A program made the position numbers and the translations under genes. Of a stretch of 64,000 nt of DNA, positions 1 to 64,000 are shown piece by piece. Numbering within the stretch: position 1 is the stretch's first letter; each line of letters starts with the position of its first letter. This DNA is from Streptomyces sp. JB150. Its GTDB lineage: Bacteria > Actinomycetota > Actinomycetes > Streptomycetales > Streptomycetaceae. The notes beneath the pieces are model-generated. The model did no database searches, was not told the DNA's origin, and saw only the letters and a program-made list of their open reading frames with translations. The DNA lies in assembly GCF_011193355.1 (NCBI RefSeq), contig NZ_CP049780.1:319586-383585 (forward strand). The letters run 5' to 3'.

Positions 1-165
1 CGCGCCGATGAGGAAGGCGTGGGCGGTGAGGTTGCGCCGTACGCTCCCGGCCAGCCGGCTGCCGCCGCCGGGCGGCACACGCCCCGGCCTGTGGGTGCCG
101 GTGCGGCGGGGGCGGGTGCCCGTGCGGTGGTGCGTCTCGGTGGAGGCCGGGCTGGGGGCCGACAT
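1..165 (-). CDS. Sugar ABC transporter permease, N-terminus only (cut by window edge)
   Basis: Only the first 55 codons are in the window. The start is ATG at 165, preceded by a GGAGGAAC ribosome site. The visible part is a proline- and arginine-rich cytoplasmic leader that ends in RRNLTAHAFLIGA, the usual run into the first membrane segment of MalF-type sugar permeases. It starts 20 nt after the stop of the solute-binding protein on the same strand, which is the normal order in a carbohydrate importer operon. The family call rests mainly on this context because the membrane core and EAA loop lie outside the window. Confidence 0.65.
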   Translation of the reverse strand, partial: MSAPSPASTETHHRTGTRPRRTGTHRPGRVPPGGGSRLAGSVRRNLTAHAFLIGA

Positions 166-185
166 CGTTGTTCCTCCGGCTCGGG

Positions 186-1598
186 TCACCGCTGGGCGAG
201 GACCTGGTCGACCTGGGACGCGGCGGTGGAGAGCAGCTCGTCGATGTCGGCGTCCTCGTTGGTGAGGAGCGCGGACATCACGTTGTCCAGGACCTTGTAG
301 ATCTCCTGGGCCTTGGGCGGTTCGGCCTTGCCGGGGACCGGGTTGTCCATGAACGCCCTGAAGTTCTCGACCGGCATGGTGGCGTGTTCGGCGCGGGCGG
401 CGTCGTCCTTCGACTTGGTCTCGTCCAGCCAGAAGTTGGGCTGCGGCACGCCGACGGGCAGCCCGTCCGCCTTGGCGCGCGCCCAGTCGAACTGGCCCTT
501 GCCGGGCGTGAGGTTCTTGAAGTTGAGCCAGGCGACGGCGGCCTTGATCTTGTCGGGCGAGATGCCCTTCTTGATCATGTAGCTGTTGCCGCCGGCGAGG
601 GTGTGGCGTCCGCCGGGGATGGGGCCCATGCCGAAGTCCTCGTACTCGGCGCCGAGTTGCTGGACCATGTAGGCGATGTCGTCGGGGGCGGCGAGGAACA
701 TGCCGAGCTTGTCGGTGGCGATCTGCTTCTGCAGGTCACCCCACTTCAGCAGCTGGGTCTCGCCCATGCTGTCGTCCTCCCAGCGCATGGCGTGGAGGTT
801 CTCGGCGACCTGCCGGCCCAGCTCGTCGTCGAAGGCCGCCTTGCGGCCGCTCGGGTCGACGATGTCGCCGCCGACGCTGTAGAGGTGCGCGGTGAAGTGC
901 CAGCCGCCGGTGTTGCCCGCGCTGTACTCGCCGAAGCCGGCGATGCCCTCGCCGAGTCCGGCGATCTTCCGGGCGGCGGTGCGGACCTCGGCCCAGGTGC
1001 GCGGAGGGCTGTCGGGGTCGAGCCCCGCCCGTGCGAAGAGTGTGCGGTTGATCAGCAGGCCCATGGTGTAGTTGCTGGTGGGCAGGCCGTAGAGCTTTCC
1101 TTCGTGCTTCAGCGCGGCGAGGACGTCCGGGTCGATGTCGTTCAGCCGCGGCACGGTCTTCTCGTTGACGTACGCGGTGATGTCCTCGGCGCCGTCGTGG
1201 TCGAGGACCTGCGGCAGGTCGGTGAAGTAGGTGTAGAAGACGTCGGGCTGGGACCTGGCCTTCAGCATGGCCGTGAAGCGCGGTGGCTCCAGGCACTGGC
1301 CGGGGGTGGAGCGGCCCTCGATGGTGACGTTCGGATAGGTCTTGTTGAACTCCGCGACGTCTTCCTTCCACTGCTTCAGCTCGGCGGCCTTCGCGGCGGG
1401 CGGCATGCAGTCGATGGTGAGGGTGACCTCGGTCTTCGGGTCGAGCGGGGCGGCGGGGTCGGAGGAGCCGCGCTGCCCGGTGTCTCCCGGGTCGTCGCTG
1501 CTGCTGGTGCCGCAGGCGGCCAGTGCGGTGAGGGTGAGGGCGCAGACGAGGGTCAGGACGCCGGCCCTGCGGGCACGGCTCGACCGGGCACTTCTCAT
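186..1598 (-). CDS. Extracellular sugar-binding lipoprotein of an ABC importer
   Basis: A 470-aa family 1 solute-binding protein. It has a lipoprotein signal peptide with a basic n-region, hydrophobic core and lipobox LAAC, with lipidated Cys29, followed by a Ser/Asp-rich linker. The body has the two-lobed pattern of maltose/oligosaccharide-binding proteins, including TYPNVTIEGRS, DVFYTYFTDLPQV, LYGLPTSNYTMGLLIN and a C-terminal NVMSALL stretch. I chose the ATG at 1598, since upstream in-frame codons lack both a ribosome site and a signal peptide. It lies between a LacI regulator and a permease, so it probably delivers an oligosaccharide. The upstream GH87 alpha-1,3-glucanase makes nigero-oligosaccharides the leading guess, but the ligand cannot be read from sequence. 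Confidence 0.9.
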   Translation of the reverse strand: MRSARSSRARRAGVLTLVCALTLTALAACGTSSSDDPGDTGQRGSSDPAAPLDPKTEVTLTIDCMPPAAKAAELKQWKEDVAEFNKTYPNVTIEGRSTPGQCLEPPRFTAMLKARSQPDVFYTYFTDLPQVLDHDGAEDITAYVNEKTVPRLNDIDPDVLAALKHEGKLYGLPTSNYTMGLLINRTLFARAGLDPDSPPRTWAEVRTAARKIAGLGEGIAGFGEYSAGNTGGWHFTAHLYSVGGDIVDPSGRKAAFDDELGRQVAENLHAMRWEDDSMGETQLLKWGDLQKQIATDKLGMFLAAPDDIAYMVQQLGAEYEDFGMGPIPGGRHTLAGGNSYMIKKGISPDKIKAAVAWLNFKNLTPGKGQFDWARAKADGLPVGVPQPNFWLDETKSKDDAARAEHATMPVENFRAFMDNPVPGKAEPPKAQEIYKVLDNVMSALLTNEDADIDELLSTAASQVDQVLAQR

Positions 1599-1628
1599 GG
1601 GTGGCCCCCTTCGGGCGGGAACGAGGAA

Positions 1629-1659
1629 GGCGCCCCACCGCCAGGCGTTGTGGGGCGCC
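1629..1659 (-). promoter_or_regulatory. Leader hairpin before the sugar-binding protein
   Basis: Perfect 10-bp inverted repeat: GGCGCCCCAC at 1629-1638 and GTGGGGCGCC at 1650-1659, with an 11-nt loop. It lies 30-60 nt upstream of the lipoprotein start inside the 135-nt LacI/lipoprotein gap. It could be an attenuator, an mRNA-stability element or part of an operator. It has no U-tract, so a simple terminator is less likely. Confidence 0.5.
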
Positions 1660-1733
1660 GCACACTCAACCACCGAGAACCGATGGACGCAATATCTCGC
1701 GCAGCCCTCGCAAATCTTTGACAGGCGGTTGCC

Positions 1734-2735
1734 TCACTCCGCCCGCGCCTGCGCGGTGGAGCCGCGGACGACGAGTTCCGGCTCGAAGAGGAGTTCGCTG
1801 TGCGGGACGTCCGTGCCCTGGATCTGGGCGTTGAGCAGCTCGACCGCCGCGCGCCCCATCGCCTCGATGGGCTGGCGGACCGTGGTGAGCGGGGGCTCGG
1901 TGCAGGTCATGAAGGCGGAGTCGTCGTAACCGACCACGGACACGTCCTCGGGGACGCGCAGGCCGCGCCGGCGGGCCGCCCGCACCGCGCCGAGCGCCAG
2001 CGGGTCGCTGGCGCACACGATGCCCGTCACGCCCCGCTCCAGCAGCCGCGAGGCGGCGGCCTGGCCGCCCTCCAGCGAGAACATCGACCGCTCCACGAAC
2101 TCGCCGGCCAGCACGCCGCCCGCGGCGCCCGCGGCCGCGTTCAGCCGCCGCCGCGAGGGGATGTGGTCGGCCGGGCCGAGGACCAGGCCGATCCGCTCGT
2201 GCCCCAGGGACACCAGATGGCGCCAGGACTGCTCGACGGCGACCGCGTCGTCGCACGCCACGCACGGGAAGTCGAGGCCGTCCACGGCCGCGTTGATGAG
2301 CACGACGGGGATCCCGCGCTGGGCGAGCAGGGCGTAGTGGTCGTGCGGCGCGTCCGCCTGGGCGTACAGGCCGCCCGCGAACACCACCCCGGACACCTGC
2401 TGCTGGAGCATCAGCTCGACGTAGTCCGCCTCCGACACGCCGCCCTTGGTCTGGGTGCACAGCACGGGCGTCAGCCCCTGCTGCGCCAGCGCGCCGCCGA
2501 TGACCTCGGCGAACGCCGGGAAGATGGGGTTCTGCAGCTCCGGCAGGACGAGGCCCACCAGGCGGGCGCGTTCGCCGCGCAGCTGCGTCGGCCGCTCGTA
2601 GCCCAGGACGTCCAGCGCGGTCAGCACCGCCTGCCGGGTCGCCTCGGACACCCCCGGCTTGCCGTTCAGCACCCGGCTGACCGTGGCCTCGCTGACCCCC
2701 ACCTTTTTCGCCACTTGAGCAAGTCGTCGCGTCAT
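1734..2735 (-). CDS. LacI-family transcriptional repressor
   Basis: A 333-aa protein of standard LacI/GalR length. The N-terminal helix-turn-helix reads LAQVAKKVGVSEATVSRVLN (about residues 5-24), followed by the hinge and a periplasmic-binding-protein-like effector domain (GLVLPELQNPIFPAFAEV, SGVVFAGGLY, GIVCASDPLALGAV, DVSVVGYDDSAF). The ATG start at 2735 puts the helix-turn-helix at the normal distance from the N-terminus. It sits between the GH87 glucanase and the ABC importer on the same strand and is the obvious local regulator of both. The gene's own upstream region has nested inverted repeats (2743-2780) that may be its operator. Confidence 0.95.
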   Translation of the reverse strand: MTRRLAQVAKKVGVSEATVSRVLNGKPGVSEATRQAVLTALDVLGYERPTQLRGERARLVGLVLPELQNPIFPAFAEVIGGALAQQGLTPVLCTQTKGGVSEADYVELMLQQQVSGVVFAGGLYAQADAPHDHYALLAQRGIPVVLINAAVDGLDFPCVACDDAVAVEQSWRHLVSLGHERIGLVLGPADHIPSRRRLNAAAGAAGGVLAGEFVERSMFSLEGGQAAASRLLERGVTGIVCASDPLALGAVRAARRRGLRVPEDVSVVGYDDSAFMTCTEPPLTTVRQPIEAMGRAAVELLNAQIQGTDVPHSELLFEPELVVRGSTAQARAE

Positions 2736-2742
2736 GAACGCA

Positions 2743-2780
2743 AGCGTAGCGCAAACGATGCAAGTCGCTTGCGCTACGCT
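2743..2780 (-). promoter_or_regulatory. Nested inverted repeat: candidate LacI operator or terminator
   Basis: Perfect 12-bp arms AGCGTAGCGCAA (2743-2754) and TTGCGCTACGCT (2769-2780) flank a second palindrome GCAAG-TCG-CTTGC (2760-2772) that overlaps the right arm. The element lies in the 86-nt gap between the GH87 stop (2822) and the LacI start (2735). It could terminate GH87 transcripts, serve as an autoregulatory operator, or both. A TTTGC-containing half-site also occurs upstream of the sugar-binding protein and the glucanase, which fits a shared regulator only weakly. Confidence 0.5.
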
Positions 2781-2821
2781 CGCGAGCCGCGCCGCCTCGG
2801 TCCCGGGCCGGCAGCCGGGCG

Positions 2822-5800
2822 CTAGCGGTTGATCACGAACTGGGAGCCGGGCTCCACCACGACGTCGCCCTGGGCGGAGCCGGTGATGGTGACGTCGGTG
2901 AGCGTCGCGCTGCCGCGCGCGCCGCCCATGGCGAGGATGCCGGACCCGTTGTTCGACTTGCTGATGGTGACGTTGCGGATCTGGACGCCTGGCGTCGCGC
3001 CGCCGCCGGTCTTGAACTGGATGCCGTCGTAGGTCGAGTCATGGATGTCGGTATCACGGATGGTGACGCCGGGGATGTCGGGGCCCTGGGCGAACAGGGT
3101 GATGGCGCCGAACTCCTGGGCCTCGCCCCAGAACGCGCCGCCGGTGCGGTACAGACCGTTGCCGGCGATGAGGGTCTGCCCGGAGAACGGCAGCGGGTCG
3201 TGGTCGGTGGCCAGCATGATCCCCGGGTAGTTCATGGTGTCGGAGATCAGGTTGTTCTCGATCGTGTTGCCGTATCCGCCGTAGATGGCGATGCCGTTGG
3301 CGCGCCAGGGCAGCTGGACGGTGTTGTTGCGGAAGTGGTTGTCGTGGCCGATGTCGACCGAGGTGTCCTTGACGTACTTGCTGGCCCACACCGCGAGGGC
3401 GTCGTCCCCGGTGTTGCGGAAGGAGGAGTTGAACACGGTGGAGTTGCGGGTGCCGTTGGCGAAGTTGACGCCGTCGGCGTAGGTGTTGCGGATGCGGACC
3501 CCGCTGAACTCGACGCCGTCGCCGGGGCCCCACAGCTCGGGGATGTTGGAGTAGTCCCGGCCGACCCAGGCGCCGACGTTGGCGTGCTCGATCCACACGT
3601 TGGTGATCTTCGTGCCCTTGCCGAAGCGGCCGTTGAGGGCGACGCCGCCCTCGGCGCCTCCGTCGCCGCCGCGGATGGTGCCGGAGCCGAAGATGGCGAG
3701 GTCGGAGATCTTCGTGTTGTCGTCGATGTCGAAGCCGAAGTTGCCCTCGTGCGGGTGGTTGATGCCGCCGGCCTGGTGCGGCGGGATGAGGGAGTACAGC
3801 TGGGAGTGCCACATGCCGGCGCCGCGCACGGTCACGTCCCGGATGCCGACCTGGTTGTACTGCCCCCGGTTCAGCGGGTCGTCGGTGAGGATCTTCTTCT
3901 CCTGCCGCCACTGCCCGGCAGGGATCCACACGCAGGGGATCTCCCCCCTCTGGTCCGCCGTGACGGCGCGCTGGAGGGCGTCCGCGTCGTCGATGCCGTC
4001 GTTGGGCACGGCCCCGTAGGCGGTGATGGAGACGCAGTCGGCGGGCTTGGCGGCGGGCGGGGCGACCTGCTCGAGATCGATCAGGTCGATGACGTAGAAC
4101 GCGGCGTCGTCCCCGGCGTCGCGCTGGAGCCGGAAGGTGGTGCCCGCCGGGTAGGTGTCGGCGAGCAGCGCGTGGGACTCGTCGAACAGCCGCCGGGCGT
4201 CGCCGCCGGGCCGGTTGGTCAGGCCCTCCGGGTCGTCGGTCGAGCCGTAGAGCCAGCTGTGCTTGGAGGACAGGGTCAGCTTGCGGACGAACGTGCCGTC
4301 CGCGTACAGGCTGATCGTGGCCTCCCGGCCGCCGCCGCCCGCCGCGTCCGGGATGGAGTTGCGGACGACGACGGAGTTCGCCGGGGCGGTGGCGGTGAAC
4401 TCCACGTACTGGCCGGTGGCGTCCAGGCGCACGGACTCGCGGCCGGAGGACTCGCTCGCGAAGTTGGTGTGGCCGAAGGTGCGCTTCGCGTCCGCCTTGA
4501 GCAGGGTGCCGTTGTGGCGGCCGTGCTCCGCCTCGTACGCGACGTACGGCACCGCCGCGCCGCGTCCGACGACCAGGGAGCGGGCGAGGACGTTGTTGTT
4601 CTCGTTGGTCTCCGCGACGACGGCGGTCGCGTCGGCGGTCGCGGTGAGGGTGGCGCCGCCGCTGGTGGCGGTCCAGCTGCCGCCGATGGCGACCGTGACG
4701 GTGCCGCCCGCGGGGACGGCGGCCGTGGTGCCGTTCAGGGTGGTGTCGCCGGCGGTGAGCCGGGTGACGGAGCCGGCGGGCACCGGGCTGGTGCCGCGGT
4801 TGCGGACGGCGACGGTGAAGGTGACCTTCGCGCCGACGGCCGGGTTCGCCGGGCTGGTGGTGATGGAGGTGACCTCCAGGTCCGGGCCGGGCGCCTGCGT
4901 AACGACGAGCCTGGAGGCGGCGTTGCGGCCGTTGTTGCTGTTGTCCAGTTCGGCGACCGTGTCGGTCGGGTCGACGACCGCGGAGACGGTGTACCCGCCC
5001 ATGGGCCGCTTGCCGACGGTGACGGGCACCGTGACCGACTCGCCCGCGCCGAGCGCGCGCACGGGCGCGCTGCCCGCGACGGTGCCTTCGAGGCTGACGT
5101 TGACCGTGGTCGCGGGGGCGGCCGCGGTGCCGGTGTTGCGGACGGTGGCGTCGACGGTGACCGGGTCGGCCTCGGACGGGGACGCCGGTGACCAGCTCAG
5201 GTCGGTGACGGTCAGGTCGGGCGCGGGCGCGGCGGCGCCGACGACCTCGAACTCGGCGACCTGTCCGCCGCCGGCGCCGGTGTTGCCGGAGAACTGCAGG
5301 CGTACGTCGGCGTACCGGCCGGTGACCGGGATGGTGACCGTGTTGCGGTTGCCGGACGGGCTGAAGGTGTAGTCGGCCCGGTCCTTGAGCGAGGTGAAGG
5401 CGGACTCGCCCGCCCTGCGGCCGAGGACCTGGACGCTCTGGGTGCGGGTGCCCCAGACGGGGTCGGGGTTCAGTCTCAGCACGACGCCGGTCAGGTCGGC
5501 GTCGGCGCCGAGCCGCACCGTCAGCGCCGACGACTGGCCGCTCGCCTCCCAGTAGGTGGTGGTGCTGCCGTCGTTGGCGTGGGCGGCGACGTAGTTCTGG
5601 GTGTGCGAGGTGGCCTCGATGGGCTTGCGCAGCGCGAGGTTGGTGCCGGGCGGTGGTTCGGGGTCACCGCCGCCGGAGCCGCCGTAAACCTCCAGCTCGG
5701 ACAGCTGCGCGGCGTTCCAGCCGGTGTTGGCGCTCACCTGCACGCGGACGTACCGCGTCTCGGCGGTGACGTCGAGTGTGACCGTGTTGCCGGACGACGG

Positions 5801-6262
5801 CGCGAAGGTCCGGCCGGCGGCGCCGGACAGGGGGGTGAAGTCCCGGCCGTCCGTGCTGCCCTGGACGCCGACGGTCTGGTTGCGGGACTCCCAGGACGCG
5901 GGGAGCTTGAGCACCAGCCGGTCGACGTCGACGGTGCCGCCGAGGTCGACCTGCACCCACTGCGGGAACGATCCCGCCGGTCCTTCCCAGTACGACGCCT
6001 GGCTGCCGTCGGTCACCTGGCTCGCGGGGTAACCGCTGTGCGCTCCGCTCGCCGTGACCGGTCGGCCGAGCGCCAGGTTCGGCGCCTCGGCCGCGCGCCG
6101 GCCGGTGTCCTGGGCGGCCCGCTGGCCGGCGCCGTGCGGGGCGTGTGGGGCGTGCTGTGCGGCGTGTGCCGCCGGGGCGGCCACGGGCAGCAGTCCCGCC
6201 GTGAGGAGGCCTGCCGTCACCAGCCCGGCGAGTCCCCACCGGCCGTGTTGTCTCCGTCTCAT
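2822..6262 (-). CDS. Secreted GH87 alpha-1,3-glucanase (mycodextranase type) with carbohydrate-binding and CARDB modules
   Basis: An exported 1146-aa hydrolase expected to cleave alpha-1,3-glucan, a polymer of fungal walls and dental or soil exopolysaccharide. Order: signal peptide (1 to about 35, AHA cleavage), two discoidin/CBM32-like modules (about 60-195 and 205-345; each has ALG/ALR-KPIEATS-type starts and the YWE motif), two CARDB adhesion-type beta domains (about 350-455 and 460-570), a CBM6/35-like module (about 575-745), then a right-handed beta-helix catalytic domain to the C-terminus. The catalytic part holds an Asp in YADGVNF, then a pair in NTGDDALAVW at +23 and +24. That spacing matches the three catalytic aspartates known for GH87 alpha-1,3-glucanases. 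It lies upstream of LacI and sugar-importer genes on the same strand. The main alternative is another pectate-lyase-like beta-helix glycosidase. Confidence 0.85.
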   Translation of the reverse strand: MRRRQHGRWGLAGLVTAGLLTAGLLPVAAPAAHAAQHAPHAPHGAGQRAAQDTGRRAAEAPNLALGRPVTASGAHSGYPASQVTDGSQASYWEGPAGSFPQWVQVDLGGTVDVDRLVLKLPASWESRNQTVGVQGSTDGRDFTPLSGAAGRTFAPSSGNTVTLDVTAETRYVRVQVSANTGWNAAQLSELEVYGGSGGGDPEPPPGTNLALRKPIEATSHTQNYVAAHANDGSTTTYWEASGQSSALTVRLGADADLTGVVLRLNPDPVWGTRTQSVQVLGRRAGESAFTSLKDRADYTFSPSGNRNTVTIPVTGRYADVRLQFSGNTGAGGGQVAEFEVVGAAAPAPDLTVTDLSWSPASPSEADPVTVDATVRNTGTAAAPATTVNVSLEGTVAGSAPVRALGAGESVTVPVTVGKRPMGGYTVSAVVDPTDTVAELDNSNNGRNAASRLVVTQAPGPDLEVTSITTSPANPAVGAKVTFTVAVRNRGTSPVPAGSVTRLTAGDTTLNGTTAAVPAGGTVTVAIGGSWTATSGGATLTATADATAVVAETNENNNVLARSLVVGRGAAVPYVAYEAEHGRHNGTLLKADAKRTFGHTNFASESSGRESVRLDATGQYVEFTATAPANSVVVRNSIPDAAGGGGREATISLYADGTFVRKLTLSSKHSWLYGSTDDPEGLTNRPGGDARRLFDESHALLADTYPAGTTFRLQRDAGDDAAFYVIDLIDLEQVAPPAAKPADCVSITAYGAVPNDGIDDADALQRAVTADQRGEIPCVWIPAGQWRQEKKILTDDPLNRGQYNQVGIRDVTVRGAGMWHSQLYSLIPPHQAGGINHPHEGNFGFDIDDNTKISDLAIFGSGTIRGGDGGAEGGVALNGRFGKGTKITNVWIEHANVGAWVGRDYSNIPELWGPGDGVEFSGVRIRNTYADGVNFANGTRNSTVFNSSFRNTGDDALAVWASKYVKDTSVDIGHDNHFRNNTVQLPWRANGIAIYGGYGNTIENNLISDTMNYPGIMLATDHDPLPFSGQTLIAGNGLYRTGGAFWGEAQEFGAITLFAQGPDIPGVTIRDTDIHDSTYDGIQFKTGGGATPGVQIRNVTISKSNNGSGILAMGGARGSATLTDVTITGSAQGDVVVEPGSQFVINR

Positions 6263-6583
6263 CGACCCTCTCGTTCCCTTGACGGGCGTGACGGGCTCAC
6301 CAGGTGGGGGTGGGTCACGGGTGGTGCGCGATGGGGAACGGTTCCTGTCCTGGTGAGACCGAAACGCTGCTGATCCGATTCTTGAGTGATTTCGTCAATC
6401 TTTTGCAGCGCTGGGCTGACAGGTTTCTACCAGGCATCGACTTTGTCAACGCCTCGGTACGGGCCCGCGGGGAGCGACCGGAGTGTGGCGTGAGGCACGC
6501 AACTCGCCTCGACAGCCAACGCCCCGCGCGCTTTTCCCCTCTTGCCCGGCGAAACCCCGCACCGTCTGAAGGGACAACACGCC
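6263..6583. promoter_or_regulatory. Divergent control region between GH87 and arginine deiminase genes
   Basis: This 321-nt stretch has no credible gene. On the minus strand there are TTGACA (6444-6449) and TTGACG (6393-6398) hexamers suitable as -35 boxes for the glucanase, but no convincing -10 partner at standard spacing. The palindrome CAGCGCTG (6406-6413) between them contains the AGCGCT core of many LacI-type operators. A GAAGGGA ribosome site (6568-6574) precedes the deiminase GTG. Confidence 0.35.
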
Positions 6584-8550
6584 GTGCGCTCACCAACGCG
6601 CATACACACCGCCTCCGTTCGGCACGCGATCCTCGCCGTCGCGGCGGCGGGATCGGTGCTCGCGGCACCGCTCTCCCCCGCCCACGCGGCGACGCCGTCC
6701 CCGAGACCCGATCTGCGCGCGGACGTGAACCGCGACGGACGGGTCGACGTCACCGGCACCACCGACACGGCCGGCGAGGACACGTGGGCCGTCGGGCGGG
6801 GCGCGGTCCACCTGCCCAACCTGGACGACGACGCCAAGCGCTGCCCGGTGAAGGGCGCCGACGGCCGGCCGCTGTCCGACACCCAGCTGGCCGCGTGCAA
6901 CGACGCCGCCGACGGCAAGGTCAACGGCACGGCCGACGCCGCGGACCTCGCCCGGGTGCGCTCCGTCCCGATGCCCGGCCTGGCGGCGGACGCCGAGGGC
7001 AGCGTGCGGGTGACGACGGGCGCGAAGCGGACCCGCGTCTTCGTCAAGCGGTCCGGCGGGTGGACCCGGGTCACCTCGGACACCCGGCTGACCGCCGCCG
7101 AGCTGCGCGCCGGAGTGGAGTTCGGCGTGGAGGCCACCGATGTGATCCGGGACAGCGCCGTGTGGGACGGCCGCGCGGTGATCCGGCTGTCCGTGACCTC
7201 CGGCGCCGGACCGCCTCCGACTCCGTCACCCTGCGGGCCGCTCCCCTCCTCACCCACCACCACCTCCAGAACGCCCGGCAGGTGATGGTCACCAAGGTGA
7301 GCGGCGCGGGCGAGTACGGCCGTCTCCAGCGCCAGTTCGTCAAGGACCTGGAGAAGGAGGTCAAGGCCGCCGGCATCACCAAGCCGCTGGTCACGTTCGA
7401 GAAGTACGGCGACCCGTGGGCGCAGGACTTCGTGGAGCCGGCGTACGTCAGCATGACCGGCCCCGGCGGCAAGCGGCACGTGATGCGGGCGATGCTGCGC
7501 TCCGCCCAGCTGGGCCGCGAGGCGGGCCGGGAGCTGTTCGAGAAGGTGCGCGGCCGGGACGTGGGCGTCGTCCAGGTCACCGACCGCGCCGAGCCGGACG
7601 ACTGGTCGCTGAACTCCATGGGCAACCTGGAGACCATCCCGCCGTACGCGCACGGCGGCCGCTCCTTCCCGGCCGGGCGGATCATCATGGGCTGGCGCAA
7701 GGACAGCGATCAGCGGCCGTCGCCGGCGATGCGCACGCTGCTGAAGTCGCAGGGCCTGCAGGACCCGCTGCTGCTGGACACCTCCTGGCTGGGGGTCGGG
7801 CACGTCGACGAGTTCGTGCAGTTCCTGCCCGCCGGCACGCCGCGCGGCTGGCGGATCGGCGTGGCCGACCCGGAGGCCGGGCTGCGGCTGCTGCGCGACG
7901 CGCAGGCCGGCGGCCACGGTGGGGTGACGATGTTCTCCGTGCCCGGCCTCGGCGGCGACGTCCCGGCCCCGCAGGAGACCATCGACCAGGTCCTCGCCAC
8001 CCGGCACTTCATCGCCGACAACACCATGGCGGCCGAGCGCATCAAGGCGAACCTGGAGATCCTGAAGAAGGCGACCGGCGTCACCGACGCGGAGATCGTC
8101 CGCGTTCCGGCCCTGTACACCCGTGAGGCGCAGACGCGTGCGGCGGACGGCGGCGAGGTGCCGATGCCGCGGCTGACCCGGCTGGGCGGCGGCACGTCCC
8201 TCGCCGACACGTTCCAGGACCGCGGCCAGCAGAAGTGGCTCGCCGGAAACGACCGCGGCACCGGGAAGGCCGCCCGGGCGACGGTCATGACCAGCGCCTA
8301 CGTCCCCGGCGCGGTCAACGGTGTCCTCCTCGGCCGCGACCGCTACCTCGCCCCGCGCCAGTGGGGTCCGCTCGTCGGCGGCAAGGACGTCTTCACCGAG
8401 GCGGTGAACGCCGCGTACCGCAAGGCCGGTCTGAAGGTGTCGTACATCGACGACTGGTACACGTACCACCTCGGCATGGGCGAGGTGCACTGCGGCACCA
8501 ACACCCTGCGCGACGCCTCCGCGGCCTGGTGGGCGGCCCCGCGGCGGTAG
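6584..8550 (+). pseudogene. Secreted protein-arginine deiminase, interrupted by one frame break
   Basis: It would encode a bacterial peptidyl-arginine deiminase that converts arginine side chains to citrulline outside the cell. GTG at 6584 follows GAAGGGA. The protein starts with a signal peptide (about 35 residues, AHA cleavage) and continues in frame 2 to about 7209. The homologous reading then jumps to frame 1 (TASDSVTLRAAPLLTHHHLQ onward) until the stop at 8550. The break sits in a G/C run at 7202-7212 and looks like one missing base. The downstream half is intact and has all PAD catalytic motifs: WAQDF, GNLETIPP, the His/Asp of GHVDEF and the nucleophilic Cys of GEVHCGTN. Either a genuine frameshift mutation or a sequencing error could explain it. 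Expected full length is about 655 aa. Confidence 0.8.
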
Positions 8551-8586
8551 CCGTGACAACTCGCGGGACGCACGCGGAGCGCCGCG

Positions 8587-10200
8587 GTGGCGCTGCTGGT
8601 CACCGGTGCTTGCGCGCAGTCCGCCGCGCGAGGGCCGGCGGACGCCGGGCACGGGGCGGCCACGGCGATGGTGCGGACGGACGCGGGAGCGGTGCGCGGC
8701 ACCGTCTCCGGCCGGCACCGCTCGTTCCGGGGCATCCCGTACGCGGGACCGTCGACCGGTGCCCACCGCTGGGCCGCGCCCCGTCCCGTGCGCCCCTGGC
8801 AGGGCGTGCGGGACGTCACCCGGCCCGGTCCGCTGTGCCCGCAAGTGCTCGCGCTGTACGGCGGGACCACCAGCCTGGAGGAGGACTGCCTGGTCCTGAA
8901 CGTGACCGCCCGGCCCCGTCCGGCCGGGGCCGCGGGCTGCCGGTGTTCGTGTGGATCCACGGCGACGGCACGATCGGCGGCGGGCACCTGTTGGATGCCC
9001 GTCGGCTCGCCGACCGGGGCTGATGGTCGTCACCGTCAACTACCGGCTCGGGGTCCTCGGCGGGTTCGCCCACCCCGGACTGCCGGGTTCCGGGACCTTC
9101 GCGCTGCAGGACCAGCAGGCGGCGCTGCGGTGGGTGGCCCGCAACGCGGCGGCCTTCGGCGGCGATCCCGGCGACGTGACCGTGGCCGGCACGTCGTTCG
9201 GCGCGGCCGCGATCGTCGGACACCTGACGTCGCCCTCCGCGCGGGGGCTGTTCCACCGTGCGGTGCTCTCCAGCGGCGAGGGCATGATGGACATGCCCGC
9301 CGGCATGATGGGGTCGCAGGTGCCGACGTACCGCTGGTACACCTGGCGCACCGTGCGCGAGCTGCGCGACGCCGGACGGGACGTGGCCGCGCCCTGCGCT
9401 GTCTGCGGGCGCTGCCGGTGAAGCGGATCCTGCGTGCCGTACGTCATGAACGTCTTCCAGGCGTTCGCGTTCGGCAAGGGCGTGCTGCCCGAGCTGCCGG
9501 AGAAGGCCCTGGAGGAGGGGCGTTCCCACCGGGTACCGGTGCTGTCCGGGGCGACCCGCGACGAGCTCCGGCTGTTCGTCGGGCTGACGTGGGACGCGGT
9601 GAACGGCAAGCTGACGGAGGAGCAGTACGAGGAGCTGGCGGTGACGGCGTTCGGGAAGGAGCGCGCGGCCGCCGTGCTCGCCGAGTACCCGGTGGACGCC
9701 TTCCCCTCCCCCGCCCTCGCCTGGGCCACCGTGGTCACCGTGGTCACCGTGGTCACCGTGGTCACCGTGGTCACCGTGGTCACCGTGGTCACCGACCAGA
9801 TGTGGGCGCGCGGCACCTACGCCCAGCACACCGCTCTCGGCCGCCATGTGCCCACGTACGCCTACGAGTTCGCCGACCGGCGGGCGCCGATGTATCTGCC
9901 CGTGCCGGCCGGGGGACTTCGACTTCGGCGCCTACCACGCCTCCGACACGCCGTACGTGTTCGAGGACGAGGCGCTCCGCGGCCGGTTCACTCCGGCGCA
10001 GGCGCGGCTCGCGGACGCCGTCACCGACTACTGGGCGACGTTCGCCTACCGGCCGGCCGGGGCGGCGCGGCCTGGCACCCTGGCCGGCGTTCGAGCCGGG
10101 CTCCCCGGTCCCGCACACCCAGTCGCTGGCGCCCGGCGCCGTCACGGCGGTGGACTACGCGGCCGCCCACAACCTCGCCTTCTGGCGCCGCCTGGGCTGA
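8587..10200 (+). pseudogene. Type B carboxylesterase (para-nitrobenzyl-esterase-like), about six frame breaks
   Basis: Fragments in all three frames join into one secreted alpha/beta-hydrolase. They read VRGTVSGRHRSFRGIPYAGP and SLEEDCLVLNV, then FVWIHGDG (oxyanion region), VTVNYRLGVLGGF, GDPGDVTVAGTSFGA (nucleophile elbow, Ser retained but Glu/Ala altered from the usual GESAG), VPYVMNVFQAFAFG, PGDFDFGAYHASDTPYVFED and PWPAFEPGSPVPHT. Apparent frame changes fall near 8930-8940, 9019-9024, 9400-9412, 9430-9436, 9908-9915 (an extra G in a G5 run) and 10065-10080. A 9-bp tandem repeat adds VVT units at 9731-9793. With this many indels the gene cannot give a full product. It probably decayed together with, or after, the neighbouring deiminase. 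Confidence 0.8.
9731..9793 (+). repeat. Seven perfect tandem copies of the 9-mer GTGGTCACC
   Basis: Seven uninterrupted 9-bp units occupy 9731-9793 inside the broken carboxylesterase. In the local esterase frame they encode repeated Val-Val-Thr. Each unit contains the near-palindrome GGTGACC/GGTCACC, which favours slippage. The array replaces a surface segment between the FPSPALAWATV and TDQMWARGTY parts of the esterase. Copy number is likely variable among relatives. Confidence 0.95.
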
Positions 10201-10225
10201 GCCGGGCGGCAGCCGGCGGGCCGTG

Positions 10226-10816
10226 TCAGACCAGCGTCCTGCCGGACTCGACGACGACTCCGTACAGGTCGCCGATCGTCGCGAGTGTGCTGCGGTGGAG
10301 CTGCGCGGCGGGCACCTCGGTTCCCGCCGCCGGCAGCGGGCGGGTGGCGCAGGCGTCGGCGACGACCGTGGGCCGGTAGCCGCGCAGGAACGCGCCCTGC
10401 GCGGTGAACAGCACGCACATGTGCGTCATGAAGCCCGCGACGACGACGTCCTTGTGTCCGGCGTCGGCGACGAGGTCCCCCAGGTCGGTGCCGACGAAGG
10501 CGTCCGGGACCTTCTTGACGACGACGGACTCCCCGTCGGCCGGTGCGACGCGGGGGTGGATCTGCCCGATCTCGGCCCGGATGTCGTACAGGGTGCCCTC
10601 ACCGCCGTCGTTGACGACGTGGATGACCGTGGTGCCCGCCTCCCGGGCGCGGTCCAGCAGTCCGGCGGCGGAGTCGAGCGCCGCCTGCCAGCCGTCCAGT
10701 TCCAGCACGCCGCGGACGTAGGTGTTCTGGTAGTCGACCAGGATCAGGGTGGCGTCGGCGAGGGACGCGGGCGTCTCGTCGAAGCCCATGAGTGCGCGCA
10801 GCGTGGTCGTGGCCAT
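10226..10816 (-). CDS. Isochorismatase-family cysteine hydrolase
   Basis: A 196-aa protein of normal family size. The expected catalytic triad is visible: Asp28 in ILVDYQN, a Lys at 101-102 in VVVKKVPDAF and Cys134 in FMTHMCVLFTAQGAFLRGY, followed by TVVADACATRP. Members hydrolyse isochorismate, nicotinamide or similar amides, and the substrate here cannot be assigned. It is divergently transcribed from a DJ-1/AraC regulator 153 bp away. That arrangement is common for these hydrolases and suggests the regulator controls this gene. It converges with the broken esterase, whose stop is 25 bp from its own. Confidence 0.9.
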   Translation of the reverse strand: MATTTLRALMGFDETPASLADATLILVDYQNTYVRGVLELDGWQAALDSAAGLLDRAREAGTTVIHVVNDGGEGTLYDIRAEIGQIHPRVAPADGESVVVKKVPDAFVGTDLGDLVADAGHKDVVVAGFMTHMCVLFTAQGAFLRGYRPTVVADACATRPLPAAGTEVPAAQLHRSTLATIGDLYGVVVESGRTLV

Positions 10817-10969
10817 GGAGGTTCCCCTAAGAATCGGTACGCCAAGTCCGTGGAGCGGAACGGCAGTTGTGGCTCCGGACGGGCGGGGTGCCGCTCGTGC
10901 CGGGTACGTGGGGAACGCTACGGGCCCGCTTCATGTGTCGGCAATGTCATCTAACCTGCAGATCCGGAC

Positions 10970-11998
10970 ATGACCGTTGCCGAGCGGGCGGAGACAGCAG
11001 CCTTGAGCACCATGAAACGACTCGTCGTCATCCTCCTCTTCGACGGCGTCGACCTGCTCGACGTGACCGGGCCGCCCGAGGTGTTCTCCCTGGTGCGGCG
11101 CGAGCTGAACGGGTCCTCCCCGGCCTACCGGGTGGTCCTGGCCGCCGAGACCCCCGGCCCCGTGACCACGGCCGCCGGGGTGCGGGTGCTCCCCGACACG
11201 ACCTTCGAGGAGGTGGCGAGGGAGGGCATCGACACCCTCATGGTGCCCGGCGCGGTCGAGACCGACGGCCGGGGCCGGGTCCGCGCGGTCACCGACCCGG
11301 TGGTGACCGGCTGGGTGAAGACCCTCGCCGAGCGGCCCCGCAGGATCGCCTCGATGTGTGTCGGGGCGCACGTCCTGGCCGCCGCCGGGCTCCTCGACGG
11401 CAGGCGCGCCACGACCCACTGGTCCACGGCCCGGCAACTGGCGGCCGAGCACCCGGCGGTCCGCGTCGACGCCGACCCGATCTTCATCCGCGACGGTGAG
11501 GTGTGGACCGGCGCGGGCATCAGCGCCTGCCTCGATCTGTCCCTCGCCCTGGTCGCCGACGACTTCGGGGAGGCGCTCGCGCTGCGCGTCGCCCGGCAGC
11601 TGGTGATGTACCTGAAGCGCCCCGGCGGGCAGAGCCAGTTCAGTGTGCCGCTCGAACCGGTTTCCGCGACCCGGCGTGTCGAGGAGCTGCGTCACCACAT
11701 CCTGCGGCACATCGCGCAGCCGCTCACGGTCGCGGACCTCGCCGCCCACGCCCATCTCAGCGAGCGCCAGCTCACCCGCGTCTTCACGTCGGAGCTCGGC
11801 ATGACGCCGAGCGCCTACCTCGAGGCCGTGCGCGTGGAACTCGCGCGCCGGCAGCTGGAGTCGACCGACGCGACACTGGAACGCATCGTGTCCGTCTGCG
11901 GGTTCGGCACGACGGACACCCTCGTGCGCGCGTTCCGCCGACGCCTCGACACCACTCCCACGGAGTACCGGCGCCGCTTCCGGGCCGCCACCGGCTGA
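10970..11998 (+). CDS. GlxA/FtrA-type regulator: DJ-1/PfpI domain fused to AraC helix-turn-helix
   Basis: A 342-aa transcription factor. Residues about 15-190 are a class I glutamine-amidotransferase-like (DJ-1/PfpI) sensor, including VVILLFDGVDLLDVTGPPEV and the nucleophile-elbow Cys in RIASMCVGAHVLAAAGLLDG. Residues about 235-340 are an AraC-type double helix-turn-helix (LTVADLAAHAHLSERQLTRV, FGTTDTLVRAFRRRLDTTPTEYRRRF). The start is uncertain: ATG 10970 gives the longest form, TTG 11003 has GGAG nine bases upstream, and ATG 11012 begins exactly at the domain. The divergent partner is an isochorismatase-type hydrolase, the most likely target. The ligand is unknown. Confidence 0.9.
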   Translation: MTVAERAETAALSTMKRLVVILLFDGVDLLDVTGPPEVFSLVRRELNGSSPAYRVVLAAETPGPVTTAAGVRVLPDTTFEEVAREGIDTLMVPGAVETDGRGRVRAVTDPVVTGWVKTLAERPRRIASMCVGAHVLAAAGLLDGRRATTHWSTARQLAAEHPAVRVDADPIFIRDGEVWTGAGISACLDLSLALVADDFGEALALRVARQLVMYLKRPGGQSQFSVPLEPVSATRRVEELRHHILRHIAQPLTVADLAAHAHLSERQLTRVFTSELGMTPSAYLEAVRVELARRQLESTDATLERIVSVCGFGTTDTLVRAFRRRLDTTPTEYRRRFRAATG

Positions 11999-12001
11999 GC
12001 G

Positions 12002-12026
12002 CGCGCGGCCGGGGGCGTGCCGCGCG
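12002..12026 (+). terminator. Hairpin terminator after the DJ-1/AraC gene
   Basis: Perfect 8-bp stem CGCGCGGC (12002-12009) and GCCGCGCG (12019-12026) begins four bases after the stop at 11998. There is no U-tract, as is usual in Streptomyces. It separates this gene from the convergent aminopeptidase. Confidence 0.5.
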
Positions 12027-12098
12027 GTGGTACCGGGAGGGCCGGCAACGCGCCGGTCACCGGGGACGGTGCGGGCGGTGCCGGCCTGCGGGCCGGGG

Positions 12099-13593
<1,495 letters not shown>

Positions 13594-13698
13594 GTGTTCG
13601 CTGAGCGGACAGGACGGGGCGGCCCGTCGGCGCAGGAGGTGCCTGACCGGCGGGGACCACGCCGGATCGGCGAGGGCTGCTCCCGGTTAGGGCGGCGA

Positions 13699-14448
13699 CT
13701 ACTCCTCGCCGACGCGGACCACGGCCAGCGTGATGTTGTCCGGGCCGCCCGCCTCGATGGCCGCCCTCCACAGCTCGAAGGCCGCGCGGCCGTCGTCGTG
13801 CTCCCGGAGCACGTCCTCGATCACGTCGTTCGTCAGCGGGTCGGTCACCCCGTCGGTGCAGATGAGATAGCGCTCACCGGGTGACAGCGGTACGGGGGTG
13901 ACGTGCGCGTGGACGGCGCGGAAGACGGGGCTGCCGCCGAGGCACTGGGTGACGAGGGACGTGGTGCGCTGCCCGGGTTCCAGCGGGGGGCTGTCGTCGA
14001 CGCTGAGCTGGCGCAAGCCGTCCGGGGAGAGCGCGAGGACGCGGCTGTCGCCCACGTTGAACACCAGCAGCGAGTCGCCGCGGACGACGACGCCGGCGAC
14101 GGTCGTCCCCATGGTGGCCAGCTCGCCCCCCATGTCACCGCCCGCGGCGTCGTAGACGGCCCGGTTGCAGGCGTCCAGGAGGTCGCGGACGGCGTCCTCG
14201 GTGCCGAGGTCCGAGCCGTTGGAGGCGAGCCCGCGCACGACGAGGGAGCTGGCCAGATCGCCGCCGGGGTGGCCGCCCAGGCCGTCGGCGACGGCGACGA
14301 CGAGGGGGCTCCCGAGCGGGAAGGCCAGGGTCTGGGGGCTCTCGGTGACGGTCGCGCACAGGGTCCAGGGGCCGATCACGAGACTGTCCTCGTTCCGGGT
14401 CCGCCGCAGCCCGGGATGGCTGAGCGCACTCACAGCGACGTACTGCAT
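13699..14448 (-). CDS. PP2C-family Ser/Thr protein phosphatase
   Basis: A 249-aa, single-domain, soluble metal-dependent phosphatase of the bacterial Stp/PstP class. Signature motifs occur in order: RRTRNEDS near residue 16, VAVADGLGGHPGGDLAS (metal-binding Asp), TMGTTVAGVVV, NVGDSRVL, ICTDGVTDPL and GGPDNITLAVV near the end. It should reverse Ser/Thr kinase phosphorylation in the cytoplasm. No kinase gene is adjacent, so its partners are elsewhere. A TAGACT -10-like box at 14501-14506 may drive it with a leader of about 45 nt. It is unrelated in subfamily to the SpoIIE phosphatases at 36972 and 40170. Confidence 0.92.
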   Translation of the reverse strand: MQYVAVSALSHPGLRRTRNEDSLVIGPWTLCATVTESPQTLAFPLGSPLVVAVADGLGGHPGGDLASSLVVRGLASNGSDLGTEDAVRDLLDACNRAVYDAAGGDMGGELATMGTTVAGVVVRGDSLLVFNVGDSRVLALSPDGLRQLSVDDSPPLEPGQRTTSLVTQCLGGSPVFRAVHAHVTPVPLSPGERYLICTDGVTDPLTNDVIEDVLREHDDGRAAFELWRAAIEAGGPDNITLAVVRVGEE

Positions 14449-14808
14449 GGGGCGCCACCGCCTTCCGTCCGGCCGCGTCGGCGTGGCCGGGTCCGGTACC
14501 AGTCTAGGAAAACGGCGGTCGGCCCGTGCCCGGGGGTACGGGGCACGGGGGTACGGGTACGGGGCGCGGGGGTACGGCCGGCGCGGGGCCGGAGGCCGGG
14601 CCTCGGGGCGAACCGGACCACACCGGGCCGGGCCTCACCGGGCCGCACTGAGCCACGCCGGACCGCACCAAACCGGGCCGCACCGCACCGGCGCGCCGGT
14701 CCGCGTCAGGACGCTCACCGCGACGTGCGGAAGACTGGGGACGTGGGCGTGGCTCACCGCCCGGCCGGCACGGTGCCGGCGGGCGCCGGCTCGGGAGGGA
14801 TCAGCGAC
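14449..14808. other. 360-bp intergenic stretch with G-rich short repeats
   Basis: No gene is seen. The centre (about 14528-14575) repeats the phrase GGGGGTACGG several times, and the following 100 bp is rich in ACCGGGCCG/GACCGCACC repeats. The left end holds the probable PP2C promoter and the right end the GGGAGGGA ribosome site of the zinc-ribbon gene. Confidence 0.5.
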
Positions 14809-15090
14809 ATGATCATCTTTGGTACCAAGGGGTATCTGTACCAGCTCGCGATACTCACGCTGGTCTGCGGCCGCTGCGGCAACCCGGCCGCGCACACGCT
14901 GAGGAAGCGCGTCACCAAGTTCACCCTGTTCTTCGTGCCGGTGTTCCCGTTCTCGACGAAGTTCGCCACGCAGTGCACGTTCTGCGGGGCGGAACAGCAG
15001 GTGACCAAGGAGCAGGCGGATCAGCTGCAGGCGCAGGCCACGGGCGGCCAGACCCAGGGGCAGCCCCAGCAGCAGCCGTACCGTCACTGA
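14809..15090 (+). CDS. Small zinc-ribbon protein
   Basis: A 93-aa protein of a family common in actinobacteria and described only as zinc-ribbon proteins. Two Cys pairs, CGRCGN (about residues 20-25) and CTFCGA (about 58-63), can bind one zinc. The stretch between them is hydrophobic and positively charged (KFTLFFVPVFPFSTKF). The C-terminal tail is low-complexity Gln/Gly. ATG 14809 has an ideal GGGAGGGA site eight bases upstream. The role is unknown. It might be membrane-associated because of the central hydrophobic run. Confidence 0.85.
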   Translation: MIIFGTKGYLYQLAILTLVCGRCGNPAAHTLRKRVTKFTLFFVPVFPFSTKFATQCTFCGAEQQVTKEQADQLQAQATGGQTQGQPQQQPYRH

Positions 15091-15143
15091 GCGCGCGGCG
15101 AAAGCCGGTGCCCCCGCCCGCGCCGGGGCGCGCAGGGCCCGCC

Positions 15144-15890
15144 ATGATGGCGTGCGTGACGAACAGCGCGACGACGCATCCCTCCCGCATACCGGGCTAC
15201 GACGGCGGCCCCTTCACCCACCGCCCCGAGCTGCTGGCCCAGCCCCTGTTCTGGCTGGGCCACCTCTACAGCTGTGCCGCCGAGGCCGAGGCCGAGGAGC
15301 TGCTGCTCGGCGCGGACGAGGAGGCCGCCGCGGAGGGTCAGCGGCGGTTGCTGGAGGGGGACGAGTGGCCCGTCTTCACCGTGCCGCTGCGGGGCGGCCA
15401 CCGGCTGTACGTCGTCTACCGCGCCGCCCCGGACGACCCGGGCGTCGACTACCTCCTGCACCACCCCCACTGGGAGCGGGCCGAACTGCTCGCCCAGGAC
15501 GAGGGCCACTTCATGGGTCCCGCGCTGTCCTGGCCCGAACTGTGCGCGGCCGCGGACAACGGTCTGCCCGGCGGCAGCACGTCCGACCCCGGGGCCCGGC
15601 TGCTGCTGTTGCTGCCCGCGCTCGGGGACGAGGCCGTGCCCGACGAGGCGGCCGGCCGGGTGGCCGCCGCCCTGCGCGCGTGTACGGCGGTGGAGGCGCC
15701 CGAGGCGCTGGCCGCGGCCCTGCTCGACGCCCAGGGGCCGGCCGGTGCCGCGCGCTGGTCCACCGCCGGGGGCGTCGGCCGGGTCAGCGACGGCCCGTAC
15801 TCGTACCGCAACCCGGACAACCACTTCGCGCTGCCGCCGGCCCGGCTGGCCCGGGTCAGCGCGGCGCTGGACGGCGTCGGCAGCACGTGA
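15144..15890 (+). CDS. Conserved hypothetical protein, about 248 aa
   Basis: I do not recognise a named domain. The protein is acidic and cytosolic-looking, with no signal peptide or membrane segment. Notable stretches are FWLGHLYSCAAEAEAEELLLG, a central segment FTVPLRGGHRLYVVYRA followed by LLHHPHWERAELLAQDEGHF, and an aromatic C-terminus YSYRNPDNHFALPPARL. Start choice is open: paired ATGs at 15144 and 15147 or GTG 15156, none with a strong ribosome site. After the TGA at 15888 the same frame stays open for 37 more codons with normal coding composition (RERLVRAVAPPAAP, GDWTAVEEE). Relatives may therefore have a longer C-terminus. Confidence 0.7.
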   Translation: MMACVTNSATTHPSRIPGYDGGPFTHRPELLAQPLFWLGHLYSCAAEAEAEELLLGADEEAAAEGQRRLLEGDEWPVFTVPLRGGHRLYVVYRAAPDDPGVDYLLHHPHWERAELLAQDEGHFMGPALSWPELCAAADNGLPGGSTSDPGARLLLLLPALGDEAVPDEAAGRVAAALRACTAVEAPEALAAALLDAQGPAGAARWSTAGGVGRVSDGPYSYRNPDNHFALPPARLARVSAALDGVGST

Positions 15891-16137
15891 GCGGGCCGGG
15901 GCGGCCCCGCGGCGGCCCGCGAGCGGCTGGTGCGCGCGGTGGCGCCGCCCGCCGCGCCCGTGGACGCGCGCGGCGACTGGACCGCCGTCGAGGAGGAGTG
16001 AGCCCGGTCTGCGCCGGGTGGGCGACGGGACTTGGGGACGAGGTACCTGCGGGGACTGGCCGACCGGCCGATGCATGCGGGCGCGCCCGGTCCCCTCGCC
16101 GGACCCGGCCACGGCGGCGACGCGCTGCCCCAGTCGC

Positions 16138-17058
16138 TCACGCGGGGCAGTCAGCGGCGCAGTCGGCCGTGCCGCAGGCCCGGCGGTACTCGCTGGGGCT
16201 CACGCCGTGGACGCGTTTGAAGGCCGTGCTGAAGCCGAAGGCGTCCGCGTAGCCCACCTGGCGGGCGACGGCGGCGACGGTCGCGGTGGACCCGGTCAGC
16301 AGATCGGCGGCCAGGGTCATCCGCCAGTCGGTGAGATAGGCCAGCGGCGGCTTGCCGACCTGCCGGGTGAACCGCGCGGCCAGTGTCGTACGGGACACGG
16401 CCGCCTCGGCGGCCAGCGCGGCGAGGGTCCAGGGATGCTCCGGCGCTCGGTGCATCGCCCGCAGCGCGGGGCCGGTCACCTCGTCGCCCAGGGCGCCGTA
16501 CCAGGCCAGAGGCGCGGCCTGCGGGGAGTCGAACCAGCCGCGCAGCGTGCACACCAGCAGCCAGTCCAGCAGCCGGTCGAGGACCACCTGCCGGCCCGGA
16601 CGGCAGGCGGCCGCCTCGGAGTCCAGGAAACCGCCGAGGGAGGCGCAGCCGTCGGTGCCCGGGACCACCAGCAGCGGCGGCAGCATGTCGAGCAGCCGCG
16701 CGGAGACCCGGCCACGGACCTGGTAAGTCCCCGTCAGCAGCACGGTGGAGGCGGGCGGCGGCGGGTCCGCGGCGCCGGCACGGGGGGAATCCGGCCGCGG
16801 GCGGTCGGTGACCGTGAACGGCGCGGGACCCCGCACGATCGCGCAGTCGCCCGGCTTGAGCAGCACTGCCTTGCCGTGCTCTGGCGAGCCGTCGTCCAGG
16901 GCGATCCAGGCCTCGCCGTGCAGCGGGGCCGACAGCGTCAGGGAGGCACCGTCGGTGAACCGCAGCGCCCAGGGCGGCGACAGCTCCGTGCGGCCGAAGC
17001 CGGCACCGTCGGCGCGCACGCCCTGAAGGAGATCGTCCAAGGGATCCACGCGTTTCAC
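16138..17058 (-). CDS. AraC-family regulator with N-terminal cupin
   Basis: A 306-aa regulator. The N-terminal half is a cupin-type sensor of the RCS-binding kind (FTDGASLTLSAPLHGEAWI, LLKPGDCAIVRGPAPFTV). The C-terminal 100 residues are an AraC double helix-turn-helix (WTLAALAAEAAVSRTTLAARF, then VGYADAFGFSTAFKRVHGVSPSEYRR). I chose GTG 17058, in front of KRVDPLDDLLQGV, where homologues of this type begin. It is transcribed divergently from the NmrA-like reductase 81 bp away, its probable target. The far C-terminus carries two extra Cys (CGTADCAADC). Confidence 0.9.
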   Translation of the reverse strand: MKRVDPLDDLLQGVRADGAGFGRTELSPPWALRFTDGASLTLSAPLHGEAWIALDDGSPEHGKAVLLKPGDCAIVRGPAPFTVTDRPRPDSPRAGAADPPPPASTVLLTGTYQVRGRVSARLLDMLPPLLVVPGTDGCASLGGFLDSEAAACRPGRQVVLDRLLDWLLVCTLRGWFDSPQAAPLAWYGALGDEVTGPALRAMHRAPEHPWTLAALAAEAAVSRTTLAARFTRQVGKPPLAYLTDWRMTLAADLLTGSTATVAAVARQVGYADAFGFSTAFKRVHGVSPSEYRRACGTADCAADCPA

Positions 17059-17139
17059 GATAACCCGGCGGACGATCGGACATCCCCGGCGGACGCGCGG
17101 CCATGTCCCGTGGCGGCTCAGGAAAGTTGACTGACCGTC

Positions 17140-17982
17140 ATGACGACACACACCGATGAGATCCTGGTCCTCGGCGCGACGGGCAAGGTCGGCCGGCGGC
17201 TCGTGCGCACCCTGCGGGCGGCGGGCCGGCCGGTGCGGGCCGCGTCCCGCACCGGCACCGTGCGGTTCGACTGGACCGACCGCAGCACCTGGAGGACCGC
17301 CCTGGACGGGGCCTCGGCGGTCCATCTCCTGGCCCCCGTGGACCCGGCCCTGGCCTCGCCCTTCGTCGAGCAGGCGGCCGAGGCGGGCGTCTGTCGGTTC
17401 GTGGCGCTGTCCGCGCGCGGCATCGACCGGATGCGGCCCCCGTACTTCCAGGGCATGGCCGCGGCGGAGCAGGCGGTCCGCGAGTCCGGCGCGCGGTGGA
17501 CGATCCTGCGCCCGAACAACTTCCACCAGAACTTCGACGAGGACGTCTGGCGGGCCCCGCTGCGGTCCGGGCACCTCGCCCTGCCGCTCGGGGCGGTGCC
17601 GGAGCCGTTCGTGGACGTCCAGGACATCGCCGACGTCGCCGCGGCCGCACTGACGTCGGACGGTCACCACGGCCGGGTGTACGAGCTGTCCGGGCCCCGG
17701 GGGCTCACCTTCGAGGAGGCCGTCGCGACCATCGCCGAGGCCGCGGGACGCCCCATCCGTTACACCGAGGTGACGCCGGAGGAGTACCGGGCGGGCCTCC
17801 TGGCCTCGGGCGCGTCCGAGGAGGCCGCGGACGAGCTGAACGCGATGTTCGCCGCCATGCGCGCGGGGCACTTCGCCGAGCCGGGCACCGGCGTGCGGGA
17901 GGTACTGGGACGCGCGCCGGTCGACTTCGCCACGTACGCCGCCCGGGCGGCGGCGGCCGGTGCGTGGGACCAGCCGCATTGA
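17140..17982 (+). CDS. NAD(P)-binding NmrA-like oxidoreductase (ergot-alkaloid AFUA_2G17970-like family)
   Basis: A 280-aa atypical short-chain dehydrogenase. The Rossmann motif GATGKVGRRLVRTL is at residues about 13-26, the second strand ends at RTGTVRFDW, and SARGIDRM plus RPNNFHQNF replace the classic Tyr-x3-Lys. That is the pattern of the NmrA/quinone-reductase-like group. These proteins reduce quinones or small carbonyl compounds, or act as redox sensors, and the substrate here is unknown. It starts with ATG 17140, opposite an AraC regulator, and its stop is 17 bp from the convergent AraC gene at 17999. Confidence 0.88.
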   Translation: MTTHTDEILVLGATGKVGRRLVRTLRAAGRPVRAASRTGTVRFDWTDRSTWRTALDGASAVHLLAPVDPALASPFVEQAAEAGVCRFVALSARGIDRMRPPYFQGMAAAEQAVRESGARWTILRPNNFHQNFDEDVWRAPLRSGHLALPLGAVPEPFVDVQDIADVAAAALTSDGHHGRVYELSGPRGLTFEEAVATIAEAAGRPIRYTEVTPEEYRAGLLASGASEEAADELNAMFAAMRAGHFAEPGTGVREVLGRAPVDFATYAARAAAAGAWDQPH

Positions 17983-17998
17983 CCAGGGGGTCGACCGG

Positions 17999-18739
17999 TC
18001 ACCGGGAGTGCGTGCCCGGGGTATGCCCGAACGCGCGGCGGAACACGTCGATGAAGGCGCTGGTGGACGACCATCCGCACTGGTTCGCGACCGTGGTCAC
18101 CGGCACCTTCTCGGCCAGCAGGACCAGGGCGTGGTGGAGTCGCAGCTGGGTGCGCCACTGAGGGAACGTCATGCCGAGGTCGCTCCGGAACAGGCGGGAG
18201 AGTGTACGGTCACTGGCCCCGGCCTCTCGGCCGAGTTCGGCGAGTGTGCGGTTGTCCGAGGGGTCGGACCGCAGGAGGTCGCAGACGGTCCGGAGCAGGG
18301 GACTGCTCGGCGTGGGCAGGTGCAGGGGCTGCTGCACCGAAATCTTCAGCTGGTCCAGCAGCACCGCGCGCAGCCGCGTCCGCTCCGGGCTGTCGTCGCC
18401 CTCGGTGCGGGTGAAGGCAATGATCAGCTCGCGCAGCAGCGGGCTCACCGCGAGCACGCTGGGGGTGTCCAGGCGCAGGGGGTTCTCCCACGCGGGGAGG
18501 CCCACCAGGTGCAGTTCGAGGTCACCGTGGGCCTGGTGGGCGTGGACGGTGCCGGCCGGCACCCAGATGGCGCGGGTCGCGGGGGCGACCCAGGAGCCGG
18601 CGCTGGTGGTGACGGACAGTACGCCCCGGCCCGCGTAGACGATCTGGTGGTCGTCGTGCCGGTGCGCGTCTATCCCCGCACCGGACGCCAGTCGCTGGGT
18701 GCGGGTGGGGGCCACGGGCGTGTGGCGGACTTCCGTCAT
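17999..18739 (-). CDS. AraC-family regulator, cupin sensor
   Basis: A 246-aa regulator. The cupin half shows HRHDDHQIVYAGRGVLSV, IWVPAGTVHAHQAHG and LHLVGLP, and the AraC half shows TLAELGREAGASDRTLSRLF, FPQWRTQLRLHHAL and CGWSSTSAFIDVFRRAFGHTPG. ATG 18739 is the natural start. It is divergent from the Fsr-type efflux gene with only 54 bp between the starts, so one shared control region serves both and this protein probably responds to a pump substrate. This layout is a common drug-pump/regulator pairing. Confidence 0.92.
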   Translation of the reverse strand: MTEVRHTPVAPTRTQRLASGAGIDAHRHDDHQIVYAGRGVLSVTTSAGSWVAPATRAIWVPAGTVHAHQAHGDLELHLVGLPAWENPLRLDTPSVLAVSPLLRELIIAFTRTEGDDSPERTRLRAVLLDQLKISVQQPLHLPTPSSPLLRTVCDLLRSDPSDNRTLAELGREAGASDRTLSRLFRSDLGMTFPQWRTQLRLHHALVLLAEKVPVTTVANQCGWSSTSAFIDVFRRAFGHTPGTHSR

Positions 18740-18793
18740 TGTCTGGCAGTTTATCGGAAGCGCGACACGGTGGGTGCCGTCCACGATGACCGG

Positions 18794-20002
18794 GTGCGCA
18801 GGAATCTCTCCCTCACTCTCTTGTCCGTCGGGCATGGCTGCGTCGACGTCTATCAGGGCGCCGTCGCCTCCCTCGTGCCCTTCTTCGTCATCGAGCGCGC
18901 GTACGGCTACGCCGCCGTCTCGGGCATCGTGCTCGCCGCCTCCGTGTTGTCGTCGGTGGCCCAGCCGTTGTTCGGCATGGTGACCGACCGCCGCGCGATG
19001 CCTTGGCTGTTGCCGGCCGGCACGCTGGTCGCGGGGGTGGGTATCGCGCTCAGCGGGGTGAGTGACTCCTACCTGGTGACGCTGACGGTCGTCGCGGTGT
19101 CCGGGGTCGGCGTGGCCGCCTACCATCCGGAGTCCGCGCGGGTGGCCAGGGTCGCCGGCGGCGGCAGTCACAGCGCGATGGGATGGTTCTCGCTGGGGGG
19201 CAACCTCGGCTTCGCGCTGGCCCCGGTCGCGGTCGCCGTCGTGGTCTCGGCCGGGGGACTGCGCCTGACGCCGGTGCTCGTGCTGCCGGCCGTGGTCGGC
19301 GCCGCGCTGTGCCTGCCCGTGCTGCGCGTGCTGGAGACCCGGTTGTCCGACGCGGCCGAGGCGCCCGCGTCCGGCGAGGACGACAGGGCGTCGTTCGTGC
19401 GCCTCTCGCTGGCCGTGGTGTGCCGCTCCGTCGCCTTCATCGGTCTGAGCACGTTCGTCTCGCTGTACGCCACCGACCGCATGGACGGCAGCAAGGCCGC
19501 GGGCACGGCGGCTCTGTTCCTGCTGTACGTGGGTGGCGCGGTGGGCAGCGTGCTGGGTGGTGCGCTGGCGGACCGGTGGGACCGGGTGCGGGTCTCGCGC
19601 TGGTCGTACCTGCTGACGGCCGGATCGATCGCCGGTCTGCTCCTCGTTCCCGGCCCCGCCCTCTACCTGTTCGTCCTGCTCACCTCGGCCGGTCTGTACA
19701 TCCCGTTCTCGCTCCAGGTCACGCTGGGCCAGGACTACCTGCCCTCGCGGGCCGGCACCGCCAGCGGGATCACGCTCGGTCTCACCGTGAGTATCGGCGG
19801 CCTGATCAGCCCGGTCATCGGCACCGTCGCCGACAGGACTTCGCTGCGGACCGCCCTGGCCCCACTGGTCCTGATGCCCGTCCTGGCCTGGCTGCTGTTC
19901 AAGACCCTGCCCGAACCCGCCGTGCCGGGGTCCGAGGACACGGCACCGAAGGGAGAAGACACCCATGCCGAACCCCCTCCCGTCCAGCCCGGTCCCCGCT
20001 GA
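18794..20002 (+). CDS. MFS efflux protein of the fosmidomycin-resistance (Fsr) type
   Basis: A 402-aa, 12-segment membrane transporter. It has the Fsr-group signature of a His-Gly-Asp start (LLSVGHGCVDVYQGAVASLV) and the loop AAYHPESARVARVAGG, which in E. coli Fsr reads FHPESSRVARMASGG. Later marks include GGNLGFALAPVAV and GTASGITLGLTVSIGGLISP. The GTG at 18794 gives the usual N-terminus, and GTG 18770 would add eight residues. The C-terminal tail is hydrophilic. The divergent AraC gene is its likely regulator. The true substrate is unknown. The gene's end overlaps a small downstream gene by 38 nt. Confidence 0.88.
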   Translation: MRRNLSLTLLSVGHGCVDVYQGAVASLVPFFVIERAYGYAAVSGIVLAASVLSSVAQPLFGMVTDRRAMPWLLPAGTLVAGVGIALSGVSDSYLVTLTVVAVSGVGVAAYHPESARVARVAGGGSHSAMGWFSLGGNLGFALAPVAVAVVVSAGGLRLTPVLVLPAVVGAALCLPVLRVLETRLSDAAEAPASGEDDRASFVRLSLAVVCRSVAFIGLSTFVSLYATDRMDGSKAAGTAALFLLYVGGAVGSVLGGALADRWDRVRVSRWSYLLTAGSIAGLLLVPGPALYLFVLLTSAGLYIPFSLQVTLGQDYLPSRAGTASGITLGLTVSIGGLISPVIGTVADRTSLRTALAPLVLMPVLAWLLFKTLPEPAVPGSEDTAPKGEDTHAEPPPVQPGPR

Positions 20003-20282
20003 GCGGTCGTCACACCCCTCACGGCCGGCCACACGGACGGACGGTCCGACACTCCACTCCGCCCGCGAGGGATGCCCGCTGCTCGACTGGGGCTGTACGG
20101 CAACCGAGGACACACCGACCTGGGAGCTGTTGTCCGCCCACTCGACGTCGAGCGGCGAGGTCGAGTACTGCACGTGCGGCTGCGACGCCATCGTGGTGCT
20201 CTGCCGCGGCGAGGTTGCTGCGTTCATCGCTCCGGAAGGTGATGGCCCCGGCGGGCGCGAGCGAAGCGAGGGAACACCGTGA
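19965..20282 (+). CDS. Small Cys-rich protein, translationally overlapping the MFS gene
   Basis: A 105-aa protein starting at ATG 19965, with AAGGGAG eight bases upstream, inside the last 13 codons of the MFS gene in another frame. The last two-thirds is the conserved part: WELLSAHSTSSGEVEYCTCGCDAIVVL. This resembles the short actinobacterial proteins built around a W-E-hydrophobic start, a T-S-x-G-x-V/I-x-Y strand and a CxC pair. The CTCGC cluster could bind a metal. The function is unknown. The overlap and strong ribosome site suggest coupled expression with the pump. Confidence 0.7.
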   Translation: MPNPLPSSPVPAERSSHPSRPATRTDGPTLHSAREGCPLLDWGCTATEDTPTWELLSAHSTSSGEVEYCTCGCDAIVVLCRGEVAAFIAPEGDGPGGRERSEGTP

Positions 20283-20351
20283 ACGGTGCATCCGGTGAGC
20301 GTACCGTCCCCGAACAGGCAGCTGTCGCCGGGTCCTGGAGGGCCACCAGCA

Positions 20352-20453
20352 CCCGGTCAGCCCGCGCAGCACCAACAGGCTCCACCGGTCGCCGGCCACC
20401 GCCGCGGCCTGCGCGATGCCGGAGATGTCGTCGGCCCCGCGCCGAGGACTCAT
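20352..20453 (-). pseudogene. Possible HxlR-type regulator remnant
   Basis: On the minus strand, 34 codons read GADDISGIAQAAAVAGDRWSL..LVLRGLTG, matching the beginning of HxlR winged-helix regulators, whose hallmark is (I/A)xxAxxxxGDRWSLLILR. Downstream of GLTG none of the frames continues with the expected recognition helix or wing. The region between 20019 and 20350 is therefore either decayed or unrelated. A fragment this short could be chance, so the call is tentative. Confidence 0.35.
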
Positions 20454-20553
20454 GCCGTACTGCCGAACGAAGGAAGGGAAAAGCGATCGCGGGATGCCGT
20501 CCACCCTCGTAGGTTACCCATGGAACCCGGTGAGTATCGAAAGGGAGCGCACT

Positions 20554-21222
20554 GTGTCGCAGCAGACGTGGACGGCCGTCGACGATTACTTCAACGGCTT
20601 GCTGGTGGCCGAGGACGCCGCGCTGCTCTCGGCCGTCGCGGACAGTGACGCGGCCGGGCTGCCGCCCCACCAGGTCGCCCCGAACCAGGGCAAGCTGCTG
20701 CACCTGCTCGCCCGCATCCAGGGCGCCCGCACCGTCCTCGAGATCGGCACGCTCGGCGGCTACAGCACCATCTGGCTCGCCCGCGCGTTGCCTGCGGACG
20801 GGCGGCTGGTGACGCTCGAGGCCGACGAGCGGTGCGCGGACGTCGCGGCGCGGAACATCGCCCGCGCCGGCGTCGACCACGTCGTCGACCTGCGGGTCGG
20901 CAACGCCCTGGGGACCCTGCCGCTGCTCGCCGACGAGGGGGCCGGCCCGTTCGACCTCGTGTTCATCGACGCCGACAAGCCGTCCAACCCCGCCTACCTG
21001 GACTGGGCGTTGCGGCTCACCCGGCCGGGCAGCGTCATCGTCGGGGACAACGTGGTCCGCGAGGGAGCGGTCGTCGCCCCGGCGAGCGAGGACCCCCGCG
21101 TGCAGGGCATACGCCGCTTCACCGAACTCGTCGCCGAGCACCCGCGGCTGACCGCCACCACGGTGCAGACCGTCGGTATGAAGGGGTACGACGGCTTCAC
21201 CCTCGCCCTCGTCACCGACTAG
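20554..21222 (+). CDS. Class I SAM-dependent O-methyltransferase (caffeoyl-CoA/catechol type)
   Basis: A 222-aa enzyme of the family-3 O-methyltransferase fold. SAM-binding motif I is VLEIGTLGGYSTIWLARALP, with the acidic end of strand 2 in LVTLEADERCADVA. The metal/substrate site is LVFIDADKPSNPAYLDWAL (Asp pair) and IVGDNVVREGAV, and the C-terminus ends GYDGFTLALV. GTG 20554 has AAGGGAG six bases upstream. It probably methylates a catechol-like hydroxyl with Mg2+. The stop overlaps the stop of the convergent coiled-coil gene by sharing bases 21220-21221. Confidence 0.93.
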   Translation: MSQQTWTAVDDYFNGLLVAEDAALLSAVADSDAAGLPPHQVAPNQGKLLHLLARIQGARTVLEIGTLGGYSTIWLARALPADGRLVTLEADERCADVAARNIARAGVDHVVDLRVGNALGTLPLLADEGAGPFDLVFIDADKPSNPAYLDWALRLTRPGSVIVGDNVVREGAVVAPASEDPRVQGIRRFTELVAEHPRLTATTVQTVGMKGYDGFTLALVTD

Positions 21223-22337
21223 CGGGACCGGCCCGGCGGCTGCTCGCGCCGTCCCGTGCGGATCTCCAGGCGTCGCAGTGCGGTCGCCGCGGCGCGGGCC
21301 TCCCGTTCGGCCGTGGTGCGGGCGTCGGCGGCGGAGCGGTGGCGTTCCTCGGCCTCGCGGCGTGCCCGGTCGGCGTCCCGCAAGGCCTCCCGCGCGGTGC
21401 GCAGCCGCTGTTCGGCGGCGCCCAGCTCCGACCGCGCCGCCTCCCGGCGCTCGCGGGCCCGCGTCAGGGACTCCGCCGCCTCGGCCGCCCTCTCGCGGCG
21501 CTCGCCCAGACGCCGCTCGGCCTCCTCGGCGGCGAGGCGGGCCTCGGCGAGCTGCTCCTCGCGGACGCGGCGGCGTTCGGCGAGCTCGTCCGTGGGCTGT
21601 GCCTTCTCGGCGGCCTTCTTGGCGACCTTGTCGGCGGCCTTGGTGGTGGTTATGGCGACGGTTTTGGCGGCGGACTTCTTGGTGCTCCTCTTGGTGCTCT
21701 CTTTCGCGGGCCCCCGGGCGGGCTCCGCACGGGACTCGGGAGCCGTGGTCGTCCTCGGCTTCGGCCGCGCCGTCCGCGCCGCGGCGTCCGGGTCGGGGGA
21801 CAGGAAGGCGGACGGCGGGCTGAGGGCGCCGGTCAGCCGACCGGAGGACCATTGCTCGGCGGCGTCGGGATCGGCGAGGACCGCGTGCAGCGTGGCGGTG
21901 ACGTCCTGCTGTGCGGCGGCGGACAGCGGGTGCCCGGCCGCGTCTGCGAGCCGGGCGGCCTGCCGGGACAACAGGGCGACGACCTGGCGCCGTTGGGCGG
22001 TGAGGTCCCTGAGCGCGGCCGGGTCCAGCGTGCGGTAGGCCTCGCGGAGGGCTTCGCCCAGGTCGAGCAGCCGGCGGCTCTCGTCCGGGTCGCGGCGCAG
22101 CAGCAGGTTCGCCGCCCAGGCCGCCAGGGTGGGCCGGCGGGCGGCGCGGATGCGCCGGGAGTCCGCCGCGCGGCCGGCTGTCCTCGCCGCGACGGCCAGT
22201 TCCTCGCGGCGGGCGACGAACTGGGGCGGCGGCGTCGTGTACAGCTCGTCGAGGACCGCCTCCACATCGGGCTCCCGACCGCCGTCACCCCGTCCGCCCT
22301 CGCCACGTCCGCCCTCGCCGCGTCCCTTGCGCTGCAT
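21219..22337 (-). CDS. Ala/Arg/Glu-rich coiled-coil protein
   Basis: A 372-aa protein that I cannot place in a characterised family. Residues 1-25 are Gly/Arg-rich repeats (GEGGRGEGGRGDGGR). Residues about 25-180 are helical, with the conserved-looking WAANLLLRRDPDESRRLLDLGEALREA. Residues about 200-250 form a Lys/Ser/Thr/Pro linker (KESTKRSTKKSAAK, TTTKAADKVAKKAAEK). Residues about 255-355 form a long heptad-like coiled coil of Glu, Arg and Ala. There is no signal peptide or membrane segment. The basic linker resembles histone-H1-like tails, so nucleic-acid binding is possible. The ATG at 22337 opens the protein. It converges on the O-methyltransferase. Confidence 0.8.
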   Translation of the reverse strand: MQRKGRGEGGRGEGGRGDGGREPDVEAVLDELYTTPPPQFVARREELAVAARTAGRAADSRRIRAARRPTLAAWAANLLLRRDPDESRRLLDLGEALREAYRTLDPAALRDLTAQRRQVVALLSRQAARLADAAGHPLSAAAQQDVTATLHAVLADPDAAEQWSSGRLTGALSPPSAFLSPDPDAAARTARPKPRTTTAPESRAEPARGPAKESTKRSTKKSAAKTVAITTTKAADKVAKKAAEKAQPTDELAERRRVREEQLAEARLAAEEAERRLGERRERAAEAAESLTRARERREAARSELGAAEQRLRTAREALRDADRARREAEERHRSAADARTTAEREARAAATALRRLEIRTGRREQPPGRSR

Positions 22338-22423
22338 GGTCCCCAGCCTGCCGCCGGCCCCGCGCCCGCGCACCTCGGGACCGGGCGGGTGGGGCCGGGG
22401 GCACGGCGCTGTGGGAGGCCGTG

Positions 22424-22732
22424 ATGACGGACCGGCCGGACAACGCCCGCGCTCTGGTGGAGGCGGGGGCGGATCCCTGGCGGCGGCTGATCGGCGGCTG
22501 GTCGCCCGGGCGGCTCGCGCTGGCGGGACCGACGCCGGATCCGTTCCCGCTGCCGGAGGGCGAGCCCGGTCTGAGCGACGCGGAGCGCGCGATCGCCGGG
22601 TTCGTGAGCGTGCGCCACGCGGGGGCGGCGCTGCTGTGGCACGTCGATCCCCGGCTCGGGCTGCGGGAGGGCGACTTCCGTGCCCTCGCGGAGTTCGGGC
22701 GCGTGTGCGTCCGTTCGGGGCGCCGGCCCTGA
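22424..22732 (+). CDS. Hypothetical protein, about 102 aa
   Basis: A short soluble protein without a recognised domain. It has a plausible hydrophobic core (RLIGGWSPGRLALAGP, AERAIAGFVSVRHAGAALLWHVDP). The ATG at 22424 follows GGGAGG by five bases, a better start than GTG 22421. It is flanked by a divergent coiled-coil gene and a hairpin terminator after its stop, which supports a real transcription unit. Confidence 0.65.
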   Translation: MTDRPDNARALVEAGADPWRRLIGGWSPGRLALAGPTPDPFPLPEGEPGLSDAERAIAGFVSVRHAGAALLWHVDPRLGLREGDFRALAEFGRVCVRSGRRP

Positions 22733-22777
22733 GGGGTGCCCCCGCGCACCGTACCGTCGGCTCGTGCGTACGCCGGG

Positions 22778-22805
22778 GCCACCGCTCCCTGCCGGGGGCG
22801 GTGGC
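22778..22805. terminator. Hairpin terminator between convergent genes
   Basis: Perfect 8-bp stem GCCACCGC (22778-22785) and GCGGTGGC (22798-22805). It sits between the hypothetical gene ending at 22732 and the five-gene operon ending at 22823, and may serve both directions. Confidence 0.55.
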
Positions 22806-22822
22806 TCCGGTGGTTGTCGCCG

Positions 22823-25630
22823 TCAGGGGGTGGCCAGCAGGGCTCCCAGTGCGTCGGCGGTGTGCGGGTGGCGGGCGAGGAGGGCCGCGCCGGCCGGGGT
22901 ACGGTCCGCCGGGGCCCAGTCGGCGTCGCAGCCGAGCAGGGCCGCCACCGCGTCGCAGGCCGCGGGGTGCGCGGCGAGCAGCGGCAGGCCGCGCACGGAC
23001 GAGCGGTCGCGGACCGGACGTGCGGGCGCCGGGGCCGGCTCGGCTCGCCACGGCGGTATCCAGGCGTCCAGGGCGGCGAGGCGGCCGGGGAAGACGCGGC
23101 CCGCCTCGCGGATCAGCAGGGGCGCGAGGTCCGCGCCGCCCGCGCGGAGGGTGGTGATGAGGGTCGGCAGCCAGGGCAGCAGCACCGGGTCGGGCAGCCG
23201 GGCGAACGCGTTCGACACGGCTTCGACGACGAAGTCGGCGAGGCCGGGCACCGGTTCCAGGGCGTGCAGGAATCCGCTGAGGTAGCGCGGATAGGCGGGC
23301 ACGACCAGGGGGTTGCCGAGCAGTTCGTCGCAGCGGGCCCGCAGGCCGGCCCGGGAGAGGGTGCCGAGCTGGGTCTTGGCCGCCCACAGCAGCGCCGTCT
23401 TCGCGGGGTCCTCCGGATGGGACTGGGCGACGGCCAGCTCCAGCTGGTTGCGGTCGCAGCCCAGCGACAGGGCGAGGCTCTCCATGCTGAACAGGAAGCC
23501 GAGCATGGCCGCGACCTGGCGGACGCTCGCCTCGTCGTCGGTGAACGCCGTCGGCAGCAGGGTGCAGTAGTGGGCGTAGCCGGTCTTGACGAAGGACTCG
23601 ATCCACGCGGGCAGGGACGGCTCGCTGGTGCGGTAGTACGCCAGCAGTCCGCGCACCCGGCGCAGCACCTCGGGCGCGCCGTCGACGGTCCGCTCGGTCG
23701 CCAGCACGTCGAGGGCGCGCCGGCCGAGTTCGTCGGCGAGGCGGCGGCTGCGCAGGTAGAGCGTGGCGTCCTCGACGGCTTCGAGGACGGTCGCCGTGGT
23801 CGCCTGCGGCCCGTACGCGGTGCGCCGCAGCCGCTGTTCGAGGACCTGCTCGATACTGACGCCCTCGTAGCCCAGCTCGATGAGGGCCCGCTGATGGGTG
23901 CCCAGGGCCAGGTCCCAGGACTCCTGGATGGGGCGCTCGCCGAGCTTGCGTTCGCCCATGATGGGGCGCGCCGCGCCGTGCGGCAGGAGGTAGCGCAGCA
24001 TCCACAGCACGTCGGAGCACTGTTCCAGCTCCGGCCGCGAGGCCATGTCGAGCAGGGCCCGCTGGACGCCGCGCTGCTGGAGCTTGAGGTCGAGCGGGGC
24101 GAGCCGGTCGTGGACGTCGCGGGCGAGGGGTGGCAGCGCGTCGTAGCCGACCTGGCCGACGCGGTCGCCGCCCAGCATGATCTCCACGAGGCGGCGCACG
24201 TCGCGCCGGCCGGGGACGGTGTCCTTCTCGACGCAGGTGACCGCCGCGTCCTGGAAGTCGTACGGCGTGGGCTTCGCGCGGTCCCGCATGCCCGCGAGGA
24301 GGATCGACGTCTCGAACACGGCGATGGCGTCGGCGGTGGAGGCGAGGTAGCCGTTGCGGCGGGCGGCGCGCACGATCTCCACGGACCAGCCGAGCAGTTC
24401 CTCCTCGTCGAGGCGGTCCAGGACGGGGGGCCGTTGCAGGAAGCCGGTGAGTCTGTCGGTGGGGGCGGCCGGGCCGGCGGGGACGGGAGCCGGCGCGGCC
24501 TTCGCCGTCTTCTTCGGCGTCCTGGTGCCCGCCTGGCCGGCGAGCCGGTACGGCTTGACCCGGGTGCGCTTGAGGTTCTTCGTCCACTGGGCGGCGGCGA
24601 TGGACACCGAGCCGGCGGCGAGCCCGAACTGTGCCTCGATGGCGGCGTGGCTGGACGGGATCAGGCCGTGCTGCCACTTGGTGGCGGTGGGCGGGCTGAT
24701 CTCGAAGGTGTCGGCGCCGTGGACGCCGAACTCGGCGACGCGGCTGGCGGCGTGGAAGGCGCCGCAGACGTAGAGGGCGTCCGCGGGGTCGGTGCCGGTG
24801 GCGGCCATGTGCCGGCGCATCCGCGTCCACATGTGGCGTTCGCGGTCCTCGTCGACGCGGACCCGGTGCGGGTCGCCGGGGGCGAGGCGCCGGAAGAGGC
24901 TGCCGATGAGCAGCATGACCTGCCGGTAGGTGTCGTGGTCGCTGTCGCCGAGGGGCAGTTCGACGTACTGGTGCCACCACTCCGACCAGTGCCGCACCTT
25001 GCCGTGGCGCAGCAGGTGCTCCTCCAGTTCGGCGAAGCGGGGGCGCAGGTCGCCGATCTCCACGCCGACCGCGTCGCCGTGCAGCGCGGCCTCCTCCTCG
25101 GCGGGCGGCGCGTCCGGGTCGGCCGGTGTGCCGGTGTCCTCCTTGGTCTCCTGCCGGGTCTCCTGCCACTGGAAGACGTGGTCGGAGGACCGGTCCACGA
25201 GGACGAGTTCGACGCCCGGCGTGTCCAGGGCGTAGGCGATGGCCTGGTACTCGGCCGACGCCTCGGTGATCGGGGCGACCACCGACAGCGGCGCCCATTC
25301 CGCGGGGAAGCCGTCGACCTCGGTCGCGAACGCCTGGACGGCGACCGGGAGCCTGCAGTTGCGCAGCTCGGTCAGGAGGGGGGCCATGTCCTCGCAGAGT
25401 TCGAGGTAGACCACCTTGGGCTGCTTCTCGCGCAGCCGGCGTGCCATGGCGAGGGCGGAGGCGGGCGAGTGATGGCAGACGGGGAAGATTTCCAGGGGTT
25501 CGCGCACCGCGCGGTCGACGTCGTCGACGATGCCGAGGAGGATGCCCTCCAGTGCGTCGGGTCCGCCGGCGAACGCGGTGGCGGCCTGCTGGAGCTGGGT
25601 GCGCAGGGCGGTGAAGGCGGACTCGTTCAT
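22823..25630 (-). CDS. DUF5682-type protein of a MoxR/vWA operon; N-terminus resembles TraB/TIKI-like hydrolases
   Basis: A 935-aa cytosolic protein, last in a five-gene operon, starting at ATG 25630, 29 nt after the MoxR stop. The N-terminal 300 residues carry the motif EIFPVCHHSP (45-55; His53, His54), KVVYLELCED (72-81; Glu77), DEDRERHMWTRM (260-271) and ALYVCGAFHA (285-294; His293). This is the order and spacing style of TraB/PrgY/TIKI/EreA-like proteins, in which His and Glu residues bind metal. The fold assignment is my inference. Residues about 370-405 are a Lys/Pro/Ala linker, and about 410-935 are predominantly helical repeats (LGWSVEIVRAARRNGYLAST, LEAVEDATLYLRSRRLADEL, FLFSMESLALSLGCDRNQLE). 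Proteins of this type are encoded beside MoxR and vWA genes in many bacteria. Their biochemical function is not established. Confidence 0.8.
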   Translation of the reverse strand: MNESAFTALRTQLQQAATAFAGGPDALEGILLGIVDDVDRAVREPLEIFPVCHHSPASALAMARRLREKQPKVVYLELCEDMAPLLTELRNCRLPVAVQAFATEVDGFPAEWAPLSVVAPITEASAEYQAIAYALDTPGVELVLVDRSSDHVFQWQETRQETKEDTGTPADPDAPPAEEEAALHGDAVGVEIGDLRPRFAELEEHLLRHGKVRHWSEWWHQYVELPLGDSDHDTYRQVMLLIGSLFRRLAPGDPHRVRVDEDRERHMWTRMRRHMAATGTDPADALYVCGAFHAASRVAEFGVHGADTFEISPPTATKWQHGLIPSSHAAIEAQFGLAAGSVSIAAAQWTKNLKRTRVKPYRLAGQAGTRTPKKTAKAAPAPVPAGPAAPTDRLTGFLQRPPVLDRLDEEELLGWSVEIVRAARRNGYLASTADAIAVFETSILLAGMRDRAKPTPYDFQDAAVTCVEKDTVPGRRDVRRLVEIMLGGDRVGQVGYDALPPLARDVHDRLAPLDLKLQQRGVQRALLDMASRPELEQCSDVLWMLRYLLPHGAARPIMGERKLGERPIQESWDLALGTHQRALIELGYEGVSIEQVLEQRLRRTAYGPQATTATVLEAVEDATLYLRSRRLADELGRRALDVLATERTVDGAPEVLRRVRGLLAYYRTSEPSLPAWIESFVKTGYAHYCTLLPTAFTDDEASVRQVAAMLGFLFSMESLALSLGCDRNQLELAVAQSHPEDPAKTALLWAAKTQLGTLSRAGLRARCDELLGNPLVVPAYPRYLSGFLHALEPVPGLADFVVEAVSNAFARLPDPVLLPWLPTLITTLRAGGADLAPLLIREAGRVFPGRLAALDAWIPPWRAEPAPAPARPVRDRSSVRGLPLLAAHPAACDAVAALLGCDADWAPADRTPAGAALLARHPHTADALGALLATP

Positions 25631-25659
25631 GGGCCTGTCCACGGTGTGGTTCCGGGTGC

Positions 25660-26772
25660 TCACGACAGGGTCGCGATGGCGTCGCGGCCGCCCTCGAGGA
25701 ACTCCGGCCAGGAGCCGCCCTCCTCCTTGCTGCGCGGCTCGACGACGCCGTGCAGGTACTTGTTGAGGATGGCCAGGTCCTCCGGTTCGCGGCGGGCGAG
25801 GGAGCCGACGAGCGAGGAGGCGAGGGTACGGGCGGTCAGGGCGCGCTCGCCGAAGAAGTTGCTGTGCAGGATGGCGTCCTCCAGGACGCCGATCTGCTCG
25901 GCGGTGGACAGCGCGGACTCCAGCTTCTCGTCGTCGCTCGCGGCCGCGGCGGCAGAGGCGCGCAGGTCGGAGAAGGACTGCAGCAGCACGTCCAGCAGGG
26001 TGGGTGGGACGTCGAGTTCGATCTGGTGGCGGCGCAGCAGTTCCTCGGTGCGGAAGCGGACGATCTCCGCCTCGCTCTTCTTGTTGGTCACGACGGGGAT
26101 GCGCACAAAGTTGAAGCGGCGCTTGAGCGCGGAGGACAGGTCGTTGACGCCCCGGTCGCGGCTGTTGGCGGTGGCGATGACGGAGAAGCCGGGCTTGGCG
26201 AACACGATGTTGTCGCTGTCGAGTTCGGGGACCGAGATGTACTTCTCGGAGAGGATGGAGATCAGCGCGTCCTGGACGTCGCTGGTGGAGCGGGTCAGTT
26301 CCTCGAAGCGGCCGATGACGCCGTTCTCCATCGCGGTCATGATCGGCGAGGGGATCATCGACTCCCGCGACTGGCCCTTGGCGATCACCATGGACACGTT
26401 CCACGAGTACTTGATGTGGTCCTCGGTGGTGCCGGCCGTGCCCTGCACGACGAGGGTGGAGTTGCGGCAGACGGCGGCGGCGAGCAGTTCGGCGAGCCAG
26501 CTCTTGCCGGTGCCGGGGTCGCCGATGAGCAGCAGGCCGCGGTCGGAGGCGAGGGTGACGATGGCCCGCTCGACGATGCTGCGGTCGCCGAACCACTTCT
26601 GGGAGACCTCGCGGTCGAGGCCGTCGGCCCGCTCGGACCCGAGGATGAACAGCCGGATCATCTTCGGCGACAGCCGCCAGGAGAACGGCTTGGGGTTGTC
26701 GTCGATCGACTCGAGCCAGTCCAGCTCCTCGGCGTACTTGATCTCGGCGGGGGCGCGCAGCAGGTCGGACAT
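25660..26772 (-). CDS. MoxR-family AAA+ ATPase
   Basis: A 370-aa chaperone-like ATPase. Walker A is GDPGTGKS (84-91). The Walker B position reads VIGRFEELTRS (153-163), where the usual Asp-Glu is Glu-Glu (157-158). Sensor 1 is IATANSRDRG (199-208) and the arginine-finger region is SALKRRFNF (214-222). ATG 26772 is at the conserved N-terminus. MoxR ATPases work with vWA partners to remodel or activate client proteins using ATP. Here the vWA gene lies 59 nt upstream and the DUF5682-type gene 29 nt downstream, so the three products probably form one machine. Confidence 0.92.
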   Translation of the reverse strand: MSDLLRAPAEIKYAEELDWLESIDDNPKPFSWRLSPKMIRLFILGSERADGLDREVSQKWFGDRSIVERAIVTLASDRGLLLIGDPGTGKSWLAELLAAAVCRNSTLVVQGTAGTTEDHIKYSWNVSMVIAKGQSRESMIPSPIMTAMENGVIGRFEELTRSTSDVQDALISILSEKYISVPELDSDNIVFAKPGFSVIATANSRDRGVNDLSSALKRRFNFVRIPVVTNKKSEAEIVRFRTEELLRRHQIELDVPPTLLDVLLQSFSDLRASAAAAASDDEKLESALSTAEQIGVLEDAILHSNFFGERALTARTLASSLVGSLARREPEDLAILNKYLHGVVEPRSKEEGGSWPEFLEGGRDAIATLS

Positions 26773-26831
26773 GGGTGAGGCCTTTCGGTGAGAGGAGAGG
26801 TGAGAGGTGGGTGTGCTGAGGCGCGGACGGC

Positions 26832-28256
26832 TCAGGTGAGGAACGACTTCAGCTCGTGGACGAGCTTGCGGATGTGACCGGAGATCACGGGCGTGCCGAG
26901 GTCCTTGAAACGTTCCCTGAACCAGGGGTTGACGCTGCCGCGGCCGGCGCTGGTCACCGAGCCGACGGGGATGAACTTCGCGCCGGAGCGGTGGATGGCC
27001 GCCATGCTCTCGAACAGCGGCTCGGAGCGCCATTCGTAGAAGTCGGAGATCCACACCACGACCGTGTTGCGCGGTTCGGCGATCTTCGGCTGGGCCAGGG
27101 CCATGGCGACCGTGCCGTCGGTGCCGCCGCCGAGCTTGGTGCGCAGCAGGGTCTCGAAGGGGTCGTTCACCCAGGGGGTGAGGTCGAGCGCCTGGGTGTC
27201 GTAGGCGATCAGGTGGACGTCGACCTTGGGCAGGCCGGCGAAGATCGACGCCAGGATGGTGCAGTTGACCATCGAGTCGACCATCGAGCCGGACTGGTCG
27301 ACGACGACGATGAGCCGCTGCGGCGTCGTCTTGCGGACGGTGTGCCGGTAGTAGAGGCGGTCGACGTAGAGCCGTTCCTCCTCGGGGTCCCAGTTGGTGA
27401 GGTTCTTCCAGATGGTGCGGTCGAGGTCCAGGTTGCGGAAGACCCGCTTGGGCGGGATCGACCGGTCGAGGGTGCCGACGGAGGCCTTCTCGACCTGGGT
27501 GCGCAGGACTTCGGCGACCTCGTCGACGAAGCGGCGGATGAGCGCCTTGGCGTTGGCGAGGGCGACGCCGGAGAGGTTGTTCTTGTCGCGCAGCAGCTGC
27601 TCGATGAGCGACATGCTCGGGGTGAGCTGTGCGGCGAGCTGGGGGTCGGCGAGGACTTCCCGCAGGTGCATGCGCTTGACCAGGTCGGCCTCGATGGCGC
27701 CGAGTTCGGGGCCGATCTCCGGGATGAGCGTGCCGAGGTCGGGGGTGGGGTGGCCGATTCCCGTGCCGGTGGGGCTCACTCCCCCGCCGGCCGCGCGGCC
27801 GGCGCCGCCGCGGCCGCGTCCGCCGCGCAGGTCGCCGGGCTTGCAGCCGAGGGCGCGTTCCAGCCAGCCGGCGTCGGACTGCCATTGGGCGAGCTGCCCG
27901 GCGGTGACGGTGCCGGAGCCGGGGGCGAAGACGCCCAGCAGCACCTTGGACACGAGCGCGGCGCGGCGCACCTCGGCGGCCCGGTCGCGGTCGTCCCCGT
28001 CGGGCTCGGGCACCATCAGGTTCTCGAACTCGCCGGCGAGTTCGGGGTGGCGCTGGACGATGGAGTCGACGGAGGCCTGCGGGTCGAGCAGGGCGGGCGG
28101 CAGGCCGATGTCCTCGACGACGGCGAGCGAGGCGGCCTCCAGACCGGCCTGCTCCTCGGGGTCGAAGAGGCGGGCGAGCAGCCGCCAGTACAGCAGCTGC
28201 CGGCGGTTCTCGTCGGGGTTCGCCGGCACGGTCTCCCCGGTGGTGTGGTCGGTCAT
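26832..28256 (-). CDS. vWA-domain partner of the MoxR ATPase
   Basis: A 474-aa protein. Residues 1-135 are helical, residues about 143-170 are a Gly/Arg-rich linker (GDLRGGRGRGGAGRAAGGG), and residues about 175-305 are a second helical region with KRMHLREVLADPQLAAQL. Residues about 312-474 form a vWA domain with a complete metal-dependent adhesion site: DQSGS (320-324), Thr379 in GGGTDGT and Asp405 in WISDFYEW. ATG 28256 overlaps the stop of the upstream gene by 4 nt (ATGA), so translation is coupled. It should act as the client- or effector-binding adaptor for the MoxR ATPase. Confidence 0.92.
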   Translation of the reverse strand: MTDHTTGETVPANPDENRRQLLYWRLLARLFDPEEQAGLEAASLAVVEDIGLPPALLDPQASVDSIVQRHPELAGEFENLMVPEPDGDDRDRAAEVRRAALVSKVLLGVFAPGSGTVTAGQLAQWQSDAGWLERALGCKPGDLRGGRGRGGAGRAAGGGVSPTGTGIGHPTPDLGTLIPEIGPELGAIEADLVKRMHLREVLADPQLAAQLTPSMSLIEQLLRDKNNLSGVALANAKALIRRFVDEVAEVLRTQVEKASVGTLDRSIPPKRVFRNLDLDRTIWKNLTNWDPEEERLYVDRLYYRHTVRKTTPQRLIVVVDQSGSMVDSMVNCTILASIFAGLPKVDVHLIAYDTQALDLTPWVNDPFETLLRTKLGGGTDGTVAMALAQPKIAEPRNTVVVWISDFYEWRSEPLFESMAAIHRSGAKFIPVGSVTSAGRGSVNPWFRERFKDLGTPVISGHIRKLVHELKSFLT

Positions 28257-29647
28257 TTCCTGAGCAGCCTTCCGGCGCGTTCGCGCAGCACGGCCACCGC
28301 GTCGGTGGCGGCCTTCTCGAGCTTGGCCCCGGCCTTGTCGGTGGTGCCGCCGGCCCAGGCGCCCGCGTGGACGGCGACCGTCTTCCTGCGCACGGTGGTC
28401 TCCACGGCGAGCGGCTGGACGGCGAAGCGTCCGGCGTCCCAGCGCAGCAGTCCGATGCAGGCGGTGGACGCGGCGACGGCCTTCGGGGTGAGCGGTCCGG
28501 CGACCGGTACGCGGTCGGTGTCGACGGCCAGCCGGTGCCCGGTGAGGGTGAACGTCACCGTCTCGTCGTCCGCGTCCTGTTCGGCGGTGTACCCCTCGAG
28601 GAACACGGGGTGGGCGAGGCGCACCGGGTGCCGGTCGAGGGGCGCGGTCGGCGGTGTGGTGGCGGTGGGCAGGGCGACGCGGGCGGTGGCGAAGGGGTCG
28701 GCGGGCTCGCCGGCGCGGGCGTGCTCGTCGCTCCAGATCAGGTCGCCCTCGGCGGTGACGGGCATGTCGGTGAGGTCCATCGAGCGGCCCTCGCCGAGGG
28801 CGGCGAGCAGCGCCATGTGCGGGCGCAGCAGCTGCCAGACCCCCGCGCCGAGGACGGTGTCGGGCTTCGGCGCGGACACGCTCGCCCGCACCAGGCGGGG
28901 TGGACCGCCGTCGGCGGGTTCGAGGACGGCGTGCACCTGGGCCTGGGCGGCGGTGGCGTGTTCCTGGAGGTCGACGCCGAGCGGCAGCAGCCGGCCGGTG
29001 GCGGTGCCCGTGGCGAGCGCGGCGGCGGCGCCGGGCAGGGTCAGCAGCATGCCGCGGGCCCACAGGTCGGCCCAGCGGCGCACGGGTATCCGCTCCAGGG
29101 AGGCGCCCGGGCAGGACGCGGCGAGTTCGGCGGCGAATCCGTCGAGGAGGGTGGCGAGGCGGCGCAGTTCCGGACCCGGCAGCAGCGCGGAGACCACCTG
29201 GGCGGAGCCGGCGACCACATCGTGGTCGATGCCCTGCCAGCCGGCGCGCGCGAGGTCGCCGAGCCAGGAGCGGGCGGCGGCGAGGAGGTTGGGCGCCTGC
29301 TGTCCGGCGGCGGCCGCGGCGGGCGTCTCCTCACGGGGGCGGCCGGTGGCCTCGTCCGCGCGGGCGGCGAGCGCGTCGTGGACGGAGCCGAGCAGGGCGG
29401 TGCGGGCGGCGGCGAGGCTGAGGAAGTGGTCCTCGCTCGCGGCGCCGGCCGCGGCCTTCTCGGCGGCCTCGGCCGCGCGGGCGGCGAGCGGGCTGCCGGC
29501 GACCGCGTCGGCCAGCCGCGCCAGGCCCTCGGCCTGGGCGGGCTGGGGCCTCAGCAGACCGCCGATCAGCACCTGGTCGAAGGCGTCGACGGCGGCCAGG
29601 GCCTCGTCCAGTCCCTCGACGGGTTCGGTGAGCAGATCGAGCCGCAT
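28253..29647 (-). CDS. Unrecognised 464-aa protein of the MoxR/vWA operon
   Basis: I do not recognise a domain. The first 190 residues are almost entirely Ala-rich helix (LARLADAVAGSPLAARAAEA, LLAAARSWLGDLARAGWQG). The rest looks beta-rich with several short conserved-looking phrases: RIPVRRWADLWARGMLLTLP, GRLLPLGVDLQEHATAAQAQ, RPHMALLAALGEGRSM and HPVRLAHPVFLEGYTAEQ. There is no signal peptide, membrane segment or obvious catalytic motif. It overlaps the vWA gene by 4 nt and starts 1 nt inside the stop of the SWIM-like gene, so it is an integral component. It may be a scaffold or sensor. Confidence 0.8.
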   Translation of the reverse strand: MRLDLLTEPVEGLDEALAAVDAFDQVLIGGLLRPQPAQAEGLARLADAVAGSPLAARAAEAAEKAAAGAASEDHFLSLAAARTALLGSVHDALAARADEATGRPREETPAAAAAGQQAPNLLAAARSWLGDLARAGWQGIDHDVVAGSAQVVSALLPGPELRRLATLLDGFAAELAASCPGASLERIPVRRWADLWARGMLLTLPGAAAALATGTATGRLLPLGVDLQEHATAAQAQVHAVLEPADGGPPRLVRASVSAPKPDTVLGAGVWQLLRPHMALLAALGEGRSMDLTDMPVTAEGDLIWSDEHARAGEPADPFATARVALPTATTPPTAPLDRHPVRLAHPVFLEGYTAEQDADDETVTFTLTGHRLAVDTDRVPVAGPLTPKAVAASTACIGLLRWDAGRFAVQPLAVETTVRRKTVAVHAGAWAGGTTDKAGAKLEKAATDAVAVLRERAGRLLRK

Positions 29648-30150
29648 CAGGCCACCGCCCTCGTCGGCGGGAACCACTGCATCTCGGGCAGCGGCGCGGT
29701 GGCCGGGGCCAGTTCGAGGTAGGCGAGGTGGCGCAGGAACCGGCTGAAGACCGACGCGGCGGCCTTGCCGTCCGCGGGCAGCGGGCGGGTCGCGCTCATG
29801 ACCAGGTGGAGGGTGTGGGCGGTGGCCTCCCCGTCCCCGAGGTCGGTGCGCAGATAGCGGGCGACGCGCTCGGCGCCGTACTGGAGCACCGCTTCGTTGA
29901 TCAGCGCGCCGATGTGGTTGCAGAAGCCGCCGCGGGCGCCGCCGAACGGCCGGTTGTTGTTGGTGCTGCACGCGTAGGCGTACGTCCCGGCGGTGACCGA
30001 CGAGACGTAGACCCGCCCGATGTCGGAGCCGCTGGAGACGACGCCCTGGAGGCGCCCGTCGGCCAGCTCCGCGAACGGGACCTTGGCGAGCTTGCGCGGC
30101 CGTGCGGGCGGGATCACCCGCGCCGTGCTCGACCTCTCGAAGTGCGACAA
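29647..30150 (-). CDS. SWIM-like small protein heading the MoxR/vWA operon
   Basis: A 167-aa protein. I chose TTG 30150 because AAAGGAG lies eight bases upstream; longer in-frame starts would run through that site. The core reads VYVSSVTAGTYAYACSTNNN followed by GGFCNHIGALINEAVLQYG. Cys61, Cys77 and His79 fit a SWIM zinc finger (CxC...CxH) in which one Cys of the first pair is a Thr. SWIM modules bind DNA or proteins. The C-terminal half is helical. It is the first gene of the operon, facing a 227-bp promoter gap shared with a divergent MazG-like gene. It could recognise a trigger or target. Confidence 0.7.
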   Translation of the reverse strand: MSHFERSSTARVIPPARPRKLAKVPFAELADGRLQGVVSSGSDIGRVYVSSVTAGTYAYACSTNNNRPFGGARGGFCNHIGALINEAVLQYGAERVARYLRTDLGDGEATAHTLHLVMSATRPLPADGKAAASVFSRFLRHLAYLELAPATAPLPEMQWFPPTRAVA

Positions 30151-30377
30151 CGCACCATCTCCTTTGCAGCACAAGGGAAGTCCGACGCCGGATCGGCGGG
30201 ACGGGAAAGAACCTACTGGCGACCACTGACAACGCCCCGGCGACGCCGGGCCGCCGCCCCTTCCGCGCTCCCTCGCGCCGCGGGGAAATGGCCGGTTGAG
30301 CCCGTCTCCGCACGCGGCCCGCGATCGTTCACGAGTCGAGGAGGCGGGGCGAGGGACGCCCGCCGGAAGGGGTGTCC

Positions 30378-30710
30378 GTGGACGAGGACCACTGGGAGAT
30401 CACGGCCGGGCTGGCCGTGTTCCTGGACGAGGCGGCCGCTCACATCCCCGCCGCGCAGCGGTCGGTGCTGCAAGTGCTGAAGATCGGGGAGGAGTTCGGC
30501 GAGGCGGCCCAGGCGCTGATCGGGGTCACCGGCGTCAATCCGCGCAAGGGCACGAGCCACACCTGGGACGACGTGACGGCCGAGATCTGCGACGTCATCG
30601 TCACGTCGATGGTGTCGCTGCACCGGCTCGGCGTCCCCGACCCGGCCGGTGTCTTCACCGAGCACCTGCGCAGGACCGCCGCGCGCACCCTGAGCGGGAG
30701 GAAGGACTGA
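30378..30710 (+). CDS. MazG-like NTP pyrophosphohydrolase
   Basis: A 110-aa all-alpha protein. The MazG metal motif is present as KIGEEFGEAAQALIG, followed later by AEICDVIVTSMVSL (the ExxE...ExxD pattern). GTG 30378 has GGAAGGGG six bases upstream, whereas GTG 30372 would abut the ribosome site. Members clear non-canonical or excess nucleoside triphosphates. The stop is 1 nt before a Nudix gene, so the two probably form a nucleotide-sanitising pair. It is divergent from the MoxR/vWA operon. Confidence 0.88.
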   Translation: MDEDHWEITAGLAVFLDEAAAHIPAAQRSVLQVLKIGEEFGEAAQALIGVTGVNPRKGTSHTWDDVTAEICDVIVTSMVSLHRLGVPDPAGVFTEHLRRTAARTLSGRKD

Positions 30711-30711
30711 C

Positions 30712-31206
30712 GTGAGCGTTGGGTGGATGCCGCGCGAGGAGTGGGTCAAGACGCAACCCCGGGCGCTCGTCGCCTCGTGCGTGCTGCTGTACGACACGCG
30801 GGGGCGGCTGCTGGTGCTGCGCTACTCCCCCGACGAGCCGAGCGCCGGGCACTGGTGGCTGCCGGGCGGGATGCTCGACCACGGCGAGGATCCGTGGACG
30901 GCGGCGCGGCGCGAGGCCCGGGAGGAGACCGGCCTGGACATCGGCGAGCGGCCCCGGCTGATCGGCATCGACCACCGGGTCGACGTCCTGGGCACCGGCC
31001 CGGTCCTCGACTGCTACTTCGACGGCGGCACCGTCGCCCCCACCGCCGGCGTGCGGCTGAGCCCCGAGCACGACCGGTACGCCTTCCTGACCCTGGACGA
31101 ACTGACCGACCCGACCCTGGTCATGCACCGCCCGATACTGACCGCGCTGCACTCGGCCGCGCGGGACGGGGGCGTGGTGTGCCTGCGGGAGGGGCGGCCC
31201 TGGTGA
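30712..31206 (+). CDS. Nudix hydrolase
   Basis: A 164-aa protein with a complete Nudix box: GGMLDHGED (52-60) followed by AARREAREETGLDIG (64-78). Upstream are the usual strands ASCVLLYDTRGRLLVL and HWWLPGG. It hydrolyses a nucleoside diphosphate linked to another moiety; the actual substrate is unknown. GTG 30712 begins one base after the MazG-like stop, so the genes are coupled. Confidence 0.93.
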   Translation: MSVGWMPREEWVKTQPRALVASCVLLYDTRGRLLVLRYSPDEPSAGHWWLPGGMLDHGEDPWTAARREAREETGLDIGERPRLIGIDHRVDVLGTGPVLDCYFDGGTVAPTAGVRLSPEHDRYAFLTLDELTDPTLVMHRPILTALHSAARDGGVVCLREGRPW

Positions 31207-31460
31207 AGCCGTGAGGCCGTGTGAACGTGTGGCTGTGCCGAGCCGAGCCGCGGTGCCGCCTCCCCGCCGACGGCGAGCGGCGGCACCCCCCCCCGACGGC
31301 ACCGCCCCTGGGTGCGGATCCCGACGACGGCGGCCGCGGCGATGAACCCCGCTCTTGCGCCACCGGCCACCCGTGCCCCATCGTTGACGCGCGTAACACG
31401 GCTCTTCACGTTCGGCAGTGGCTCACAGGGGGGCTCACCTTCCCCCGGCCTGGAGGTCGC

Positions 31461-32198
31461 ATGTTCAGACGCATCGCACGACTCGTCGCCGCTTTTGTCA
31501 TGATCCTGTCGGGAGCGTTCGCCGGGGCCGTCGCCACGGCGGGCACCGCGCACGCGGACGGCTGCTACACCTGGACCCGCACCCTGGCGCAGGGCACCTC
31601 GGGCGCCGACGTCACCCAGCTCCAGATCCGCCTCGGCGGCTACGCCGGCTACGGCGCCGTCCTCGCCGTCGACGGCAGTTTCGGACCGGCCACGGAAGCC
31701 GCCCTGAAACGCTTCCAGTCGGCGTACGGCCTCACCGCCGACGGGGTCGCGGGCGCCGGCACCTACAACAAGCTGTACGCCCTCCAGGACGACGACTGCA
31801 CCCCGGTCCACTTCTCCTACAGCGAGCTGAACGACTGCAACAGCACCTGGTCCGGCGGGGCGGTCAGCGCGACCACCGCCAAGGCCAACGCGCTGCGCAC
31901 CATGTGGAAGCTGGAGGCGCTGCGGCACGCGCTCGGCGACCAGCCGATCACCGTCACCAGCGGTTTCCGGTCGTACGCCTGCAACGAGGCGGTCGGCGGC
32001 GCGAGCAACAGCCGTCACCTCTACGGCGACGCGGCCGACCTCGGCGCCGGGCCGCACTCCCTGTGCACGCTGGCCAAGCAGGCCCGCTACCACGGCTTCC
32101 GCGGCATCCTCGGTCCGGGCTACCCGGGCCACAACGACCACACGCACCTCGACCACCGCGACAGCCAGTACTGGTCCGCCCCCACCTGCGGCATCTGA
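31461..32198 (+). CDS. Secreted zinc D-Ala-D-Ala carboxypeptidase (M15) with peptidoglycan-binding domain
   Basis: A 245-aa exported enzyme like the classical Streptomyces albus G DD-peptidase. The signal peptide ends near residue 32 (AHA-DG). Residues about 42-110 are a PG_binding_1 domain (VTQLQIRLGGYAGYGAVLAV, DGSFGPATEAALKRFQ). Residues about 118-240 are the M15 domain with zinc ligands His186 and Asp193 in SRHLYGDAAD and the His227/His229 pair in NDHTHLDH. Paired Cys suggest disulfides. It trims the terminal D-Ala from muropeptides outside the cell. ATG 31461 has GGAGG five bases upstream. A hairpin terminator follows the gene. Confidence 0.95.
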   Translation: MFRRIARLVAAFVMILSGAFAGAVATAGTAHADGCYTWTRTLAQGTSGADVTQLQIRLGGYAGYGAVLAVDGSFGPATEAALKRFQSAYGLTADGVAGAGTYNKLYALQDDDCTPVHFSYSELNDCNSTWSGGAVSATTAKANALRTMWKLEALRHALGDQPITVTSGFRSYACNEAVGGASNSRHLYGDAADLGAGPHSLCTLAKQARYHGFRGILGPGYPGHNDHTHLDHRDSQYWSAPTCGI

Positions 32199-32228
32199 TC
32201 GCGTCGCGACCCGCGCTCACGCATGAGG

Positions 32229-32265
32229 CGGGCCGGGTTGCGCGGTCTGCGCGCTAACCGGCCCG
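32229..32265 (+). terminator. Hairpin terminator after the carboxypeptidase gene
   Basis: CGGGCCGGGTT (32229-32239) pairs with AACCGGCCCG (32256-32265) with one bulged G and a 16-nt loop. It begins 31 bp after the M15 stop. Confidence 0.55.
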
Positions 32266-32350
32266 TCGCTCCTCGCTCTCGCCTCAGCCTCGTCCCAGCC
32301 TCAAAAGGCCCCGACGGTCTCGGCGACCGTCGACGCCGCCGGCGGCGGCA

Positions 32351-32524
32351 TCAGTCACGGAAGGCGTCCTTCATCTTCTCCTTCGCCTGACGCATGTCCC
32401 CCTTCGCCTTCTCCATCCGGCCCTCGGTCGTCCTGCTCTCGTTGCCGACCGCGCGGGCGGCCGTCTCCTTGGCCTTGCCCTTGGTCTGTTCCATCTTCGC
32501 CTTGGACTTCTGGTTGCGTGCCAC
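32351..32524 (-). CDS. CsbD-like general stress protein
   Basis: A 57-aa, highly charged Lys/Glu/Ala-rich helical protein with two CsbD-type repeats (KMEQTKGKAKETAARAVGN and RMEKAKGDMRQAKEKMKDAF). I chose GTG 32524 because GGGGAG ends nine bases upstream; GTG 32530 is only three bases away. CsbD proteins are induced by general stress in many bacteria, and their biochemical role is unknown. The gene lies behind a SigB-like promoter match at 32568-32592. Confidence 0.85.
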   Translation of the reverse strand: MARNQKSKAKMEQTKGKAKETAARAVGNESRTTEGRMEKAKGDMRQAKEKMKDAFRD

Positions 32525-32567
32525 GCTCACTCACTCCCCAGGACTCGCTTACGGGTCGGACACCGAG

Positions 32568-32592
32568 TGACCCCGCGCGGGGGAGGTCAAAC
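32568..32592 (-). promoter_or_regulatory. SigB-like promoter for the CsbD gene
   Basis: On the minus strand GTTT (32589-32592), a 15-base spacer, then GGGTCA (32568-32573) fits the Streptomyces SigB-group pattern GNNT-N14-16-GGGTAY except at the last two bases. The implied start is about 36 nt before the CsbD start codon. The spacer also holds part of an 11-bp inverted repeat (32571-32581 with 32592-32602). Confidence 0.5.
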
Positions 32593-32622
32593 CCGCGCGG
32601 GGCCACTGTGCGGAGCGGGGCG

Positions 32623-34161
32623 TCAGATCTCGCGGGGCCGCAGCGGGCTGACCGCGGGTCCCTGCACCACGCTGCCGTCGGGTGCGAAGCGGGAGCCGTG
32701 GCAGGGGCACTCCCAGGCACCCTCGGCGCGGTTGAAGGCCACCAGGCAGCCCATGTGGGTGCACCGCGCGGAGACGGCGCGCAGCTCGCCGTTCTCGTCG
32801 CGGTGGACGGCCACGTGGCGGCCGCCGACGGGCACGACGACGCCCTCGCCCGGCGCGAGATCGTCCACGCGCGAGCGCGGGCCGGGCGCCAGCGCGGACA
32901 GCCGGTCGCCGACGAAGTGCCGGGCCACCTTGGCCTGGTTCTTCAGGAACTCCCCGCCCTCACGGACCACGGAGGCGATCCGGCGCGGGTCGTACAGGCC
33001 GCTCCAGGGGTTGTCGCGGCCGCTGATCAGGTCGCAGAGCAGGCGGCCCGCCATGATGCCGCCGGCCATCCCCCAGCCGCCGAAGCCGGTGGCCACGTAG
33101 ACGTGCTCGGTCCGGGGGTGCATCAGCCCGACCAGCGGCACGGTGTCGGAGGACTCGTTGTCCTGGGTGGCCCACCGGTGGGTGACGCGCAGTTCGCCGA
33201 ACTGGCGCAGTGCCCAGCCGGTCAGGGTGGCGAACCGTTCCTCCACGTCGACGCCGCTGCCGGGAGTGAAGTGCTCGCCGGTCATGATGAGCAGCCGCTG
33301 CCCGTCCTTGTAGGGGGCGGTGCGCACCGAGCGCGTGCGGTGCTCGGGGGTGATGTACATGCCCTCCGGGGCCTTCGCCTCGTGCACCGGGGCGGCGACC
33401 ACGAGTTCCCGGCGCGGGGTGAGGCGGGTGAACAGCAGCGCGCGGTCGAAGATCGGATAGTGGGTGGCGACCACCACGTCACGGGCGGTGACGCGGACCC
33501 CCTGGTCCGTGGTGAGCACACAGGGCTCGCCCTCGGAGAGGCCGACCACGCGGGTGCCCTCGTACAGCCGGCCGCCGCCCCGGCGCACGCTGTCCGCCAG
33601 CGCCATCAGGTACTTGCGGGGGTGGAACTGGGCCTGCTCGGCGACCCGGACGGCGCCCGCGACGGGGAACGGCAGGTCCGTCTCGGTCACGAACTCGGCG
33701 GGCAGACCGGCCTCCCGCGCGGCCTCCGCCTCGGCCCGCACCTCGGGGACGCGGTGGCGGCCCTGCACGTACGTGTAGGCGGCCGTTTCCTCCCAGTCGC
33801 AGTCGGCTCCCAGCTCCCGGGCGACCTCGGCGGCGTGGCCGATCGCGTCCATCTGGGAGCGGGCGTACAGCCGCGCGCCCTCCGCGCCGCGGGTGCGGCG
33901 CAGCCGGTCGTAGATCAGGGTGTGCTGGGCGCTGACCTTCGCCGTGGTGTGTCCGGTGACTCCCGCCGCGATCCGGCCGGCCTCCAGTACGGCCACGTCG
34001 TGCCCGCGCCGGACCAGCTCCCACGCGGTGCTCAGCCCGGCTATGCCCGCGCCGATCACGGCCACGTCGACGGTGAGGTCGCCCTCCGGCGCGGGGGCCG
34101 GATCGCCGGGGGGCAGGGTCTGGAGCCAGTACGACCCGAAGGTCTCCGCCTGTTCGCTCAT
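32623..34161 (-). CDS. FAD-dependent amine-oxidase-like oxidoreductase with C-terminal Rieske domain
   Basis: A 512-aa soluble flavoprotein. The ADP-binding motif is VAVIGAGIAGLSTAWELVRRG (about 33-53), and a DAO-type FAD domain follows (GVTGHTTAKVSAQHTLIYD, VYVATGFGGWGMAGGIMAGR near the flavin C-terminus). Residues about 420-505 are a Rieske [2Fe-2S] domain with CTHMGC and CPCHGS ligands. Proteins of this two-domain layout occur in many actinobacteria and bacilli, but their substrates are not known. ATG 34161 is the start, and the gap to the upstream methyltransferase is 209 bp. It is not obviously linked to neighbours. Confidence 0.9.
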   Translation of the reverse strand: MSEQAETFGSYWLQTLPPGDPAPAPEGDLTVDVAVIGAGIAGLSTAWELVRRGHDVAVLEAGRIAAGVTGHTTAKVSAQHTLIYDRLRRTRGAEGARLYARSQMDAIGHAAEVARELGADCDWEETAAYTYVQGRHRVPEVRAEAEAAREAGLPAEFVTETDLPFPVAGAVRVAEQAQFHPRKYLMALADSVRRGGGRLYEGTRVVGLSEGEPCVLTTDQGVRVTARDVVVATHYPIFDRALLFTRLTPRRELVVAAPVHEAKAPEGMYITPEHRTRSVRTAPYKDGQRLLIMTGEHFTPGSGVDVEERFATLTGWALRQFGELRVTHRWATQDNESSDTVPLVGLMHPRTEHVYVATGFGGWGMAGGIMAGRLLCDLISGRDNPWSGLYDPRRIASVVREGGEFLKNQAKVARHFVGDRLSALAPGPRSRVDDLAPGEGVVVPVGGRHVAVHRDENGELRAVSARCTHMGCLVAFNRAEGAWECPCHGSRFAPDGSVVQGPAVSPLRPREI

Positions 34162-34370
34162 GCGCGTCGAGTGCCCACGCACCGGGCGATCACACGGTGA
34201 CGGCCCGGTACGGGCGGGCGGGCGCGCGGGCGCGCGCCGGGCCGGAGAAGGATGGCGGTGGGGTGCGGCCCGGCAGCGCGGTCGGCGCGGCCGGCAGTCG
34301 GGGTGCCCCGGCGCGCCAGACTCGGGCTGTCCGTACGAACGGGGCGGGCGGGCGCCCGGCGCGTGAGGGG

Positions 34371-35027
34371 TCAGCCCGCGCGGCGCAGCCGCCAGACGTT
34401 GTCGCCGCGGAAGCCCTCGACGCCGTCCGGGGAGACGCTGGGCTTGTGGACGGTCTCGGCGGTGACGACGGTCCACTCGGTCTCGGGCAGGGCCAGCTCG
34501 GACAGCAGACCGTCCAGCGTGGGGAACTCAGCGTCGAAGGGCGGTTCCTGCCGCCAGCTCGGCCAGGTGGCGTGCAGGCCGATCAGCAGGGTGCCGCGCG
34601 GGGCGACGGCCTCGGCGGCGCGGCGCAGGATCCCGTACAGGTCGAGTTCGACCGGGGACTGCAGGTAGTGGGCGCTGACCAGGTCGAAGCTGCCGTCGGG
34701 GAAGGTGTGCCCCAGCTCGTGGCGCTGCCAGTCGATCCGCTCGCCGACACCGGCGTCGGCCGCGTGCCGGGCGGCGCGCTCGAGGGCGGTGGCCGAGATG
34801 TCGACCGCGGTGACCTGCCAGCCGCGGGCGGCCAGCCACACCGCGTCCGCGCCCTCCCCGCACCCGAGGTCGAGGGCGGTGCCGGGGGTCAGGTCGCTCG
34901 CCTCCCGCACCAGCAGCGAGTTGGGACGGCCGCTCCAGATGCGGTCGCCGTTGCGGTAGAAGCCCTCCCAGAAGTCGGCGGGGCGGTCCGGGGCCGGGGC
35001 CTCGGGTGTGTGGTGGGTGTGCGTCAT
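34371..35027 (-). CDS. SAM-dependent methyltransferase (thiopurine/tellurite-type fold)
   Basis: A 218-aa class I methyltransferase. Motif I is ALDLGCGEGADAVWLAARGW (about 51-70) and the acidic strand-2 end is VTAVDISATALERA. Later come DLVSAHYL and GTLLIGLHATWP. ATG 35027 has GGAGGACACC directly upstream. The HTHHTPEAP leader is unusual but short. The substrate is unknown. It faces the divergent fructosamine-kinase-like gene across about 140 bp. Confidence 0.9.
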   Translation of the reverse strand: MTHTHHTPEAPAPDRPADFWEGFYRNGDRIWSGRPNSLLVREASDLTPGTALDLGCGEGADAVWLAARGWQVTAVDISATALERAARHAADAGVGERIDWQRHELGHTFPDGSFDLVSAHYLQSPVELDLYGILRRAAEAVAPRGTLLIGLHATWPSWRQEPPFDAEFPTLDGLLSELALPETEWTVVTAETVHKPSVSPDGVEGFRGDNVWRLRRAG

Positions 35028-35167
35028 GGTGTCCTCCGTGAGTCGCGTACGGCCCTGCACCTCCGAGCCTGGATCGGCGTCCGCGGATCGGCAAAGATCA
35101 TTGCTGTTTCCGCAAATGCGCTCCGGCCGGGCCCAGGGTGCGCGTCGCCCGCCGTACGCTGGTGGCC

Positions 35168-36040
35168 GTGCGTGACGTGGACGGAGAGTACGGTCCGGCG
35201 ACCGTGGCGCGGCGGTTGACCGGGCGGGCGGTGACCGGGGTCCGGGCGGTGTCCGCGGGGATCGCCGAGGTGACGCTGCGGGGCGGCCCGGTGGTGATCG
35301 TGAAGCGGCAGGACGCGCCGGGCGGCGTGCGGGCCGAGGCGGCGGGGCTGCGGTGGCTGGCGGAGGCCGGCGCGGTCCGGGTGCCGGCGGTGCACGGGCA
35401 TGACGGGTCGTGGCTCGTCATCGACCGGGTACCGGACGGCCGGCCCGGCGCGGAGGCCGCGGCGCGGTTCGGGCGGGAGCTGGCCGCGCTGCACGCCGCG
35501 GGCGCGCCCGCGTTCGGGGCTCCCCCGCCGGGCGGCCCGCGGGACGCCGCCATCGGGCTCGCGCCGATGCGCAACGTCACCGGCGCAAACTGGCCGGTCT
35601 GGTACGCCGAGCACCGCGTGCTGCCCTATCTGCGCCGCGCCGTGGACGACGGCACTCTGCGTCCCGGCGAGGCGGAGGTGTTCGAGCGGGTCTGCGCGCG
35701 GCTGCCCGAGCTGGCCGGGCCGGCGGAGCCGCCCGCCCGGCTGCACGGGGATCTGTGGAACGGCAACGTGCTGTGGGGAGCCGACGGGCGGGTCTGGCTG
35801 ATCGACCCGGCCGCGCACGGTGGCCACCGCGAGACCGACCTGGCGATGCTCCGGTTGTTCGGCTGCCCTCATCTCGACCGGGTCCTGGCCGGCTACCAGG
35901 AGGCCGCGCCGCTCGCCGACGGCTGGCGCGACCGGGTCGCCCTGCACCAGCTCTTCCCGCTGCTCGTGCACGTGGTCCTCTTCGGACGGTCGTACGCCGG
36001 TCAGGCCGTCGAGGCCGCCCGCACCGCTCTCACCCGCTGA
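35168..36040 (+). CDS. Fructosamine-kinase family protein
   Basis: A protein of about 290 aa with a kinase-like fold. It has the nucleotide-positioning Lys region VVIVKRQDAPGGVRAEA, the catalytic loop ARLHGDLWNGNVLWGADGRV (Asp in HGDLWNGN) and the metal motif LIDPAAHGGHRETDLAML, all typical of ketosamine-3-kinases. Such enzymes phosphorylate sugars attached to protein amines so that they detach. The start is uncertain: GTG 35168, GTG 35162 or GTG 35138 are all in frame and none has a clear ribosome site. I give 35168 from homologue-like length. Confidence 0.85.
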   Translation: MRDVDGEYGPATVARRLTGRAVTGVRAVSAGIAEVTLRGGPVVIVKRQDAPGGVRAEAAGLRWLAEAGAVRVPAVHGHDGSWLVIDRVPDGRPGAEAAARFGRELAALHAAGAPAFGAPPPGGPRDAAIGLAPMRNVTGANWPVWYAEHRVLPYLRRAVDDGTLRPGEAEVFERVCARLPELAGPAEPPARLHGDLWNGNVLWGADGRVWLIDPAAHGGHRETDLAMLRLFGCPHLDRVLAGYQEAAPLADGWRDRVALHQLFPLLVHVVLFGRSYAGQAVEAARTALTR

Positions 36041-36098
36041 TCACGACTGTCGGTCCCCTCGGTTACAGTGGCGCGCCACAGCGAGAGGAGACGGGACC

Positions 36099-36908
36099 GT
36101 GCGGGTCGGGGTGGGGAGAGCGGGACGGGCGGTGGCCGGTGCCGCGTTGGCGGCCGTGGCGCTGACCGGGTGTGCGCAGGCCGCCGGGCCGGGCGCGGGG
36201 GAATCGGCGGGCGCGTCGGCCGGCGCCCCGGCGGACGGGGAGCGAGCGGCTGCCGAGAGTGGCGGCAGGGTCGGCGCGGCGGGCTCCGCCTGCGAGCTGC
36301 CCGTCAGCTTCGACATCGCCGAGCGCTGGGAGCCGGAGGCGATCGACGCGGCCGCGGCCCGGGCCGCGGTGGAGCAGCCGGCCGGCTCGGAGGAACCGGC
36401 CGGTCCCGAGGACTCGGACGGCTCGGACGGCTCGGGTGACGCGGACGGCTCGGACGGCGCGGACGACCCGGACGGCCTGGACGAGGAGCTGGCCGCCGAG
36501 CTGGCCGACGCGCTGCTGCGGCAGGGGCCCGTGACGGCCGCTTGCGAGGTGGACGCCAAGCCCGCCGGGCACATCGGCTTCCTCCGCGTCTTCACCGGGG
36601 AACGGGGCCAGCCGGGCGGGAACGACGCGCGGACCGTCCTGGAGAACTTCGTGCTCGCCGAGGAGAGCGAGGAGGTCAGCCTCGACGAACAGCGGTACCG
36701 CACCTTCCGGTCGGGGCGGCTGACCGGCGTCGAGGTGTCATACCTGCGCACCAGCGCGATCCTTGAGGAGACGACCAAGCAGCGCGCGCTCGCCGTCGTC
36801 ACGGCGGACGGACCGGTCGTCCTGCACCTGGGCGGGCTGGACGACGAGGAGCACGAGGCGATGCTCCCGGCGTTCGACCTCGCCAAGCGGACCCTGCGCA
36901 CGTCCTGA
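36099..36908 (+). CDS. Lipoprotein of unknown function
   Basis: A 269-aa predicted lipoprotein. GTG 36099 follows GAGAGGAG by eight bases. The signal sequence ends with lipobox LTGC. Next comes an Ala/Gly/Ser linker, a folded start SACELPVSFDIAERWEP, then an acidic Ser/Asp/Gly-rich repeat (roughly residues 100-130) and a compact C-terminal domain (GHIGFLRVFTGERGQPGGND, RTFRSGRLTGVEVSYLRTSA, FDLAKRTL). The C-terminal part looks like the lipoprotein domains found in many Streptomyces, with no assigned role. It precedes two SpoIIE phosphatase genes on the same strand but is separated by 63 bp. Confidence 0.82.
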   Translation: MRVGVGRAGRAVAGAALAAVALTGCAQAAGPGAGESAGASAGAPADGERAAAESGGRVGAAGSACELPVSFDIAERWEPEAIDAAAARAAVEQPAGSEEPAGPEDSDGSDGSGDADGSDGADDPDGLDEELAAELADALLRQGPVTAACEVDAKPAGHIGFLRVFTGERGQPGGNDARTVLENFVLAEESEEVSLDEQRYRTFRSGRLTGVEVSYLRTSAILEETTKQRALAVVTADGPVVLHLGGLDDEEHEAMLPAFDLAKRTLRTS

Positions 36909-36971
36909 CCACCGCGTCCGGACCGACCGGCGGCGGGACCGGCGGCGGCGCGCGTGGACGGGACAGGACCG

Positions 36972-39900
36972 ATGACTCGGAGCGGCGGGGCCAGGAGCGG
37001 GACGCGCGCACGGCTGACCGCGCTGCTCACCGGCGTCGCCGTCGAGGCGACCGGTGCCGCCGAGGCGCGGGCCGCCGGGGTGTACGTACGTTCCGCGCGC
37101 GGCAGTGAACTGCGGCTTGCCTCCCTGGTGGGGCTGCCGGGGGTGCTGTTCCGGCCGTGGTGGCGGGTGCACGTGGACCGGCGGTTCCCGGTCTCCGACA
37201 CCTACCGGCTCGGCGTCCAGGTGGTGCTGGCGAACACCACGGAGACCATGCGCCGCTACCCGCAGTTCGCCGCCGCCCTGCCGTTCCCGATCGCGTCGGT
37301 CTGCGTGCCCCTCACCGGGGCGGCGGAGACGTTCGGGGTGCTGACCGCGCTGCTGCCGAGCGCGCCGGACACCGCGGAGCTGCTGCCCGCCCGCGACCGG
37401 CTGGCCGAGCTGGCGGAGGAGGTGGGCGCGGCGGTACGTCCGCTGGAAGCCGACGGCGAGACGCTGACCTGGGACGAGGAGCCGGTGTGCGTCTCGCCGC
37501 CGACCACCCGTCCGGCGACGGTGCGGATCGGCCGGTTCTGCTGGGACCCGGCGGCGGACGTCGTCACCGGCGACGACACCCTGCGCGCGCTGCTGGGCCT
37601 CACACCCGCCGATGTGCCCGGCGGCGCCCGCGCGCTGGTCCGGACCCTGGCCAGGGCGGACGCCGGCCGCTTGCTGAGGCTGCTGAGGGGCGCGGCCGGG
37701 GGCGACCCGCCGGAGCCGCTCCACGTACGGACCGTGGACGGTGCCCCGCTCCGCGTCGAGCTGTGGACACCGTCGCGGGTCGAGGTCGAGGGCATCGTCG
37801 TGGACGCGGGTTCGGTGGCCGACGCGGCGGCCGACCAGCTGCCGCAGGGCCTGTTCTGCCTGGACCGGCTGGGGCGGATCGTGCACGCCAACCCGCAGGC
37901 GGCCCGGCTGCTGGGCGAGCCGCGCGCCCGGTTCCTCGGACGGTCGCTGTGGGAGGGCGTGCCGTGGCTCGGCAATCCGGCCTTCGAGGACCATCTGCGG
38001 GCGGCCCTGCTCGCGCCCGACCCGGTCCACTTCCACGTCCGCCGCCCGCCTTCCCGACACCGGGTGAGCGGTACGGAACCGTCCGAGCAGGGTGGCCCGC
38101 GCCCGCAAGGTGGCCCGTCTTCGCCGGATGCCCGGTTCCCGCAGGGGGACCCGTCCCGGCCGCACGATCCGTTCCAGGCGGGGGATCCGTTCCAGGCGGG
38201 GGATCCGTTCCAGCCGGGCGGCGGTGACTGGCTGTCCGTGTCGGTCCACCCCGGCGCCGAGGTGCTGGCCTGCGCGGTGACCCGGTCCACCGGCGGATCC
38301 GACGCGGCGGCGTCACAGGCCACCGGGACACCGCAGCAACACTCGGGACACGCAGCGCCCGCCGCGGGGGCCCCGGCCCCTGCCCCGAACCCCGCCGCGC
38401 CCACCGCCGAAGCCGCCGAAGCCGCCGAAGCCCCACCCCGTGCGGCCCCGGGAGCCGCGTCGCCCCCGGCACCCCCATCGTCCCCCTCAGCCCGTTCATC
38501 GCCGACGCCCCTGCCGGACGTCCCCGACCCCGGCGCCGCGGCGGCGTCCCCGGCGTTCCGGCCGATCGTGCTCGCCCTGGCCCTGACCGAGGCGGTCACC
38601 GCCCGTCAGGTCTCCGCGGTGGTCATGCAGGAGCTGCTGCCCGCCTTCGGCGGCCGCCGCCTCGCCATCTACCTGCTCCAGGACCGGCATCTGTACCTGG
38701 CCTGGGAGACCGGGTTCCCGACCGGGTTCCTGGCCCCGTTCCAGGGCGTCGGTCTGGACGCCCGGCTGCCCGGCGTGGAGACGCTGACCACCGGCCGGCC
38801 GCTGTTCTTCGACTCGATGGAGCAGCTCGCGGCGGCCTACCCCGGCATCCCGCTGGACGCGCAGGTCGGAGCCCGCGCCTTTCTGCCGCTGATCGCCTCG
38901 GGGCGGCCCGTCGGCTCCTGCATCCTGGGCTTCGACCGGGTGCGCAGCTTCAGCACCGAGGAGCGCACGGTGCTGACCGCGCTGGCCGGGGTGATCGCCC
39001 ACGCGATGGAGAAGGCGCAGCGCTACGAGACGGAGGCCGCCCTGGCCCGGGGCCTGCAGCGGGCGCTCCTCCCCCGCCGGCTGTCGGTCCACCCGAGCGT
39101 GGAGGCCGCGGGCCGGTACCTGCCGGGCACCCAGGGCATGGACGTCGGCGGGGACTGGTACGACGTCATCGGTTCGGGCGACGGGGTGGCCTTGGTCATC
39201 GGTGACGTCCAGGGGCACGGGGTGCAGGCGGCCGCCACCATGGGCCAGCTGCGCAGCGCCGTACGGGCGTTCGCGCTCGACGACCGGCCGCCGGACGAGG
39301 TGCTGAGCGGCACCAACCGGCTGCTCATCGACCTGGACCCGGGCCAGTTCGCCAGTTGCTGCTATGTGCGCCTGGACCCGCTCACGGGTGTCGCGCGGAT
39401 CGTCCGGGCGGGTCATCCGCCGCCGCTGCTGCGTCACCCGGACGGCCGCACCCGGGTGCTGGACCTGGCCGGCGGGGTGGTGCTCGGGGTGGACGCGTAC
39501 GCCGACTACCCGGTGTCGGAGCTGGTGATGGCACCGGGCGCGCTGCTGGCGCTGTACACGGACGGGCTCGTGGAGCGGCCCGGCGGGGACATCGACGACG
39601 GCATCACCGCGCTGCGGCTGGCGCTGGCCAAGGCCGGTGCGCCGCCGGCGCGGCCGGGCGGGCGCTGGCTCGCCGGCGTCGCCGACCGCCTCACCGCGGC
39701 GGCCCGGCACGCCGTGGACCGGCCGGACGACATCGCCCTGCTGCTCGCCTGCCGCCGCGACGGGACCGGTGCTCAGGCCGACGAGGACCGCGGGCTCCGC
39801 AGAACCGGAGCGGAGGGGCGAGCCGCGGAGCCGGACGGACGGGGCAGGCTTGACGCCGGGGTGGCGGAGAGGCGTAACGCCGGGGCGTCTGAGAGGCGTA

Positions 39901-40160
39901 ACGCCGCAGAGCACGGGAGGCGTGGCGCCGAGGCCGCTGAGCGGCGCACCGCCGGCGCAGATGACAGGCCTACCGCCGGGGCGGATGAACGGCGTAGCGC
40001 CGGGGCGGAGGAAAGACCCAGCGGCGGACAGGACGGGAGAAGCGGAGGACCGGACACAGCGGCAGGCGCGGAAGCGGCGAGGCCGGCAGGCGGAAGGGCG
40101 GACCATCCGGGAGCCCCGCACCGGGTGGCGCCCCTCGCCTCCTGGGTCCGGGGAGGGTAG
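36972..40160 (+). CDS. Cytosolic SpoIIE-type PP2C phosphatase with GAF, PAS and GAF sensors
   Basis: A 1062-aa signalling protein. It has a GAF-like domain (about 20-160), a degenerate PAS (about 170-280), a better PAS (LPQGLFCLDRLGRIVHANPQ), a low-complexity Pro/Ala/Gly linker with DPFQAG repeats, a second GAF (about 535-690), and the SpoIIE/RsbU phosphatase domain (DVGGDWYDVIGSGDGVALVI, IGDVQGHGVQAAATMGQL, AGHPPPLLRHPDG, LYTDGLVERPGGDIDDG, RPDDIALLLA). The tail is seven 8-residue repeats. No membrane segment is present. RsbU-type phosphatases dephosphorylate anti-anti-sigma factors to free stress sigma factors. ATG 36972 has AGGA five bases upstream; GTG 36954 is an alternative. It is followed by a related gene after 9 nt. 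Confidence 0.9.
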   Translation: MTRSGGARSGTRARLTALLTGVAVEATGAAEARAAGVYVRSARGSELRLASLVGLPGVLFRPWWRVHVDRRFPVSDTYRLGVQVVLANTTETMRRYPQFAAALPFPIASVCVPLTGAAETFGVLTALLPSAPDTAELLPARDRLAELAEEVGAAVRPLEADGETLTWDEEPVCVSPPTTRPATVRIGRFCWDPAADVVTGDDTLRALLGLTPADVPGGARALVRTLARADAGRLLRLLRGAAGGDPPEPLHVRTVDGAPLRVELWTPSRVEVEGIVVDAGSVADAAADQLPQGLFCLDRLGRIVHANPQAARLLGEPRARFLGRSLWEGVPWLGNPAFEDHLRAALLAPDPVHFHVRRPPSRHRVSGTEPSEQGGPRPQGGPSSPDARFPQGDPSRPHDPFQAGDPFQAGDPFQPGGGDWLSVSVHPGAEVLACAVTRSTGGSDAAASQATGTPQQHSGHAAPAAGAPAPAPNPAAPTAEAAEAAEAPPRAAPGAASPPAPPSSPSARSSPTPLPDVPDPGAAAASPAFRPIVLALALTEAVTARQVSAVVMQELLPAFGGRRLAIYLLQDRHLYLAWETGFPTGFLAPFQGVGLDARLPGVETLTTGRPLFFDSMEQLAAAYPGIPLDAQVGARAFLPLIASGRPVGSCILGFDRVRSFSTEERTVLTALAGVIAHAMEKAQRYETEAALARGLQRALLPRRLSVHPSVEAAGRYLPGTQGMDVGGDWYDVIGSGDGVALVIGDVQGHGVQAAATMGQLRSAVRAFALDDRPPDEVLSGTNRLLIDLDPGQFASCCYVRLDPLTGVARIVRAGHPPPLLRHPDGRTRVLDLAGGVVLGVDAYADYPVSELVMAPGALLALYTDGLVERPGGDIDDGITALRLALAKAGAPPARPGGRWLAGVADRLTAAARHAVDRPDDIALLLACRRDGTGAQADEDRGLRRTGAEGRAAEPDGRGRLDAGVAERRNAGASERRNAAEHGRRGAEAAERRTAGADDRPTAGADERRSAGAEERPSGGQDGRSGGPDTAAGAEAARPAGGRADHPGAPHRVAPLASWVRGG
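38164..38217 (+). repeat. Three 18-bp tandem repeats encoding DPFQAG
   Basis: GATCCGTTCCAGGCGGGG occurs at 38164-38181 and 38182-38199, with a third, slightly diverged copy starting at 38200 (ending DPFQPG). The repeats lie in the linker between PAS and GAF domains of the SpoIIE phosphatase. Confidence 0.9.
39855..40022 (+). repeat. Seven 24-bp tandem repeats at the SpoIIE C-terminus
   Basis: Seven contiguous 24-bp units begin with GCCGGGGYG or close variants and end near GAGAGGCGTAAC-like phrases. They encode degenerate octapeptides of the form AGxxERRx (AGVAERRN, AGASERRN, AGADERRS, AGAEERPS). They lie after the phosphatase domain and look like an expandable, charged, disordered tail. Confidence 0.9.
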
Positions 40161-40169
40161 ACAGGGCAC

Positions 40170-42935
40170 ATGGTCCGACATTGGGGTCGATCCCGGGCTC
40201 GGTCCACCGGACCGCCCGGCGCCGTGCGCCCGCGGGGAGCGTCACGGGCGCTGCCGGAGGGCGGGCCGGGACCGCGCCGGGATGCCGGCGAGCGACGGCG
40301 TTCGGCGGCCGCGCTGTGGCCGGTGCTGCGCCGGCGCAGCGTCGCCGGGCAGGTCTTCCTGCTCCAGGTCGTCGTCGTGCTGGTGCTGGTCGCCGCCGCG
40401 GTGGTGGCCCTGGTGCTCCAGGCGCGGCACGACAGCACCCAGGAGGCCCGCCACCGGTCGCTGGCGGTCGCGGGGACCTTCGCCGAGGCCCCGGGCACCC
40501 TGGCGGCGCTCCGTGGCCCCGATCCCACGGCGGTGCTCCAGCCACGGGCGGAGGCGGCCCGCGAGGCGACCGGCGTCGACTTCATCGTCGTCATGGCCAC
40601 CGACGGCACCCGCTACACCCATCCGCTGCCGGACCGCATCGGCAAGAAGTTCGTCGGGACCATCGAGCCCGCGCTGGCCGGGGAGCCGGTGACCGAGGAG
40701 ATCGAGGGCACGATCGGGCGGCTGGTGCAGGCGGTCGTACCGATCCGGGAGCCGGACGGGACGGTGGTCGGCCTGGTGTCGGCGGGGATCACCACCGAGC
40801 GGGTCGGCGGCGCCGCCGACCGGCAGCTGCCGCTGGTGCTGACCGCCGCGGGGGTCGGCCTGGCGGTGGCCACGGCGGGCACCGCGCTGGTCAGCCGGCG
40901 GCTGCTGCGGCAGACCCGCGGGCTGGGGCCGCGCGAGATGACCCGGATGTACGAGCACCACGACGCGGTCCTGCACTCCGTCCGCGAGGGCGTGCTGATC
41001 CTGGACGGCGACGGGGCGCTGCTGCTCGCCAACGACGAGGCGCGCCGGCTGCTGGACCTGCCCGACGACGCCGAGGGCCGGCATGTGCGCGAGCTGGGCC
41101 TGGATCCGGCCACCGCGGAACTGCTGGCCTCCGGGCGGGTCGCCACGGACGAGGTGCGGCTGGTGAAGGACCGGCTGCTGGCGATCAACCAGCGGCCCAC
41201 GGACCTGACGGGCGGCCCGGCGGGCAGTGTGGCGACCCTGCGCGACTCCACCGAGCTGCGCGCCCTGTCGGGCCGCGCGGAGATGGCGCGCGAACGCCTC
41301 GACATGCTGTACGCGGCCGGGGTCGGCATCGGCACCAGCCTGGACGTGACCCGGACGGCGCAGGAGCTGACGGAGCTGGCGGTGCCCCGCTTCGCGGACT
41401 TCGTCACCGTGGACCTGTTCGACGCGGTGCTCGCCGGGGAGCAGCCGGAGGCGGGCCTGGAGCTGCGACGTACGGGCTTCGGCGGGATCCGGGACGACGC
41501 GCCGCTGTATCCGGTGGGCCGGCGCATCCGCTTCGTGCCGTCCTCCCCGCAGGCGCGCAGCCTGCGCAGCGGGCAGGCGATCCTGGAGCCCCGGCTGAAC
41601 GACGCTGCGGGCTGGCAGGCGCAGGACCTGGAGCGCACCGCGCAGGTGCTGGAGTACGGCATCCACTCCCTGATCACCGCACCGCTGCGGGCGGGATCGC
41701 TGACCCTCGGTCTGGCGAACTTCTGGCGTTCGCGCAAGCCGGAGCCGTTCGACGCGGAGGATCTGGCGCTCGCGGAGGAGCTGGTGGCGCGGGCCGCGGT
41801 GTCCATCGACAACGCCCGCCGCTACACCCGTGAGCACACCATGGCGGTGACCCTGCAGCGCAGTCTGCTGCCGCGCAGCCTGCCCGAGCAGAACGCGCTG
41901 GACGTCGCCTACCGCTATCTGCCCGCGCAGGCCGGGGTGGGCGGCGACTGGTTCGACGTCCTGCCGCTGTCGGGCGCCCGGGTCGCGTTGGTGGTCGGGG
42001 ACGTGGTGGGGCACGGGCTGCACGCGGCGGCCACCATGGGTCGGCTGCGGACGGCCGTGCACAACTTCACGGCGCTGGACCTGGCGCCCGACGAGCTGCT
42101 GACGCTGCTCGACGAGATGGTGGCGCGGATCGACCAGCACGAGGCGGAGGAGGGCGGCAGCGCCCCGGTGACGGGGGCGACCTGCCTGTACACGATCTAC
42201 GACCCGGTGTCGCGGCGCTGCGCGATCGCCCGCGCCGGTCATCCGCCGCCCGCCCTGGTGCTGCCGGACGGCCGGGTGGAGTTCCCGGAGGTGCCCGCCG
42301 GTCCCCCGCTGGGTCTGGGCGGGCTGCCGTTCGAGACGGCCGATCTGGAGCTGGCGGAGGGCACCCGGCTGGTGCTGTACACCGACGGGCTGGTGGAGGA
42401 CCGCGCCCGGGACATCGACGTGGGGCTGGGGCTGCTGCGCGAGGCGCTGGAGCGGGCCGGTCCGCTTCCGGAGGACACCTGCCGGACGGTGGTGGACGCC
42501 CGCCTGCCGGCCCGGCCCGGCGACGACATCGCACTGATCGTGGCCCGGACCCGGGCGCTGGGCGCCGACCGGGTGGCCGCCTGGGACGTGCCGGCCGATC
42601 CGGCGGCGGTGGCGGACGTGCGGTCCTCGGTCACCCGGCGGCTGGCCGAGTGGGGGCTGGACGAGCTGGCGTTCACCACGGAGCTGATCCTGAGCGAGCT
42701 GGTCACCAACGCGATCCGCTACGGCGGTTCCCCGATCCGGGTGCGGGTGCTGCGCGACCGGGCGCTGATCTGCGAGGTCTTCGACGGCAGCAGTACGGCT
42801 CCGCATCTGCGGTACGCGGGCATGACGGACGAGGGCGGACGTGGTCTGTTCCTCGTCGCCCAGCTCGCCGAGCGCTGGGGCACCCGCTATCTGCCGACGG
42901 GCAAGGTGATCTGGGCGGAGCAGCCGCTGCCGTGA
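40170..42935 (+). CDS. Membrane sensor SpoIIE phosphatase fused to anti-sigma-type ATPase
   Basis: A 921-aa protein that joins most steps of a partner-switching pathway. It has a basic N-terminus, TM1 (QVFLLQVVVVLVLVAAAVVA, about 61-82), an extracytoplasmic PDC/Cache sensor (GVDFIVVMATDGTRYTHPLP, IEGTIGRLVQAVVPIREPDG), TM2 (about 215-235), a PAS (HDAVLHSVREGVLILDGDGA), a GAF (YAAGVGIGTSLDVTRTAQEL onward), and a SpoIIE phosphatase (GGDWFDVLPLSGARVALVVG, DVVGHGLHAAATMGRLR, AGHPPPALVLPDG, LYTDGLVEDRARDIDVG). A C-terminal RsbW-like HATPase ends the protein (LILSELVTNAIRYGG, EGGRGLFLVAQLAERWGTRY). It starts 9 nt after the preceding SpoIIE gene. It probably converts an external ligand signal into release of an alternative sigma factor. 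Confidence 0.93.
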   Translation: MVRHWGRSRARSTGPPGAVRPRGASRALPEGGPGPRRDAGERRRSAAALWPVLRRRSVAGQVFLLQVVVVLVLVAAAVVALVLQARHDSTQEARHRSLAVAGTFAEAPGTLAALRGPDPTAVLQPRAEAAREATGVDFIVVMATDGTRYTHPLPDRIGKKFVGTIEPALAGEPVTEEIEGTIGRLVQAVVPIREPDGTVVGLVSAGITTERVGGAADRQLPLVLTAAGVGLAVATAGTALVSRRLLRQTRGLGPREMTRMYEHHDAVLHSVREGVLILDGDGALLLANDEARRLLDLPDDAEGRHVRELGLDPATAELLASGRVATDEVRLVKDRLLAINQRPTDLTGGPAGSVATLRDSTELRALSGRAEMARERLDMLYAAGVGIGTSLDVTRTAQELTELAVPRFADFVTVDLFDAVLAGEQPEAGLELRRTGFGGIRDDAPLYPVGRRIRFVPSSPQARSLRSGQAILEPRLNDAAGWQAQDLERTAQVLEYGIHSLITAPLRAGSLTLGLANFWRSRKPEPFDAEDLALAEELVARAAVSIDNARRYTREHTMAVTLQRSLLPRSLPEQNALDVAYRYLPAQAGVGGDWFDVLPLSGARVALVVGDVVGHGLHAAATMGRLRTAVHNFTALDLAPDELLTLLDEMVARIDQHEAEEGGSAPVTGATCLYTIYDPVSRRCAIARAGHPPPALVLPDGRVEFPEVPAGPPLGLGGLPFETADLELAEGTRLVLYTDGLVEDRARDIDVGLGLLREALERAGPLPEDTCRTVVDARLPARPGDDIALIVARTRALGADRVAAWDVPADPAAVADVRSSVTRRLAEWGLDELAFTTELILSELVTNAIRYGGSPIRVRVLRDRALICEVFDGSSTAPHLRYAGMTDEGGRGLFLVAQLAERWGTRYLPTGKVIWAEQPLP

Positions 42936-42976
42936 ACGCGCGCCGACCGCCGGGCGGGGCCGGCTGGCGCCCGCCT

Positions 42977-43002
42977 GAGCGGCCGGGCGGGTCCGGCCGC
43001 TC
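42977..43002 (+). terminator. Strong hairpin terminator after the SpoIIE pair
   Basis: Perfect 10-bp stem GAGCGGCCGG (42977-42986) and CCGGCCGCTC (42993-43002) with a 6-nt loop, 41 bp after the SpoIIE stop at 42935. It also separates the convergent small gene ending at 43113. Confidence 0.65.
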
Positions 43003-43112
43003 CCCGTGCGAGCGCCAGGGGGGGTACGGTCGGCGCCCGCATGAGCGCCGGGCACGCGACGGCCCGGACCCCGGGCGTCGCCGGGATCCGGGCCGGATGG
43101 GGTGAGTGCCCG

Positions 43113-43349
43113 TCAGCTGCCGCTGAGCCGCTTGCGCAGCAGCTCCTTGCCCAGCTCGGCGCCCTTGCGGCTGTCGGCCTGGGCCTTGCGGAACAGCTCC
43201 GCGACCTCGGTGTCCTTGGCGCGCTCCGCGTCCTGGACGTACTGCTCCAGCCTGAGCGCGTTGCTGAGGCACGCCTCCACGTACCAGATGAGGTTGTAGT
43301 CCTTGTCCGCCGTGCCGGTCACACCGCCGGTCTCCGTGCTGCTGGTCAC
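43113..43349 (-). CDS. Small helical protein, SigB-type promoter
   Basis: A 78-aa soluble protein starting at GTG 43349, with GAAGGAGG five bases upstream. The conserved-looking core is DYNLIWYVEACLSNALRLEQ followed by YVQDAERAKDTEVAELFRKAQ and a Lys-rich end (GKELLRKRL). I know of similar small proteins in Streptomyces but no function. The shape suggests a short helical bundle. It has a good SigB-group promoter (43401-43425) with a leader of about 45 nt and no other gene in its unit, so it is probably a general-stress protein. Confidence 0.8.
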   Translation of the reverse strand: MTSSTETGGVTGTADKDYNLIWYVEACLSNALRLEQYVQDAERAKDTEVAELFRKAQADSRKGAELGKELLRKRLSGS

Positions 43350-43748
43350 TCGGGCCTCCTCCTTCTGTGCGGGTGCTTGCTTGCTTGACGTGCGCGCCGA
43401 GTACCCCTCTTGCCCGGAGCCACACAGACACCCGTTCAGCACGTACGCCCGCGGATGCGGCGGCCGCCGGCGCTGCGGGGACGCGGAACGCCCTGTTCGC
43501 CGTGCCGCCGCGTACGAGCGCGTCCGGGGCGACCCCGCGAGGAGCCGCCCCGGATTCTGGCGGCCCCGGAAGACGAGGGCGCCGCGGGGGCGCGACCGGT
43601 CCCCCGTGCCGGTCGCGCCGTCCCCGTGACGTCGAACCTACGGGGCAGGTGGCGCGGCCGGGCATCGCGTCGGTGCGAGCCGTCGCGGGCGGACGGCTCA
43701 CCCGTGTACAGGCCGCCTCCATTCGACACTCCGTCGGGAGAGCCTCGT
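43350..43748. other. 399-bp intergenic region
   Basis: Apart from the SigB-type promoter and ribosome site at the left end, I see no gene here. Open frames on both strands lack ribosome sites and any recognisable protein features. The right end is simply the region downstream of the DHA2 efflux gene. Confidence 0.5.
43401..43425 (-). promoter_or_regulatory. SigB-group promoter (GTGT-N15-GGGTAC)
   Basis: Minus-strand GTGT (43422-43425), 15-base spacer and GGGTAC (43401-43406) match the Streptomyces SigB consensus GNNT-N14-16-GGGTAY exactly. The predicted transcript start, near 43394, lies about 45 nt before the start codon of the 78-aa gene. Confidence 0.65.
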
Positions 43749-45338
43749 TCAGTGCTGCCTGGGCCGTCCGCCCGTGCGCAGGCCGAGCGCGGCGACGACC
43801 GCGCCGACGAGGCAGAGGACGCCGGTGACGACGACGGCCAGGTGCACGCCGTTCATGAAGGCGGCGCCGCTGCCCTCGGCGACGGCCGCGCGCAGCGGCG
43901 CGGGCATGTCGCCGGAGACCGGCGCGACCCCCATCGCGACGGCGTCCTTGGCCTCCTGGAGCCGCTGGGCCAGGGCGGCCGGCACGCCGGCTCCGGTGAG
44001 TTCGCCGCGCAGGGTGGCGCCGACCTCGGCGCTGATCACGGAGACCAGCACGGAGGTGCCGAGGGCCCCGCCGATCTGCAGCGTGGTGGCCTGGAGACCG
44101 CCCGCCACACCGCCGTCACGGACCGGCGCGTTGCCGACGATGGCGTCGGAGGAGGCGGCGAGCACCATGCCGACGCCGAGGCCGAGGGCGATGAACGGCG
44201 GCCACATGGTGGTGTACGAGGAGTTTGTGGTCCAGGTGAGCATGCCGAAGCAGGAGGCGGCCTGGAGGACCATGCCGGCCGGCATGGTCACGCGGGCGCC
44301 CAGGCGCTGGGTCAGCGCGGCGCCCAGCGGGGAGGCGACCAGGGAGGCCAGGCTGAGCGGCAGGGTGCGCACACCGGCCTCGACGGGGGTGTAGCCGCGC
44401 ACGTTCTGCAGGTAGAGCATGACGAAGAAGATCATGCCGAGCAGCACGAAGAAGTTCAGCGCGGTGACGATCGCGCCGACCGTGAGGGCGCGGTTGCTGA
44501 ACAGCCGCATCGGCAGCAGCGGATGGGCGGTACGGGTCTCGTACCGGCCGAAGACGATCAGGACCAGCAGCCCGGCGAGTACGGCGCCCCAGGTGCCGGC
44601 CGAGGTCCAGCCCCAGGTCTCCCCCTTGACGACGCCGAAGACGACGGCGAGCAGGCCGAGGGCCAGCAGGATCACGCCGGGCACGTCGAATCGCTGCCGC
44701 TCCTCGGCGCTCTTGCCCTGCGGCAGCACGAACGCGCTGAAGAGGAAGGCGGCGACGCCGATCGGCGCGTTGATGTAGAACACGGACTCCCAGCTGACGT
44801 GCTCGACCAGCAGGCCGCCGACGATGGGTCCGAGGGCGGTGGAGACCGCCGACACCATCGCCCAGATGCCGACCGCCATGCCGAACGTGCGCGGCGGGAA
44901 GACGGCGCGCAGCAGGCCGAGCGTGTTGGGCATGAGCAGGCCGCCGAACAGGCCCTGGAGGGCGCGGAAGACGATGACGCCCTCGATGGAGCCGGCGAGA
45001 CCGATCGCCACCGAGGTGAGGGTGAAGCCGGCGACGCCGACGAGGTAGTAGGCGCGGCGGCCGAAACGGTCGCCCAGCTTGCCGCCGAGGATGAGGGTGG
45101 CGGCGAGGGCGAGCAGGTAGGCGTTGGTCACCCACTGGAGTTCGGCGGTGGAGGCGCCGAGGTCACGGCCGATCTCCGGGTTGGCGATGGCCACGACGGA
45201 CCCGTCGAGCTGGACCATGAACAGGCCGAACGCGACGGCGCAGAGGGTGAGCCAGGGGTTGGCGCGGCGCCCGGCGGGCGGACGCGGCGCGTCGGCGGAC
45301 GCGGGCACGCCGGAGCGATCCACGGCGGTGGAGGACAT
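43749..45338 (-). CDS. DHA2-family (EmrB/QacA) drug efflux MFS, 14 membrane segments
   Basis: A 529-aa proton-driven multidrug exporter of standard length. Motifs are LDGSVVAIANPEIGRDLGAS (motif D1 near TM1), NAYLLALAATLILGGKLGDR then FGRR (motif A) and GLFGGLLMPNTLGLLRAVFP (motif B region). The antiporter motif C region is AVSTALGPIVGGLLVEHVSW. ATG 45338 is the start. It lies 189 bp downstream of a MarR gene on the same strand, which is a standard regulator/pump unit. The leader contains a TGTCTG microsatellite. The substrates are unknown. Confidence 0.93.
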   Translation of the reverse strand: MSSTAVDRSGVPASADAPRPPAGRRANPWLTLCAVAFGLFMVQLDGSVVAIANPEIGRDLGASTAELQWVTNAYLLALAATLILGGKLGDRFGRRAYYLVGVAGFTLTSVAIGLAGSIEGVIVFRALQGLFGGLLMPNTLGLLRAVFPPRTFGMAVGIWAMVSAVSTALGPIVGGLLVEHVSWESVFYINAPIGVAAFLFSAFVLPQGKSAEERQRFDVPGVILLALGLLAVVFGVVKGETWGWTSAGTWGAVLAGLLVLIVFGRYETRTAHPLLPMRLFSNRALTVGAIVTALNFFVLLGMIFFVMLYLQNVRGYTPVEAGVRTLPLSLASLVASPLGAALTQRLGARVTMPAGMVLQAASCFGMLTWTTNSSYTTMWPPFIALGLGVGMVLAASSDAIVGNAPVRDGGVAGGLQATTLQIGGALGTSVLVSVISAEVGATLRGELTGAGVPAALAQRLQEAKDAVAMGVAPVSGDMPAPLRAAVAEGSGAAFMNGVHLAVVVTGVLCLVGAVVAALGLRTGGRPRQH

Positions 45339-45350
45339 GGATGAAGCCTT

Positions 45351-45383
45351 GTCTGTGTCTGTGTCTGTGTCTGCGTGTCTGTG
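45351..45383 (-). repeat. Hexanucleotide microsatellite in the efflux-gene leader
   Basis: GTCTGT repeats at 45351-45368 are followed by GTCTGC and GTGTCTGTG, ending at about 45383. The run starts 13 bp upstream of the efflux gene ATG, where a ribosome site is expected. Copy-number change would alter spacing or folding of the translation start. Confidence 0.75.
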
Positions 45384-45527
45384 CGGGGGTGCGCACGGCG
45401 AGAAACGAGAAAAGGGGACAGGGGAAAGGCGAAGACGCCGGCCGTCACGGCGGGAAGGTGACGCACACGGCGCGGGACCGTCGGCCCGCAGGGGCGGTGG
45501 GTCCTCCCGCGCGCGGGAGGACGGCCG

Positions 45528-46010
45528 TCAGCGGGTCGCGGCGGGCGCGGTGTGGAGGTGACGGGCGAGCGAGACGAGCGCACCCGTGGCGGATCCGAGG
45601 GCGTCGAGTTCGCCGTCGGTGAGGGCGGCCAGCGCCTCGGTGAGGTGGGTCTGTTCGAGCGCGCGGACCTGGGCGAGCCGGCGCCGTGAGGTCTCGGTGA
45701 GGTACAGGTGCGCGACGCGCTTGTCGGAGCGGTCCTGGCGGCGCTCCAGCATCCCCTGCTCCGTCATCTGGGAGACCAGCGCGCTGACGTTGTTCGGCTT
45801 CATCAGCAGGGCCTCGGCGGCCTCGCGCACGGTGCAGCCCTCGTGCTGCGCGACGTGGCGCAGCAGCATCAGCTGGCCCTCCGGCGGCTTGGGGTGCGGG
45901 AAGTCCCTGGCGATCCGCCGGTCCAGCGCCCGGTACAGCGCGGGCAGGCACGCCGCGAGCTCGGCGGCTACGCGTGCCGTGCGCTGCGTGGGGGCGCTGG
46001 TGTCGGACAT
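45528..46010 (-). CDS. MarR-family repressor
   Basis: A 160-aa winged-helix regulator. The DNA-binding core is GCTVREAAEALLMKPNNVSA (recognition helix), then LVSQMTEQGMLERRQDRSDK and the wing RVAHLYLTETSRRRL. The flanking helices supply the dimer interface. ATG 46010 is the start. It lies immediately after a strong promoter whose spacer contains a perfect inverted repeat, consistent with autorepression. The downstream DHA2 efflux gene is the probable target. Acid phenolics or drugs are the usual ligands in this family, but the ligand here is unknown. Confidence 0.93.
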   Translation of the reverse strand: MSDTSAPTQRTARVAAELAACLPALYRALDRRIARDFPHPKPPEGQLMLLRHVAQHEGCTVREAAEALLMKPNNVSALVSQMTEQGMLERRQDRSDKRVAHLYLTETSRRRLAQVRALEQTHLTEALAALTDGELDALGSATGALVSLARHLHTAPAATR

Positions 46011-46017
46011 GACGTCC

Positions 46018-46047
46018 AGAATAGGTATGGGGTCATACTTATGTCAA
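46018..46047 (-). promoter_or_regulatory. marR promoter with operator in the spacer; near-leaderless
   Basis: Minus-strand -35 TTGACA (46042-46047), an 18-bp spacer and -10 TATTCT (46018-46023). The spacer contains GTATG-GGGT-CATAC (46025-46038), a perfect 5-bp-arm inverted repeat that extends imperfectly to seven. The predicted start site lies at about 46011-46012, next to the ATG at 46010, so the mRNA is leaderless or nearly so. Confidence 0.7.
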
Positions 46048-46107
46048 AGCGGCGCCCCGGCGTAAGGCCGAGCGACTCACCGGGGCCGTACGGCATAAGC
46101 TCGGCGG

Positions 46108-46728
46108 ATGGCGAAGTACTACGACGTGCACCCCGACAACCCCCAGCCGCGCACCATCGCGCAGATCGCCGACGCGGTGCGTTCGGGTGCCCTCATCGCG
46201 TATCCGACGGACTCCTGCTACGCACTCGGCTGCCGGGTCGGCAGCAAGGACGGGATGGACCGGATCCGCTCCATCCGCCGGCTGGACGACCGGCACCACT
46301 TCACCCTGGTCTGCCAGGACTTCGCGCAGCTCGGCCAGTTCGTGCGGGTGGACAACGACGTCTTCCGGGCGGTCAAGGGGTCCACACCGGGCAGCTACAC
46401 CTTCATCCTCCCGGCGACCAAGGAGGTGCCGCGCGCCCTGATGCACCCGAAGAAGAAGACCGTCGGGGTGCGCATCCCCGACCACGTCGTCACCCAATCG
46501 CTCCTCGCCGAACTCGGCGAACCGCTGCTGTCCAGCACCCTGCTGCTGCCCGACGAGGACGAGCCGATGACCCAGGGCTGGGAGATCAAGGACCGCCTGG
46601 ACCACGTGCTGGACGCGGTGCTCGACTCCGGGGAGTGCGGCACCGAGCCGACGACGGTCATCGACTTCTCGGGCGGCGACGTGGAGATCGTACGACGCGG
46701 AGCGGGCGACGTGAGCCGCTTCGAGTAG
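46108..46728 (+). CDS. Sua5/YciO/YrdC family protein (threonylcarbamoyl-AMP-synthase-like, YciO type)
   Basis: A 206-aa protein with the YrdC fold. It contains the nucleotide/threonine-binding segment GALIAYPTDSCYALGCRVGS, KDGMDRIRSIRRLDDRHHF, STPGSYTFILPATKEVPRAL, KKKTVGVRIPDH and PTTVIDFS. The family makes threonylcarbamoyl-AMP for tRNA t6A modification. The spelling here (RRLDDRHHFTLVCQD, HPKKKTVGVRIPDH) is that of the YciO subgroup, whose role is less certain than that of the main TsaC/Sua5 enzyme. ATG 46108 faces the MarR gene across 97 bp. Confidence 0.9.
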   Translation: MAKYYDVHPDNPQPRTIAQIADAVRSGALIAYPTDSCYALGCRVGSKDGMDRIRSIRRLDDRHHFTLVCQDFAQLGQFVRVDNDVFRAVKGSTPGSYTFILPATKEVPRALMHPKKKTVGVRIPDHVVTQSLLAELGEPLLSSTLLLPDEDEPMTQGWEIKDRLDHVLDAVLDSGECGTEPTTVIDFSGGDVEIVRRGAGDVSRFE

Positions 46729-46798
46729 CCCCCGGGCGGCCGGGGCGACGCATTTCCGGTCCAGAGCGGCACCGCCGACACCCCCCTCGTCCCCGCGC

Positions 46799-46894
46799 GG
46801 GACGGCGGCCCGGCCCGGCGATGCCGCTCTGCACTCCGGGACGGCGGCCCGGCCAAGCCATGCCGCAACCCACCCCAGGGACGGCGGCCCGGCC
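46799..46894 (+). repeat. Three direct repeats of a 39-40 bp unit
   Basis: The 17-mer GGGACGGCGGCCCGGCC occurs at 46799-46815, 46838-46854 and 46878-46894, each followed by related sequence (CCGGCGATGCCGC, AAGCCATGCCGC, CAGCGGCACCGC). The array fills much of the 373-bp gap between the YciO-type gene and the GH64 promoter. No other gene is visible in that gap. Confidence 0.85.
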
Positions 46895-46989
46895 CAGCGG
46901 CACCGCTTTTCGGCCCCCGCCCTCGCCCACACCTCACCCGATTCGTCCCCTGACCTCGCCCGCGAGCTCGCTCGCCTCCGCCGCACGGA

Positions 46990-47031
46990 TTGACATGAGC
47001 GCAGCATCACGCCAATCTGAGAGCGCTCTCA
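46990..47031 (+). promoter_or_regulatory. GH64 promoter with a CebR-like palindromic operator
   Basis: -35 TTGACA (46990-46995), a 17-bp spacer, then CAATCT (47013-47018) as -10. The perfect 14-bp palindrome TGAGAGCGCTCTCA (47018-47031) overlaps the -10 end and start site. It differs by two symmetrical bases from the CebR operator TGGGAGCGCTCCCA, so a LacI-family repressor responding to a glucan oligosaccharide is expected. Confidence 0.8.
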
Positions 47032-47101
47032 CGAGCTGGTCCGGACCAATCCCCACGCGTCCGGCCATCCCCCCACAGCGCTCCCCGCACGGAGGCGAGG
47101 C

Positions 47102-48301
47102 ATGTTCACATCCCTCAGACGGCACCGTTTACCGGTCGCCGCCGTCGCCGCGGCTCTGCTCGGCACCCTGCTCACGTTCGGCACGCCACGGTCCGCCGAG
47201 GCCGCGGTGCCCGCCACCATCCCGCTGCAAATCACCAACAACTCCGGACGCGGCGACCAGGTCCACGTCTACGTCCTCGGCACCTCGCTGACGACCGGTC
47301 AGCAGGGCTGGGCCGACGCCACCGGCACGTTCCACCCCTGGCCGGCCGGCGGAGTGCCCCCCGTCCCGGCCCCGGACGCGTCGATCCCGGGACCCGCCGC
47401 CGGTCAGACCAAGACGATCCGGATCCCCAAGCTGTCCGGGCGGATCTACTTCTCCTACGGCCGCAAGCTCGACTTCCGGCTCGCCACGGGCGGTCTGGTG
47501 CAGCCGGCCGTGCAGAACCCGAGCGACCCCAATCACGACATCCTCTTCAACTGGTCCGAGTACACGCTGAACGACTCGGGCCTGTGGCTCAACAGCACCC
47601 AGGTCGACATGTTCTCCGCGCCGTACGCGGTCGGCATGCAGCGGGGTGACGGCACCACGGCGACCACCGGGCGGCTCAAGCCGGGTGGCTACAACGGGGT
47701 GTTGTCGGCGCTGCGCGCCCAGCCGGGCTGGGGCGGGCTGGTGCAGACGCGGTCGGACGGGACCGTGCTGCGGGCGCTGTCCCCCGCGTACGGGGTCGGC
47801 ACCGGGCGCATCTCGCCGTCCGTGATGGACGACTACATCAACCGCGTGTGGCAGAAGTACGCCACGACGACCCTGACCGTCACCCCGTTCGCGGACCGTC
47901 CGGGAACGAAGTACCAGGGCCGGGTGTCGGACGGCGTGCTGCGCTTCACCAACAGCTCGGGAGCGGTCGTGACCAGCTTCCAGAAGCCGGACGCCGACAG
48001 TGTCTTCGGCTGCCACAAGCTGCTGGACGCGCCCAACGACGAGGTGCGCGGGCCGATCTCCCGCACGCTGTGCGCGGGGTTCAACCGCTCGACGCTGCTG
48101 ACCAACCCGAACCAGCCGGACACCTCGTCGGCGTCGTTCTACCAGGACGCGGTGACCAACCACTACGCGCGGATCATCCATGAGCGGATGGCCGACGGGA
48201 AGGCCTACGCGTTCGCCTTCGACGACGTCGGGCACCACGAGTCGCTGGTCCACGACGGGGCTCCGCAGCAGGCGTACCTGACGCTGGATCCGTTCAACTG
48301 A
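47102..48301 (+). CDS. Secreted GH64 endo-beta-1,3-glucanase
   Basis: A 399-aa exported hydrolase with a signal peptide (cleavage near residue 34, AEA-AV) and a single thaumatin-like GH64 domain without extra modules. The catalytic pair is visible: Glu in ILFNWSEYTLN, and Asp 16 residues later in STQVDMFSAPYAVG. The same spacing is seen between Glu154 and Asp170 of the Streptomyces matensis laminaripentaose-producing enzyme. Other marks are GRIYFSYGRKLDF and FGCHKLLDAPNDEV. It should cut beta-1,3-glucan of fungal or algal walls. GGAGG precedes ATG 47102. Expression is probably LacI-type controlled through the palindrome at 47018-47031. Confidence 0.95.
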   Translation: MFTSLRRHRLPVAAVAAALLGTLLTFGTPRSAEAAVPATIPLQITNNSGRGDQVHVYVLGTSLTTGQQGWADATGTFHPWPAGGVPPVPAPDASIPGPAAGQTKTIRIPKLSGRIYFSYGRKLDFRLATGGLVQPAVQNPSDPNHDILFNWSEYTLNDSGLWLNSTQVDMFSAPYAVGMQRGDGTTATTGRLKPGGYNGVLSALRAQPGWGGLVQTRSDGTVLRALSPAYGVGTGRISPSVMDDYINRVWQKYATTTLTVTPFADRPGTKYQGRVSDGVLRFTNSSGAVVTSFQKPDADSVFGCHKLLDAPNDEVRGPISRTLCAGFNRSTLLTNPNQPDTSSASFYQDAVTNHYARIIHERMADGKAYAFAFDDVGHHESLVHDGAPQQAYLTLDPFN

Positions 48302-48389
48302 TCAACTCGGCACCGAGCGGCGCGAGATGGAACCGGTGATCATCCGGGTTCCGCCTCGCGCCGCTTTCGATCATCATTACGATGCACGG

Positions 48390-49898
48390 GTGTCTGACTC
48401 CTCACGTGATACCGCCGAGGGCGCCGGCTGGGGCGCGCCCGAACCCGGCGCCTACCGGCAGCTGGTCCCGGCCGCCCCGGGCCGGAAGCTGTCGTGGCTC
48501 GACCCCAGGACGCTGTGGCTCGCCCGCAACGGCATCCTGGCGGCCCTCTTCGGGGACCCCACGGGCCGTACGCGCGGCCGCTGGGTGGCCCAGCAGGCGG
48601 CGGTCGGGGCGCCCGCGGACAAGGTGATCCGCCGACCGGACCCGGACCGCTTCGCGTTCCTGGTGGCCGGGGACACGGGTGAGGGGGGCGAGCCGCAGTA
48701 CGCGGTGGTGCCGGGCCTGTTGCGGGTCGGCCAGGACACCCAGTTCATGATCATCGCGAGTGATGTCATCTATCCCGTGGGCGCCACGGACGACTACGGC
48801 GACAAGTTCTTCCGCCCGTACCAGGACTACCCGGCGCCGATCTACGCCGTGCCCGGCAACCACGACTGGTACGAGGACCTGCGCGGCTTCATGCGCGTCT
48901 TCTGCGACGACGCGCCGCCGCTGCCGCCGGAGGCCCGGCCGCGCCGGCTGACCCGGGCCTGGCTGCGCGAACTGCTGTGGCACCGGCCGAGCCCGGTCGA
49001 CGAGGCGGGCTTCGCCCAGGCCCGCAAGCTGCGCTCCGCGCCCGCCCAGTTCTCCGTCCAGCCGGGCCCGTACTGGGCGATCGACGCCGGGCCGATCCGC
49101 ATCGTGGGCATCGACACCGGGCTGCTCGGCACCGTCGACGCCGAGCAGGCCGCCTGGCTGCGCGAGGTCTCCCGCGACCCGCGCCCGAAGATCCTCGTCA
49201 CCGGGCGGCCGCTGTACGCCGACGGCGCGCCCCGCCCGACCCCCATCGAGGGCGGCGGCACGGTCGACGACATCGTCCGCGACCCCGCGCACCGCTATGT
49301 CGCGGCGATCGGCGGCGACATCCACAACTACCAGCGCTATCCGATACGGGTGGACGGCGACCGCACCATCCAGTACATCGTCGCGGGCGGTGGCGGAGCG
49401 TTCACCCACGCCACCCACACCATCCCCCCGGTCGACCTGCCCGGCGTCACGGAGGACGACTTCCGCTGCTACCCGCTGCGCGGCGACTCCCTGGCCTTCT
49501 ACAGCCGGATCTACGCCCGCCGCACCCGGCTGCGGCGCTTCTTCGCCCTCACCGAGGCGCAGGCCGCGGCCGTCGTCGCCGAACGCCTGAAGGACCGGCC
49601 CGCCCGCCCCGCCGAGACCCCCGCCCTCGTCACCCGCCGCACCCGCCTGGTCGCCACCCTCCTCGGCACCGGTCGCCGCCCGCGCCGCACCCCCCGCCTC
49701 CGCCTCCCCCTGCGCAAGCTCTACACCGGCCTCCTCTCCCCCAGCTGCGCCACCCACGCCCCGCCCTTCTTCAAGTCCTTCCTCCGCATCGACGTCACCC
49801 CGCAGACCCTCCGCATCCGCTGCCACGCCGCAACAGGCCACCTCGCCCAGGAGCTCGACCCTCCGGTGGAGGACGAGGTGACGATCCCTCTGACCTGA
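48390..49898 (+). CDS. Calcineurin-like metallophosphoesterase
   Basis: A protein of about 502 aa. The metallophosphatase domain is at residues about 85-350: FLVAGDTGEGG (first metal motif), VPGNHDWYED (GNHD), GIDTGLLGTVDAEQAAWL and GGDIHNYQRYP (GDxH). The motif usually written GD at the second strand reads IIASDVIYPVG. A basic C-terminal region (TRRTRLVATLLGTGRRPRR) follows, and the protein ends with FFKSFLRIDV...QTLRIRCHAATG. There is no signal peptide. GTG 48390 is chosen, and a TACGAT box seven bases upstream would make the message leaderless; ATG 48327 is an alternative. The substrate is unknown. Confidence 0.85.
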   Translation: MSDSSRDTAEGAGWGAPEPGAYRQLVPAAPGRKLSWLDPRTLWLARNGILAALFGDPTGRTRGRWVAQQAAVGAPADKVIRRPDPDRFAFLVAGDTGEGGEPQYAVVPGLLRVGQDTQFMIIASDVIYPVGATDDYGDKFFRPYQDYPAPIYAVPGNHDWYEDLRGFMRVFCDDAPPLPPEARPRRLTRAWLRELLWHRPSPVDEAGFAQARKLRSAPAQFSVQPGPYWAIDAGPIRIVGIDTGLLGTVDAEQAAWLREVSRDPRPKILVTGRPLYADGAPRPTPIEGGGTVDDIVRDPAHRYVAAIGGDIHNYQRYPIRVDGDRTIQYIVAGGGGAFTHATHTIPPVDLPGVTEDDFRCYPLRGDSLAFYSRIYARRTRLRRFFALTEAQAAAVVAERLKDRPARPAETPALVTRRTRLVATLLGTGRRPRRTPRLRLPLRKLYTGLLSPSCATHAPPFFKSFLRIDVTPQTLRIRCHAATGHLAQELDPPVEDEVTIPLT

Positions 49899-50248
49899 AC
49901 CACACTCGCGGCTGTGGCCGGACGGGAGCCTTCGCGCACCCGCGGGCAACGGCTGCTGCCGGGCACGCTCCGGCTGCCGCTCGTGGTGGGCTGTCGTCCA
50001 CTGGACCAGTGACTGGCGTTGACCCGTGTGCCCAGGTCCAGTTCGTCGCCGCATACGTCGGCGAGAGCGAGATGCACGGCGACGCCGGCACTGTGCGGCC
50101 CGGGGTGAGGGCCGTGGAGCGCGGCGCGCCGGCACCGGTCGCCAGTGCCCGGTACGGCCACCGTACGACCAGCGCCACCCCTGCGGCCGCACGGGGCGGC
50201 GGTGCTGTCGCGGGGGCGCGCCGGATCAGGGCCGTTTCTTCGCGTGGG
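49899..50248. other. 350-bp gap between convergent genes, no gene seen
   Basis: The stretch lies between the metallophosphatase stop and the peroxiredoxin stop. No frame has both a ribosome site and recognisable protein content, and I found no tRNA-like cloverleaf. It may be the remains of a lost gene. Confidence 0.4.
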
Positions 50249-50716
50249 TCATCCCCGGTGGGCGCGCAGGGCGGCGAGGGCGCGGTCGGCGTGGGTGTTC
50301 ATGCGCAGTTGGCTGCGGACGACCTCCAGGACCGTGCGGTCCGGCGCGATGACGAAGGTGACGCGCTTGGTGGGCGCGAGGGTGAACCCGCGTCGGACGC
50401 CGTACCGTTCGCGGACCGTGCCGTCCGCGTCGGACAGCAGCGGCATCCCGAGGGAGTGCCGGCCGGCGAACTCCTGCTGCCGTTCGACGCTGTCGCCGCT
50501 GATGCCGACCGGGCGGGCGCCGACGGCGGCGAACTCGGCGGCCAGGTCCCGGAAGTGGCAGGCCTCGGCGGTGCAGCCGGGGGTGAGGGCGGCGGGGTAG
50601 AAGAACAGCACCACCGGGCCCTCGGCGAGGAGTCCGGACAGGGTGCGGGTGACTCCGGTCTCGTCGGGCAGCGCGAAGTCCGCTGCCTCGTCGCCCACGT
50701 TCACGGGTGCGTTCAC
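50249..50716 (-). CDS. Thioredoxin-dependent peroxiredoxin (BCP/PrxQ type)
   Basis: A 155-aa cytosolic peroxidase. It has DFALPDETGVTRTLSGLL, FFYPAALTPGCTAEACHFRD with peroxidatic Cys48 and resolving Cys53 five residues later (1-Cys-spacing of the PrxQ group), GISGDSVERQQEFAGRHSLG and LLSDADGTVRERYGV. It reduces hydrogen and organic peroxides with thioredoxin. GTG 50716 has GGAGGG six bases upstream. It overlaps the stop of the DoxX gene by 4 nt (GTGA), so both are translated together. Confidence 0.95.
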   Translation of the reverse strand: MNAPVNVGDEAADFALPDETGVTRTLSGLLAEGPVVLFFYPAALTPGCTAEACHFRDLAAEFAAVGARPVGISGDSVERQQEFAGRHSLGMPLLSDADGTVRERYGVRRGFTLAPTKRVTFVIAPDRTVLEVVRSQLRMNTHADRALAALRAHRG

Positions 50717-51093
50717 GACCGTCCCTCCGCGTTCTTCGCCACGCTCCGGGCCCACAGCACGAGCGGCAGTCGCAGCGGCAGCCGCCCGTAGGCGGCGGCC
50801 CGGAGCGGGGCGGGGCGGTGGCGCCAGTCGACGGCCATCTTGACGTTGGCGGGGAAGACGCCGACGAAGAAGGCGGCGGTGGCCAGCGCGGCGGTCTTGC
50901 GGGTCCTCGGCAGGGCCAGTCCCGCCGCGAGCGCGAGTTCGGCGGCTCCGCTCACCCGGGTCCAGGTCCGCGGCTCGCCCGGCAGGGCGCGGGGGACGAC
51001 CGCGTCGAACTGACGGGGTACGGCGAAGTGCGCGGCGCCCGCGGCGGCCAGCAGACCGGCGAGCAGCAGGGGCGAGCGTGCGGACCGTGACAC
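50713..51093 (-). CDS. DoxX-family membrane protein
   Basis: A 126-aa integral membrane protein with four hydrophobic segments. Family phrases are LLAAAGAAHFAVPRQFDAVV, TWTRVSGAAELALAAGLALP and FFVGVFPANVKMAVDW. GTG 51093 has AGGAGG four bases upstream. It is coupled by overlap to a peroxiredoxin. DoxX proteins often accompany thiol or sulfur redox enzymes, and in mycobacteria a DoxX protein works with superoxide dismutase and a thiol oxidoreductase. A membrane redox role fits this context. Confidence 0.88.
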   Translation of the reverse strand: MSRSARSPLLLAGLLAAAGAAHFAVPRQFDAVVPRALPGEPRTWTRVSGAAELALAAGLALPRTRKTAALATAAFFVGVFPANVKMAVDWRHRPAPLRAAAYGRLPLRLPLVLWARSVAKNAEGRS

Positions 51094-51638
51094 GGTTCCT
51101 CCTCGGTGGGGGCTGCCGCCGGATGCTACCCGACGGTAACGCGGACGTGGGCGCCCCCTGGCACCGAGGCCGGGCGCCGGGGCGCCGCTCCCGCACCGCC
51201 CGCCGGGCCGGCACCGCGCCGGGGCCGCACCACCAGGGCGTCGCACCTTCGCATCACACCTTGGCGTCGCACCTTCGCGTCGCAGCTTCGCGTCGCAGCC
51301 CCGGCGCCTGGCGTGACGGGTCCGCCGCGGCACGACCGCCACCCGCCGCGGAGCACCACGCATCCACCGTCGTCCTGCCGTCGTACTGCCGCCGTGTCGC
51401 CACCGTGCCGACGCCACCCGCTGCCCGCACCACCGCCGTACCGCCACCCGCCGTCCGGTCCCCGCGACAGACACCCGCCCGACGGCACCCCCAGGACGGA
51501 CCCCGGCCGCGCCCGGCCGCGCACCCTGGCCGGCACCCCGCAACGAACGCGGGCCCCCGGCCGCACCTCCGGCGCCGTTCAGGCGAAACCGCCCCGCGAC
51601 ACGCGTGACGGCCGCCCGCCGCGTCGACATCTAGGGCC
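51094..51638. other. 545-bp intergenic stretch with 13-bp tandem repeats
   Basis: No gene is seen. Five tandem 13-bp units based on GCGTCGCACCTTC run from 51238 to 51302, the second and last being diverged. The right half is a C-rich run of CCACCC/CCGCC phrases with very little G on the + strand. The right end directly precedes the DNA ligase GTG without an obvious ribosome site. The left end holds the DoxX ribosome site. Confidence 0.5.
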
Positions 51639-52619
51639 GTGACCCTGCCGCTGATCGCCCCCATGCTCGCCACCCCCGGCACCCTCCCGCCCGCCGCGCA
51701 GGACGCGCGCTGGGCGTACGAGACCAAGCAGGACGGCCAGCGGGTGGTGGTGTATGCCACCGGGGACGGCGGCCTCGTGCTGCGTGCCCGGTCGGGGGAC
51801 GAGATCACCGCCGCCTACCCGGAGCTGCTGCCGCTGGGCGGCGCCCTCGGCCGGACTCCCGCCGTCCTGGACGGCGAGGTGCTGGCGCTGGACGAGGAGG
51901 GACGCGCCGACTTCCAGCTGCTCCAGTCCCGGATGGGCCTCGCCCACGCGCCCGCGCGGGCCGCGCACCGGGCGGCGCGGGTGCCGGTGCATCTGGTGCT
52001 GTTCGACGTGATGCACCTGGCGGGCCGCTCGCTGACCGGGCTGCCGTACACCGAGCGGCGCGCCCGGCTGCTGGAGCTGGGTCTGGAGGGGCCGTTCTGG
52101 TCGACGCCGGGAGCGCTGGTCGGGCACGGCGAGGAGGCGCTGCGGGCGACGCGCGAGCACGGCCTGGAGGGGCTGGTGTGCAAGCGTCTGGACTCGGTGT
52201 ACGAGCCGGGGGTGCGCTCCCGTGCCTGGATCAAGATCCGCAACATGCGGGCGGTGGACGTCGTCGTGGGCGGCTGGCTGCCCGGCAAGGGCCGGCTGAC
52301 CGGGCTGCCGGGCGCGGTGCTGGTGGGTCAGCGCGCGGGCGGACGGCTCCGCTACGTGGGCAGTGTCGGCACCGGCTGGAGCGAGGCCGAGCGGGCCGAA
52401 CTGGCGGCCCTGCTGGCCGGCTTGGCGACCGACGTCTGTCCGTTCCAGCCGCGGCCGGCGGCGCCGGGCGCGCACTGGGTGCTGCCCCGGCTGGTCGGCG
52501 AGGTCCGCTACAGCACCCGTACCCGGGCGGGACTGCTGCGCCAGCCGTCCTGGCTGCGGCTGCGGCCGGACCTCACCCCCGAGGAGTCCTCGGCCGATCT
52601 GCCCGGCGCGGACCTGTGA
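51639..52619 (+). CDS. ATP-dependent DNA ligase (LigC/LigD-ligase-like)
   Basis: A 326-aa minimal ATP ligase. The adenylation motif I is YETKQDGQR with nucleophilic Lys30. Further motifs are VLDGEVLALDEEGRADFQLL (motif III/IIIa region), LEGLVCKRLDSVYEPG (motif IV) and RSRAWIKIRN (motif V, catalytic Lys). An OB domain follows from about residue 210 (VVVGGWLPGKGRLTGLPGAV, LRYVGSVGTGWSEAE). Such ligases serve backup repair or non-homologous end joining in actinobacteria. No ku or polymerase gene lies in the window. GTG 51639 is the only reasonable start. Confidence 0.93.
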   Translation: MTLPLIAPMLATPGTLPPAAQDARWAYETKQDGQRVVVYATGDGGLVLRARSGDEITAAYPELLPLGGALGRTPAVLDGEVLALDEEGRADFQLLQSRMGLAHAPARAAHRAARVPVHLVLFDVMHLAGRSLTGLPYTERRARLLELGLEGPFWSTPGALVGHGEEALRATREHGLEGLVCKRLDSVYEPGVRSRAWIKIRNMRAVDVVVGGWLPGKGRLTGLPGAVLVGQRAGGRLRYVGSVGTGWSEAERAELAALLAGLATDVCPFQPRPAAPGAHWVLPRLVGEVRYSTRTRAGLLRQPSWLRLRPDLTPEESSADLPGADL

Positions 52620-52762
52620 CGCCCGGCCCGAACCGGCTGTTGAGCTGGGCTTCACCGCCGGGTCACTCGTGATCCCTTGGCACGGCCGGAGTTTGTGGGC
52701 ATCCTGAACTGCCTTTCCCCCCACAGCCGTTGGGCTGCGCCCGCATCGCCGAGGAGGACGCA

Positions 52763-53539
52763 GTGTCGTCGCCGAAGTCCGTATCGCACCGCCGCAGATG
52801 GCTCACCGGAATCGCCGGAGCCTTCGCCCTGGTCATCGCCTTCCCCAGCACTGCCCTGGCCGCCCCGCCGCCGGCGCTGCCCGCCAACGCGGAGGCCGCC
52901 GAACGCGCCTACCAGCCCGCGTTCGACTACGACACCGACGGCTGCTACCCCACCCCCGCGGTCAGCGCCGACGGCACGGTCAACGGCGGCCTCGCCCCGA
53001 CCGGCGCCCTGAACGGCAACTGCCGGGACGCCTTCGACCTGGACAACACCAACAGCTACTCCCGCTACAAGTGCAACAACGGCTGGTGCGGCTACCTGTA
53101 CGGCCTGTACTTCGAGAAGGACCAGGCCCTGCCCGGCACCAGCCTGGGCGGGCACCGGCACGACTGGGAGCACGTCGTGGTGTGGGTGCAGAGCGGCCAG
53201 GTGCGGTACGTCTCGACGTCCAACCACGGCTCGTTCACCGTCACCGCCGCCTCCCAGGTGCGCTTCGACGGCACCCACGCCAAGGTCGTCTACCACAAGG
53301 ACGGCATCGGCACCCACTGCTTCCGCCTGGCGAGCGCGGGCGACGAGCCGCCGGAGAACCACAAGGGCACCTGGCAGTATCCGCCGCTGGTCGGCTGGAA
53401 CGGCTACCCGGCCGGTGTCCGCGAGAAGCTGAGCGCCTACGACTTCGGCAGCGCCCACTTCGGTTTGAAGGACGCGAGTTTCGCGAGCCACCTCGCGTCG
53501 GCGAAGCCGTCGGGGATCGCCTTCGACCCGTACGCGTGA
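52763..53539 (+). CDS. Secreted NPP1/NLP family protein (necrosis- and ethylene-inducing-peptide-like)
   Basis: A 258-aa exported protein. GTG 52763 has GAGGAGG five bases upstream. The signal peptide ends near residue 33 (ALA-AP). The NLP hallmark heptapeptide GHRHDWE is complete at residues 130-136 and is followed by HVVVWV. Two Cys pairs lie at 61/87 and 104/109, and the C-terminus has SHGFEDA-like replacement SNHGSFTV. In plant pathogens this fold binds plant sphingolipids and permeabilises membranes. In saprophytic actinomycetes its role is not known. Whether this member is toxic cannot be read from sequence. Confidence 0.92.
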   Translation: MSSPKSVSHRRRWLTGIAGAFALVIAFPSTALAAPPPALPANAEAAERAYQPAFDYDTDGCYPTPAVSADGTVNGGLAPTGALNGNCRDAFDLDNTNSYSRYKCNNGWCGYLYGLYFEKDQALPGTSLGGHRHDWEHVVVWVQSGQVRYVSTSNHGSFTVTAASQVRFDGTHAKVVYHKDGIGTHCFRLASAGDEPPENHKGTWQYPPLVGWNGYPAGVREKLSAYDFGSAHFGLKDASFASHLASAKPSGIAFDPYA

Positions 53540-53674
53540 CACCGTACGCGTGCCCCGTACGGTGACACCGCGGACGGGCGGCCGGGGTCGGCCCGGGGCG
53601 TGGGACCCGCGCCCCGCGCGGGTTCGGCCCCCTGGCCGATCCCGGTGGCCCCGCCGGGCCGTAGCGTCCCGGAC

Positions 53675-54694
53675 ATGACGACGAACGACACGAGCGGACG
53701 GCTCGACGAGGCATTCGAACGGCTCCACGCCTACGGTCCGGAGTTCCGGGGCTGGCTCAGCAACCACGCGCCCATGGTGGCCGAGTCGCTGGCCGCGCAC
53801 GGACAGGCCGGGGCCGTGCACCGGTGGCTGGACCTGTACAGCGACCGGCTGGAGGAGTTCCCCTCCCGCGTCGAGCCCGTCACCGACGCCAACTGGCGTG
53901 AGGCGCTGGGCGATCCGCGGCGGGCCGCCGACTGGGTCGACCACTTCACTCGGGCCGTCGCCGACCGCCCGTGGCGTGCCGTGCTCGCCGAGTGGTGGCC
54001 GCGCCTGCTGCCCGGCCTGTACGCCGCGGCCACCCACCCGGTCATCCGGGTCGGCCACGCCGTACGCGCCCTGGAAGGCCAGGAGAACGAGCCGCGGCGC
54101 ACCGAACTCGCCCACGCCCTCGGGTACTGGGCGGCCCGGCACCTGCCCGTGGCCGGCATCAGGGCGCTGCCCGGCGCGCCCAGCGCCGCCCTGAGTCGGG
54201 ACGCGGTGCCCCCGGTCGAGGCGGCCGTAGGCGGCTATCTCACGCGGCTCGCCGCCGTGCGCGACCTGCCCGTGTGGGCGGACGACGTGACCGACCCGGA
54301 CACCGCGCGGGCCGGGCTCGCCGAACTCGTCCGGGCCGCCACCCACCGGTACGCCACCCACGGCCACGGCGACGAGACGATGCTCGTGCACGCGGCGACC
54401 GCCCCGAACGCCGTGCTGCGCACGCTGCACGTGCTGCCCCGCGAGCTGTGGGCGCCCAGCCTGCACGCCGCGTGGACGGCCTCGGCGGCCATCACCGCCA
54501 TGTACGCCCCCGACGAGCCGGCCGACTACGCGCCGCCCGCCGCGCTGACCGCCGAGGAGGTCGTCGAACGCGCCCTCGCCCACGGTGACGAGCACGTCAT
54601 CAAGTTCACCGACACCGCCCTCGACATCGGCGACGAGCAGGCCCTTGCGGCCGCCCTGCGCGCGGTGGAACTGAGCGAACCCCTGGCCGGATGA
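53675..54694 (+). CDS. Questin-oxidase-like protein (DUF4243 family)
   Basis: A 339-aa soluble protein of the family founded by fungal questin oxidase, which opens an anthraquinone ring without a classical flavin or haem motif. Matching phrases are FERLHAYGPEFRGWLSNHAP, HRWLDLYSDRLEEFP, NWREALGDPRRAADWVDHFT, VIRVGHAVRALEGQENEPRR, VHAATAPNAVLRTLHVLPRE and DEHVIKFTDTAL. The histidines in HAP, GHAVRA, HGHGDETMLVHA and EHVIKF could form a metal site. ATG 53675 is the start. No polyketide cluster is nearby, so the natural substrate is unclear. Confidence 0.85.
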   Translation: MTTNDTSGRLDEAFERLHAYGPEFRGWLSNHAPMVAESLAAHGQAGAVHRWLDLYSDRLEEFPSRVEPVTDANWREALGDPRRAADWVDHFTRAVADRPWRAVLAEWWPRLLPGLYAAATHPVIRVGHAVRALEGQENEPRRTELAHALGYWAARHLPVAGIRALPGAPSAALSRDAVPPVEAAVGGYLTRLAAVRDLPVWADDVTDPDTARAGLAELVRAATHRYATHGHGDETMLVHAATAPNAVLRTLHVLPRELWAPSLHAAWTASAAITAMYAPDEPADYAPPAALTAEEVVERALAHGDEHVIKFTDTALDIGDEQALAAALRAVELSEPLAG

Positions 54695-54719
54695 GGGCCG
54701 TTCGGCCGATGATGGCCGG

Positions 54720-55238
54720 ATGGATCATGACGACACGCTGCCGCCGGCGCTCGCCGCCGACGCCCTGCTCGCCCTGGCCGACGGCCATCACGCCCGCACC
54801 GCACGCCCGGCCGGCACCCGGGAGGCCGCCGGGCACCTGGTGAAGACGTACGCCCTCCAGGCCCCCGGACGCACGGTCACCGCACGGGACGTCGAGGCCG
54901 CCCTGCGGATCGCCGAGGGCCATCTGGCACTCGGCGGGCAGCGCGGCTCCCTGGGCCTGTCCGTACTGATCCTGCACGCGGGCGGCGACGGCGACTACGT
55001 GGTCCTCCACACCTGGATCGAGGGGCACATGGCGGACCTCGCGGTGTTCACCGGCCCGGCCGGCGATCCCGCGCGGCTGCGGCCGGGGCGCGCCGGGCTC
55101 GCGCCCTGTGTGTGGGAGGCGGCACTGCTGGCGCACGAGCGGGCGGCCTTCTCCCGGCATGTCCTGGACGGCACGGGGCCGTTGCCGGACCGGCTCACCG
55201 CCTGGAGCGCGGACACCGTCGAGGGGACGGTGCGGTGA
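54720..55238 (+). CDS. Conserved hypothetical protein, 172 aa
   Basis: I do not recognise a domain. The protein is soluble with a helical first half (ALAADALLALADGHHARTAR, VEAALRIAEGHLALGG) and a beta-rich second half (SLGLSVLILHAGGDGDYVVLHTWIEG, MADLAVFTG), then CVWEAALLAHERAAFSRHVL. It ends by overlapping the start of a GNAT gene by 4 nt (GTGA), so the two proteins are probably made together. The acetyltransferase may act on, or with, this protein. Confidence 0.75.
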   Translation: MDHDDTLPPALAADALLALADGHHARTARPAGTREAAGHLVKTYALQAPGRTVTARDVEAALRIAEGHLALGGQRGSLGLSVLILHAGGDGDYVVLHTWIEGHMADLAVFTGPAGDPARLRPGRAGLAPCVWEAALLAHERAAFSRHVLDGTGPLPDRLTAWSADTVEGTVR

Positions 55239-55708
55239 GCGGCGCGCCCGTGGTGCGGCCCGCCCGCCCCGCCGACCTGCCCCGGGTCGCCGAACTGGCC
55301 CGGCTGCACACCGCGTACGAACGGGCCGCGCCGCCCGCACCGGGCCTCGCCGAACGCCTCGACACCCTGCTGTTCGCCCGCTCCGCGCCGCGGCTGCGCT
55401 GCCTGGTCGCCGAGGCACCCGGCGGCGAGGTCGTCGGCTACGCCACCTGCGCCCCCGAAGTGTCCACCTGGGACGGCTGCGAGTTCCTGCACATGGACTG
55501 CCTGTTCCTCGACCCGGACCACCGGGGCCGGGGACTGGGCGCGCGGCTCATGGACGCGGTGCTCGCGGAGGCCCGCGCCCTGGGCCTGGCCGAGGTGCGG
55601 TGGCAGACTCCCGCCTGGAACGAGGGCGCGATCCGCTTCTACGGCCGGCTGGGCGCCCGCGGCCACGCCCAGGAGAAGGTGCGCTTCACCCTTCCGGTCG
55701 CGAACTGA
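55235..55708 (+). CDS. GNAT-family N-acetyltransferase
   Basis: A 157-aa acyl-CoA transferase. The acetyl-CoA-binding loop is LDPDHRGRGLGARLMDAVL (Q/RxxGxG/A reads RGRGLG). Before it are VVGYATCAPEVSTWDGCEFL and HMDCLFLDPD, and after it EVRWQTPAWNEGAIRFYGRLGA. GTG 55235 has GAGGGGA upstream and overlaps the preceding stop by 4 nt. The substrate is unknown; it could be an amine, an antibiotic or a protein N-terminus. Confidence 0.9.
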   Translation: MSGAPVVRPARPADLPRVAELARLHTAYERAAPPAPGLAERLDTLLFARSAPRLRCLVAEAPGGEVVGYATCAPEVSTWDGCEFLHMDCLFLDPDHRGRGLGARLMDAVLAEARALGLAEVRWQTPAWNEGAIRFYGRLGARGHAQEKVRFTLPVAN

Positions 55709-55777
55709 CGTTCCCCGCCGGGGGATTCGAGCCGGACCCCAGGGGGCCGGCCCGCCGTTGGGGCTATCGTGTCCGGC

Positions 55778-56713
55778 ATGTCCGTTCCGGAACTGATCCG
55801 TATCGTCTCGCGCGACTCGCCCATGGCCCTGGCCCAGGTGGAGCGGGTCCGCGCGGAGCTGTCCGCCCGGTATCCCGGTGTGCGCACCGAGGTCGTGCCC
55901 GTGAAGACCACCGGCGACAAGTGGCTGGGGGACCTCTCCCTCGTCGAGGGGAAGGGGGCCTTCACCAAGGAGGTCGACGCCGCGCTGCTGGCGGGCACGG
56001 CCGATCTCGCGGTGCACTGCGTCAAGGACGTGCCCGCCGACCGGCCGCTGCCGGCGGGCACGGTGTTCGCCGCGTTCCTCCGGCGCGACGACATCCGCGA
56101 CGCGCTGGTGCACCCGGGCGGACGCACCCTGGACCAGCTGCCGCCCGGAACGCGGATCGGCACCTCGTCGGTGCGCAGGATCGCCCAACTCGCCGCCGGT
56201 CACCCGCACCTGGCGTGCGTGCCGCTGCGCGGCAACGCCAACCGGCGGCTGGAGAAGCTGGCGGCGGGCGAGGCGGACGCCCTGCTGCTCGCGGTGTCCG
56301 GCCTGGAGCGGATCGGCCGCCGGGACGTGATCAGCGAGGTGCTGTCGCCGGAGACGATGATGCCGCCCATCGGCGCGGGCATCCTCGCCCTGCAGTGCCG
56401 GGAGGACGACACCGCCCTCATCGACGCGGTCAGCGCCCTCGGCGATCCGGACACCCATCGCGAGGCGACCGCCGAGCGGATGTTCCTGCATGTGCTCCAG
56501 GGCCACTGCAACAGCCCGATCGCCGGTTACGCGCGGGTGGACCGCGGCGGCGAACTGTCCCTGCGCGCCTGCGTGTTCACCCCGGACGGCAAGACCCGCC
56601 TCAACGCCCACGAGTGGGCCGGCCGGCTGGACGCGGCCACCCTCGGCACCTCGGTCGCGGTGGCGCTGCTGCGGCAGGGCGCCCGGGAGATCATCGACGG
56701 CATCCCGCACTGA
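55778..56713 (+). CDS. hemC: Hydroxymethylbilane synthase (porphobilinogen deaminase), stand-alone paralogue
   Basis: A 311-aa enzyme that polymerises four porphobilinogens in tetrapyrrole synthesis. Expected residues are present: [15 protein letters not shown] (catalytic Asp), [19 protein letters not shown] and [19 protein letters not shown] (cofactor-binding arginines), [13 protein letters not shown], and the cofactor-anchoring Cys in [13 protein letters not shown]. Several core phrases differ from the usual hemC spelling (VHSLKDLPT, LRGNVNTRL, GGCQVPI), so this is a diverged copy. No other hem gene is adjacent. A TATCGT box seven bases before ATG 55778 suggests a leaderless message. It may serve a specialised tetrapyrrole rather than housekeeping haem. 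Confidence 0.88.
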
Positions 56714-56746
56714 CGCGGTGGTCGGGCGGTGCTTGCCTGCCGGGGG

Positions 56747-57268
56747 TCAGGCGGTGCCTTCCTCCGCCTGGTCGCGCAGGAAGGTGCTCACCTGGTGGGC
56801 GAGGCTGTCGCGGCCCGCGACGGAGTGCGCGCAGGCCGTCCCCTCGGGCAGGCCGATGCCGCCGGACCACATCCTGCGGTCGGCCCACTCGTCGTCCACC
56901 CGCAGCTGGATCTGCACGTCCACCTGGCCGAGCGCGGCCTCCGGTCCGGCGGCGTACACCACGGCGGTGACCCGGCGCAGCGGGTAGACGTCGTAGCCCT
57001 CGATGAACTGGGAGTTGCGCCAGTCCATGAACGCGCTCTCCCCGTCGGGGCCGATCCGCACGTCGATCTGGCCGTCCTCCAGGTGGACGCCGAACCGCTC
57101 GGTGCCGCGGTTCTCGACGGTGACGCGGAGGCGGAAGTACGTCAGTCCGTCCGCGGCGTCGTCCCGGCCGCGCGGCGGCTCGGCAAGCTCCAGTCGGTGG
57201 ACGCGCAGACGCAGACCGGCGTGCTCCTCGCAGTCCTGCCAGTCCCCGACCACGTTCGGCTCGTACAC
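56747..57268 (-). CDS. Hypothetical beta-sandwich protein, 173 aa
   Basis: No named family is certain. The protein is cytosolic, with alternating strands typical of an Ig-like or DUF4352-like sandwich: HAGLRLRVHRLELAEPPRGR, YFRLRVTVENRGTERFGVHL, DGQIDVRIGPDG, VDVQIQLRVDDEWADRRMWS. It ends with an acidic helix. GTG 57268 has GAGAGG six bases upstream and a good TTGACA/TAGGAA promoter at 57296-57325. It may be a small binding protein; no partner is evident. Confidence 0.75.
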   Translation of the reverse strand: MYEPNVVGDWQDCEEHAGLRLRVHRLELAEPPRGRDDAADGLTYFRLRVTVENRGTERFGVHLEDGQIDVRIGPDGESAFMDWRNSQFIEGYDVYPLRRVTAVVYAAGPEAALGQVDVQIQLRVDDEWADRRMWSGGIGLPEGTACAHSVAGRDSLAHQVSTFLRDQAEEGTA

Positions 57269-57295
57269 ACTGCACCTCTCGACCTCTGAAGCTGC

Positions 57296-57325
57296 TTCCT
57301 ATCCGTGGGCTGAGCGCACTGTCAA
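57296..57325 (-). promoter_or_regulatory. Promoter of the 173-aa hypothetical gene
   Basis: Minus-strand -35 TTGACA (57320-57325), 18-bp spacer, -10 TAGGAA (57296-57301). The start site is predicted near 57289, about 20 nt before GTG 57268. Confidence 0.55.
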
Positions 57326-57539
57326 ATGAGCGGAATGGGCTGTTGCCCCGGTTTTCCGGGCCCCGATCGGTGATCAAGCCGTGGGCAGGACGAATCCGCC
57401 GCGGCCCGGCCGGGGCGGGTGCGCGGGCGTGCCGTACATCACGTTCCGGGCGCCGGGCCCGTGCTCCCCCGCCGCGCGGGCCGGTGATCGCCGGCGCCCT
57501 GTCGTTCCCTACGAAAAGGCCGGAATATTCATGAAAGGC

Positions 57540-57565
57540 GTTTCGTCCCGATTTGCGCCGGGAAT
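57540..57565 (+). promoter_or_regulatory. SigB-group promoter before the sigma-factor gene
   Basis: GTTTCG (57540-57545), 14-base spacer, GGGAAT (57560-57565). This closely resembles SigB-type promoters (GTTT...GGGWAW in Bacillus, GNNT...GGGTAY in Streptomyces). Transcription would begin about 135 nt upstream of the sigma gene, consistent with positive autoregulation. The rest of the 438-bp gap 57269-57706 contains no other convincing gene. Confidence 0.6.
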
Positions 57566-57706
57566 CTCCTGGGAAGTGCTTCGGACAGGAGGCACGTCCG
57601 TGGGAGCCCGTGCGCAGGGGACCCCGGCGTCCCGCATGCCAGTGCCCGAACCGCGCCTCCCACGGTGTCCGTCCATCCGGCACCCCCTGAGGGAGGCACG
57701 CGCACC

Positions 57707-58501
57707 ATGCGTACGGCCGGCAGAACGAAGCAGCACCCGCACGACGACGCTCCGGACACCACGGAAGCGTTCGAACGACTCCAGAAGCTCCCCGAGGGCA
57801 GCCCCGAGCGCAGGGCGCTCAGGGACGAGCTGGTCCGCCTGTGGCTGCCGATGGCCGAGCGGATCGCCGTCCGCTTCCGCGGCCGCGGCGAGGCCCTGGA
57901 GGATCTGTACCAGGTCGCGGCCCTCGGCCTGGTCAAGGCCGTCGATCACTACGATCCGTCGCGCGGCCGCGCCTTCGAGGCGTACGCCGTGCCCACCGTG
58001 ACCGGTGAGATCAAGCGGCACTTCCGGGACCACATGTGGACCCTGCACGTGCCCCGGCGCGTCCAGGATCTGCGCAACCGGGTGCGGCGGGCCGCCAAGG
58101 AGCTGGCCCAGACCACGCCGGGCAGGGCGCCGACGGTCGCCGAGATCGCCGAGCACGCCCAGCTGAGCGAGGCCGAGGTGGCCACCGGCATGGAGGCCCT
58201 GGAGTGCTTCACGGCGCTCTCCCTGGAGGCCGAGATGCCCGGCACCGACGGCTACGCCCTCGGGGACGCGATAGGCGGCCCCGACCCGCGCTTCGACGTC
58301 GTGGTCGACCGGGTGGCCGTCCGGCCCTGTCTGGAGGCCCTGCCCGAGCGCGAGCGCACCATCCTCTACCTGCGCTTCTTCTGCGGCATGACGCAGAGCA
58401 CCATCGCCGACCAGCTGGGCATCTCGCAGATGCACGTCTCACGTCTGCTGAGCGCCTGCTTCGCCCGGCTGCGGGAGGAGCTGCTCACCGAGGCACGCTA
58501 G
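57707..58501 (+). CDS. RNA polymerase sigma factor, SigB/SigF/SigG subfamily
   Basis: A 264-aa group 3 sigma factor. Region 2 contains LWLPMAERIAVRFRGRGEAL, EDLYQVAALGLVKAVDHYDP and FEAYAVPTVTGEIKRHFRDH. Region 3 starts at WTLHVPRRVQDLRNRVRRAA and PTVAEIAEHAQLSEAEV. Region 4 holds CLEALPERERTILYLRFFCG and QSTIADQLGISQMHVSRLLS, a helix-turn-helix for the -35 element. GGGAGG precedes ATG 57707. It lacks an adjacent anti-sigma gene. The upstream GTTTCG/GGGAAT element suggests self- or cross-activation. The SpoIIE phosphatases in this window are candidates for upstream signalling. Confidence 0.95.
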   Translation: MRTAGRTKQHPHDDAPDTTEAFERLQKLPEGSPERRALRDELVRLWLPMAERIAVRFRGRGEALEDLYQVAALGLVKAVDHYDPSRGRAFEAYAVPTVTGEIKRHFRDHMWTLHVPRRVQDLRNRVRRAAKELAQTTPGRAPTVAEIAEHAQLSEAEVATGMEALECFTALSLEAEMPGTDGYALGDAIGGPDPRFDVVVDRVAVRPCLEALPERERTILYLRFFCGMTQSTIADQLGISQMHVSRLLSACFARLREELLTEAR

Positions 58502-58534
58502 GCGGTGTCGTCCGGAGCAGCCCCTGTACTTCCC

Positions 58535-58894
58535 CTAGGCGTCTCCGAGGGCGGTCTGGCCGTCCTCGGGCGGTGCTCCCGGGATCTGGGTCGGGCCGTG
58601 GCGGTCGAGGGCGTCCTCCAGCTCGGCGCGGATCTCCGGGGGCATCTGCCCGTGGCGGCCCCAGATGAGGATCAGCTCGGCGACATTGCGCAGCTTGATG
58701 TTCGTGTGCTGGGAGACCTCCTTCAGCACCGTCCAGCCCTGCTCGGGCGTGACCCGGCCCAGCGCCACCATCATCCCGATCGCCTGGTCCACGACGGCGT
58801 GGGAGGAGACGGCCTCCTTGAGCTGGGCCACTTCTCGCTGGAGTGCCAAGATCCGGTCCGTCTCGTCGGCCGGCTCGCTCGGTGTGTGTGCCAC
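58535..58894 (-). CDS. ANTAR-domain protein
   Basis: A 119-aa protein. A short coiled-coil (RILALQREVAQLKEAVSSHA) leads into a C-terminal three-helix ANTAR domain: VVDQAIGMMVALGRVTPEQG, WTVLKEVSQHTNIKLRNVAE, LILIWGRHGQM. ANTAR domains bind paired hairpins in mRNA to prevent termination. There is no GAF or receiver domain, unlike most members, so this is a minimal form. GTG 58894 is chosen. It converges on the sigma-factor gene (33 bp between stops). Confidence 0.88.
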   Translation of the reverse strand: MAHTPSEPADETDRILALQREVAQLKEAVSSHAVVDQAIGMMVALGRVTPEQGWTVLKEVSQHTNIKLRNVAELILIWGRHGQMPPEIRAELEDALDRHGPTQIPGAPPEDGQTALGDA

Positions 58895-59021
58895 CCGTCC
58901 ATCGTGCCACCACGCGTCTGTGGTGCCACCGGGGTACTCGGCAGGCGCCGAGGGCGGTTCCGGTTGGACACTGGTGTGCAACCGGTGGCCGCCGGCCCCA
59001 CGAACCCAGGGAACGACTGCC

Positions 59022-59825
59022 ATGACACAGCACCCCACACCCTCCGCCCGTCCGAGGGAGGTCGTCTCGACCGACTCCGTCTTCGGTGCGCCCTGCTGGG
59101 TGAGCCTGACCAGCCGGGACCTGGCCACCACGGAGTCGTTCTACTCGGCCGTGCTGGGGTGGCAGTGGCGATCGGTCAAGCTCGGCGACCGCTTCCGGAT
59201 CGCCCTCGCGAACGGAGCGCCGGTGGCCGGGGTCGCCGGGCTGGCCGGCGTGTGGCACGCGGCGGTCGCCTGGACGCCGTACTTCGCGGTGCGCAGCGCG
59301 GACGAGGTGGCGAGCCGGGTGCAGGAACGCGGCGGCACCGTCGCGGTCGGCCCGATCTCCTTCCCGCCCGGGCGCGGGGCGCTGCTGGCCGACCGGGACG
59401 GAGCGACCTTCGGCATCTGGGAGGGCGCGCTCTTCTCCGACTGGGAGACCTGGCGCCGGGCGGCCCCCGCGTTCGTCCGGCTGCACACCCGCGACGCCTT
59501 CGACGCCGCGATCTTCTACGGCGAGGTCCTGGACTGGGCCTCGGCACGGCCGGGCTGCTGCGAGGTGGAGTACGAGGGCGAGGAGGTCGTGCTGCGCAGC
59601 CGGGGCGACATCGTGGCCCGGATCGAGTCCGGTGCCGTCGAGGCGGCGCCCGACCCCACCATCCGGCCGCACTGGCAGGTGCACTTCTCCGTGCCCGACG
59701 TGGCCGCCTGCGCGCGCGCCGCGGAGCTGCACGGCGGCAGCGTGCTGCGCGAGAGCTCCGACGAGGCGGTGCTGCGCGACCCCGACGGCGCGCAGTTCAC
59801 GGTGACGTCCCGGCGGGAGCGGTAG
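59022..59825 (+). CDS. VOC-superfamily protein with two glyoxalase/bleomycin-resistance-like domains
   Basis: A 267-aa tandem VOC protein. Domain 1 (about 20-130) has GAPCWVSLTSRDLATTESFY and SAVLGWQW, ending ALLADRDGATFGIWEG. Domain 2 (about 145-265) has FVRLHTRDAFDAAIFYGEVL and HWQVHFSVPDVAACARAAEL, ending VLRDPDGAQFTVTS. Members bind metal and small molecules, either as enzymes or antibiotic-sequestering proteins, and the substrate here is unknown. ATG 59022 has AGGGAA nine bases upstream. A strong bidirectional terminator follows. Confidence 0.9.
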   Translation: MTQHPTPSARPREVVSTDSVFGAPCWVSLTSRDLATTESFYSAVLGWQWRSVKLGDRFRIALANGAPVAGVAGLAGVWHAAVAWTPYFAVRSADEVASRVQERGGTVAVGPISFPPGRGALLADRDGATFGIWEGALFSDWETWRRAAPAFVRLHTRDAFDAAIFYGEVLDWASARPGCCEVEYEGEEVVLRSRGDIVARIESGAVEAAPDPTIRPHWQVHFSVPDVAACARAAELHGGSVLRESSDEAVLRDPDGAQFTVTSRRER

Positions 59826-59865
59826 GAACGACGGGAGCCGCAGGGGAGCGGACGAGGTGCGGCGC

Positions 59866-59900
59866 GGTGAGCGGGCGGCCGTCGGGGCCGCCCGCTCACC
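59866..59900. terminator. Bidirectional terminator, 15-bp perfect stem
   Basis: GGTGAGCGGGCGGCC (59866-59880) pairs perfectly with GGCCGCCCGCTCACC (59886-59900) around a 5-nt loop and is followed by TTT on the + strand. It lies midway between the convergent VOC and glgX genes. Confidence 0.85.
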
Positions 59901-59928
59901 TTTGCGCCGTCCGGGTGCGCCGTCCGGC

Positions 59929-62078
<2,150 letters not shown>

Positions 62079-62082
<4 letters not shown>

Positions 62083-62591
62083 CGTGCGTCCTCCAGAGGG
62101 CTGTCGGCGGAGTCCGCCGGTGCGGCCAGGACGGTGACCGGCAGGGCGCGCGGCACCTGGAGACCCTCGCGCAGTCGCGGGGCGGGGGCCGTCGGGACCA
62201 GCGGGGCGCTGCGGCCGGCGCGGGCGCGCTGGGAGAACCAGATCACCTTGGAGCCGGTGTCGGTGGCGCAGCAGCCCCAGCCGTCGCTGATGGCGGCGAT
62301 GTGTTCCAGGCAGGCGCGCAGGTCCTGGTCCGGGCGGAGGTTGCGGTCGTGGTCGCCGACGGCGGTGATCAGGTGCTGGCCGTTCCACCACATCTCGATC
62401 GACGTGTTCTTGTCCGTGGCGTGTTCGTCGATGGCCTTCAGCAGCAGCTCGGTGCTGCGGCAGACGGTGTCGACCAGGTTCTCGAGGTCCCAGTACCTGA
62501 GATGAGCGGCCAGGATGCGGCTGACCTGTCCCACGCGTTCCGGACTGACTTCCACGTCGAGGTGGTAGTAGCAGGGCACTGCGGTCTTCAT
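62079..62591 (-). CDS. Degenerate HATPase-like protein coupled to glgX
   Basis: A 170-aa protein. The first 130 residues follow the layout of RsbW/actinobacterial ATP-binding regulators: AHLRYWDLENLVDTVCRSTE, LLLKAIDEHATDKNTSIEMW (N-box position, but without the usual Asn), LITAVGDHDRN (G1-like Asp) and ISDGWGCCATDTGSKVIWFS (end of fold). Key ATP-binding residues look altered, so catalysis is doubtful. The remaining 40 residues are a Pro/Ala tail. ATG 62591 is the start. It overlaps glgX by 4 nt, so it is probably a partner or regulator of glycogen breakdown. The fold call is an inference. Confidence 0.7.
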
Positions 62592-62904
62592 CGTGTTGGC
62601 TCCTCACCGGCGAGGATCTCGCTTTCTTCCTCGCCCTAGCGGGCCGAATCCCCCTCCTCGGACACGAAGCGTGAACACCGCTCGCTTCTGAGTCACCTCA
62701 ACAGTGGGACTGCTAGCCCATTCGTGCAACACGAGCGGGACACGAGAGGTGGTTGAAGCTCTAACAAGACGCTGGGTCGCCGTGCGTGCACCATGAGTGA
62801 AGGCCTCGATCGCCGTAACGGAGATTCCGTGCCCGCTGTCGTGCACGGCCACCGGCCCGACCGTCGGGAACGTGCCTCGAGTGCCCCGGAAGGTGAACGG
62901 CGCC
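62592..62904. promoter_or_regulatory. Divergent 313-bp control region of the glgX and DUF5133 units
   Basis: No gene is seen. It holds a small inverted repeat GAAGCG/CGCTTC near 62666-62690 and short direct repeats of ACGAG near 62735-62750. No promoter pair is convincing. A GAAGGTGA ribosome site (62888-62895) precedes the DUF5133 gene. Confidence 0.4.
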
Positions 62905-63201
62905 ATGCTGCTACCCGCCAGAGCCGAAGTCGCCCGGCAGTTGCGGCGGTACCGGGCGTGGGAGCGAGTGATGCTCGCCTCCCCGACCGACCGCGCGGTG
63001 CGGGCGACCTTCGAGGACTCGGGTTACACCCTGTGTGTGCTCATGGGGAAGCGGTGTGCTCGGGAGGCCGCGGACGCGGCCGAACGGTTTCTGCGCACCA
63101 CGCTGACCACCTATTTGCAGGAACAGAACGACCGGCCCCGCAGGAACGGCCCCGCCCGGCGCGGACCGCCCTCGGGACCCCGTTCCCGGGTGGCCCGGTA
63201 A
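62905..63201 (+). CDS. DUF5133 family protein
   Basis: A 98-aa protein of a family largely confined to Streptomyces and relatives. Typical phrases are MLLPARAEVARQLRRYRAWE, RATFEDSGYTLCVLMGKRCA and REAADAAERFL. The C-terminal 30 residues are a disordered Arg/Pro/Gly tail. ATG 62905 is supported by its ribosome site. The function is unknown. It directly precedes glgE on the same strand (71 bp), so a link to alpha-glucan metabolism or its regulation is possible. Confidence 0.85.
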   Translation: MLLPARAEVARQLRRYRAWERVMLASPTDRAVRATFEDSGYTLCVLMGKRCAREAADAAERFLRTTLTTYLQEQNDRPRRNGPARRGPPSGPRSRVAR

Positions 63202-63272
63202 ACCACCCTTTCGGCGCAGGATCACGAGCCGGGCCGCACGGCCCGGCTCCGAGTACGGCGGAGGTGAGACCC

Positions 63273-64000
63273 ATGAACACGACGGTGGCCATCGGGCGCA
63301 TCCCGGTGCGGGACGTCCATCCGGCGGTCGAGTGCGGCAGGCGCCCGGCGAAGGCGGTCACGGGCGAGACGTTCCAGGTCACCGCCACCGTGTTCCGCGA
63401 GGGCCATGACGCGGTCGGCGCCAATGTGGTCCTGCGCGATCCCGCGGGCCGGCCCGGCCCGTGGACGCCGATGCGGGAACTCGCCCCGGGCAGCGACCGC
63501 TGGGGCGCGGAGGTCACTCCGACGGCCGAGGGCCGCTGGACGTACACCGTGGAGGCGTGGAGCGACCCGCTCACCACCTGGCGGCACGTCGCGGGCGTCA
63601 AGGTGCCGGCCGGGATCGACACCCGGCTGGTGCTGGAGGAAGGCGCCGACCTGTACGAACGGGTCGCCGCCGAGGTGCCCGAGGCCGCCGCGCGCGAGGT
63701 GGTCCTGGCCGCCGTACGGACCCTGCGCGACGACTCCCTGCCGGTGGCGACCCGCCTGGCGGCGGCGCTCACCCCGGAGGTGGACGCGGTCCTCGCCCGG
63801 TACCCGCTGCGCGAACTGCTCACCCGCACGCCCCCGTATCCCCTGCTGGTGGAGCGGGAGCGGGCGCTGTACGGGTCGTGGTACGAGTTCTTCCCCCGCT
63901 CGGAGGGGACGGAGGACCGCCCCCACGGTACGTTCCGCACGGCCGCCCGGCGTCTCCCGGCGATCGCGGGGATGGGGTTCGACGTCGTCTACCTGCCGCC
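63273..64000 (+). CDS. glgE: GlgE maltosyltransferase, N-terminal part (cut by window edge)
   Basis: The first 242 codons of alpha-1,4-glucan:maltose-1-phosphate maltosyltransferase, which extends alpha-glucan from maltose-1-phosphate made from trehalose. Visible are the N-terminal beta-sandwich (IGRIPVRDVHPAVECGRRPA, GETFQVTATVFREGHDAVGA, WGAEVTPTAEGRWTYTVEAW), the helical insert (ADLYERVAAEVPEAAAREVV) and the entry to the GH13 barrel (ALYGSWYEFFPRSEGTEDRP, AGMGFDVVYLPP). The catalytic Asp/Glu lie beyond the window. ATG 63273 has GGAGGTGAG five bases upstream. Confidence 0.93.
   Translation, partial: MNTTVAIGRIPVRDVHPAVECGRRPAKAVTGETFQVTATVFREGHDAVGANVVLRDPAGRPGPWTPMRELAPGSDRWGAEVTPTAEGRWTYTVEAWSDPLTTWRHVAGVKVPAGIDTRLVLEEGADLYERVAAEVPEAAAREVVLAAVRTLRDDSLPVATRLAAALTPEVDAVLARYPLRELLTRTPPYPLLVERERALYGSWYEFFPRSEGTEDRPHGTFRTAARRLPAIAGMGFDVVYLP

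Follow-up and report, generated by a model that had tools for sequence, protein, structure and literature searches.

RavA-ViaA is a MoxR-vWA pair with a proposed chaperone role, and it is described with respiratory complexes in the accessible portions of two papers (PMC3893208; PMC10585395). The MoxR-vWA ternary conflict systems, with VMAP, iSTAND and beta-propeller components, are accessory roaming operons according to the accessible text of PMC7159879. In Escherichia coli, yehL, yehM, yehP and yehQ encode MoxR, DUF5682, VWA_CoxE and SWIM proteins, respectively, and run in one direction. The literature searched gave no function for YehL-type MoxR gene sets and contained no mention of DUF5682 or DUF5691 and no paper on the five-gene set described here. 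We know of no SWIM, adaptor or DUF5682 partner of RavA-ViaA.

The window, which is the whole 64,000-nucleotide stretch of Streptomyces sp. JB150 DNA analyzed, holds five co-directional open reading frames on its minus strand (30150-29647, 29647-28253, 28256-26832, 26772-25660, and 25630-22823). They encode, in this order, a SWIM-like protein, a 464-aa protein, a vWA protein, a MoxR ATPase and a divergent DUF5682 protein. The sequence-only reading had described five one-way genes, the first three overlapping by 1 and 4 nt and the rest set apart by gaps of 59 and 29 nt, and the coordinates agree. The first gene has a TTG start preceded by a ribosome-binding site, AAAGGAG (30159..30165, minus strand), read directly from the sequence; GGAGATG was present in 62 of 79 upstream regions of relatives (best 80 of 557). 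The last gene (22823..25663, minus strand) encodes 935 aa if it starts from the ATG at 25630, but it probably starts from the GTG at 25663, which yields 946 aa and a 4-nt overlap with the MoxR gene. The GTG is favored because the gene calls of our own scripts place this overlap with MoxR in 54 of 80 relatives (best 80 of 557), and the same holds for 22 of 24 divergent loci. Rfam and tRNA scans found no match within the window.

Judged by sequence comparison, the MoxR, vWA and DUF5682 proteins of the window are remote homologues of YehL, YehP and YehM of E. coli; the sequence-only reading had named no related set, and yehLMPQ is one by homology. The MoxR protein (25660..26772, minus strand; PF07728, Walker A GDPGTGKS) aligned with YehL along its length, over 348 columns (hhalign probability of 100%, E of 3e-50). 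Its Walker B position reads R-[FV]-E-E, as in YehL and in one of two further systems of the same genome described below (system B; the script did not locate the position in system A). The vWA protein (26832..28256, minus strand), with a DQSGSM metal-site motif, matched PF05762 (VWA_CoxE) in hmmscan (E of 3.6e-29) and YehP in hhalign (E of 1e-31). A PDB sequence search with the MoxR and vWA proteins returned no usable match, and an NCBIfam search returned nothing specific. The gene order differs from that of yehLMPQ, and the window encodes a small SWIM protein along with a separate adaptor, predicted to be of OB type, that has no detectable similarity to YehQ. VMAP models are present in Pfam; no VMAP or iSTAND component was found in the five proteins at E≤1, the one related match, of bpMoxR to the window's MoxR, being below the cut-off. 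A VMAP-type ternary system was rejected.

The same genome carries two other sets, built from these kinds of component and preceded by the promoter box described below; system A was checked in 14 of 16 high-scoring loci and system B in 6. System A (L009) consists of DUF5691, SWIM-like, MoxR, DUF5682 and VWA genes, and system B (L010) of a large open reading frame, MoxR, a DUF5682-VWA fusion and a SWIM-like gene. Both differ from the window in arrangement, and system A differs also in having DUF5691. Their DUF5682 proteins are classical and matched by PF18934, whereas the window's is not. Their SWIM motifs are of the CxC type by our own pattern, although PF04434 matches neither locus.

The label "DUF5682-type", given earlier to the last protein, held in profile-profile comparison with DUF5682 (probability of 98.8%, E of 5e-17, 27% identity over 471 columns) but not in direct hmmscan with Pfam, where PF18934 gave no match at E≤1; a separate search missed the gene again. 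Several close orthologues are labeled DUF5682 by their sources, some have a precomputed PF18934 match, and classical DUF5682 rows showed 22-26% identity to the window's protein. In the alignment, E, R and H were invariant in 36 rows, and HH was found in all 28 rows that reach that stretch. The predicted model combines an alpha/beta N-terminal domain, with strands alternating with helices, and a C-terminal half of helical repeats. Foldseek returned no match under E of 0.001 for the models of this or the 464-aa protein, and a PDB sequence search with the DUF5682 alignment gave no usable match.

The classical SWIM motif is CxCx(n)CxH. The first protein (29647..30150, minus strand; 167 aa, basic, pI of 9.7) had been called SWIM-like, and some orthologues are named SWIM-type in UniRef. 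Its family has a variant zinc-finger motif, C-x7-C-x7-C-x-H, in 78 of 78 loci (best 80 of 557), with C-x(7)-C-x(6-9)-C-x-H in all 24 divergent loci, a spacing that departs from the classical one. Hmmscan with Pfam found no PF04434 (SWIM) match in the protein. All 120 listed homologues have the second Cys, whereas the window copy has Phe at that position. The adjoining 464-aa adaptor (28253..29647, minus strand) has a helical N-terminal half and a C-terminal half predicted to end in two tandem OB-like folds. These predicted OB domains are acidic, so they would be expected to bind protein if they do not bind DNA. According to our scripts' gene calls, the two proteins are fused in one open reading frame in 22 of 78 relatives (best 80 of 557). 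Identification of the adaptor as DUF5691 or as YehQ was rejected, with profile-comparison probabilities of 0.2% (against the system A protein) and 0.1%, respectively; a PDB sequence search with the SWIM-adaptor alignment gave no usable match.

We evaluated how well the set is kept together in the best 80 of 557 confirmed relatives, a choice by which close relatives predominate in the counts, and in the 24 divergent loci, four of which came from a phylum sample and 20 of which we chose from 85 matching genomes. All five genes, in the same order and on the same strand, were found in 78 of these 80 loci, the other two being interrupted by contig ends, and the order was the same in 24 of the 24 divergent loci. 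Thus, the arrangement is not due to chance. In these loci, this neighborhood survey, of a kind that the sequence-only reading had proposed, did not show homologues scattered without the other four genes.

A RecA-NDp/PafBC-type promoter box, TTGTCAGTG-N8-TAGGTT, was found by pattern match at 30210..30232 on the minus strand, ending 59 nt before the start codon of the SWIM-like gene. The consensus used, TTGTCRGTG-N8-TANNNT, reportedly goes back to Gamulin in 2004. The box was the sole match in the window, and 100 shuffles gave none. Upstream of the operon, 68 of 78 relatives carry the box without a mismatch and 76 of 78 with at most one (best 80 of 557); in one distant family it was mostly missing. 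LexA control was rejected, as the LexA pattern GAAC-N4-GTTC occurred in 0 of 79 upstream regions (best 80 of 557).

Genome-wide, the pattern matched 31 times and its reversed control 0 times. Downstream open reading frames were sought for 30 of the 31 matches and 20 were scanned with Pfam; two of the 30 score zero or less, and two have starts that are clearly internal. The box precedes recA, ruvC, uvrB, rarA, dnaG and others, as well as both other DUF5682/MoxR/vWA systems. We infer from this box that the operon is induced by DNA damage, and its occurrence ahead of both the operon and DNA-repair genes suggests a role in coping with damaged DNA. To our knowledge, there is no PafBC-type control in E. 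coli.

On balance, we favor the view that the operon encodes a DNA-damage-induced protein-remodeling machine and that, among the YehL-type MoxR/vWA/SWIM/DUF5682 systems, it forms a third lineage, itself divergent. The induction, complex formation, DNA recognition, remodeling and hydrolysis, with their substrate and chemistry, are proposed as follows. DNA damage would expose single-stranded DNA and render PafBC active, which, with the housekeeping RNA polymerase, would fire the promoter at 30210-30232. The five translationally coupled genes would then give rise to one complex. Recognition of the target, probably DNA or nucleoprotein, may fall to the SWIM protein together with the tandem-OB adaptor, the two being fused in some relatives, and the vWA protein may dock the target or the adaptor onto the MoxR ring. 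The ring would spend ATP on remodeling or extracting a protein, and the DUF5682 protein, with its predicted helical-repeat scaffold, alpha/beta domain and invariant His/Glu/Arg/His, could cleave or otherwise process the extracted target.

p97-SPRTN is a eukaryotic route for DNA-protein crosslinks. A bolder and rather doubtful extension is that the whole SWIM/MoxR/vWA/DUF5682 class, including yehLMPQ, constitutes a new bacterial DNA-damage machine and a counterpart of that route, in which a SWIM/OB-targeted MoxR extractor would clear damaged or single-stranded DNA of proteins and pass these to a DUF5682 hydrolase. That one genome has three diverged systems preceded by the box of recA offers a first testable direction in terms of damage, client and chemistry.

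The genes that flank the operon seldom recur (62 distinct neighbor clusters upstream and 69 downstream, among 78 each, best 80 of 557), and the operon is therefore a self-contained, roaming cassette. Among the matches listed, the named hosts were mostly Streptomyces; the other named genera are mycelial. Orthologues are present in the laboratory species S. glaucescens. Five PLSDB records, 0.93 to 11.9 Mb long and in some cases chromosome-sized, contain relatives of the 935-aa protein. Such patchiness, together with the MoxR-vWA pairs in proposed conflict systems (accessible text of PMC7159879), would suit a role in phage defense or conflict in which the DNA-damage promoter serves as an infection alarm, phage DNA or single-stranded DNA acting through PafBC to bring about attack on the phage or death of the cell.

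This reading is nevertheless unlikely. PADLOC-DB 2.0.0 held no fitting family, with weak matches of the TerY, mad8 and generic AAA type, and the phage records and viral contigs searched contained no relative. Enrichment in defense islands, raised in the sequence-only reading, was not seen: 6 defense families were matched among 110 near genes and 31 among 110 far genes (raw counts; length-filtered from 156 and 266 genes, respectively), so the immediate neighbors were not richer than distant genes. The operon also has no variable effector, effector displacement being a mark of conflict systems in the accessible text of PMC7159879, and its MoxR protein is 82-95% identical across the 24 divergent loci. 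A plain anti-phage system was rejected on the PADLOC, neighbor and phage or viral results. As for the earlier proposal of an inducible defense or cell-damage response, the box common to recA, ruvC, uvrB and both other DUF5682 systems speaks for its damage half, whereas these searches and the fixed composition speak against its defense half.

Quite improbable, too, is that the operon works as RavA-ViaA or CoxD does, as a maturation chaperone: MoxR and vWA would load or activate a single enzyme complex of the host, with the rest being accessory. The accessible text of PMC3893208 ascribes this mode of action to characterized MoxR proteins, and the vWA domain is CoxE-like; however, the operon has no client gene as a regular companion (best 80 of 557), and its promoter belongs to the DNA-repair class. 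Least probable of all is that the DUF5682 protein is the key component, a TIKI/EreA-type hydrolase breaking down a small molecule or toxic adduct of genotoxic stress, with MoxR and vWA as its switch. In favor are the invariant residues in TIKI-like order (accessible text of PMC6254334) and a modeled N-terminal strand-helix order compatible with TIKI/EreA/ChaN, a superfamily with a parallel-sheet core and a 2His/2Glu active site. Against it, the protein gave no match to the TIKI, Ere or ChaN Pfam families at E≤1 and had no support from fold searches, which were dominated by the helical repeats and barely probed the alpha/beta domain.

The promoter box also bears on regulation in the genus. In the accessible text of a 2022 study of Streptomyces venezuelae, a PafBC-type response in Streptomyces was left open (PMC9380542). 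The genome analyzed here has a PafC gene at G000:C1:1382065-1382418 (PF19187, E of 1.2e-27), a family that also matches 5 of 14 control genomes, 3 of them above the cut-off. The distribution of the box adds genomic evidence for such a response in Streptomyces. The box at 30210-30232 falls outside the interval 22823..30150 covered by the sequence-only reading.

The five genes run from 30150 to 22823 on the minus strand of the window, which lies at G000:C1:319586-383585 in a 7.32-Mb single-contig genome. The window's best protein matches point to Streptomyces, with 98% identity to Streptomyces sp. NPDC052687. The gene overlaps and gaps described in the sequence-only reading were borne out when the window's ORFs were read again. 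A Pfam search of the five proteins assigned the vWA domain to the CoxE type and the ATPase to AAA_5; none of the other three (SWIM-like, 464-aa, and 935-aa) matched a family above the cut-off, and nothing specific was gained from NCBIfam and PADLOC searches of the operon.

To collect homologous operons, genome contigs were scanned with an alignment of the 935-aa protein comprising five rows, and the best 80 of at least 557 confirmed relatives were retained as related loci. The gene-neighbourhood survey proposed in the sequence-only reading found the five genes together, in the same order and on the same strand, in 78 of these best 80 loci, the remaining two being interrupted by contig ends, and in 24 of 24 more divergent loci. 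The SWIM and 464-aa genes overlapped by 1 nt in 55/78 related loci and formed one ORF in 22/78. Overlaps of 4 nt joined the 464-aa gene to vWA in 62 related loci and MoxR to DUF5682 in 54/80. Compared with the window's, the 464-aa proteins of the divergent loci were 46-78% identical and their MoxR proteins 82-95%. Motif conservation was complete (104/104 sequences each) for Walker A (GDPGTGKS), vWA (DQSGSM), and DUF5682 (CHHSP, Y-[LIV]-E-[LM]-C, and CG-[AS]-x-H). Immediate neighbours fell into many clusters (62 among 78 upstream genes and 69 among 78 downstream); thus, no sixth gene accompanies the operon. An N-terminal-HTH protein, homologous among four related loci, was the first upstream gene in L100, L107, and L109 and the third in L075; judged by position, it is likely the PADLOC type I methyltransferase match (3 of 110 near genes).

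Among 296 evenly drawn actinobacterial genomes, the 935-aa and 464-aa proteins occurred in the same five, both searches also yielding weak partial matches in others. Of nine listed genomes from the same genus, the window's own among them, three encoded both. The 464-aa gene was found in 77/150 genomes of distant family f8, possibly Pseudonocardiaceae, and in 8/251 of distant family f5. The five genes make up a genuine, cohesive operon that belongs to the accessory genome.

In profile comparisons, MoxR and vWA matched E. coli YehL (E 3e-50) and YehP (E 1e-31), respectively. The 935-aa protein gave a weak match to YehM (70%, E 4e-5) and a good one to a DUF5682 profile built from three sequences (98.8%, E 5e-17). 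The gene classes of E. coli yehLMPQ are MoxR, DUF5682, VWA_CoxE, and SWIM. Neither the SWIM nor the 464-aa protein matched YehQ or DUF5691, and both identities were rejected for the 464-aa protein. The same genome also encodes two classical systems. In system A (L009, about 4.60-4.61 Mb), one strand carries DUF5691 together with a gene encoding a CxC-type SWIM motif, and the opposite strand carries MoxR, DUF5682, and VWA; system B (L010, about 7.23-7.24 Mb) consists of MoxR, a DUF5682-VWA fusion, and a protein of 605 aa that bears a CxC-type motif. Since PF04434 (SWIM) matched at neither, the SWIM label there denotes our own CxC-type pattern only. The fusion, a single ORF (L010:7125-11105, minus) comprising a classical DUF5682 protein and a C-terminal VWA_CoxE domain, suggests that the two work jointly. 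The window's operon is a third system in this genome, one that has diverged and that sequence models overlook.

By word counts, CGTTGTCAGTG occurred in 55 of 79 upstream regions (in shuffles, any 11-mer at most 4). This strongly conserved element agrees with the RecA-NDp consensus, TTGTCRGTG-N8-TANNNT. The box at 30210-30232 (minus) was the sole match to this pattern in the window, also with one mismatch allowed, and 100 shuffles gave no exact match. Among relatives, the box was exact in 68/78 and within one mismatch in 76/78, usually 55-64 nt upstream of the start codon; their shuffled upstreams came no closer than 3 mismatches. At system A, a box with at most one mismatch lay beside the operon in 13 of 14 loci examined (9 exact), and 10 of the 14 had two divergent boxes between the SWIM-DUF5691 and MoxR-DUF5682-VWA arms (L009:6772-6866 in this genome). 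At system B, a co-directional upstream box was found in 4/6 loci (3 exact), one miss being a region ended by a contig edge. In this genome, the system-B box first precedes two extra ORFs running towards MoxR, which we infer share its transcript.

Genome-wide, the box matched 31 times (loci L178-L207) and the reversed pattern 0 times, so that a RecA-NDp/PafBC-type promoter set is discernible. An initial search described in PMC9380542 suggested that S. venezuelae does not conserve the M. smegmatis motif; this Streptomyces genome nevertheless shows the set. Of 30 downstream ORFs called, 14 started 6-10 nt past the box, as would leaderless transcripts. Pfam scans of 20 placed 13 in the repair, replication, and helicase classes: UDG, MgsA/RarA, RuvC, UvrB, DnaG, a DNA polymerase III subunit, a RadA-resembling KaiC-type ATPase, UvrD, RecA, an exonuclease III-type protein, O6-methylguanine methyltransferase, and two DEAD helicases. 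The other seven were ribosomal protein S6, PhoH, and, at L195, L203, L178, L182, and L190, SUKH-4, a SnoaL-containing sigma-70-type factor, and three products that matched no Pfam family; the box at L178 is some 9 kb ahead of the window. The genome has a PafC homologue (E 1.2e-27), in a non-specific family that also gave matches in 5/14 control genomes.

Two observations speak against the promoter reading. One is the sparse box in f8. Among 55 unique upstreams of the two distant families, 6 had the exact box and 24 a relaxed form (shuffles, mean 0.16); the f5 share was 5/8 exact and 8/8 relaxed, and that of f8 only 1/47 and 16/47. Exact boxes numbered 0-7 in each of five f8 genomes tested, 12 and 11 in two f5 genomes, and 28 and 21 in two further same-genus genomes. 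Given the few exact boxes in f8 genomes, the consensus itself may have drifted there. The other is a RecA-NDp gene whose mutant, according to PMC5087735, showed no significant damage sensitivity.

The promoter class and the sibling systems' promoters tie the operon to the DNA-damage response, the half of the proposed inducible defence or cell-damage role that gained ground. Infection can also switch on a damage promoter, so the operon may have a defence role, but no evidence in this analysis favours it. Judged by its parts, the operon may encode a remodelling machine of MoxR and vWA whose adaptors would be directed at DNA or nucleoprotein, along with a possible hydrolase.

No relative was found in the phage records searched or in IMG/VR contigs searched with two peptide patterns; PLSDB contained relatives of the 935-aa protein in five records of 0.93 to 11.9 Mb, some of chromosome size. 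Copies of this protein in Saccharopolyspora, Streptoalloteichus, and Sphaerisporangium were 85% identical to the window's, and many Streptomyces copies were equally close, which suggests horizontal spread.

The window's SWIM gene (29647-30150, minus) encodes Phe at a variant-SWIM-motif site that is Cys in 120/120 homologues listed and 78/78 related loci. The Cys being otherwise invariant, the change may have weakened this copy, or a base may have been misread; a relative with 98% identity retains the Cys.
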